Below are positions 1-33,148 of a DNA stretch of 33,148 nt, in pieces. Every line of letters begins with the position of its first letter. The first letter of the stretch is position 1. A program made the position numbers and the translations under genes. The notes under the pieces are model-generated. The model saw only the letters and a list, made by a program, of their open reading frames with translations, did not search any database and had not been told where the DNA came from. Origin of the DNA: Bifidobacteriaceae bacterium (GTDB lineage Bacteria > Actinomycetota > Actinomycetes > Actinomycetales > Bifidobacteriaceae); contig JAQXZM010000134.1 of assembly GCA_029227215.1 (NCBI GenBank), positions 1-33,148 of the forward strand, given 5' to 3'.

Positions 1-135
1 AGCCATGATGCCGGCCTGCTCGATGAACGTCTTCGGCGGTTTCGGATAAATCGGCGGCTTCGGGTAGATATGAAACGACCCCGCCTGGTTCGCTGCGCCA
101 GAGGCGCTCGCGTGCGGGGTACTGTCGTGTGTCAT
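1..135 (-). CDS. Partial hypothetical protein (N-terminus only), last visible gene of the left-edge operon
   Basis: An open frame starts with ATG at 135..133 and runs off the left edge after 45 codons without a stop. A strong ribosome binding site (AAGGAG, 8 nt before the ATG) supports the start. The start overlaps the stop of the preceding small gene by an ATGA tetranucleotide, so translation is probably coupled. The visible protein begins with a polar Ser/Ala/Thr/Gly segment and then has a repeated proline motif (IYPKPP appears as HIYPKPPIYPKPPK). No family can be recognised from this fragment. The frame, ribosome binding site and coupling make a real gene likely; its function is unknown. 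Confidence 0.6.
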   Translation of the reverse strand, partial: MTHDSTPHASASGAANQAGSFHIYPKPPIYPKPPKTFIEQAGIMA

Positions 136-257
136 ATTATCGGCTCCTTCCCTTGTTTTGCAAGCGGTTGGGCGTGTCCACGGCTGTTACGCGGAATCAC
201 TTCCTGCCCGTCCCAGTCTGTTGGGGTTTCGGCTTCCATTCCGCCGCCCGGTGTCAT
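132..257 (-). CDS. Hypothetical 41-aa protein, ATGA-coupled on both sides
   Basis: The ATG at 257..255 overlaps the stop of the upstream small gene (ATGA), and its own TGA at 134..132 overlaps the next start in the same way. It encodes 41 residues, mostly polar, with Gly/Pro near the start and a basic C-terminus ending KQGKEPII. There is no signal peptide or membrane segment and no recognised domain. The last codons double as the ribosome binding site of the following gene. The double overlap is the main reason to call it real. Such runs of very short coupled genes are typical of mobile elements or phage-derived modules, but that is an inference. Confidence 0.45.
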   Translation of the reverse strand: MTPGGGMEAETPTDWDGQEVIPRNSRGHAQPLAKQGKEPII

Positions 258-397
258 TTGGTCGTGTCGGTCTCGGTGTAGTACCGGTAGGCCGAGTCGA
301 AGGATTCGGTGAACAGGAGGCGGAGCGTTTCCATTGCGTTCTCGAATGCGGCTTTGGTGGATACGCGTGAGGTGCTCCAGAACAAGGCGCCGGCCAT
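254..397 (-). CDS. Hypothetical 47-aa protein
   Basis: It starts at ATG 397..395, 12 nt after the stop of the larger upstream gene and in the same reading frame. An AAAGG sequence about 9 nt before the ATG can serve as ribosome binding site. The 47-residue product begins MAGALFWSTSRVSTKAAF and has an amphipathic central helix (ENAMETLRLLFTESFDSAYRYY). It ends in a TGA that overlaps the next gene. Codon choice has the GC-rich third positions of the neighbours. No domain is recognised. Because it continues in frame after a single stop codon, it could also be the lost C-terminus of the upstream gene. Confidence 0.45.
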   Translation of the reverse strand: MAGALFWSTSRVSTKAAFENAMETLRLLFTESFDSAYRYYTETDTTK

Positions 398-409
398 CGC
401 AGCGAGCCT

Positions 410-994
410 TTAGTCCATCCAGTGGAACCACGCGTCGAAGATGGTGTGTGCCACGTCTGATTCATCTTCGTCCCTGCCGCCGAGAAGTGTGTCAGCCGCG
501 AGTCCGTCGGGCATTGTCCGCTGTCCGACCTCGGGGGAGAGAACCCGGTACCCATGCCGAACCAGCACGTCTGGCACGCGACGTCGCTCGTCCCACGGAA
601 AGTCTGCGGTCATATCGTCGACGCAAGGGAGGGCCGTGCTCCGATTCGTTCCATCAAGCACGCGCCATTCGTCACTGACCTTCATGAACGCGGCGAGCGG
701 CGCAATCCGGCATAGCGTCACCGACGCGTGTTGCGTCACTCGATAGCCGTTCTGGATCTCGGGCTCGATGCCACGGCGTGCCAATTGTATTTCGACGAAA
801 CTCGCCCAGCCGCCGCTTTGGTAAGCGTCGTCCTCCACGCGCAGAAGCGTGTACTCGGGGAGCGCGCCCAGTTCATTGGCGATCGCGCGGTAATCGGGCT
901 CGGTCCAATCGTCGAAGACCGCGTCGTCTTTGCATGCCTTTCGCAACGCGCACGGGTCAACGGTGAAATCCGGTGCACTGTCTGAAGTCATCAT
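410..994 (-). CDS. Hypothetical protein (194 aa), first gene of the leftward operon
   Basis: The product is soluble and acidic, with no signal peptide or membrane segments, and is rich in Trp and Asp (for example SGGWASF near the middle and a terminal IFDAWFHWMD). I do not recognise a family. The size, acidity and aromatic C-terminus are like those of many immunity proteins of polymorphic toxins, which is only a suggestion. The start at 994 is preferred over upstream in-frame starts because a −10-like hexamer (TACACT, minus strand, 1006..1001) lies 6 nt before the ATG, the leaderless arrangement seen repeatedly in this window. An alternative ATG directly follows at 991. Three small genes follow downstream. 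Confidence 0.6.
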   Translation of the reverse strand: MMTSDSAPDFTVDPCALRKACKDDAVFDDWTEPDYRAIANELGALPEYTLLRVEDDAYQSGGWASFVEIQLARRGIEPEIQNGYRVTQHASVTLCRIAPLAAFMKVSDEWRVLDGTNRSTALPCVDDMTADFPWDERRRVPDVLVRHGYRVLSPEVGQRTMPDGLAADTLLGGRDEDESDVAHTIFDAWFHWMD

Positions 995-1090
995 GAGTTC
1001 AGTGTACTGTCCCGGCATCGAGCGGCGGTGAAATGGGACGGCGACGCCGGAAAATAAAAACCTACTGGGCCGAATCGGCACCAGCAGGCG

Positions 1091-1258
1091 GTGGTGGAGC
1101 TAGGGGGGGGAATCGAAATCAGTGGATATGCTAGATACCAGGGGCAGTTGCACGAAACAATTGCCGAAGCCTACGTCGATGCCATCTATGATGGAAAACA
1201 GGCAAGCGCGCTGAGCTTGGATATAGTTGATGCGTTCATCGACAATCGGGGGCGTTAG
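1091..1258 (+). pseudogene. Possible 3' remnant of a truncated gene directly upstream of the 1259 gene
   Basis: An open frame without a good ATG ends in TAG at 1256-1258, immediately before the next start. Its last ~37 codons read like a real protein (for example HETIAEAYVDAIYDGKQ, then LSLDIVDAFIDNRGR). The frame is open only from about 1058. The best start would be GTG 1091 or 1094, without a ribosome binding site. Its 5' part coincides with a sequence resembling a tRNA 3' end (1092-1117). I read it as the surviving C-terminus of a larger gene cut by recombination, perhaps a toxin tail paired with the following gene. A short intact gene cannot be excluded. Confidence 0.35.
1092..1117 (-). 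repeat. tRNA 3'-end-like fragment, possible attachment-site remnant
   Basis: Read on the minus strand, this stretch matches the T-arm and acceptor end of the tRNA-Ala at 2978-3050, apart from three extra G/C residues in the run, and it adds an apparent encoded CCA end (TAGCTCCACCA). The rest of the tRNA is absent. Partial tRNA 3' ends are the usual footprint of tRNA-targeting integrative elements. The matching orientation relative to the tRNA-Ala would make a direct-repeat pair about 1.9 kb apart. No integrase is visible. Confidence 0.35.
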
Positions 1259-1606
1259 ATGAGTAATGAGAATCTTCCTCCATACGGTGAGCGTCTTGAC
1301 GCATTCACCGGCGATAACCCGGCACCCGCTTCTTGGCTTGAACTGGACGACAGGGATGAATTCGCTTGGTCGGAGTATGAAGGTCGCTGCACTCTCGTAT
1401 GGCGTGCGACCGGTCGCCCGGTGATATTCTCAGGCGGACTGCTCTCCTATCAGATTCCAATGATGTCGATACCTTATCCGACTGATCGCAGGTTCGACTC
1501 TGCCGAGCCACTGACCGTGGCTGAACACTATCGGTACATCCTCAGCCATGGGAATTTCGACAAAACATTCACTAAGATGACTCCGCCAACGGAATCCGAG
1601 AGCTGA
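1259..1606 (+). CDS. Hypothetical protein (115 aa)
   Basis: The ATG directly follows the TAG of the upstream remnant, so the two frames were probably once co-transcribed. The product is soluble and acidic, with a cluster of aromatic residues (WSEYEGRCTLVWRATGRPV) and no recognised domain. Codon use is less GC-biased than in the core genes of the window, which suggests recent acquisition. The position right behind a truncated frame recalls immunity genes behind polymorphic-toxin tails, but no homology is visible, so this is speculation. A strong terminator begins 11 nt after the stop. Confidence 0.6.
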   Translation: MSNENLPPYGERLDAFTGDNPAPASWLELDDRDEFAWSEYEGRCTLVWRATGRPVIFSGGLLSYQIPMMSIPYPTDRRFDSAEPLTVAEHYRYILSHGNFDKTFTKMTPPTESES

Positions 1607-1617
1607 TTCCCTACCAA

Positions 1618-1680
1618 GCCGCCTTTCGGGCGGCTTTTTCTTTTACCAACCCTGCAGATTCTGCTGGGGTTTCGTGTTTT
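1618..1680 (+). terminator. Two-hairpin terminator module, copy 1
   Basis: The first hairpin is GCCGCC-TTTC-GGGCGGC followed by TTTTTCTTTT. A second imperfect hairpin follows at 1650-1669 (GCAG-ATT-CTGC core with CCC/GGG flanks) and then TTTCGTGTTTTT. It ends the 1259-1606 gene. The same two-part module occurs again at 1957 and 2471. Confidence 0.85.
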
Positions 1681-1868
1681 TGGCCGGGGCTAGTGCCCTC
1701 GGCGCGGGATCCTTCTCCATACACCACTCCGCGCGCCATGGTGCGATTCCATGGCCGGCCACGAGACCAGTAATCCAATTGAGTAGGTAGACGAAAGCGA
1801 GGCTCCCATGGCTCAGGCGTAAAGCCCGAGCGGGGTGGCCTCGCTCTGTATCCGATTCTATCACGCTT

Positions 1869-1950
1869 GGTGGTTTGCCTGAGTGGTCGAAGGGGTCCGG
1901 CTGTAAACCGGGTGCATGATGCCGCGCTGGTCCGAATCCAGCAACCACCA
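1869..1950 (+). tRNA. tRNA-Tyr (anticodon GTA)
   Basis: The 82-nt sequence folds as a class II tRNA. The acceptor stem is GGTGGTT/AACCACC, all seven pairs, with discriminator A. The D stem is CCT/AGG. The anticodon stem is TCCGG/CCGGG around loop CTGTAAA, giving anticodon GTA. A short variable-arm hairpin (GCA-TGA-TGC) and a T arm GCTGG-TCCGAAT-CCAGC follow. CCA is not encoded after the discriminator. Bacterial tRNA-Tyr normally has a long variable arm, which fits. It sits between two orphan genes and is followed within 7 nt by a terminator, so it is probably a single-gene transcript. Confidence 0.85.
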
Positions 1951-1956
1951 CGACTG

Positions 1957-2015
1957 GCCGCCTTCGGGCGGCTTTTCTTTTACCGACCCCGGCGGATTCT
2001 GCTGGGGTTCCGTGT
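1957..2015 (+). terminator. Two-hairpin terminator module, copy 2 (after tRNA-Tyr)
   Basis: GCCGCC-TTCG-GGCGGC followed by TTTTCTTTT, then a second imperfect hairpin at 1987-2007 with the same CGGATTCTGCTGGGG-type sequence as copy 1. It terminates the tRNA-Tyr transcript. Confidence 0.85.
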
Positions 2016-2058
2016 AGGAGAGAATCCAGTCGCAGTCAGAGGAATGCGTGCGACGTTG

Positions 2059-2087
2059 GTGACGTCGAGGAAGAAAAGCGGTACAAT
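2059..2087 (+). promoter_or_regulatory. Predicted sigma-70-type promoter of the 2124 gene
   Basis: A −35-like GTGACG (2059-2064) and a −10-like TACAAT (2082-2087) are separated by 17 bp. The predicted leader is about 30 nt and contains the ribosome binding site GGGGAGG of the 2124 gene. Confidence 0.5.
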
Positions 2088-2123
2088 AATAGTGAGAAGT
2101 TTCTTTATGGGGAGGTGATTGGC

Positions 2124-2441
2124 ATGGAAGTGAAGACATACCGGGAGGCCATGAATCTGCTTCTTCCCGATCTCGACCGTTATGGGCTGTCTGATGTGAA
2201 GAGGGAAGTCCAGAGCGTGGACATGAATGCCAATACCTCGCTGGCCCTTGGCATCCTCGTCAAGTATCTCGTGCAGGTCAGCGGTGCTGTTCCGAGTTCT
2301 CCGGATGCCGTCAGACTCGTTCTCGACCGGCTTCTTGAGGAGGGCGAGGACGAGATGGACTGGGATGCTCAGCTTGCCTGCCGTGAGCTTCTGCGCCGCG
2401 CCGGCGTGCCGGAGGACGAGATTCCCGGTTCCGACGAGTAG
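2124..2441 (+). CDS. Hypothetical small acidic protein (105 aa)
   Basis: The ATG at 2124 is chosen over the in-frame GTG at 2115 because GGGGAGG at 2109-2115 lies 8 nt before the ATG and overlaps the GTG. The product is acidic and mostly helical, beginning MEVKTYREAMNLLLPDLD and ending in an Asp/Glu-rich tail. It has no signal peptide and no membrane segment. No family is recognised. It has its own promoter and is followed by the third copy of the two-hairpin terminator, so it is an independent unit. Small acidic orphan proteins beside truncated genes are often immunity or antitoxin proteins, but nothing in the sequence proves that here. Confidence 0.65.
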   Translation: MEVKTYREAMNLLLPDLDRYGLSDVKREVQSVDMNANTSLALGILVKYLVQVSGAVPSSPDAVRLVLDRLLEEGEDEMDWDAQLACRELLRRAGVPEDEIPGSDE

Positions 2442-2470
2442 TCTTCGTCACGTTCTTCGTTTCCCTATGG

Positions 2471-2527
2471 CCGCCTTCGGGCGGCTTTTCCGTATTTTGG
2501 CCCCGCAGATTCTGCGGGGCTTTCGCA
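2471..2527 (+). terminator. Two-hairpin terminator module, copy 3
   Basis: GCCGCC-TTCG-GGCGGC followed by TTTT, then a perfect second hairpin GCCCCGCAG-ATT-CTGCGGGGC (2501-2521) followed by TTTC. This is the best-preserved copy of the module and terminates the 2124-2441 gene. Confidence 0.85.
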
Positions 2528-2536
2528 TATCCGTGC

Positions 2537-2823
2537 CCGCCTTGTGGCGGCTGTCACATTGCGGTGTCGATGCGCTGGATCCCCGTTATGTGTGAGTGGC
2601 GGCTGTCACATAGGGCGCGGCGGTGGTGTGGGCGGATTCGTGGTTGGCCTGTTTTCAGGGTTTCTTTGTGTGGCGGGTGTTGTTGCGGCGGCTATGTGTG
2701 AGTGGTGGCTGGCACTTTGAGGGTTTGGTGGGATGGGCGTGGTGTGGTGTTTGGCTTGTTTACTGGGGTTTGGGCTGTGCCTGGTGTTGTTGCGGTGGTT
2801 ATGTGTGAGTGGCAGCTGGCACA
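2537..2823 (+). repeat. Dispersed 22-bp palindrome family, four copies
   Basis: Copies start at 2537 (degenerate), 2589, 2695 and 2802, with steps of 52, 106 and 107 bp. Each reads like TGTGTGAGTGGCGGCTGGCA, an imperfect inverted repeat with all copies in one orientation. The last two share a preceding TGTTGTTGCGGNGGNTA. They are relatives of the large array at 25803-26684. The 2442-2933 stretch contains the third terminator and these repeats, and no gene that I can support. Confidence 0.7.
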
Positions 2824-2933
2824 TTTGGGTGCTGCGCGGCGGGTGTTACGTGGAGGGTGCTGCGCGGCGGACGCCGAGATATGGCGGAGTCATGGGGATT
2901 TGAGGGTGCGCGCGGGAATCCAGTAGCTGCAAC

Positions 2934-2972
2934 GAAAAATCCCCGCAACCGTTGAGGGTGCGGGGATTTTTG
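2934..2972 (-). terminator. Bidirectional terminator downstream of tRNA-Ala
   Basis: AAAAATCCCCGCA pairs with TGCGGGGATTTTT around an 11-nt loop. It lies 6 nt from the 3' end of the leftward tRNA-Ala gene and has A/T tracts on both sides, so it can work in both directions. Confidence 0.8.
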
Positions 2973-2977
2973 ATGAG

Positions 2978-3050
2978 TGGAGCTAGGGGGAATCGAACCC
3001 CCGACCTTCTCCATGCGAAGGAGACGCGCTACCAACTGCGCTATAGCCCC
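2978..3050 (-). tRNA. tRNA-Ala (anticodon CGC)
   Basis: The 73-nt sequence folds into a complete cloverleaf. The acceptor is GGGGCTA/TAGCTCC with one G-T pair. The D stem is GCGC/GCGC. The anticodon stem TCTCC/GGAGA encloses loop TTCGCAT, giving anticodon CGC, which reads GCG alanine codons. The T arm is GGGGG-TTCGATT-CCCCC and the discriminator is A. CCA is not encoded. GCG is a frequent alanine codon in this GC-rich DNA. Confidence 0.93.
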
Positions 3051-3317
3051 GAGTCGTGGATATCAGCCTAAGTCATGGACATCGCCGAAGCGGTGAACAA
3101 ACTCAGCGTGCTGTTATCACAACACAAGAAGTCAGTTTACAACGTGCCGAGGCAGGTGGCAAATCGGCGAGGCGGTGGTGGTGTGCTGCGGTCTGTTCCG
3201 CCGGCAATTCCACCTCGCCGGATTCGCTGTGAATGTGGAAGGGTGCACGGCGCTCTGCACTGTGCGAATTGCCCATACAGCATGGATGTGATTGTGCAAT
3301 CCGTCCTGAGCTGTGCG

Positions 3318-3497
3318 GCGTGGATCCGGGTGATGGGGCGGATTCAGAAATCGTGGTGTGAATCCGGGGCGCGCGGCACGAATCTGGGCGATGGAGTGCG
3401 GATCCAGAAACCGTGGCACGAATCCGCACCGCGCGGCGCGAAATCTAAGGCATGCGGCGCGGATCCAGACTATGCATCCTGGATCCGCACCGTGAGG
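3318..3497 (+). repeat. Tandem repeat of 20-bp period with GGATCC-like cores, about nine units
   Basis: Cores GGATCC, GGATTC, GAATCC or GAATCT begin at about 3322, 3340, 3360, 3380, 3400, 3420, 3440, 3461 and 3481, a period of 20 bp over nine units. Typical units read GTGCGGATCCAGAAACCGTG and GCACGAATCCGCACCGCGCG. Frames crossing it give repetitive peptides and are not genes. The region 3051-3501 contains only this array and unremarkable sequence. Confidence 0.75.
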
Positions 3498-3501
3498 AGA
3501 A

Positions 3502-4323
3502 TTACTCGGCCGCGACCTGTCCAGAAGCTTGCTCAAGTGTCTGTTCAAGCTTCGCCGTGGCTTGCTGCTCGGTCGACTCGGACTGCGTCACTTGCTCTGC
3601 CGATTCGGTCGCCTCTGCCTGCTCGGCCGGTTCGGCGGACTCAGCCTGCTCGCCCTCCGCGGCCTTCGCGGCCTTTTTCTTCTTGCCGAACTTCGCCTTC
3701 CACAGGCCGATGACCGTAGGCGCCAGCGAAATGAGCAGGATGAGAACGATGACCAGCTCGAAGTGCTGCTGCACAGCCGGCACACCGCCGAAGAAGTATC
3801 CCAGCAACGTGAACAGCGACGACCACACGAGACCGCCCAACACGCTGAACGGCGCGAAACGATGCCACTTCATGCCTGAAAAACCCGAAATGAACGGCAT
3901 GAACGTGCGGATGAAGGGGAAGAATCGGCCGAGGAACACGGCGAGCGGGCCCCACTTGTCGATCATTTTTTCCGTCTTGGCGATGCGCTCAGGCGTCATG
4001 GCCTTCGCCTTGCCCGATTCGAGAATCCGCTTGCCGAAGAAATGGCCGATGAAGTAATTGCACTCATCGCCGATAATCGGCGCGCACCAGACGACGGGCA
4101 GCAGCACCGAGAGCTTCAGCCCGGAATTGGGGTCGTGCGCAAACACGCCTGCGGCAAACAGTAGGGAGTCGCCTGGCAGGAACGGCAGGAACACCACGCC
4201 GGTTTCGATGAAAATAATGAGGAAAATGAACGCATAGGTCGGTCCTAGGCCCATTGCAATCCAACTGGCGATCGCGCTGCGCGGATCTTTGAGAAGATTG
4301 ATGAAGAAATGGACTATGCCCAC
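3502..4323 (-). CDS. DedA family (VTT/SNARE-associated) integral membrane protein
   Basis: A 273-residue polytopic membrane protein of the DedA family, now seen as lipid scramblases or transporters acting on undecaprenyl phosphate or phospholipids. The family features are visible: an N-terminal re-entrant region with FIETGVVFLPFLPGDSLLFA (about residues 38-57) and the later G-R-F-x-P-x-x-R signature (GRFFPFIRTFMPFISGFSG). Several hydrophobic segments follow. A charged KKKKAAKAAE stretch begins an acidic, Ala/Glu/Gln/Thr-rich tail of about 60 residues, longer than usual for the family and probably disordered in the cytoplasm. The start is GTG at 4323 with AAAGG about 8 nt upstream. Monocistronic. 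The family is sure, the substrate is not. Confidence 0.9.
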   Translation of the reverse strand: MGIVHFFINLLKDPRSAIASWIAMGLGPTYAFIFLIIFIETGVVFLPFLPGDSLLFAAGVFAHDPNSGLKLSVLLPVVWCAPIIGDECNYFIGHFFGKRILESGKAKAMTPERIAKTEKMIDKWGPLAVFLGRFFPFIRTFMPFISGFSGMKWHRFAPFSVLGGLVWSSLFTLLGYFFGGVPAVQQHFELVIVLILLISLAPTVIGLWKAKFGKKKKAAKAAEGEQAESAEPAEQAEATESAEQVTQSESTEQQATAKLEQTLEQASGQVAAE

Positions 4324-4430
4324 GGCTGGCCTTTCATTGAAGCGAAATATCGGTAAATGTGTTCGTTATTGAATTATGCGGATTGCGAACCGATCCGAAG
4401 GGCGAATCGGCAAAGAAACGAGAAACGTGT

Positions 4431-4546
4431 TCCCCTTGGGGAAAATGTAGCAGACTTTTCTTGAATTCGCGCCGAAACCGAGGTTTCATCACAAAACCAT
4501 CAAAAACAGGAAACCTGTGGTTCAACCATCTCGGTCGAGCCACAGG
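4431..4546. promoter_or_regulatory. Palindromes in the intergenic region upstream of the DedA gene
   Basis: The 372-bp gap 4324-4695 holds a perfect TTCCCCTTGGGGAA palindrome near 4431 and a hairpin whose arms are CCTGTGG and CCACAGG (about 4514-4545, loop about 20 nt). The first could be an operator for the DedA gene. The second may help end transcription of the PMT gene, which stops at 4696. No gene is supported in this stretch. Confidence 0.3.
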
Positions 4547-4695
4547 TCTGCTGTGCCGGGGAATGTCGGGGAATGCCAGGGAGCACTGTGGCGCCAGGCA
4601 ACTGAATCAGGTGTTCGGTAGCCAGCCGACCCGTTGCATCCGCCAGGTTACGTCCGCTTTCTTGGATTTGGATCCGCGGAGTTAGATTCACGGAT

Positions 4696-6504
4696 TTAGA
4701 TCCACGAATGCAGCCACATGTGCTGCAGCCAGAATTCGTAGGGGATCGGCATGCCGGTGCTCAGCGGCAGGAAGTACAGGCTCACGAGCACGATGACCGT
4801 GAGGCTCGCCCCGCTGATCCAGCGGAAGGCGAACGCGCTGAGATTCGCGCGCACCCAATCGAACACATAGCAGATCGCCAGCACCATCCACGGCAGGATC
4901 ACGATGGAGTAGAACGTGAACGTGGTGCGGTTGATGTACATCCACCACGGCATCCAGCCGCCGATGAGCCCGGCGAACACCGCAAGGATGCGCCAGTCGC
5001 CGCGGCGCGCGATGAGGCCCATGATGAGCACGAGCAGCAGGCAGGCGGTGGCGAACCACCACAGCACCGGGTTGCCCAGCGACGTGACGGCGCTCACGCA
5101 TTGCTTGCTGGGCGCGGCGGCGCACAGCGCGGGGTGGCCGTCGATCTTGTTCCAGTGGAAGCTCGTGGGGCGGATCTGCAGCGGCCAGGTGAGCGGATTC
5201 GCCTTGTAGGCATGCGGGCTGGTGAGCGTGGTGTGGAACTTCCACATCGTGATGTGGTATTGCACGAAGGAGCGCAGACCCTCGGGCAGCCAGGTGATGC
5301 CCTCGCCCGGATGCTTGGCGGCCCAATCATGCATGTAGGAATCCGGATGGATGAACCAGTTGATCCAATCGAGGAAGTACATGCCGATGTACAGCGGCAC
5401 CATGTACAGCGCGGCGAGCAGGCCGTCCTTGGCGATGGTGGCGGGCAGCCAGCGGCGGTAGCCCACTTGGTGGCGGTTATAGCCGTCCCACAGCACCGAA
5501 AGCACTGCGAACACCGCGAAGAAATAGGTGCCGCTCCACTTGACGCCGGTCGCCAGGCCCAGCAGCACCACGGCGCCCACGCGCCACCAGCTGAACGCCA
5601 CCACCGGGCCGGACGACCTCACGACGAGGCGCACCGATGGCTGGCCGGCGGCGGCATGCTGGTCGCCGCCCTCGCCGCGGCGCTCGCGAGGCTTGAGCTG
5701 CACGGTGCGCACCACCATGCCGGGGCGGCTCACGTCGCGTTCGTGTGCTGCCTGCAGGCGCCGCAGCGCCCAGTCGCGGTGGTTGAGCAGGCATAGGAAC
5801 GCGCCGAGCACGAGCACCATGATGAGGTTGTCGAGGATGCCGATGCGGCTCATGGCGATCGCTTCGTTGTCGACGGCAAGCAACAATCCGGCGAACGCGG
5901 CGATCGTGAGGTTGTGGAACAGGTGTAGCGCCACGCGGCAGATGAGCAGGATGGCGAGGGTGCCGACGATGGCGCTTGTGGCGCGCCATGCGAAGCTGCT
6001 CGCCGCCCCGCCGAACAGCTTGAGGCCGATCGCCATGAGCCACTTGCCCATCGGCGGGTGCACGATGTACTCCGCGGAGCTGGAATACAGATAGGTCTGG
6101 CCTTGGGCGAACAGCGTGTCGATGTGCACGCCGTCCACGTACTTGGGCCAGTCGCGCGCCTCGCCGGTCATCATCATCGACCAGGCGTCCTTGACGTAGT
6201 ACGTCTCGTCGAACATGATCTGGTGCGGGTAATCGAGGCGGATGAAGCGGATCAGCCCGCCGAACAGCGTGATGAGCAACGGCACCACCCAGGTGAGCGC
6301 GCGGTAGGGCAGGCGACTCAACGGGTTGCGGCTGCGCCGGCGCGCGATGCGCGCGCGGGACGTGGCGGTTGGTGGGGTGAGCGTGGCGAGCGTGCCAGCA
6401 GCGCCGGCCGTGGCGTCGGCGGTATCGCTGCCAACGCCGCCGCTGGTTGCGCCGGTGGCCCCCAACGCGGCGTTGTCGATGATTTCAGGCTGTTGCGAAT
6501 TCAT
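4696..6504 (-). CDS. pmt: Polyprenyl-phosphate-mannose-protein mannosyltransferase (PMT, GT39), copy 1
   Basis: A 602-residue membrane glycosyltransferase that moves mannose from polyprenyl-phosphate-mannose to Ser/Thr of secreted proteins outside the membrane. After a ~60-residue Ala/Thr-rich cytoplasmic tail and an RARIARRRSR patch comes the first membrane segment, then the first external loop with the PMT catalytic acidic pair in FDETYYVKDAW and the conserved HPPMGKW. About ten further hydrophobic segments follow, including the C-terminal four-helix PMT module. The start is supported by a −10-like TAGTCT 6 nt before the ATG (leaderless). It is divergent from rsmI, as in other Actinobacteria such as Mycobacterium. 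A paralogue lies at 28369-30306. Confidence 0.93.
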   Translation of the reverse strand: MNSQQPEIIDNAALGATGATSGGVGSDTADATAGAAGTLATLTPPTATSRARIARRRSRNPLSRLPYRALTWVVPLLITLFGGLIRFIRLDYPHQIMFDETYYVKDAWSMMMTGEARDWPKYVDGVHIDTLFAQGQTYLYSSSAEYIVHPPMGKWLMAIGLKLFGGAASSFAWRATSAIVGTLAILLICRVALHLFHNLTIAAFAGLLLAVDNEAIAMSRIGILDNLIMVLVLGAFLCLLNHRDWALRRLQAAHERDVSRPGMVVRTVQLKPRERRGEGGDQHAAAGQPSVRLVVRSSGPVVAFSWWRVGAVVLLGLATGVKWSGTYFFAVFAVLSVLWDGYNRHQVGYRRWLPATIAKDGLLAALYMVPLYIGMYFLDWINWFIHPDSYMHDWAAKHPGEGITWLPEGLRSFVQYHITMWKFHTTLTSPHAYKANPLTWPLQIRPTSFHWNKIDGHPALCAAAPSKQCVSAVTSLGNPVLWWFATACLLLVLIMGLIARRGDWRILAVFAGLIGGWMPWWMYINRTTFTFYSIVILPWMVLAICYVFDWVRANLSAFAFRWISGASLTVIVLVSLYFLPLSTGMPIPYEFWLQHMWLHSWI

Positions 6505-6650
6505 GCCTTCAGACTACTTCGCCCCCGTCCACAATGCTGCCCATCGCGCAGCCGGCCTGGCGGGCGGCATGCAGGCCTCATGACGAGTCTCGCTCCTTCC
6601 TCAGAAGCGGGATTGATGCCGATGCCTCGCGGGGAGTGCGACACGTCGGG

Positions 6651-6659
6651 TGTGATAAT
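6651..6659 (+). promoter_or_regulatory. Extended −10 promoter element upstream of the small membrane protein
   Basis: TGTGATAAT contains a TGn extension and GATAAT hexamer. It would give a leader of about 85 nt before the ATG at 6752. No good −35 is evident, as is common for extended −10 promoters. Confidence 0.4.
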
Positions 6660-6751
6660 ACGCCGTTGGAAGATTCTTCTCCTGTAGACTGTTGCTTGCT
6701 TGAAACAATGTGGTTGTGGAGCGCGACCATCACTATCAGGAAAGGAACCTT

Positions 6752-7180
6752 ATGGAGAATTCAAAGAAGGTGTGGAAAATCATCTCCGCGATTGTTGTGT
6801 GGGTGACGCTCATCGCTGGTCTTGTGGTGCTCTTCGCGATGCACGAGAATCTGTGGGGCGCGCTCGTGATGCTGCTTGGCATGGTTGTCAGCGGCGTCAT
6901 TGACAAAATCACTGGCGGAGACCCTGTGGATAGGGTGGCGGCGAGTGCCGCAGCCGCGCAGAATCCCCAGCAAGGTGCTCCAGCGCAGCCGGTGCCGGCG
7001 TCTGCACAATCTGCGCAGACTCCAGTGTGGCAGATTGCGACATGGATTGCATCCGGTGCATTCATCATCGTGGGAATCGTGCTGCTGTGCATGCACCTTT
7101 CTGGTGCGGCGGCGGTTGTTTTGGCAATCGGTTTCGCTATCTACGCGGTCGCTTCGCTGATCGAGGCGGTGCGCGGGTAA
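6752..7180 (+). CDS. Small membrane protein of unknown function (142 aa)
   Basis: The ATG at 6752 is chosen because AGGAAAGGAA lies just upstream at the right distance; an upstream in-frame start at 6710 has no such site. The product has two hydrophobic hairpins: two membrane segments in residues ~7-50, a 50-residue linker rich in Ala, Gln and Pro, and two more segments in the C-terminal half (IATWIASGAFIIVGIVLLCM and the segment after it). No catalytic motif is visible. It lies between pmt and rsmI, which are direct neighbours in some other Actinobacteria, so it is probably a lineage-specific insertion. Function is unknown. Confidence 0.75.
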   Translation: MENSKKVWKIISAIVVWVTLIAGLVVLFAMHENLWGALVMLLGMVVSGVIDKITGGDPVDRVAASAAAAQNPQQGAPAQPVPASAQSAQTPVWQIATWIASGAFIIVGIVLLCMHLSGAAAVVLAIGFAIYAVASLIEAVRG

Positions 7181-7326
7181 AGGGCGTGCGGGTGAAGGGC
7201 GTGCGGGTAAGCGGCGCGATAGCAGCTGGCTCCGCTCCGATGCTCTGGTACCCCGGTCCCCGGCCTTGATTCCCTGACTGCGTGATTCCCGGCCGTGATT
7301 CCCAGCCGTGATTTCCCGGCCGTGTG
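7173..7326 (+). repeat. Two short-period tandem repeats behind the small membrane protein
   Basis: The first is a 15-bp unit (GTGCGGGTAAAGGGC type) in three copies at 7173-7216, overlapping the end of the gene. The second is a degenerate 13-15-bp unit (GTGATTCCCGGCC type), about five copies at 7264-7326. Both are non-coding apart from the overlap. Confidence 0.6.
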
Positions 7327-7497
7327 CGTTTGCGCGCACGGCCGCGGAATCTTGTTGTGTGGTGCATGTTCGGCTCTTCTCTGGTGCGGGTGTCATCCAG
7401 CGCGTGTGCGCGTCGGCGCACCCGGCGGGGGAGATAGGCGCGGGAATCGTCCATTCCGCTGGGGGTATCTGTCTCCCGTGTGCGCGGCTGCGCACCC
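7320..7497 (+). repeat. Three GTGTGCG...CGCGCAC palindromes upstream of rsmI
   Basis: Cores at 7322-7339, 7404-7421 and 7478-7495, 82 and 74 bp apart. The second and third are followed by CCGGCGGG or CCGGCAGG. They resemble the family at 2537-2823 and 25803-26684. The gap 7181-7552 contains only these repeats and the tandem repeats before them. Confidence 0.6.
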
Positions 7498-7552
7498 GGC
7501 AGGCAGAATGAGCTTGGGCGGAGGCGGCTGAACGGATATGCGCGGGTCGGGG

Positions 7553-7558
7553 GATACT
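7553..7558 (+). promoter_or_regulatory. −10 element of rsmI (leaderless)
   Basis: GATACT ends 6 nt before the ATG at 7565. There is no ribosome binding site at this start, so a leaderless transcript is likely. Confidence 0.45.
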
Positions 7559-7564
7559 GGGGGT

Positions 7565-8638
7565 ATGGAAAATGTGAATGCTGAGGATGTCGAGCAGATG
7601 ACTGATACGAGAGCAGTTGCGGGGTCCGGGGAGTCCGGCGCGGATGCTGTCGGCCCCGTCCCTTCCGCCGTCGCTCCCGCTTCCTCCCCCTCCCCCTCCC
7701 TCGCCCCCGATGCCACCCCAATCCAGGACCACGACGGCTCGGTTACCGATGGCATCACGATTCCGCACGGATGCGTGGTGCTCGCCGCCACGCCCATCGG
7801 CAACACGGGCGACGCGTCACTGCGCCTCATCGCGCTGCTACAGCAAGCGGACATCGTCGCCGCGGAGGACACCCGCCGCCTCTACGACCTCGCCCGTCGC
7901 CTGGGCGTGCACGTGAATGGCAGGGTGGTGGCGAACCATGACCACAACGAGCGGCAGAAAGCCGACTCCCTGCTCGACGAGGTGGAAGGCGGCGCCACCG
8001 TGCTGCTCGTCTCGGACGCCGGCATGCCCACAATCAACGATCCGGGCCTGGCGATTGTGCGCCGCGCCATCGAACGCGGGCTGCCCGTCACGTGCGCTCC
8101 GGGGCCGTCCGCCGTGCTCGATGCACTGGCGCTCGCGGGCCTGCCGACTGACCGCTTCTGCTATGAGGGCTTCGTGCCGCGCAAGACGAGCGACCGCGAG
8201 CAGCGGTTGCGCTCATTGCACAACGAAATGCGCACGATGGTGTTTTACGAGGCGCCGCACCGCATCAGCGAGACGATGGATGCGCTTCTCGCCGCCTTTG
8301 GTCCCGACCGCCAGATGGCGCTGTGCCGTGAGCTGACCAAGGATTACGAGCAGGTGCGGCGTGGCAGCATCGAGCAGGTGCGCCAGAGCGTGGTGGACGA
8401 TCCGCCGCGCGGCGAGATTGTGCTGGTGATCGCCGGTGCCTCCGCCGAGGAGGTCAATGAGACCTCGCCCGTGGTGCTCACGGATGAGCAGCTCGCCCGC
8501 TTGGCTCAGGAGCGTGCCGATGCCGAGGGCATTCGCATGAAGGATGCGATCGCCGAGGTCATCAAGGAGCATCCGCTGCCGGATGGTTCGTTCCCCAATC
8601 GCAAGAAGGTCTACCAAGCCTCGCTCACCCTGAAGTAG
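7565..8638 (+). CDS. rsmI: 16S rRNA (cytidine(1402)-2'-O)-methyltransferase
   Basis: RsmI uses S-adenosylmethionine to methylate the 2'-O of C1402 in the decoding centre of 16S rRNA. The 357-residue protein has a disordered Ser/Pro/Ala-rich N-terminal extension of about 65 residues, then the tetrapyrrole-methylase fold with all family motifs: ATPIGN (75-80), AAEDTR (99-104), VSDAGMPTINDPG (149-161), APGPSA (178-183) and GFVP (202-205). The ~65-residue extension is longer than usual. The start at 7565 is preferred over the in-frame ATG at 7538 because of the −10 hexamer 6 nt upstream. Divergent from pmt across the small membrane gene, a known actinobacterial arrangement. Confidence 0.95.
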   Translation: MENVNAEDVEQMTDTRAVAGSGESGADAVGPVPSAVAPASSPSPSLAPDATPIQDHDGSVTDGITIPHGCVVLAATPIGNTGDASLRLIALLQQADIVAAEDTRRLYDLARRLGVHVNGRVVANHDHNERQKADSLLDEVEGGATVLLVSDAGMPTINDPGLAIVRRAIERGLPVTCAPGPSAVLDALALAGLPTDRFCYEGFVPRKTSDREQRLRSLHNEMRTMVFYEAPHRISETMDALLAAFGPDRQMALCRELTKDYEQVRRGSIEQVRQSVVDDPPRGEIVLVIAGASAEEVNETSPVVLTDEQLARLAQERADAEGIRMKDAIAEVIKEHPLPDGSFPNRKKVYQASLTLK

Positions 8639-8720
8639 TGCCGCCTGCTTGCTCGAACGTGCGCCCAGACGAGCTGCTCAGACGAGCTGGTCTCGGTGAG
8701 CTGGTCCTAGCGCCCTCACT

Positions 8721-8864
8721 CCAAGTTGGCGGGCCCGAGCCGGCTCACACTGGCAGATTCGAGCGAGTCTTAAGTCGGCAGGCCCAGATCCGCGCGAACT
8801 TGGCATTTCGGCCATCATTGTGCGGATTTTTGGCCCGGATACTGGCCGTTGTGCCAAGTTGGCG
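8721..8864. repeat. Dispersed long inverted repeat, copy 1 (between convergent genes)
   Basis: GCGAACTTGGCA at 8794-8805 pairs with TGCCAAGTTGGC at 8852-8863, and CGGCCA near 8809 with TGGCCG near 8843. A further half copy (CCAAGTTGGCGGGCC) lies at 8721-8735. A closely similar element occurs at 28263-28333. It sits between convergent rsmI and the LRV-like gene, so it may act as a bidirectional terminator or RNA-stability element. Confidence 0.6.
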
Positions 8865-8884
8865 GGGTCGGCGTTTGGCAATCA

Positions 8885-9349
8885 TCAATCAGCAGAAGGC
8901 GGCAGTGTTGCGGCACCGGGCTCTTGTAAGGATTCGCGCAGCAGCTCCATCGCCTCGCGCACGCCGGGGCCGCCGGCGCGTGCAATCGCGTTGATAAGCG
9001 CTGCCGGTGCCGCGGTGTTGACGATAATCCATCGGCGCAGCTCCGGGATATGTGCCAGTTCCCACAGCTCCGACACCGGCGTGCGCGGGTCGGACGCACA
9101 CTGTGCGGTTGGACGGAGCGCGGTTGGACGGAGCGCAGTGGGGCCGGAATGCGGCGATTGCGGTTGGCTGGTCTGTGCCTGCGCGATTCGCGCAGATCGA
9201 ATCCGCGCAGACCGAATCCGCGCAGATTGAATTCCGGCAGATCGAATTCCCGCAGGTTGAACCCTCGCATAGTGAATTCCGATGGGCCAACCGTCTTCGT
9301 TTTCGTTGTCGAATTGCCCGGCCTCCAATTCTTCGTAATCGTTTTTCAT
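8885..9349 (-). CDS. Variant leucine-rich-repeat (LRV)-like protein with an expanded pentapeptide stretch
   Basis: A 154-residue protein with three parts. An acidic N-terminus (MKNDYEELEAGQFDNENEDG) leads into a stretch of five-residue repeats (AGIRS/ARIRS type, about residues 30-56) encoded by a 15-bp tandem repeat. The C-terminal half resembles the variant leucine-rich repeat motif found in many bifidobacterial proteins (ASDPRTPVSELWELA, then PELRRWI and NTAAPAALINAIA). The motif usually forms an α/3-10 helical solenoid for protein binding. The start ATG overlaps the stop of the upstream AbiEi-like gene (ATGA), so translation is coupled. Partner and role are unknown. The repeat leaves all three minus frames open, but only this frame gives the LRV motif. 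Confidence 0.6.
   Translation of the reverse strand: MKNDYEELEAGQFDNENEDGWPIGIHYARVQPAGIRSAGIQSARIRSARIRSARIAQAQTSQPQSPHSGPTALRPTALRPTAQCASDPRTPVSELWELAHIPELRRWIIVNTAAPAALINAIARAGGPGVREAMELLRESLQEPGAATLPPSAD
9191..9280 (-). repeat. 15-bp tandem repeat, six units, inside the LRV-like gene
   Basis: Units of CGCAGATCGAATCCG type start every 15 bp from 9191 to 9266. The length keeps the reading frame, so unit gain or loss changes the protein by five residues at a time. The divergence between units argues against very recent expansion. Confidence 0.8.
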
Positions 9350-10476
9350 TTCATCCCAATCCGCAGCAATTCGTGCGCCGGTTCGTGCACGGATCCGAAT
9401 GCTGACCCATACACCAGATTGTGCACGGATCCGTATGCCGACCTATGCGCCGGTTCGTGCACCGACCCATGCGTCCGGCCCAGCTCCGCCCCCGACCCCG
9501 CCGCCAGTTGCGACCCCACCCCCGGCTTCGACTCTCGCGCCGCCCCGCGCTTCTCCCTCTGCGGCATTCCCACCACTGCCGAAGGCCGAAACTCTGCCTT
9601 GCGCCTCTCCCGACGCCGTGACTGAATCGCGCATTCCTGCTCCGCCGCACGCATCACGCGGAACATCTGCACCGCGCTGGGGTGGCCGGTCGCGTGCGGA
9701 TTGTTGTGCAGGGCATGAATGCAGGCCTGCGGGGTGATGGCGCACTCGTTCATCAGCGTGGCGACTGTGGCATGCTGCTTGCACGCCGCCTCGTCGTCGG
9801 CAACGTCAAGGCACGCGATGTCGCATGCGGTGCACACGGGCGTCGCCACGTGCAAGCGGTGCAATATCGCCACGTCCCGGTTCTCCACCCTGCGGCAGTG
9901 CATGCGCAGCGCGCGGTTGTAGGCGTCGGACTGGTAGTGCGTGGGCGTCACGACGTCGAGTGTCGCGGGGAATTCGCCGCCGATCCAGATCCACGCGGCA
10001 AGCCACAGGCACACGGTCGCGCCATAGGGGAGCATCGGCCGCACGATGTCCGCCCGGTCGAGCGGCGTGAGGCAGTCTTGCTCCCGGAACAGCGCCACAT
10101 GCTGCGACGGGTTGACGGTGCCCGCCTGGTGCAGCGTGAATTGCGACATCGTGCCGGGCAGCTCCTCCCGCTCATAGAGCTTCGCGGGGTTCTTGCCCCA
10201 CGGATCCTTGGGGCCTTTGGAACCTTGGGAATCCTTACCTCTTTTTTCGGCGGCTCTGGTGCTTATTCCGCGGCTGCCTGCGGTGCTGCGTGGCGCGGTG
10301 CTGCATGGCGCGGCGTGCGCTGAGGTATACGCCATGGTGTGTGCGGTGGCACACACGACAGCGGATTGCGCAGCGGGCTGCGCGACGGATTGCGCAGCGT
10401 GTGCGGTGGCGCGCGCTGCGGTGTGAGCGGTACTGAATGCCGCGGTGAGCGCGGCGGTGCGTGTTGTGATTTCCAT
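9346..10476 (-). CDS. AbiEi-like (type IV antitoxin-family) protein
   Basis: A 376-residue protein whose central part (~125-290) resembles actinobacterial AbiEi antitoxin-like/DUF559-neighbour proteins: HVALFREQDCLTPLDRADIV, then GATVCLWLAAWIW, DVVTPTHY, the recurrent TPVCTACDIA (212-221), and the HATVATLMNECAITPQACIH helices. In type IV toxin-antitoxin systems AbiEi represses its operon; here no AbiEii nucleotidyltransferase partner is present. The first ~75 residues are Ala/Thr/His-rich low complexity, and the last ~45 contain GSVHEPAH-type repeats. A better start may be ATG for residue 110 (MSQFTL), preceded by GGGAGGAG at a long distance. The C-terminus is coupled by ATGA to the LRV-like gene, which may be its working partner. 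Family assignment is moderate. Confidence 0.6.
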   Translation of the reverse strand: MEITTRTAALTAAFSTAHTAARATAHAAQSVAQPAAQSAVVCATAHTMAYTSAHAAPCSTAPRSTAGSRGISTRAAEKRGKDSQGSKGPKDPWGKNPAKLYEREELPGTMSQFTLHQAGTVNPSQHVALFREQDCLTPLDRADIVRPMLPYGATVCLWLAAWIWIGGEFPATLDVVTPTHYQSDAYNRALRMHCRRVENRDVAILHRLHVATPVCTACDIACLDVADDEAACKQHATVATLMNECAITPQACIHALHNNPHATGHPSAVQMFRVMRAAEQECAIQSRRRERRKAEFRPSAVVGMPQREKRGAARESKPGVGSQLAAGSGAELGRTHGSVHEPAHRSAYGSVHNLVYGSAFGSVHEPAHELLRIGMK

Positions 10477-10527
10477 ATCTGCACGTTATTCGATGCGCGC
10501 CATGCGCGAAAGCGCCTTCGCGAAAAT

Positions 10528-10582
10528 TGTGGATAAGCGGAAAACTTTTTCCCGATGTGGACAATTCCCCGACTTATCCCCA
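10528..10582. promoter_or_regulatory. Cluster of three DnaA-box-like sites
   Basis: Minus-strand TTATCCACA (10536..10528, perfect), minus-strand TTGTCCACA (10564..10556, the form common in high-GC Actinobacteria) and plus-strand TTATCCCCA (10574-10582, one mismatch) lie within 55 bp, just upstream of the AbiEi-like gene. They may be regulatory or DnaA-titrating. No AT-rich unwinding region or dnaA gene is near. Confidence 0.4.
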
Positions 10583-10951
10583 CCCCTGTGCACCACTCAT
10601 CCACCATGAATCCACTACCGCGCCGGCGGCGGAGGAGAACGGCGCAAGTAATGGCCGGCTGGTTCCGCGCGTGTGAGAATGCGTGCGTTGCGCGACCGTC
10701 ATTTTCAAGACTTTTCAGCTCACAAAATATCCGAACGCCGTGCCTTGCGTCAGAGCACCGGATTTGAGAAAATGTAATCACGAATGCTTCGCCGTCCGTG
10801 CCTGCGTCCGTCGTGCCGGTCCCACGTAAAACGGAAATCGCCGCCAGCATGATGGGCGTTAACATGCCAGTCCGATCCAGCGGACGCGAAATTTCTGGAA
10901 GGGAGCGCACCCGTAATTGCGATTGTCGTCTCGCGAGCGACGGAAAAGACC

Positions 10952-10988
10952 AGGAGGCGTCGGCCGGCCCAAGGGCACCGACGCCTCC
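10952..10988 (+). terminator. Hairpin with strong stem between the AbiEi-like and PBECR4-type genes
   Basis: GGAGGCGTCGG pairs with CCGACGCCTCC around a 14-nt loop. Only a short TTCAT follows, so termination would be weak; it may instead be a regulatory stem upstream of the 11044 gene. The gap 10477-11043 contains this hairpin, the DnaA-like boxes and a 19-bp duplication, and no supported gene. Confidence 0.5.
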
Positions 10989-11026
10989 TTCATATCTAGA
11001 GCACAAGTTCATATCTAGAGCACAAG
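10989..11026 (+). repeat. Perfect 19-bp tandem duplication upstream of the PBECR4-type gene
   Basis: TTCATATCTAGAGCACAAG occurs twice, back to back, 18 bp before the ATG at 11044. The identity of the copies suggests a recent duplication or a conserved paired operator. Confidence 0.85.
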
Positions 11027-11043
11027 ATGAAGGGCGGAGCCAT

Positions 11044-11690
11044 ATGGCGGTATTTTTCGATCCCGCGGAATCAATACGCGCTGCACATGCTTGCGCACCT
11101 GTGTATGCCGAGAGGTTGCTCGCGCGTCGCGTGCTCTTCGTGCCATCGGATGGGAGCGCTCCGTTGGAGACTGTGTATCAAGCGTCCAACTTCATGCACT
11201 TGTGCGGGGTGAGCTACAACAACATTTCCGCATTAACGTTCTGGAACCTTGCGATTTCACATCGACTGCCCGTCGCTGGTCTCCACGCAAATAACCGTGG
11301 AGTTGTCGCAAAGCGCGAGGTGCTCTCCACGTTGGTCAGGATTGACGAAAAGGGAACGATAATGATTTCGAATCCTGAGCTCCCTGGCAGGACGCAAGCG
11401 GATGCCGTATGTGCATCACTTCCTTATGCCGTGGGATACAGAGATTCAAAATCCGGCATGCATCCTTGTACGTCGCTGAAACTCCCGGACGCCAGAATGG
11501 CTGGGAGTCGGAACATCGTGATGGTGTTGAAAACGAGGCCAGAGGAAGCCGTGTATTCAGTAATATCGAAAAGCCTGCGCGCGCCGATTCCAAGAAGTAT
11601 GACAGCAAGGTAGCGAACATCCGTCGGTCATTGCGTGCCTATGAAGGCGAGTGCGTGTTTGATATGCAACTGCTGCAAGAGGCGTTGTGA
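11044..11690 (+). pseudogene. PBECR4-domain (barnase/EndoU/ColE5/RelE-like) protein, apparently frameshifted
   Basis: The ATG at 11044 follows GGAG. The frame encodes 189 residues resembling PBECR4 proteins, predicted phage-associated relatives of the barnase/EndoU/ColicinE5/RelE nucleases: YQASNFMHLCGVSYNNISAL, FWNLAISHRL, DAVCASLPYAVGYRDSK and NIVMVLKTRPEEAVYSVI in the family order. It then stops at 11611-11613. A −1 shift near the AAAA at about 11568-11571 continues a plausible C-terminus in the other frame (DSKKYDSKVANIRRSLRAYE, ending at 11690). The gene is therefore a one-base-deletion pseudogene, a sequencing error in a homopolymer, or less likely a programmed frameshift. It is convergent with the Fic gene. 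The PBECR4 assignment rests on motif resemblance read by eye. Confidence 0.6.
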
Positions 11691-11746
11691 TCGCCTTGGA
11701 ATCGGCGTGGCGAGAGAGGACTGGACGCGCCGGCAGTGGTCCAAGG

Positions 11747-12769
11747 TCATGCGTGATGATCGATGTATGCTAGCGCTTCGGTGCTGGATTCCTCGATGGC
11801 GCGGCTGAAGAACGTGACCCAGCCGTCCCAATCGCCGGTGTTCGATACGGCGAGCAGCGCATCCCGATATTCGGTGCTGTGGCTTTCGAACCATGTGGAT
11901 AGGGGAAGTACGGGTTGTGTCAGCTGTCGCCGTGACATCATCTGCAGCAAGATGAGCAGCCTGCCGACTCTGCCATTGCCGTCCGTGAACGGGTGAAGCG
12001 TCTCGAACTGGTAGTGGAACAGCGCCATGTCGATGATGGAAAGCCCTGGATCCGTGCGGTCGCGCCACCAATCGAGCAGCGCCAGCAGCGCGGATTCCAG
12101 ACCAAGGCCGGGCGGCATCGGGATGAACCGTGCATCCTCGATGCGCTGCGTGGGCGAGCCGATGAAAACCTGGCTCGATCGAAGCTGCCCGGCGTCGCCT
12201 TGATCAGCGTCCGTGCCACGCGCCAGCAGCTGCTGCAGTTCGCGGACGAGCGAGATGCTGATGGGGCGATCTCGCTGGACTTCGCCAAATCCGTAATCGG
12301 CTGCATCAATCACGTCGAACACGGCAGCGAGCGACGGGTCCCAGCCGCTTTTATCGTCGCCTGGCTTGTACTGCTGAGTCAGCACCGTGTGCAGATCGGC
12401 ATGGATGCCCTCCATGGCGCTGGTGCTGTGAGCCTCGCGGCGCATGGCATTGCGGACGAACGGCTTGATGCCCTGCAGTTGGCGGCGAGCCTGTTCGTCA
12501 AGCCGCGCGAGCGCCGTGGCTGCACGCGTGGCGGCGCCGATTGTGCGTGGCGAGAACTCCGGGTAATCGCCCAGCGGGTCGGGTACGAATGCCTTGGCGC
12601 GGTATTCGGTGATTCCCGACGGGGAGAGATATTCGCAATGCAGCGGCACGAGCGTGCCGGGCGCATTGGGCGTGGCGGCGGCGTGCAGGGTCAGCTTGTT
12701 GGTGCTCGGATTCGTCATGCCCAGATTCGTCATGTCCGGATTCGTCATGTCGGGAGCGTTCCATGCCAT
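11747..12769 (-). CDS. Fic family protein (AMPylator), class II self-inhibited type
   Basis: Fic enzymes transfer AMP or another nucleotide group from a donor to a protein hydroxyl. The 340-residue product has an N-terminal Fic_N-like helical domain (DYPEFSPRTIGAATRAATAL), the inhibitory motif T-x-x-x-E-G in STSAMEGI (115-122), which places it among enzymes with the inhibitory helix at the N-terminus, and the complete active-site motif HPFTDGNGRVGR (259-270) with catalytic His259. It is therefore probably active. The start at 12769 is supported by a −10-like TATCAT 7 nt upstream (leaderless). Just inside lies a 15-bp triple repeat encoding MTNPD/MTNLG/MTNPS, each with an in-frame Met, so shorter starts are possible. 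The target is unknown. Confidence 0.9.
   Translation of the reverse strand: MAWNAPDMTNPDMTNLGMTNPSTNKLTLHAAATPNAPGTLVPLHCEYLSPSGITEYRAKAFVPDPLGDYPEFSPRTIGAATRAATALARLDEQARRQLQGIKPFVRNAMRREAHSTSAMEGIHADLHTVLTQQYKPGDDKSGWDPSLAAVFDVIDAADYGFGEVQRDRPISISLVRELQQLLARGTDADQGDAGQLRSSQVFIGSPTQRIEDARFIPMPPGLGLESALLALLDWWRDRTDPGLSIIDMALFHYQFETLHPFTDGNGRVGRLLILLQMMSRRQLTQPVLPLSTWFESHSTEYRDALLAVSNTGDWDGWVTFFSRAIEESSTEALAYIDHHA
12708..12752 (-). repeat. 15-bp tandem repeat, three units, near the Fic start
   Basis: Units GGATTCGTCATGCCC, AGATTCGTCATGTCC and GGATTCGTCATGTCG follow directly on each other. On the coding strand they give three MTNxx pentapeptides, each with an in-frame ATG. Confidence 0.85.
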
Positions 12770-12859
12770 GGCGCAGATGATACCAGTGCCGATTTCGCCA
12801 GCTGAATCGCCGCAATCCGCAACGAACCGCATGGTCCGGCAGCGCGCCGCCCTGGCTTC

Positions 12860-12877
12860 GTGTGCGCGTAGGCGCAC
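12860..12877 (+). repeat. Single GTGTGCG...GCGCAC palindrome upstream of metG
   Basis: GTGTGCGCGTAGGCGCAC followed by CCGGTGGG, the same form as the copies at 7404 and 7478. It lies in the divergent region between the Fic gene and metG. Confidence 0.55.
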
Positions 12878-12995
12878 CCGGTGGGCGGGATGACGGGCAG
12901 TTGGGTTCCGGGGGAGCGCCCAAGCCGCTCGGGCCGCTCTGCCAGCGCCGACTGCAGCGCCCTCCCATGTCGCCCTCCATGTCGGCGCAAGCATC

Positions 12996-13001
12996 GATAA
13001 T
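12996..13001 (+). promoter_or_regulatory. −10 element of metG (leaderless)
   Basis: GATAAT ends 7 nt before the metG ATG, which has no ribosome binding site. Confidence 0.5.
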
Positions 13002-13008
13002 CGCAACT

Positions 13009-14928
13009 ATGACGAATGTTCTTGTTTCCGTTGCCTGGCCGTATGCAAACGGCCCCCGACACATCGGCCACGTCGCCGGTTTCGGCGTGCCGTCCGACGT
13101 CTATGCCCGTTACGCCCGCATGAAGGGCGACAACGTGCTCATGGTCTCCGGCACCGACGAGCACGGCACCCCGATCCTGGTGCAGGCGGAGGCCGAGGGC
13201 GTGAGCGCGCAGGAGCTCGCCAACCGCTACAACGCGGTCATCGCCAAGGACCTGTGCGACCTGGGCCTGAGCTACGACCTGTTCACCCGCACCACCACCG
13301 GCAATCACGAGCATGTGGTGCAGGAGATGTTCCGCCAGTGCCTCAAGAACGGCTACATCTACAAGGGCACCCAGCAGGTCGCCATCTCGCCGAGCACCGG
13401 GCGCACGCTGCCCGACCGCTACATCGAGGGCACCTGCCCGATCTGCGGCGCGGACGGCGCCCGCGGCGACCAGTGCGATAACTGCGGCAACGAGCTCGAC
13501 CCGATCGACCTGATCAACCCCGTCTCCAAGATCAATGGCGAGACCCCGATTTTCAAGGAGACCGAGCACTACTTCCTGGACCTGCCGGCGCTCGCCAAGG
13601 CGAACCTCGCCTGGCTCAACACCCGCGAAGGCTGGCGCACCAACGTCATCAACTTCTCGAAGGGTCTGTTCAAAGAGGTGCGCCCCCGCGCCATCACGCG
13701 CGACATCGACTGGGGCATCCCGGTGCCGGTCGATGGCTGGATCGACAACCCCAACAAGAAGCTGTACGTGTGGTTCGACGCGGTGATCGGCTACTTCAGC
13801 GCCTCCATCGAGTGGGCGCGCCGCAAGGGCGACCCCGACGCATGGCGCGCCTGGTGGAACGACCCGAACGCCTTGGGCTACTACTTCATGGGCAAAGACA
13901 ACATCACGTTCCACTCTCAGATCTGGCCCTCTGAGATCCTTGCCTACAACGGCGAGGGCGACAAGGGCGGCGAGCCGGGCGAATACGGCCATCTCAACCT
14001 GCCCACCCAGGTGGTCGCCAGCGAGTTCATGACGATGGAAGGCAAGAAGTTCAGCTCCTCGCGCGGCATCGTCATCTATGTGAAGGACATCCTGGCGCGT
14101 TACCCCGTGGACGCCGTGCGCTATTACATCTCGGTCGCCGGCCCGGAGAATTCCGATTCCGACTTCACCTGGGCGGAGTTCGTGCGCCACAACAACGAGG
14201 AGCTCGTGGCGAGCTGGGGCAACTTGGTCAACCGCGTCGCCGTGCTGCTGCACAAGAACTTCGGCGAGATTCCCGAGACGAAGCCCGAGGCGTTCACCGA
14301 TGACGACCGCGCGCTGCTCGACGAGTCGCTCAAGGCGTTCGACACAGTGGGCGGACTGATCGGCGAGCACCACCAGAAGGCCGCGCTTTCCGAGGCGATG
14401 CGCCTGGTGCAGGACATCAACAAGTACGTCTCCGCCGAGGAGCCGTGGAAGATCAAGGACAATCCTGACCGCCTCGCCGCCGTGCTCTTCACCGCCGCAC
14501 AGGCCGTGATGGACGCGAACGTGATGCTCGCGCCGTTCCTGCCCCACTCCGCGCAGAAGGGGTGGGAGACGATGGGCGGCACCGGCGTGTTCTCCCCGCT
14601 GCCCCACATCGAGCAGGTCGAGGACCTCGACAAGCCGGGCTTCACCTACCCGATCATCACCGGCGAGTACAAGCTGGGCGTGAACGTGCACCCGTGGGCG
14701 CGCGAGGAGCTCAAGCCGCACACCCCGATCGCCAAGCCGACGCCGATCTTCCAGAAGATCCCGCCGGAGGCCGTGAAGGAAGAGCTTGCCCGCTTCCAGG
14801 CGGACCTCGACGCCCGCCGTGCCAAGGAGGCCGCCCGCCTCGCCGCCGAGAAGGCGAAGCTCGCCGCCGCCGAAGGCAAGGAAGGCACTGAAGGCAAGGA
14901 AGGCGCGGAAGGCAAGGATTCCGAATAA
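13009..14928 (+). CDS. metG: Methionyl-tRNA synthetase
   Basis: MetG charges tRNA-Met with methionine in the cytoplasm. The 639-residue class I synthetase shows the HIGH motif at 18-21 (RHIGH), a single zinc knuckle (CPIC at 143-146 and CDNC at 156-159), and the KMSKS equivalent KFSSS at 347-351. The anticodon-binding helices follow. The dimerisation EMAP-like domain of many MetRS is absent; instead a charged Ala/Lys/Glu helix ends in low-complexity [18 protein letters not shown], encoded by a short in-frame repeat. The start at 13009 is chosen because residue-level homology begins at [15 protein letters not shown] and the −10 GATAAT lies 7 nt upstream; the 49-codon upstream extension is low complexity and non-homologous. 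Confidence 0.97.
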
Positions 14929-15070
14929 TCCGCGGGATTCCAAATGATTGAGCGGAAGGATTATTCCGTTGTCGCATGATTGCAATGCGGAATGATTATT
15001 CCAGGCGATTGCTCCGAATAATGATTCTCCCGAGCAGTCATTTTGAATAATCAACAAGCGCGAATGGCAA

Positions 15071-15106
15071 GCGCCCCGACCAAGAAACCGGTCGGGGCGC
15101 TTCGTT
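15071..15106. terminator. Bidirectional terminator between metG and the GGDEF/EAL gene
   Basis: GCGCCCCGACC pairs with GGTCGGGGCGC around an 8-nt loop, flanked by AA and TTCGTTATT. It serves the convergent metG and the 15210 gene. The rest of 14929-15209 holds an AT-rich patch with repeated ATTATTCC and GAATAATGATT (14955-15055) and a degenerate GCGGATTGATTGGG repeat (15120-15180). Confidence 0.85.
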
Positions 15107-15209
15107 ATTGATTGGAGCTGCGGTGGATTGGGCTGCGGATCGATTGGGGCGGATTGATGGGCTCGCGGATTGATTGGGCCGCTGCTGAGCCCACTGCCGA
15201 TCCCACTGC

Positions 15210-17927
15210 TCAGTTGTCGAACGACGGACGGTCGATCGGCTGGATCGGCGGCACTTCATAGCGATTGGCGTGCGCGGCATGGGAGGAATCCGCAGCGGCT
15301 CCGGAGACCTTGGCGGCGCCGCCATCCCCGCCATCCGCGCCATCCGCGCCGCCCGAGCCACCCTTCGCGTCGCGCCCCGCCGCCACATACTCCATGTTGG
15401 CGGAAAGCCCGGTGGTTTCCAGCCGCATGCGCAGCTCCGAAGCGGTCATCGGGGTGGCGAACAGATCGCCGATCACCTCGGCGCAGCCCAGGTCGAGCAG
15501 CTCCTGCACCTGGTCGGGCGTGCTCACGCCGCTCAGATACACCGCGAAATGGTTGCGCTTGGCGGCATCCACGATCTCCGACACGATCGTGTGGGCGCGC
15601 GGGTTCTCCAGGTCCTGCACCACCGACGCATCGAGCGTGAGCGCGTCGGCGGGAATCTGCGCAAGCGCGGCGATCTCGGAGAACGACGTGCCGCCCTCCA
15701 CGATCACGAGGCGCATGTTGGGAAGCGCCGCTAGCGCCTTGATGTCATCTTCGCAATCCGGGCCCTCGCCGGCATGCTGGATCGCATCGCGCCCGATCTG
15801 CAGGTGGAACGTCACCTCCGGGTGCTTGGCGCTCGCGGTCTCCATGTATTCATAGAACGCGGCGTCATCCAGCTCGCCGCCGTTGAGCAGGAATCCCAGC
15901 GTATGGACCCGCGGCGCATCGGCATCGGACACGACGGCGCGCAGCTGCGTCATGTCGCGCAGCGCTTGCTCGATCGTGTCAATCGTGAGCCGGGTGCCCA
16001 GCTGCAGGCGCACCGCCTCGTTGGCGATGAAATCATGCTGCAATGGCTGGCCATCCGCGCCCACGATATGCGGAATGGCGTTGACGCCCACCATCGTGTT
16101 GGTGCGCAGGTCGAACGCCGGCTGGTAGCGCATCGTGAACGAATTCTTCTCGATGGCATCGCCCAACGCGCCGGACGCGAGCACCGACTGCGCTGAATCG
16201 CTTTCCTCGACGGCGCCCGCCAGCGCAACGGCATCACCGCCGATGCCCGCGTTCGCCAGCACTGCATCGATCTGCGCGAAATCGCGCGGCGCCACGATCG
16301 CGGTGGACGTCATCGTGGACAGCGACACAATGGCGTCGTCGGCATGCACCGGCAGAGACGTGGTGTTGCGCAGGTCCTCGGCAAGCCGGTCGACGTTGGT
16401 GCCGGGCGTGACCTCGTGGAGCACGACGGCGAAGCTGTCGCCATCCACGCGCACGAGCATCGCGTCGTCGGGAGCCATACGGCGGATGCGGTCGGCGGTG
16501 GCGCGCAGCACCACGTTGCCGGTGCGGCGGCCGAAGCGTTCGTTGATGTGGCGGAAGCGTTCGATCTCCAGGTAGACGATGGCGATGGTGTTGGCGCTGT
16601 TGCCGGTCTCCAGCGTCTTGAGATACGAGACGAACGCGCCGTAGGTGTAGGCGCCGGTGAGCGGGTCGCGCTCGCCCTCGGTGCGCAGCGTCGTGACCTC
16701 CTGGTGCACGCGCAGCTCCTCGGCGAGGATCTCGGCGGAGGAAGCGAGCACCGCCGCGTCGGCGGGCAGGAACGGCCGGTTGAACATGCTGCGCTCGAAC
16801 ACCAGCACATACTGGTCCTTCCCGCTGCCGATGGGGCCGGATGCCCGGTAGGAATGCCACGGGCGGCGCGCCAGGGCGTCGCGGGAGCTGATGAAGCAGC
16901 GCACGTTGGGCATCTCGCGGTTGAGCGTCGATGCCACCACGTTCTCCGGCGCCGTGTGGGGAAGCGGCAGCGAATCGGTGACGGCGGTGATGGCGCGCAG
17001 CGAGTTGCGGTACCGCATGAGGCGGCGCACCGCATAGAAGCTCAGCAAGCCCAGTGCATAGGCATCGAGCAGCGCGAGGAACAGCACATGCACGTTGAGG
17101 ATGTCGGTGAGGGAATCCGAGAATTCCACGATGGCGGGCGTCCAGACCATGAGCACCGCCGCCGCGAGGTCGCATACCGCCAGGCCGATGATGCGGGTGA
17201 GGCTGAACTCCGGCATCGCGGCGCTGATGGGCACGCCCACCAGCACGAACACGAGCAGGTCGCACACGAGCCGCACCGCCACGATGGCGACGGCGATGAT
17301 GAGCAGCGGCGCGATCCAATGGCCCACCAGGTAATCAAGTACCGCAGCCGACGGCGTGGAGCCCTCGATCATGCGGCGCAGCGTCGCGGGCTCGCCGCCC
17401 AGGATCGCGCGGATCACGGGGATGGGCGCCAGCGCGGTGCTGGTGCGGATGGCGCCGATGAAGAAGCTCTTGGCGTTGCGCGCGCTGCACAGGAACGTGA
17501 CGATGAGCAGCGGCATGAAGAGCTGGTCGAGCGTGCCGGTGACGAGCAGCATGATGGTGAGCAGCGGAATCACAGTGTGCCGGCAGGAGAGCGTCTCGCT
17601 CGACAGCCCCGTGGCATATGCCATGCAGACGATGAAGCTGACGATGGAACCGGCGGTGGCGATGGGGTGCGCCGTTGCGAACGGCAGGAACGCCGGCCAG
17701 TAGCCGATCGTGAGTCCCGCGAGTTCCGCCAGGCACACGAGGGCGAGCACCCACACGCGCGTGTTGTGGTGTTGCCCGGGCGGCAGGAGCGTCTGCTCGT
17801 CGCTCGCCGGGCTGATGGGCACCGGGTTGATGGGCACGGGGTTGCTGGCTATTGGATTGCCGGTTGCCGGGCTGTCGGCTGTCGGATTGACCGGTGCCTG
17901 ATTGCTAGGCGACGTGGTTGATGTCAT
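15210..17927 (-). CDS. Membrane protein with degenerate GGDEF and EAL domains
   Basis: The 905-residue protein starts at ATG 17927 with AGGGAG 6 nt upstream. It has a Pro/Asn/Ser/Ala-rich N-terminus of ~55 residues with near-repeats (NPVPINPVPISP), about eight membrane segments (57-300), a linker domain, then GGDEF (~420-545) and EAL (~590-850) domains. Both active sites are lost: the GGDEF loop reads DGDSF (495-499), and the EAL signature reads NAI at 618-620 within VGVNAIPH; the DDFGTGYSS element reads VEGGTSFSE. It should neither make nor cut cyclic di-GMP. It may bind a nucleotide or act as a scaffold. The C-terminal tail is Gly/Ala/Asp-rich. It is followed upstream on the same strand by the GH18-like gene, probably co-transcribed. 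Confidence 0.88.
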   Translation of the reverse strand: MTSTTSPSNQAPVNPTADSPATGNPIASNPVPINPVPISPASDEQTLLPPGQHHNTRVWVLALVCLAELAGLTIGYWPAFLPFATAHPIATAGSIVSFIVCMAYATGLSSETLSCRHTVIPLLTIMLLVTGTLDQLFMPLLIVTFLCSARNAKSFFIGAIRTSTALAPIPVIRAILGGEPATLRRMIEGSTPSAAVLDYLVGHWIAPLLIIAVAIVAVRLVCDLLVFVLVGVPISAAMPEFSLTRIIGLAVCDLAAAVLMVWTPAIVEFSDSLTDILNVHVLFLALLDAYALGLLSFYAVRRLMRYRNSLRAITAVTDSLPLPHTAPENVVASTLNREMPNVRCFISSRDALARRPWHSYRASGPIGSGKDQYVLVFERSMFNRPFLPADAAVLASSAEILAEELRVHQEVTTLRTEGERDPLTGAYTYGAFVSYLKTLETGNSANTIAIVYLEIERFRHINERFGRRTGNVVLRATADRIRRMAPDDAMLVRVDGDSFAVVLHEVTPGTNVDRLAEDLRNTTSLPVHADDAIVSLSTMTSTAIVAPRDFAQIDAVLANAGIGGDAVALAGAVEESDSAQSVLASGALGDAIEKNSFTMRYQPAFDLRTNTMVGVNAIPHIVGADGQPLQHDFIANEAVRLQLGTRLTIDTIEQALRDMTQLRAVVSDADAPRVHTLGFLLNGGELDDAAFYEYMETASAKHPEVTFHLQIGRDAIQHAGEGPDCEDDIKALAALPNMRLVIVEGGTSFSEIAALAQIPADALTLDASVVQDLENPRAHTIVSEIVDAAKRNHFAVYLSGVSTPDQVQELLDLGCAEVIGDLFATPMTASELRMRLETTGLSANMEYVAAGRDAKGGSGGADGADGGDGGAAKVSGAAADSSHAAHANRYEVPPIQPIDRPSFDN

Positions 17928-18024
17928 GTGCACTCCCTGATGAATGCCGGATGAAGAAGTCTGTGGTGCAGAAGTATGTACTGCAGAAGTATGCGTGCGG
18001 CGCGGTGCCGTCAGCGCGGTGCCG

Positions 18025-19317
18025 TCAGCTGGTGGGCCCGATGAGCCTCCACGGGGAATCCACGCCATTGGCGGTGCTGTCTGGCTGGACGCCGGTGTTT
18101 TGCTGCAACGCCTCGTAGATCTTGTTGTCCCAGACGACCTTGCTGCCCTTCGCGTAGGTGGTGGCGGCGTCCCAGGTGGGGTAATCGCTGCCGTTGCGCT
18201 CCCATGTGGTGTTCATGTTTACGATGGTGCCGGGCGTGCCGTGGAATCCCGAGCCCAGGATCGTGGCGAACTCGCCGCTCGTCTGCTTCATGCCGCTGCA
18301 CGCGGTCTGGGTGGAGGTCACGGAGGCGTTCTCGCCGCACTGCTGGTCGCGGTTGAGCGACCACATGCTCACGCGCCCCAGGTTGGCTTGGAGCGCGAAG
18401 GTGTTGACCTGCTGGGCGTCGTCGAGCGTGAGGTATTCGCCATCGGTATCGTTCTGCCCGATGAGCACGGTCACGCCCATCATCTCCCAGATCTGGGTGT
18501 CGTTGAACAGCTTGCCGCGCGAGTAGAGCATGCTCCTGTATTGGTTGTGCACGGCGTTGAGCGCCTGCTTGATGAGCGTCGCCTGGTCGGTCGTGGTGGA
18601 GGGGACGTTGAAATCCATCGCCATCACGTTGAGCGAACCGAGGTTCACGCCGGCGTCGAGGAACGATTCGACGGTCTGCTTGCCCGCATCCGTGAGGCCG
18701 TCGGTGCCCACTGGCAGCGTGAGGCCCACGGTGAGGCTGGCGCCGGACTGCTCCGCCTTGCTTTGCAACGCGGCGACCGCTTGCGCGCGGCGCGTGGCGG
18801 CATCGCTGTAGCCATCGAGGTTGGATTCCTCGATGTCGAAATCGATCGACGAGACGTGATAGCGCGAGATGACCGCGTCGTAGGCGCTTTGCAGGTCCTG
18901 CGCGGTGGAGCATTGCGAGGCGAGCTCGTGGCCCTGCTGGCCGCCGAAGCTGATGGTGACGGTGCGCCCCGAACGCGCGGTGCGGGCGATGCGGCTGTCC
19001 ATGTCGAGTTGCGAGGCGGCGTCGTCCATGCTGTAGTAGCCGCCCCAGCTGGGCGTGCACCCGGAGGGCGCCGTGATGAAGCCGAGCACGACGTTCTTGT
19101 AGACGTCGCCCACATCCGATTCGAACGTGTAGCTCGGGGTGGAAGTCACATCGGCATAGCCGCCGAACCACGGGGCGGGGAGCTTCTTCGACGATGTGCG
19201 CGTGTAGACGAGCCACGCCCACACGCCGCCTGCGATGAGCGCCACCGCCACCAGAAAGGCGATGAATCGCGCGATCGAGAATCGGCGCCCTGGGAAGAGC
19301 GGTTTTCTGCGACTCAT
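18025..19317 (-). CDS. Membrane-anchored GH18-like glycosidase with C-terminal CBM5/12 module
   Basis: A 430-residue protein with an N-terminal signal anchor (basic start, hydrophobic 17-38), so the enzyme part is outside the membrane. The barrel carries the GH18 strand motif SFGG (123-126) and the catalytic D-x-D-x-E in SSIDFDIEE (D159, D161, E163), with MAMDF later as expected for GH18. GH18 enzymes cleave β-1,4-GlcNAc polymers such as chitin or related glycans. The last ~50 residues form a CBM5/12 chitin-binding module (WDAATTYAKGSKVVW, then KIYEA and PWRLIG). The ATG at 19317 has a near-perfect AAGGAGG 5 nt upstream. It precedes the GGDEF/EAL gene and is divergent from the GT2 synthase, suggesting it trims or releases that polymer. 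The glycan substrate is inferred. Confidence 0.85.
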   Translation of the reverse strand: MSRRKPLFPGRRFSIARFIAFLVAVALIAGGVWAWLVYTRTSSKKLPAPWFGGYADVTSTPSYTFESDVGDVYKNVVLGFITAPSGCTPSWGGYYSMDDAASQLDMDSRIARTARSGRTVTISFGGQQGHELASQCSTAQDLQSAYDAVISRYHVSSIDFDIEESNLDGYSDAATRRAQAVAALQSKAEQSGASLTVGLTLPVGTDGLTDAGKQTVESFLDAGVNLGSLNVMAMDFNVPSTTTDQATLIKQALNAVHNQYRSMLYSRGKLFNDTQIWEMMGVTVLIGQNDTDGEYLTLDDAQQVNTFALQANLGRVSMWSLNRDQQCGENASVTSTQTACSGMKQTSGEFATILGSGFHGTPGTIVNMNTTWERNGSDYPTWDAATTYAKGSKVVWDNKIYEALQQNTGVQPDSTANGVDSPWRLIGPTS

Positions 19318-19479
19318 GGAAGCCTCCTTCCGCAGCTGTTTCCCTGCGAGGCCGCGGCTGGCCGCCCGCGGGGTCGCAGCGAGCAATCCCGCGGGATCAC
19401 AGCGGACGGCCCCGCGTTTCCCCGCGTTTCCGCGTCCGTTTGGTGCGCTAGCGTTGATTGTATCGAGGGGCTGTGCCAG

Positions 19480-19560
19480 CGTTTACGCGGAATTCATACA
19501 GGAATTCCCGCGAGGGATATGCCGTTTGGTATAACGTTACAGTTCCTTCTCGGTGCTCAA
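19480..19560. promoter_or_regulatory. Divergent promoter region between the glycosidase and GT2 synthase genes
   Basis: The 358-bp gap 19318-19675 holds no gene. It contains the near-palindrome TATAACGTTAC around 19530, which overlaps a possible −10 (TATAAC) for the synthase, and an upstream GC-rich palindromic stretch (19340-19420). This is the likely control region for both directions. Confidence 0.3.
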
Positions 19561-19675
19561 CACTACGAGAGCTGCGCGAAAAGCGGCGGCGACGGTGTGT
19601 TTCGGCGCGATCTGGCCGCACACCGTGCGTCTGCTCGCGGCGCGCAGTCGGCATGTTCGGTGAGGTGATGGGTAG

Positions 19676-22015
19676 ATGGCGAATCACAATGCCAAGGCAA
19701 ACGATGCCACCAGGTCTCCCAAGCAGGGCTTCCTGGGGCTCGGCAGCCGTCGCATGCCCGACGGCCGCATCCGGCAATGGGGGGCGGAACGCTCCACGCA
19801 ACCGCTGTCGATCATGCACGACAGGCCGTCCGGCCGCAAGATCGTGATGGGCTATGTCGCGATGATCATGACCGTCGTGTGCTACGTCGTGTACATGGTG
19901 CGCATGATCCTCACGCTCTTCGTGCACAATCCGAACGTGACGCTGCGTTTCGTGCTCGAAGGCGTGCTGTACCTGCTCATCGTGACCGTGCTCATCTTCA
20001 GCGCGATGGTCTACCTCGCCACGCGTCAGGGCGCCATGCGCCGCTTCATCACCCACGAGCGCGTGCCCCGCGCCATGCTCGACGAGCACTTCGACCACGG
20101 CTACGCCAAGGGCATCACGGTGCTCATCCCCTCGTATGTGGAGCAGCCCAAGGTGGTCGAGAAGACCATTTGGTCCGCCGCGCTCCAGGAATTCCCCGAC
20201 ATTGCCATCGTGCTGCTCATCGATGACCCGCCGCATCCCAAGGATGACGAACACCGGCGCATCCTCCAGGCAAGCCGCGACCTCGTGCCGCGCGTCATGG
20301 CGGAGCTCGACGCGCCCGCCAAACGCTTCACCGCCGCCCGTGCCCGCGCCCGCGCCGAGGTGCGCGACCGCCTCTATGCCCGCCGCGGCACCGTGGCGCA
20401 ATGCGTGGAGGATTACCGCGCCGCCGTGCGCTGGCTCAACGACAAGGCGGATGCCTGGGAGGTGCAGGACCACACCGATGCCTTCTTCTGCGACCAGGTG
20501 TTGCGCGGTCTGGCCCGCGAATTGGGCGAGACGTGCGAGGCGCTGCGCCAGGCGGTGAACTTCAACGAGCGCATCTCGTCGGAGCGCCTGCTGCAGCTGT
20601 ACAACCGGCTCGTGTGGATCTTCACCGCCAAAGGGTGGTCGTTCGAACGCAAGCAGTATTGCTCCACCTCGCAAGAGGGCAACAAGGCGATGAACCTCAA
20701 CTCATTCATCGGCCTCATGGGCCACAAGCTCAAGCGCGAGGAGACCGCGGACGGCGTGGCGCTGCGCGACATCCGCCCCGGCGAGGCACCGGACTTCGTG
20801 ATGCGCGACTCCGAGTACGTGCTCACGCTCGACGCCGATTCCATGCTGCTGCGCGACTACTGCCTGCGCCTCGTCTACCAGCTCGAGCAGCCCGGCAACG
20901 AGCGGGTGGCGGTCATCCAGACGCCCTACTCCTCGTACCGCGGCGCGCCTACGCGCATCGAACGCATCGCTGCCGCCACCACCGACATCCAGCATGTGCT
21001 CCACCAGGGCATGACGTATTACGACGCCACGTTCTGGGTGGGCGCGAACGCGGTGATCCGCAAGCGCGCGCTCGACGACATCTGCGTCGTCTCCACCGAA
21101 GACACCCGCACCATCAAGACCTACATCCAGGACCGCACCGTCATCGAAGACACCGAATCGAGCGTGGACCTGGGCTATTACGGCTGGCACTTGGTCAATT
21201 ACCCCGAGCGCCTGAGCTACAGCGCCACCCCGCCGGACTTCGGCTCGCTCGTGGTGCAGCGGCGCCGCTGGGCGAACGGCGGCCTGCTCATCATCGGCAA
21301 GTTCTTCCGCATCGTGCGCGCCCGCCGCGCCAGCGCCGATCCGGTGAAGCTGGGGGAGTGGTGCCTGCGCGTCAACTACATGGCGTCGATCGCGTGGTCG
21401 AGCTTCGGCCTCATGTTCCTGCTCGCCTACCCCTTCGACCAGCGGCTGCTGAGCCCCTGGGTGGTGCTCGCCTCGCTGCCGTACTTCGCCTCGTATGCCT
21501 CGGACCTCAAGTACAACGGCTACAAGCGCTCCGACATCTTCCGCATCTATGGCTTCAACATCGTGTTGCTCACCGTCAACCTCGCCGGCACGCTCAAATC
21601 CATCCAGCAAGGCATGACGAACACGAAGATCCCGTTCGTGCGCACGCCGAAGGTCTCGAACCGCACCGCGTCGCCGCCGCTCTATGTGGCGATGCCGTGG
21701 GCGATCGTGATCTTCTCGTGCTTCGTGTTCTACTCCGATTACCTCACCCAGAACTGGGGCAATGCGATTTTCGCCGGGTTCAACGCAATCGTGACCACCT
21801 GGGCGATCGTCTCGTACATCGGCGTGTGGCATTCCATCCAAGACATGGTGGTGGGGCTCGTGCGGTGGTTCTTCGTGCCGGTCAAGCCCAAGGTGGCACC
21901 CGCGCAGCGCGTGCGCAACGACGCGATGCGCGAGGCCTTGGGCGGCAATCCCTCGTGGAAGGACGCGCTGTATTTCGGCGACCGGCAGATGGTCTACGAG
22001 ACGCGGCGGCGGTAG
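19676..22015 (+). CDS. Processive family 2 glycosyltransferase (cellulose/chitin/hyaluronan-synthase-like)
   Basis: A 779-residue membrane synthase expected to polymerise a β-linked glycan from a UDP-sugar and export it. Two membrane segments (55-81, 92-116) precede the GT domain, which starts at GITVLIPSYVEQP. Motifs of processive GT2 enzymes are present: the first Asp pair in LLIDDPP (183-184), DADS (386-389), the acceptor motif IEDTESSVDLGYYGW (490-504) and QRRRW (528-532). About five more membrane segments follow. The ~190 residues between the first Asp and DADS are longer than usual and contain an Arg/Ala-rich helical insertion (205-310). No PilZ domain is visible. The start has GAGGTGAT about 9 nt upstream. 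Divergent from the glycosidase and dead GGDEF/EAL genes. Confidence 0.9.
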   Translation: MANHNAKANDATRSPKQGFLGLGSRRMPDGRIRQWGAERSTQPLSIMHDRPSGRKIVMGYVAMIMTVVCYVVYMVRMILTLFVHNPNVTLRFVLEGVLYLLIVTVLIFSAMVYLATRQGAMRRFITHERVPRAMLDEHFDHGYAKGITVLIPSYVEQPKVVEKTIWSAALQEFPDIAIVLLIDDPPHPKDDEHRRILQASRDLVPRVMAELDAPAKRFTAARARARAEVRDRLYARRGTVAQCVEDYRAAVRWLNDKADAWEVQDHTDAFFCDQVLRGLARELGETCEALRQAVNFNERISSERLLQLYNRLVWIFTAKGWSFERKQYCSTSQEGNKAMNLNSFIGLMGHKLKREETADGVALRDIRPGEAPDFVMRDSEYVLTLDADSMLLRDYCLRLVYQLEQPGNERVAVIQTPYSSYRGAPTRIERIAAATTDIQHVLHQGMTYYDATFWVGANAVIRKRALDDICVVSTEDTRTIKTYIQDRTVIEDTESSVDLGYYGWHLVNYPERLSYSATPPDFGSLVVQRRRWANGGLLIIGKFFRIVRARRASADPVKLGEWCLRVNYMASIAWSSFGLMFLLAYPFDQRLLSPWVVLASLPYFASYASDLKYNGYKRSDIFRIYGFNIVLLTVNLAGTLKSIQQGMTNTKIPFVRTPKVSNRTASPPLYVAMPWAIVIFSCFVFYSDYLTQNWGNAIFAGFNAIVTTWAIVSYIGVWHSIQDMVVGLVRWFFVPVKPKVAPAQRVRNDAMREALGGNPSWKDALYFGDRQMVYETRRR

Positions 22016-22110
22016 CGGCGCACGGGGCCTGGCGGTAGCGCGGGGCTCGGCGGTAGCGCGGGGCTTGGCGGTAGCGCGGGGGGGCTCGGCGGGCAGCGCG
22101 GGGCTTGGCC
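22009..22110 (+). repeat. 18-21-bp GC-rich tandem repeat, about five units
   Basis: Units of GGCGGTAGCGCGGGGCTT type fill the gap between the synthase stop and the convergent sirtuin gene. The first unit overlaps the last codons of the synthase. No hairpin terminator is evident here. Confidence 0.75.
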
Positions 22111-22111
22111 T

Positions 22112-23155
22112 TTAGGCGCTGAGCGTGCCCTGCAGCTCTGCCTGCAACTTTCCCTGCAGTTCGTGCAGCGTGGCGTCGATGTCGGCGTCGATGAGGATCG
22201 AGCGCTTCGCAATGTGCTGGTCCGTCACCGCTTCGCCGAGGTTGATACTCGCATAGGTGGCGTTCGCATTGTCATACGTCCACTGCATGAACGGGTATTT
22301 GAAGATGCCCGGCGTGTTGCCGCCGCTGCCGAGGTCGAGGAACAGCACGTGGCCGCCGCGCTTCTCGGTGGCACGGGTGCGTGTGAGGAACGCCTCGTAG
22401 CGCTTGAGCGACGTGTGCCACAGCTCGTCCTCGGCGAAGGTCTCATCGCTGCGCAGGTTCGGCTGCATCGGCGATCCATCCTCGGGGCAGTGGGGAATGA
22501 GCTCCTGGGGAATCGCCATGCGGATGGATTTCCAATCGCTGGGCGGCAGCAGCGCGCCCCAATCCGCGGAATAATCGGCGGCGACGGCGGTGCCGGTGTC
22601 GGTGGCGGGTACGTCGGTGGTGCTGGCGGGCGCTGCGAACTCATCGTGCTCGAAGCGGAAGCCCTGCGCCACGAGCATGCGCTTCACGTCCTGCTCGTTG
22701 CTGTAGGTGCGGCTTGTGCCTGGCTTCGAGCTTTGGAACAGGCCGTAATCGCCTTGCGTGAAGAACAGGCGGTCATCAGGGAATCCGGCTTTCTGGAAGC
22801 AATGGTCCACGTTCGTCGTGATGACGAAGAAATCCTTGCCGCGCACGAGCTCGCGCAGCAGACCGTAGGTGTCGCGCGGCGGGTCCATGTAGCGGTTGAT
22901 GTAGATGGAGCGGCTCCACCATGCCCAATAGGTCTCGAGATCCGGGTAATCCCAGAAGCCGCCCGAATACATGTCGGGGATGCCGTACCGTTCCACGAAG
23001 TCGTGGAAGTAGCGTTCGAGGCGTTCGCCGGCGTAGGTGAAGCCCGCGGATGTGGACAGGCCCGAGCCTGCGCCGATAACGATGGCATCGGCATGGCGCA
23101 GGGCGTTGGCGAGGCGTTCGATGGGAGTGGCGGGGGTAGTGGAGCGGAGAATCAT
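22112..23155 (-). CDS. Class M sirtuin (SirTM), putative protein ADP-ribosyltransferase
   Basis: SirTM enzymes are sirtuins found next to macrodomain genes that transfer ADP-ribose from NAD to a target protein. The 347-residue product has the NAD-binding GAGSGLSTSAGFTY (28-41) and TTNVDH (113-118). At the position of the usual catalytic His it has Gln in TQGD (133-136), typical for this class. The zinc knuckle is reduced: only IPHCPEDG with NLRSDETFAEDELW remains, where related proteins carry CPxCG. The segment AAPASTTDVPATDTGTAVAA (~177-196) is an unusual low-complexity insertion. ATG 23155 has AAGG about 6 nt upstream; a GTG lies two codons earlier. It follows the macrodomain gene by 84 nt, probably in one operon. 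GcvH-L and lipoate ligase partners known from Firmicutes are not in the window. Confidence 0.87.
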   Translation of the reverse strand: MILRSTTPATPIERLANALRHADAIVIGAGSGLSTSAGFTYAGERLERYFHDFVERYGIPDMYSGGFWDYPDLETYWAWWSRSIYINRYMDPPRDTYGLLRELVRGKDFFVITTNVDHCFQKAGFPDDRLFFTQGDYGLFQSSKPGTSRTYSNEQDVKRMLVAQGFRFEHDEFAAPASTTDVPATDTGTAVAADYSADWGALLPPSDWKSIRMAIPQELIPHCPEDGSPMQPNLRSDETFAEDELWHTSLKRYEAFLTRTRATEKRGGHVLFLDLGSGGNTPGIFKYPFMQWTYDNANATYASINLGEAVTDQHIAKRSILIDADIDATLHELQGKLQAELQGTLSA

Positions 23156-23239
23156 GAGCACCTTGATGCTGTAGGGGGAGTGGCGGGTGGCGCGGCGTGG
23201 GGCGTCCCTGTGCGTGGCGGCGGGAATCGGATTCGGCGA

Positions 23240-24151
23240 TTATGCGTCAAAACCCAGCAAATTGCGGTAAATCGCCTCATCGGTGGCACCGAATACGTCG
23301 AACACCACAGTGGGGATCGTTGCCGTGGTGTTTGCGGTATCGGTTGTGGAATCGGCGGAGGGACCGGAGGTGGGTGTCGCCGTGGCGTTTGAGGTATCGG
23401 CGGTGTGGGCATCAAGCCACGCGCGCACGGTGCGTACCGCGATGCGCGCCGCTTCCTCTTGCGGGAAACCAAACACGCCGGTGCTGATGCAGCAGAACAC
23501 GATGCTGCGCAGGTGCAGCCGCGCGGCGGCGTCGAGACAGCTGCGGTAGCTCGATGCGAGCAGTGCGCGGGCCCTCTCGTTGGGACGCCCGTCGGCGATG
23601 GGGCCGACCGTGTGGATCACGTACTTCGCAGGCAGGTTGAAGCCGGGCGTCACCTTCGCTTCGCCGGTCGGCTCGGGATGGCCCTGTGCCTCCATGAGAC
23701 GGTTGCATGCGAGCCGCAATTCCACGCCGGCGTAGGTGTGGATCGCGTTGTCGATGCACCAGTGGCCGGGTGCCCAGCAGCCCAGCATCTCGCTGTTGGC
23801 GGCGTTGACGATGGCGTCCGCGCGGATGGCGGTGATGTCGCCGCGGAACAGCCGCAGACGGGAGTCGATTGGTGCGGTCTGCACGGATTGGTGGTCGTGC
23901 AGCTCCACGATGCCGCGTTCGGCGATGATGTCGTGCAACAGGCTGTCTTGCGCGGCAAGCCACTCGGCGTTGGGCTCGATGGGCTCGCGCGTGTTCACAT
24001 ATGCGCGGAAGAGTTGCCACAGCTGCTCGCCGGTGTAGGAATGCAGCGCATCGTCGTTGGTGGGGATGTCTGGTTGCCAGCCGCCGTAGTGTTCGCGCTC
24101 ATCCGCCAGATAACGCACCAAGGGAATCAATCGCTGTGCGAAATTGTTCAT
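23240..24151 (-). CDS. Zinc-containing macrodomain protein, protein-ADP-ribose hydrolase
   Basis: A 303-residue enzyme expected to remove ADP-ribose put on by the neighbouring SirTM. The ~90-residue helical N-terminal extension typical of these proteins precedes the macrodomain, which shows LFRGDITAI (101-109), IVNAANS (114-120), the zinc and active-site segment GCWAPGHWCIDNAIH (124-138, ligands C125, H130 and C132) and CCISTGVFGFP. A Thr/Ser/Ala-rich stretch (TADTSNATATPTSGPSADST) interrupts the C-terminal part before the last strand, which is unusual. The ATG at 24151 follows AAAGGAA by 6 nt. First gene of the two-gene leftward operon with SirTM. Confidence 0.92.
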   Translation of the reverse strand: MNNFAQRLIPLVRYLADEREHYGGWQPDIPTNDDALHSYTGEQLWQLFRAYVNTREPIEPNAEWLAAQDSLLHDIIAERGIVELHDHQSVQTAPIDSRLRLFRGDITAIRADAIVNAANSEMLGCWAPGHWCIDNAIHTYAGVELRLACNRLMEAQGHPEPTGEAKVTPGFNLPAKYVIHTVGPIADGRPNERARALLASSYRSCLDAAARLHLRSIVFCCISTGVFGFPQEEAARIAVRTVRAWLDAHTADTSNATATPTSGPSADSTTDTANTTATIPTVVFDVFGATDEAIYRNLLGFDA

Positions 24152-24181
24152 TATCGTTCCTTTCTGTCGGATGTTGCCCTA

Positions 24182-24219
24182 GTGGGGGCGGTGGCCCCTT
24201 CTGGACCGCCGCCCCCACG
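24182..24219 (-). terminator. Terminator between the oxidoreductase and macrodomain genes
   Basis: GTGGGGGC pairs with GCCCCCAC, extended by GG/CC pairs around a loop containing GGCCCCTTCTGG. It lies downstream of the leftward oxidoreductase gene and separates it from the macrodomain operon. Confidence 0.7.
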
Positions 24220-24242
24220 ATATCGAGTCTTGCGTCAATCCG

Positions 24243-24875
24243 TTACGCGCGCACGACGGAGATGCGCTGGCCGATGTGATTGCCCGTGGCGATCTCGTCG
24301 ACGACGGCGATTGCGTAATCGGCGTAGCTGATGATCGATTCGCCCTTCGCGTTCGGCGTGAGCTCCTCGCCGTTCACGATGTACTTGCCGGTGCGCTCGC
24401 CATCGGCCTGGAAGTCGGCGGCGGGGGAGATGTAAATCCAGCGCACGTCGTCGCGTTCGCGCAGCTCGGCGAGGGACTTCGCCTGCGCCTTGGCGAGCGG
24501 CTTGAACGCGTCCGGGAAGTCCGGGGTGTCAACGAGCTGTGTCTTGTGCTCGGGGTCCACGTACAGCGAGCCTGCGCCGCCGACCACGATGAGACGCGTG
24601 TCGGTGCCCGAGAGAATGTCCGCCAGGTGCTTGAGCGAGGTGGAGTGTTGTGACAGGGTGTCGGGGGTCCAGGCGCCGAAGGCGTCCACGACCGCGTCGA
24701 AGCCCTTGAGGTCGTCGGCGGTGAGGTCGAAGAGGTCCTTGATGATGGCGTGCTGCGCCACGGTCTTGTTCTCGCCGCGCACAACGGCGGTCACGTCGAA
24801 GCCGCGATCGACGGCTTCCTTGACGATGAGCTTGCCGGCCCTGCCGTTTGCTGCCACAACTGCGATGGAGGTCAT
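24243..24875 (-). CDS. NAD(P)-binding oxidoreductase, atypical SDR (NmrA/YwnB-like)
   Basis: A 210-residue Rossmann-fold protein with the nucleotide-binding start IAVVAANGRAGKLIVKEA and the typical downstream pattern FDAVVDAFGAW, RLIVVGGAGSLYVD and WIYISPAADF. It lacks the classical YxxxK dehydrogenase pair, so it is probably a redox-sensing or quinone-reductase-like member rather than a classical dehydrogenase. The ATG at 24875 has AAGGAA 6 nt upstream. It is divergent from an HxlR regulator gene, a pairing common for thiol- or electrophile-stress oxidoreductases, so the regulator probably controls it. Exact substrate unknown. Confidence 0.88.
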   Translation of the reverse strand: MTSIAVVAANGRAGKLIVKEAVDRGFDVTAVVRGENKTVAQHAIIKDLFDLTADDLKGFDAVVDAFGAWTPDTLSQHSTSLKHLADILSGTDTRLIVVGGAGSLYVDPEHKTQLVDTPDFPDAFKPLAKAQAKSLAELRERDDVRWIYISPAADFQADGERTGKYIVNGEELTPNAKGESIISYADYAIAVVDEIATGNHIGQRISVVRA

Positions 24876-24938
24876 GTTCGTTCCTTACTGTTCGAGGTTC
24901 CGTGATTGGCACAATGTCCTTGTAGTTGCGCGGCGGGT

Positions 24939-24985
24939 TTCTGCGCGGCGGTGTCTGCGCGGCGGTGTCTGCGCAGCGGCGTCCA
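24939..24985 (+). repeat. 14-bp tandem repeat, three units
   Basis: TCTGCGCGGCGGTG occurs twice and then TCTGCGCAGCGGCG, with further decayed units to about 25020. It lies in the 398-bp divergent region 24876-25273, which otherwise holds the HxlR promoter. Confidence 0.65.
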
Positions 24986-25157
24986 CGAGGCGGCGGTCGC
25001 GCGCGGCGGTGCCTGCGTGGAAGTGTCGCTGTACGAGTTCCCACGCGACTGTCCCCGCACTGTCGGGCGCCGCGTTCGGATTCGGCGACCGATGTGCGCG
25101 AACTACACGATGTGTTGGCATCGTGTTTGCGGTATCATCTAGAACCTGTGTTTCCTT

Positions 25158-25186
25158 TTGACACCATTGACTATAGCCGTTATTCT
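25158..25186 (+). promoter_or_regulatory. Predicted promoter of the HxlR gene
   Basis: A consensus TTGACA (25158-25163) and TATTCT (25181-25186) are separated by 17 bp. The leader is about 80 nt. Within it, GATAACCCTAAGGTAAC (25220-25236) has ACC...GGT symmetry and could be the regulator's own operator. Confidence 0.6.
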
Positions 25187-25273
25187 TACAAAAAGAAACC
25201 AAGCAATCGAAAGTGCCTTGATAACCCTAAGGTAACGATTTGATGATTTCAGCTCTGAGGAGGGGCGAAAATC

Positions 25274-25666
25274 ATGGCAACGAATTCTTTCATCGGCGTG
25301 TCGCAGAAGAATCTGAAGAATCTGCCTGCATGCCCGGTTGAGACGACGCTTCAGCTGATCGGCAACAAGTGGGAGGTGCTGATCCTGCGCGACCTGATGC
25401 CAGGCACGAAGCGCTTCGGCGAGCTGCGCGCGTCCATCGGCACGATCTCGCAGAAGGTGCTCACTGCCAAGCTGCGCGAGATGGAGGCGAACGGACTGGT
25501 GCAGCGCAAGGTCTATGCCGAGGTGCCGCCGCGCGTCGAGTATTCGCTCACTCCGCTCGGCCGTAGCCTCAAGCCCGTGCTCGATTCCCTCGAAAAGTGG
25601 GGTCTGCAATACAAGGCCCAGGCAGCCCAGGCAGCCCAGGCAGCCCAGGGATTACGTGGCGAGTGA
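25274..25666 (+). CDS. HxlR family winged-helix transcriptional regulator
   Basis: A 130-residue DNA-binding protein. The HxlR signature is complete: ACPVETTLQLIGNKWEVLIL with Cys20 at the conserved N-terminal redox position, RFGELRASIGTISQKVLTAKL as recognition helix, and the wing VPPRVEYSLTPLGRSL. In well-studied members this Cys senses quinones, aldehydes or disulfide stress. The C-terminus carries QAAQAAQAAQG encoded by a 9-bp repeat (25617-25650), a local expansion. A strong GAGGAGGGG lies 8 nt before the ATG. It is divergent from the NAD(P)-binding oxidoreductase gene, its likely target. Confidence 0.93.
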   Translation: MATNSFIGVSQKNLKNLPACPVETTLQLIGNKWEVLILRDLMPGTKRFGELRASIGTISQKVLTAKLREMEANGLVQRKVYAEVPPRVEYSLTPLGRSLKPVLDSLEKWGLQYKAQAAQAAQAAQGLRGE

Positions 25667-25802
25667 GGCGAGCGACGAGAGTGATGTGCGCGGGGCGCAC
25701 TGGTGGTGCGCCGGCTGCACCGGGCGAGCAGAGAGCTTGAGGCGTGCAGACGGGCACCCCGATAGCTGCTGCTGCCTAGGCAGTTCAGCTGATTTGGCCT
25801 TT

Positions 25803-26684
25803 GGTGCGAGTGCCGGCTCGCACCAAAGGCATTTTTCTTGCTCCAGCTCGGTCCCTGCCCGTGCTTCTGCCCGCTGGTGTGCGTGGTCGCTCGCACCGAG
25901 GGTCATTCCTGCGCTCCGGTTTTGGTCCCAGCCCGCGTTTTGTTTGCTGGGTGTGAGTGCCCGCCCGCACGGAAGGAGATTGGCCAGCCTATGAGGCTGG
26001 TTTCCGGTCGGATTCTGGTTTGGGTGTGAGTGGGCGCTCACACCGGAGGTTGATTTCCAGCTGTGTTGGCTGCTTCTGTTGGTTGGATTGGCCTTCGGTG
26101 CGAGTGCCGGCTCGCACCGGGGGTGATTTCGAGCGTCGGCGGCAGGTCTCGTGGGTGGGATTGGCCTTTGGTGTGAGCGCCGGCTCGCACCAAAGGCCCT
26201 TTTCCTTGCTCCGGTCCTGTTCCTGCCCGTGCTGCTGCCCTCCGGTGTGCGTGGCTACGCGCACTGAGGGGTGATTGGTGGCTGCTGGTTGGGTATGTGT
26301 GTCTGTTTCCGCCTTCGGTGTGAGTGCCGGCTCGCACGGGAGGGAATTGACCGGTCTACGAGACTGGTTTCCTCTTGGATTTTGGCTTAGGTGTTCGTGG
26401 GCACTCACACTTTTCGGGCTTCGGCGGGTGCGCATTTGGAAAGTGTGAGTGGTGGCTGGCACTTTGGCGGGGTGATGATGATTCCGCGGCCGGTGCGGGC
26501 GGTGAATCCGTTGGGATTGCTGGGCTGGCTGATTGGGCGGTGGGGTGTGCATCTGGAAAGTGTGCGTGGCTGCGCGCACTTTCGCGCGGCGGGGAGTGCG
26601 GTGCCTGGAACGTGTGAGCGGCCGCTCGCACTCTGGGCGCTTGGCAGGTCGGATGCTGGGAATGTGTGAGCGGCGGCTGGCACA
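25803..26684 (+). repeat. Phased array of thirteen 22-bp palindromes (73/74-bp period, then 52 bp)
   Basis: Palindromes of consensus GTGYGAGTGCCGGCTCGCAC start at 25803, 25876, 25950, 26023, 26097, 26170, 26244, 26317 and 26390, giving steps of 73, 74, 73, 74, 73, 74, 73 and 73 bp. Four more start at 26442, 26559, 26611 and 26663 (steps 52, 117, 52, 52). All have the same orientation. Spacers of 51-52 bp resemble one another in parts, so the array is a diverged tandem repeat of a ~73.4-bp unit. No gene with support lies in 25667-26980; frames through it give only repetitive peptides. Confidence 0.88.
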
Positions 26685-26980
26685 TTGGCTTGTTGATGGG
26701 CCTGCTGGTCGACGGGCCTGCTTGTCGGCGTGCCAGACTAGCCGGCGGGCAGCCGAAGCTAGCGGGGAAGGCGCCCAATTGTGATTCCGGTGCGCAAAAT
26801 CGTACAGTTGGAGCGGTGGTGTGCAAATCGACACAATTTCGACACAAAATCCGAAGATGGCTCTCAGGTTATCGCAGGCGTTTCCCAAGCACGAGGTGGC
26901 TTAATAATAACTGTCAGCAAGAAGCTGACCGGTCAAAGACCGATAATTCAACCCCTTCTTCTCTCTCCTTTTTCTCTCCG

Positions 26981-27014
26981 GCCCGGTGGTCTCCCTTCCA
27001 CCGGGCTTTTCTCT
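26981..27014 (+). terminator. Strong terminator without an assigned gene
   Basis: GCCCGGTGG pairs with CCACCGGGC around TCTCCCTT, followed by TTTTCTCTTCC. No protein gene precedes it since HxlR. A small hairpin CGGTC-AAA-GACCG lies just upstream (26931-26943). An untranslated RNA ending here is possible. The stretch 27015-27200 shows nothing apart from a GCGCGAAGAAA direct repeat. Confidence 0.75.
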
Positions 27015-27203
27015 TCCTGATGGCTGTGATGAATTGTCACGTTGGTTTGTTGGTTTGGTTGGGGTGGCGATTGCGCGAAGAAAGCGCGAAGAAAGAGTGG
27101 TGCGATGAGGAGGGCGGAGGGATATTGGGCGGGACCAAAATAAGAGACCAGACGGGGATTACCGCGGAGGGTGAAGGAGGAAACGATCCGTGGGCCGGAT
27201 TGA

Positions 27204-27231
27204 TTGGCATTGTGGAAGCCGCGCCTACACT
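27204..27231 (+). promoter_or_regulatory. Leaderless promoter of tatD
   Basis: TTGGCA (27204-27209) and TACACT (27226-27231) are 16 bp apart, and the −10 ends 6 nt before the ATG at 27238. Confidence 0.55.
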
Positions 27232-27237
27232 GAAACC

Positions 27238-28197
27238 ATGACTCATCACAAGCATCGCGATCGCAGCTGGCCCGACCTTCCGCAGCCCCTCCCGCCGGAC
27301 GCGCAGGCGGTCGACAATCACACGCACGTGGCGTCCGTGGTGAACTATTCCCAGTACATGAGCGGCGAGGCGGCGGCGCGCGGGCAGTTCAACGTGCCGG
27401 TCTACTCCGCCGAGGGGCTGCTCGCCCGCGCGGCGAGCGTAGGCATCGAGGGCATCATCGACGACGCGTGCGAATACCCGCATCTGCGCACCGCCATCAA
27501 CATGGCGAAGGCATACCCCGGTCGCGTGCATGCGGGCCTGGCGATCCACCCGAATGAGGCGGTGGCGCACGGGCATCGTGCGCAGATGGGCCCGGATGGC
27601 CTGGAGCCGCACTACATGCCGTGGCACGACATCCCCTTCGACGAGGCGCTCGCCGAGGTGGACCGCCTCGCCCGCGAGAATCCGCGGGAGGTCGTGGTGA
27701 TTGGCGAGACGGGGCTTGATTACTTCCGTTGCGGCGAGGACGCGCGGCGCTATCAGATCGAGGCGTTCCGCGCGCACGTCGCGCTCGCCAAGGAGCTCAA
27801 CCTGCCCATGCAGATCCACGACCGCGACGCGCACGCCGATTGCATCGCCACGCTCCTGCGCGACGGCGCCCCCGAGCACACCGTGTTCCACTCGTTCTCC
27901 GGCGATGCCGAGATGGGGCGCATTTGCAAGGAAAACGGATGGTACCTGAGCTTCTCCGGCACAGTGAGCTACAAAGGCAATGACGGCATCCGTGCCGCGC
28001 TTGCCGAGGCCGACCCCACGCGCATCCTCGTGGAGACCGACGCACCCTACCTCACCCCGATGCCATACCGCGGCCGCACGAATTCCCCCTCGATGATTCC
28101 CTACACGCTCCAGGCGATGGCCCAGGTGCGCGGCTGCAGCATCGCCGAGATGGCGCGCCTCACGCGTCGCAACACCCGCGAGTGCTACGGCATCTGA
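27238..28197 (+). CDS. tatD: TatD family metal-dependent DNase/hydrolase
   Basis: A 319-residue amidohydrolase-fold enzyme. TatD proteins are Mg-dependent 3'-5' exonucleases and possibly DNA repair or quality-control factors. The metal ligands are visible: NHTH (H28, H30) near the start, GETGLDYF, IHDRDAH, FHSFSGD and ETDAPY in order. The start at 27238 is chosen over an upstream frame at 27190 because of the leaderless promoter directly before it. In many Actinobacteria tatD lies next to metG and ksgA; here about 12 kb of other genes separate it from metG, and ksgA does not follow. Confidence 0.95.
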   Translation: MTHHKHRDRSWPDLPQPLPPDAQAVDNHTHVASVVNYSQYMSGEAAARGQFNVPVYSAEGLLARAASVGIEGIIDDACEYPHLRTAINMAKAYPGRVHAGLAIHPNEAVAHGHRAQMGPDGLEPHYMPWHDIPFDEALAEVDRLARENPREVVVIGETGLDYFRCGEDARRYQIEAFRAHVALAKELNLPMQIHDRDAHADCIATLLRDGAPEHTVFHSFSGDAEMGRICKENGWYLSFSGTVSYKGNDGIRAALAEADPTRILVETDAPYLTPMPYRGRTNSPSMIPYTLQAMAQVRGCSIAEMARLTRRNTRECYGI

Positions 28198-28262
28198 GGC
28201 GGTTGATTTCCGTAGCCTATTGACATTGCGGGCTGATTATTCCGCGGTTTGATTGATATCTC

Positions 28263-28353
28263 GCGAACTTGGCATTGCGGCCAGCATTTGGCTACGAATC
28301 GTCCAGAATGCTGGCCGCAACCCCAAGTTCGGCGGAGGGGATGCGGCCCCTCC
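28263..28353. repeat. Dispersed long inverted repeat, copy 2 (between tatD and PMT copy 2)
   Basis: GCGAACTTGG and GCGGCCAGCATT (28263-28288) pair with AATGCTGGCCGC and CCAAGTTCGGC (28307-28333). The left arm differs from that of copy 1 at 8794 at only two of 26 positions. A second hairpin GGAGGGG-ATGCGG-CCCCTCC follows at 28334. Again it lies between convergent genes. Confidence 0.7.
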
Positions 28354-28368
28354 GTCCCCGCCAAACGA

Positions 28369-30306
28369 TCAGGTGCCGTTGAGCCAGCCGGGGAGAAGGG
28401 CACGGAACTCCCAGCCGAGGGTGGTCATCGGAATGCCCACCCAAAGCGGCAGCAGGTAGATGCCGAACACAACCGCCGCCACATCGAGCGTGACGGCCCA
28501 ATTGCGCAGGGAATCGGGGTACTTGCTGCGCCGCCGCACCCAATCGAGCAGGTAGCAGGTGGCGAGAATCTCCCAGGGCAGGAACGCAATCGAGTAAAAC
28601 GCATACGTCGTGCGATACAGATACAGCAGCCACGGCGCCCAACCGGCGAGCATGCCGGACCACACGGCGAGAGCGCGCCAGTCGCCGCGTCGCATGATGG
28701 CGAACACAATCGCTGCCACTAGGCACGCTGTGCCGATCCACCACACGACTGGGTTGCCCACGTTCGTGATCGTCGCCACGCAATCCGTGCGGGTAGCGGA
28801 TGGTCCGCACAGCCCCGGGAAATCGAACGACAGCGGCTGGACGTCGTCGTCGAACACAGTATTGAACGCGGTGCTCTGGAGCTGCAACGGCCAGTCAAGC
28901 GCGGTGGATTGCGAGGGATGATACCAGCTGATGGAACCCGCCGTCTGAAGGTCATGGATATGACGCTGCACGAAGGAGCGTAGCGTCGCGGGCAGCCACT
29001 GGATGCCCTGGCCGGGGTTCTCCTCCGCCCAATGGCGGTAGAACGCGTCCGATGAGATGAACCAGCTCGTCCACGTCGCCACATAGGTGAGCACATAGAG
29101 CGGCACCGCGTAAAGCGCGGTGAGCAAGCCGTCTTTGGCGACGAGCGCGCCGAACCAGCGGCGGTAGCCCACGGTGCGGCGATTGTAGCCGTCCCACAGC
29201 ACGGAGATGAGCGCGAACACTGCGAAGAAGTAGCCGCCGCTCCACTTGATGCCGGTGGCGATGCCCAGCAGCATGAAGCCGGCGAGCCGCCACCAGCTGA
29301 AGGCCACGACCGGTCCGGACGAACGCACCACGAGCCGCACGGACGGCCGCCCCGCCACGCTGCCCGCGCTGTAGGTGTCGCCGCCTTCGCCGCGCCGCTC
29401 GCACAGGCGCAACGGCACGGTGCGCTCCACCATGCCGGGCCGTGCCACGTCGCGTTCATGGGCGATGCGCAGTCGTTCCAGCGCCCAGTCGCGGTGGTGA
29501 AGCAGGCACAGGAATGCGCCGAGCACAAACACCATGAGGAATCCGTCGAGAATGGCGGTACGGCTCAGTGTGATCGCCTGGCCATCGAACGCCATGAAAA
29601 TGGCGGCGGTCGTAGCAATCGTCACGTTGTGGAACAGCATGAGCGCCACGCGCGCCACGAGCAGGATCGCGATGGTGCCCGCCAGCGCCGCGGTGAAACG
29701 CCATGCGAACGGGTACGCCCCGCCGAAGAGCTTCATGCCGATGGCGATGAGCCACTTGCCCAGCGGCGGATGGGTGAAGATGGTCTCGGGTTGCGGCAGG
29801 AAGGTGTTCACGTCGCCATTGACGAAGGCCTCGCTGATTCTTGCACGGCCTTCGCCAAAGTTGAGGAGCCCCTTGCCTGCGTCTGGATCGGGCCATTGGC
29901 GCTCCGCGCCGGTCTGGAGCATCGCCCAGGCATCCTTGACGTACCAGCTTTCGTCGAAGACGAGGTCGTGCGGCGAGCCCAGGTGGAAGAAGCGCAGGAA
30001 CCCGCCGATCGCGGTCACGATGAGTGGCGCGATCCACCCCAGTGCGCGGGTGCTCGGCCGATGCGCGCGCCACCAGCGCACGAAGCGGCCCGGTGCGTGA
30101 CCGTTCGCGGCGCTCGCCTTGGCGCCGCGCTCCTTCGTGAGGAACGCGATGACCGCGTTCTTGTGCTGGGGCTGCCGAGCGGGCTGCTTTGCGCGTTGCT
30201 TGGGTTGTGCGGGTTGCTCCGGTTGCCGGGCGTTCTGTTCGCCGGATTGCCCGGTCTGCTCGCCAGCAGGCCCGTCGGGCTGTGTGCTAGATTGCGTGGC
30301 TTCCAT
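28369..30306 (-). CDS. Polyprenyl-phosphate-mannose-protein mannosyltransferase (PMT, GT39), copy 2
   Basis: A 645-residue paralogue of the protein at 4696-6504, with the same order: a disordered Gln/Pro/Ala/Lys-rich N-terminus (~95 residues), first membrane segment, the catalytic acidic pair in FDESWYVKDAW, then THPPLGKW and about ten further membrane segments with the C-terminal PMT module. The internal segment with LRLCERRGEGGD and VRSSGPVVAFSWWR is nearly the same in both copies. It differs in the first loop (a longer DPDAGKGLLNFGEGRARI insert), so acceptor specificity may differ. The ATG at 30306 has AGAAGGGAT about 10 nt upstream. Convergent with tatD and divergent from the amidotransferase gene. 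Confidence 0.92.
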   Translation of the reverse strand: MEATQSSTQPDGPAGEQTGQSGEQNARQPEQPAQPKQRAKQPARQPQHKNAVIAFLTKERGAKASAANGHAPGRFVRWWRAHRPSTRALGWIAPLIVTAIGGFLRFFHLGSPHDLVFDESWYVKDAWAMLQTGAERQWPDPDAGKGLLNFGEGRARISEAFVNGDVNTFLPQPETIFTHPPLGKWLIAIGMKLFGGAYPFAWRFTAALAGTIAILLVARVALMLFHNVTIATTAAIFMAFDGQAITLSRTAILDGFLMVFVLGAFLCLLHHRDWALERLRIAHERDVARPGMVERTVPLRLCERRGEGGDTYSAGSVAGRPSVRLVVRSSGPVVAFSWWRLAGFMLLGIATGIKWSGGYFFAVFALISVLWDGYNRRTVGYRRWFGALVAKDGLLTALYAVPLYVLTYVATWTSWFISSDAFYRHWAEENPGQGIQWLPATLRSFVQRHIHDLQTAGSISWYHPSQSTALDWPLQLQSTAFNTVFDDDVQPLSFDFPGLCGPSATRTDCVATITNVGNPVVWWIGTACLVAAIVFAIMRRGDWRALAVWSGMLAGWAPWLLYLYRTTYAFYSIAFLPWEILATCYLLDWVRRRSKYPDSLRNWAVTLDVAAVVFGIYLLPLWVGIPMTTLGWEFRALLPGWLNGT

Positions 30307-30424
30307 GCCGTGCGATCCCTTCTGTTCTCTCGTGTGCTAACACCATGATAAGCGGTGGTTGGTGGATGCGTGGTGATTGTGTGGGTTGTGGTGGTTGCGG
30401 ATTGGCTGATTCACGAATCGGCCA

Positions 30425-30500
30425 CCATGCGCCCGTCAACCGCGCGCCCGTCAACCATACGCCCGCCCACCATGCGCCCCGCCGCGCGCCCGCCATCCAG
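30425..30500 (+). repeat. Degenerate 13-15-bp tandem repeat upstream of the amidotransferase gene
   Basis: GCGCCCGTCAACC and variants (ACGCCCGCCCACC, GCGCCCGCC) recur about five times in the divergent gap 30307-30566. Confidence 0.55.
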
Positions 30501-30566
30501 CCGATATAGCGCGAATCAATAACCGCCCGCGGTGTTGCGGCGCACACATCGAATAGAGTGGAGCAC

Positions 30567-31421
30567 ATGTGTAGATTGCTGGGATACGCGACGGCGGGAA
30601 CGAACAAGAGCCTGGAGGACGTGCTGGGCGAGGGCATCGTGCGCGAGTACCTGCGCCTCTCCCTCGTGCACAACGACGGCTGGGGCGCGGCGCTCGTGGC
30701 GGATTCCGCACGCCGCGCGGGCGTCGACGATGGCGGTGCGCCCACGAACGGCAGCTACACCACGCTCTACAAATCCACGGAGCCGGCATATCTCGACCCC
30801 GCCGCGAGCCTGCTCGCCCAGCAGGGTGCCCGCGGTGCGCTGTTCCACCTGCGCCTTGCCTCCTCGAACCTGCCGCTCATCATCGAGAACCAGCAGCCGT
30901 TCAGTGCCGACGCGATCTCGTTCATCCACAATGGCGACATCTCGGACGACGCGGGCCGCAACCTCGTACATGACCCCGACCTGCCCGTCACCCGCGAGCA
31001 GATCCTGGCGACCGGCGGCAAGTCGGATTCCGCCATTTACTTCGCCGTGGTGCTCTGCCACCTCAGCGAGGGCAAATCGCTGCCCGAGGCGGTCGCTGCC
31101 GCCATCGCGGACCTGCGCGTGCGCTACCCGCACAGCTCCTACAACTGCATGGTGCAGACGGAAAACACGTTCATCGTGGTCAATGCCGCGGGGCGCGTGG
31201 AGACGAGCCCACGCATCGTGGAGATCTACAGCCGTTTCGGCCTGGCGGACCGCGCCAAGGGATACCGCGTGCTGCGTTACCGCGACATCGACGGCGGCGG
31301 CGTGGTGGTGGCGTCGAGCGGCTTCCCGCAGGACGAGCGCGACGGTTGGCGCGAGCTGCCCAACAACCACATGCTCGTCGCGTCCAATCGCACCGGCCGC
31401 TACGACATCCAGCCGCTGTGA
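30567..31421 (+). CDS. Class II glutamine amidotransferase (EgtC/YafJ-like Ntn hydrolase)
   Basis: A 284-residue Ntn hydrolase. The start must be ATG 30567, because removal of Met exposes the catalytic Cys2 (MCRLLGY); the upstream GTG at 30558 would hide it. A −10-like TAGAGT ends 7 nt before the ATG (leaderless). Family motifs include HNDGWG, LFHLRLASS (the RxA type signature), PFSADAISFIHNGDI and GKSDSAIYF. No synthetase domain is fused. Relatives include EgtC, which hydrolyses a γ-glutamyl intermediate of ergothioneine synthesis, and YafJ-type proteins of unknown role. The next gene is a GCS2-type γ-glutamyl ligase, which fits a γ-glutamyl substrate, but no egtB or egtD is in the window. 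Confidence 0.88.
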   Translation: MCRLLGYATAGTNKSLEDVLGEGIVREYLRLSLVHNDGWGAALVADSARRAGVDDGGAPTNGSYTTLYKSTEPAYLDPAASLLAQQGARGALFHLRLASSNLPLIIENQQPFSADAISFIHNGDISDDAGRNLVHDPDLPVTREQILATGGKSDSAIYFAVVLCHLSEGKSLPEAVAAAIADLRVRYPHSSYNCMVQTENTFIVVNAAGRVETSPRIVEIYSRFGLADRAKGYRVLRYRDIDGGGVVVASSGFPQDERDGWRELPNNHMLVASNRTGRYDIQPL

Positions 31422-31587
31422 GCGGCCGCGATCATTCCACACGAAATCCAGGTCGCCAAAATCCGCCCCATGATCCCGCCCGAATCCCGCGCGAAATCCC
31501 GCCCGCCATAACTCCGCCCACCACGGGAGGGCGGGAATCATAAATATTTCATAGAGCGAAAAGCGCGATTATCCTCGCGCGCCCCGA

Positions 31588-31593
31588 TAGGCT
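31588..31593 (+). promoter_or_regulatory. −10 element of the GCS2 ligase gene (leaderless)
   Basis: TAGGCT ends 6 nt before the ATG at 31600. A weak hairpin with TCCCGCCC/GGGCGGGA arms (31497-31540) upstream may end the previous transcript. Confidence 0.45.
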
Positions 31594-31599
31594 GGTGCC

Positions 31600-32862
31600 A
31601 TGACGATTCACGAGTTCGACTACTTCCATCAGGACCGCTCGGTCAACCCTAAGCACCTGAACAGCCTGGTGCGCTTCTTCGAAAGCGGTGTGCTGCAGCC
31701 CCAGGACTTCGGCTTCGGCGTGGAGATCGAGCATCTGCCGGTGCGCGAAGGCACCGACGATGCCGTCACCTATGCCGAGAAAGACGGCGTGCACGAGGTG
31801 CTCAACGAGCTCTCGGCGTTGTACGACCCGGCGACGCAGTACGTGGAGAACGGCCAATTGCTGGGCTTTTCGAAGCCGGGCATCGCAGTCTCCCTCGAAC
31901 CGGGCGGGCAGATCGAATGCTCGCTCGGCGTGGCGCATTCCGACGAGGACTTCGCACGGCTCTACACGCAATTCCGCCGTGACATCGACCCCATCCTCGC
32001 CCGCCATCACATCCGCCTCGTGAACTACGGCTACCAGCCGCGCACCCACGCCACCGACATCCGCATCATCCCCAAGCCGCGCTACGACGGCATGACCGAG
32101 TTCTTCGGCCGCACCTGGCGTATGGGCTGGAACATGATGCGTTGCTCCGCCTCCACCCAGGTGAGCATCGACTACTCCAGCGAGGAGGACGCCATCGCCA
32201 AGCTGCGCATCGGCGTGGCGATCGGGCCCATCCTCGCGCTGTTCTTCCGCAATTCGCCCTACTTTGAAGGCGAAGAGAACCCGTGGCCGTTGCTGCGCCA
32301 GTACATGTGGGACGGCCTGGACCCCCAGCGCACCGGCGTGCCCGCGGGGCTCTATGACAGCAATTACTCGTGGGAGGAGTACGCCTACGACGTGCTCGCC
32401 ACGCCGCTCATGGTCACCGACCTCACCCACACGCCCGAGTATACGGGCGACGCGCCGGTGCGCCCCGCCTGGCATGACAACGCGGCGGACGTCTACCCCG
32501 ACCGCGAGCTCAACAAGGCCGAGATCTCGCACATCCTCTCCACCCATTTCCCGGACATGCGCCTGAAGAACTTCCTCGAGATGCGCCACTGGGACTCGCT
32601 GCCGTTCGAGCGCGCGCAATGCCTCACGCATGTGGTGCTCAGCAACTTCTACGACACCGAGCAGCTGGGCAACCTCGCCACCTACTTCGATGGCGTGCGC
32701 GCGGTGGACGTCTACGCCGCGAAGGCCGATTTGCAGGCGAATGGCGTGGACGCACACCCCTACGGGCAGTCGCTCGACTTCTGGCGCGAATTCCTGCGCG
32801 CCGAAGGCAGCCTCGACGACGTGCCGGGCGACCCCACGCACCCCGACGTGTTCCAGCGGTAG
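31600..32862 (+). CDS. Glutamate-cysteine ligase, GCS2 family (EgtA/plant-type)
   Basis: A 420-residue ATP-dependent carboxylate-amine ligase predicted to join the γ-carboxyl of glutamate to cysteine. The family signatures are present: FGFGVEIEHLPV near the start, AVSLEPGGQIECSLG, MRCSASTQVSIDYSSE, and a C-terminal FLEMRHWDSLPFERA. The length fits the family. The start at 31600 is supported by the −10 hexamer just upstream. It follows the amidotransferase in the same direction with a 178-nt gap, so it probably has its own promoter. Product could feed a low-molecular-weight thiol; glutathione synthetase is not in the window. Family is sure, the pathway is not. Confidence 0.9.
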   Translation: MTIHEFDYFHQDRSVNPKHLNSLVRFFESGVLQPQDFGFGVEIEHLPVREGTDDAVTYAEKDGVHEVLNELSALYDPATQYVENGQLLGFSKPGIAVSLEPGGQIECSLGVAHSDEDFARLYTQFRRDIDPILARHHIRLVNYGYQPRTHATDIRIIPKPRYDGMTEFFGRTWRMGWNMMRCSASTQVSIDYSSEEDAIAKLRIGVAIGPILALFFRNSPYFEGEENPWPLLRQYMWDGLDPQRTGVPAGLYDSNYSWEEYAYDVLATPLMVTDLTHTPEYTGDAPVRPAWHDNAADVYPDRELNKAEISHILSTHFPDMRLKNFLEMRHWDSLPFERAQCLTHVVLSNFYDTEQLGNLATYFDGVRAVDVYAAKADLQANGVDAHPYGQSLDFWREFLRAEGSLDDVPGDPTHPDVFQR

Positions 32863-32930
32863 GGTTGCCGGCGGCTGAGGCGGTAGGGTGCCACTTCCCG
32901 CATATCGTTGCGAATTGGCGCATTTCGCCG

Positions 32931-32974
32931 AGAGCCGACACGGTCGCGCACACCGTGTCGGCTCTCTTTTTATT
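32931..32974 (+). terminator. Strong terminator after the GCS2 ligase gene
   Basis: AGAGCCGACACGGT pairs perfectly with ACCGTGTCGGCTCT around CGCGCAC, followed by CTTTTTATT. The remaining 33000-33148 shows a small TGGCACT/AGTGCCA hairpin (33046-33066) and no supported gene. Confidence 0.9.
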
Positions 32975-33148
32975 CCATCGCCCTCGGTAAAATTGGCGAT
33001 GTTCAAGCAATTGGCTAGCAATTTCAGCGCTTCGCAGCAGTATTGGCACTATTGCCGCAGTGCCACCATGGTCGGAATTGCCACAATGCCATACACAATG
33101 TCATATCCCGGCGCCGCCGGGCCTGCCTCGCCAGGCTCCCTCAGGCGG

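Follow-up and report, generated by a model that had tools for sequence, protein, structure and literature searches.

The window, by which we mean the whole stretch of 33,148 nucleotides that was analysed, belongs to a MAG of 2.0 Mb (83% complete) placed at the level of Pseudoscardovia, a genus that includes Pseudoscardovia suis. Three neighbouring genes of this window (Table 1) encode a membrane protein with GGDEF and EAL domains, a GH18 protein and a divergently transcribed GT2 synthase. An alternative in-frame start as far upstream as 18068 is possible for the GGDEF-EAL open reading frame, and a promoter scan of the locus found nothing.

Table 1. Positions of the genes, domains and short sequence features of the locus within the window.
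Feature	Position	Strand	Basis or remark
Degenerate GGDEF-EAL membrane protein, 905 aa	15210..17927	-	ORF, Pfam, orthologues, AlphaFold2 model
AGGGAG, ribosome-binding-site-like, 5 nt before ATG 17927	17933..17938	-	Sequence
N-terminal transmembrane helical region, residues 54-319	16971..17768	-	AlphaFold2 model; kept in orthologues
GAF-like alpha/beta domain (putative), residues 327-419	16671..16949	-	Inferred from topology; no Pfam match
GGDEF domain, residues 420-560	16248..16670	-	Pfam 7e-16
EAL domain, residues 587-826	15450..16169	-	Pfam 2.3e-27
DGDSF replacing GGDEF, residues 495-499	16431..16445	-	Alignment with orthologues
NAI replacing EAL, residues 616-618; Arg of ExLxR is His620	16074..16082	-	Sequence
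VEGGTSFSE replacing DDFGTGYSS, residues 743-751	15675..15701	-	Sequence, alignment
13-bp hairpin between the GGDEF-EAL and MetRS genes, whose ends converge	15069..15102	.	
Membrane-anchored GH18, chitinase-like, DFDIE motif kept, with CBM5/12	18025..19317	-	97 nt upstream of the GGDEF-EAL gene, same strand
BcsA-like processive GT2 synthase, 779 aa, no PilZ, divergent	19676..22015	+	

The Pfam scores of the GGDEF and EAL domains (Table 1) show that these are not chance matches. The initial annotation had read the protein as having lost both catalytic sites while keeping the folds around them, and each of the motifs that it named was found as described: DGDSF in the context RVDGDSF, NAI in the context VGVNAIPHI, and the altered DDFGTGYSS element. 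The losses extend beyond these motifs, as the further EAL substitutions N to L, E to Q, K to T, E to S and Q to I leave the EAL catalytic set (Glu, Asn, Glu, Asp-Asp, Lys, Glu, Gln) entirely replaced. Glu stands in place of the metal-binding Asp of the GGDEF domain (D327 of PleD), and neither GGDEF nor GGEEF, the diguanylate cyclase motif, is present in the protein. The RxxD I-site of degenerate GGDEF receptors (PelD, YdaK and BcsE type) is likewise absent from it, with Pro and Ala at the two positions, as is the ExLxR motif of degenerate EAL receptors (LapD, FimX and PdeB type), which reads NAIPH. Sequence error as the cause of these losses was ruled out, since they are common to three congeners. 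Both folds are nevertheless retained according to the AlphaFold2 model of the whole protein (mean pLDDT 82), because its EAL part superposes on the solved EAL domains of YahA and BifA (Z 28.5, 2.3-2.5 Å, about 250 residues), the match to YahA being at 2.3 Å over 249 residues.

The decisive context of this gene, which the initial annotation missed, is its membership in a polysaccharide unit with the GT2 and GH18 genes. The GT2 protein of the window has the DxD and QxxRW motifs of its family (as DADS and QRRRW), and the best solved relative of the GH18 protein is an exochitinase (4.5e-46), with the catalytic DxDxE kept. Beside the GT2 gene, a Sir2-like reading frame (22112-23161 (-), assigned by eye and giving no Pfam match) adjoins a macrodomain protein gene (23240-24151 (-), Pfam 2.4e-39); neither was present in the stretches examined around the P. 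suis and UBA2724 units. Near the MetRS gene we also observed a Fic/Fic_N protein (11747-13006 (-)) and a reading frame with a PBECR4 nuclease domain (10798-11613 (+)). Two protein O-mannosyltransferase-like genes flank the region (4696-6504 (-) and 28369-30306 (-)), and several other genomes have relatives of these genes close to the unit.

We searched 189 Bifidobacteriaceae genomes for the gene and found a syntenic orthologue in 13 of them, the window's own included. Among the 12 further carriers are P. suis, B. thermophilum, B. apri, B. boum, B. merycicum, B. catenulatum subsp. kashiwanohense and Aeriscardovia aeriphila. The EAL site is dead in all 12 of these orthologues and the GGDEF site in 11, the exception being a MAG (G097) in which RVGGDEF is kept and the EAL site is dead. 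None of the 12 syntenic EAL domains that were tabulated keeps either the Asn or the Asp pair, and the EAL part of the B. merycicum protein, which stood outside this table on account of its broken frame, has also lost them. Since syntenic orthologues across the family share the dead sites, the losses are not strain-level decay, the outcome that would have told against the initial annotation. The genomes G134 and G152, from another genus of the family, encode full-length homologues with both sites intact. Judged from these comparisons, the degenerate state is a family trait with an intact relative, and not a recent local loss.

The order of the unit, with a divergent GT2 gene, the GH18 gene and then the GGDEF-EAL gene, was the same in 13 of 13 genomes, and every syntenic orthologue is thereby encoded with a polysaccharide synthase (13/13). 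The GT2 and GH18 genes were each confined to these same 13 of the 189 genomes, save for one partial, different GT2 in another genome (G065), and within the family they were never seen without the GGDEF-EAL gene. A Fisher test of this co-occurrence gave 3e-19, a value that overstates the evidence because the genomes are related; the 13 genomes are not 13 independent events, since co-occurrence within one family partly reflects shared ancestry. In G134 and G152, the intact GGDEF-EAL gene adjoins the gene of a different GT2, whose C-terminal domain is PilZ. Two genomes lacking both GT2 and GH18 contain reduced relatives of the gene: in G022 only a GGDEF remnant is present (L075:8930-9193), and in G158 a shortened form (L070:1397-2863) has a partial membrane region and a degenerate EAL domain, with the GAF domain and most of the GGDEF domain deleted.

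Relatives of the GT2 protein were sought in 84,980 species genomes, and the 80 best loci were retained. A GH18 gene lies nearby in 78 of these 80 loci, and in 24 of the 80 the GT2 protein carries a C-terminal EAL domain. These fused proteins (L157-L182, for example L167:9971-13012) are held by Micromonosporaceae (Actinoplanes and its kin), Blastococcus, Ilumatobacteraceae and others, and the residue set of their EAL domains is intact in most, the Asp pair being lost in Blastococcus and in an example from Acidimicrobiaceae. In a model of one such fusion, a BcsA-fold GT2 is joined to the EAL domain by some 75 residues of flexible linker, and its GT2 part matched BcsA with Z 21.2-21.8 and 2.9-4.0 Å over 454-487 residues (Z 21.8 to 4p00). 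In a tree of the GT2 proteins, the 24 fused sequences grouped together (SH-aLRT 96), apart from the bifidobacterial sequences, which formed a group of their own (SH-aLRT 100). As the fused and bifidobacterial forms are separate groups on this tree, at least two couplings of an EAL domain to this GT2 are indicated. A history in which the bifidobacterial EAL domain descends from the fused one is not preferred, as the full architecture matches the G134 and G152 proteins instead. Among the nearest relatives outside the bifidobacteria, most GT2/GH18 pairs (those of Curtobacterium, Nocardioides and most Arthrobacter) have neither an EAL domain on the GT2 protein nor a GGDEF-EAL gene in the 10-kb flanks. 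Because most of these pairs lack both, the GGDEF-EAL subunit is not essential to the GT2. A GT2/GH18 pair at 54% identity was also seen on a contig labelled Candidatus Saccharibacteria (L136), a case of either binning error or transfer.

The view that the protein is maintained was borne out by the reading frame, which is open in 11 of the 13 syntenic orthologues, and by dN/dS values that were below 1 in all eight pairs compared (0.18-0.51, with 0.18-0.22 in close pairs; the values for Pseudoscardovia pairs are rough owing to heavy synonymous change). The corresponding values were lower for the partners, at 0.03-0.13 for GT2 and 0.05-0.20 for GH18, and identity between the window and its congeners was 52-54% for the GGDEF-EAL protein and 89-90% for GT2. 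By these measures the GGDEF-EAL protein is under purifying selection, yet it evolves much faster than its partners in the unit. In the bifidobacterial EAL domains, the catalytic columns were less conserved than the domain (0.23 versus 0.38; 2.8% of random sets were as low), whereas in the fused EAL domains they were more conserved (0.90 versus 0.49). The GT..SE residues of the former DDFGTGYSS loop are invariant among the syntenic orthologues, and the invariant residues lie outside the catalytic set. This pattern is what would be expected of a fold kept for contacts and not for a ligand in the old EAL pocket; a new ligand there is argued against because the pocket positions drift faster than the domain average.

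We consider it probable that the GGDEF-EAL protein serves the adjacent GT2 synthase as a membrane-bound pseudo-enzyme subunit, dead in both catalytic sites, which regulates the synthase by protein contact and, in this MAG, independently of c-di-GMP. We base this proposal on the observed residue loss, the modelled folds, the strict co-occurrence and synteny, the purifying selection and the fusion of EAL domains to GT2 proteins elsewhere; from these we infer the physical contact, the direction of control, the input signal and the polymer. It probably descends from an enzyme or a switch of c-di-GMP signalling. The chemistry has been lost in the syntenic family, which keeps both folds, the GAF-like domain and the membrane anchor; in the window's genus the known c-di-GMP-binding motifs are gone as well. 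A signal sensed by the membrane and GAF part, or the mere presence of the protein, would then be passed to the GT2 synthase, no cyclase having been found in the MAG. The GH18 partner with its CBM5/12 would probably trim or release the polymer outside the cell, and because of this partner a GlcNAc-containing, chitin-like product is suggested. A fuller reading, which we put forward only tentatively, is that the whole membrane-GAF-GGDEF-EAL architecture was converted to a c-di-GMP-free subunit of an undescribed actinobacterial BcsA-fold, chitinase-linked synthase, relatives of which have a fused EAL domain, and that its signal is read by the membrane and GAF part or by a GGDEF pocket altered at the guanine site.

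The initial annotation had suggested that the domains bind another ligand or serve as structural parts, and had called for a conservation analysis of the altered residues. That analysis, which distinguished the two domains, showed that these options are not equally likely: the EAL pocket drifts, and the guanine-side residues of the GGDEF domain do not. The set of GGDEF site residues was more conserved than the domain (0.61 versus 0.45), with the guanine-site Asn (N462), the second Gly and the Phe of the motif, and the Arg two residues before it all invariant. Since these guanine-side residues are conserved, the GGDEF pocket may bind a nucleotide. In Caulobacter PdeA, the GGDEF domain is a GTP sensor that acts on the EAL domain, and the GGDEF domain studied here could be a sensor of a GTP-like nucleotide that acts on the EAL part or on the synthase. 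Such a role would suit the second base-contacting position (residue 471, D344 of PleD), which is occupied by Asn in every syntenic orthologue and the intact G134 and G152 homologues, and by Asp in the 12 other readable GGDEF proteins near GT2 loci and in four from Bifidobacterium. Hypr GGDEF enzymes, in which base choice is relaxed, have Ser at the equivalent position (PMC6456294). However, the metal-binding Asp is lost, the motif reads DGDSF and the conservation of several positions may have structural reasons, and we regard a nucleotide sensor as unlikely.

The preferred reading, control of the synthase by protein contact, was also weighed against continued c-di-GMP reception of the PelD, YdaK or Lactobacillus acidophilus PdeB type, through unrecognised contacts and with c-di-GMP supplied by an undetected cyclase or from outside. 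Degenerate proteins of the GGDEF or EAL type that are known from polysaccharide synthase loci bind c-di-GMP (PMC7112168, PMC5422440, PMC6123363), and in the four unit-carrying species with other intact-looking GGDEF proteins the orthologues keep the Arg of ExLxR. The inventory of the window's genome points the other way, as profile searches found this protein as the sole GGDEF and sole EAL protein of the 83% complete MAG, with no second GGDEF protein as a candidate diguanylate cyclase. In eight of the unit-carrying genomes, four of them 99-100% complete, the searches gave no further GGDEF or EAL protein; profile searches found no other GGDEF protein in B. thermophilum, B. boum, B. apri or B. 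merycicum, and the first three of these, which are near-complete, carry the unit and have no GGDEF, EAL or PilZ protein besides it. A PilZ domain was found neither in the window's genus nor in any of the 13 unit-carrying genomes. A generic HD-domain search matched every genome, including all controls, and was uninformative on HD-GYP. The initial expectation that bifidobacteria have no active cyclase held for this MAG and for most of the group, but some bifidobacteria have intact-looking ones. Intact-looking GGDEF and EAL-GGDEF proteins were observed in several Bifidobacterium genomes (L071, L072, L073 and L074), and the latter are possibly the dual enzyme that has been located in bifidobacterial pel loci (PMC7112168). 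With both binding motifs gone from the window protein and the EAL pocket positions drifting, we find a c-di-GMP receptor improbable.

A reading of the gene as a decaying vestige that retains little function and is carried along in a polysaccharide locus would account for its fast evolution, the G022 and G158 forms and the broken frames of B. merycicum (L063:9152-11718 (-), split into frames of 635 and 215 aa) and G057 (L068:8664-10942, membrane part out of frame with the remaining soluble part), but is hard to credit against the long open frames elsewhere, dN/dS below 1 even in close pairs, invariant non-catalytic residues and the constant association with GT2 and GH18 in the family.

These genomes provide a natural series for a second-messenger switch outliving its messenger, which runs from the intact homologue beside a PilZ synthase (G134 and G152), through the half-dead G097 form, to dead forms in species with other GGDEF proteins and then in species with none. 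The GT2/GH18 polysaccharide unit of Actinobacteria, with its fused or separate EAL partners, was not described in the literature searched, which covered fusions of EAL domains to GT2 proteins with chitinase, chitin synthases of Actinobacteria and proteins degenerate in both domains.

Several known systems resemble parts of this arrangement. LapD and FimX are tandem GGDEF-EAL receptors without full activity that act on other targets, and the window protein is like them in fold, by structure match, and in its tandem layout; they, for their part, bind c-di-GMP through the EAL domain, as in the solved complexes among the structure matches. In BcsA cellulose synthase, the PilZ domain is placed C-terminally. 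The GT2 partner family has the same fold, and the fused actinobacterial EAL domain sits about where BcsA has PilZ; here, however, PilZ is absent and the control domain would be of the EAL type, whether fused or separate.

PelD, YdaK and PdeB are the nearest functional analogues, although all three depend on or bind c-di-GMP with a motif that is absent here. In the L. acidophilus gts operon, the degenerate EAL protein PdeB is encoded together with a GT2 that resembles BcsA (PMC6123363); PdeB keeps ExLxR and binds c-di-GMP, whereas the window protein lacks ExLxR and has a GGDEF domain in addition. YdaK, a degenerate membrane GGDEF protein of the Bacillus subtilis ydaJKLMN operon, is required for polysaccharide and is encoded with putative glycosyltransferases (PMC5422440), but it needs the RxxD I-site and a cyclase, neither of which was found for the window protein or its genome. 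PelD of P. aeruginosa and B. cereus combines a membrane region, a GAF domain and a degenerate GGDEF domain and is encoded with polysaccharide genes (PMC7112168), as is the case for the window protein; it differs in its synthase genes, in keeping the RxxD I-site and in having no EAL domain, while the window protein retains both folds, both of them dead. In streptococci without c-di-GMP enzymes, the pel operon is kept and PelD has lost its GGDEF domain (PMC7112168), and by analogy this streptococcal PelD offers the strongest precedent for a regulator of a synthase that has outlived its messenger.
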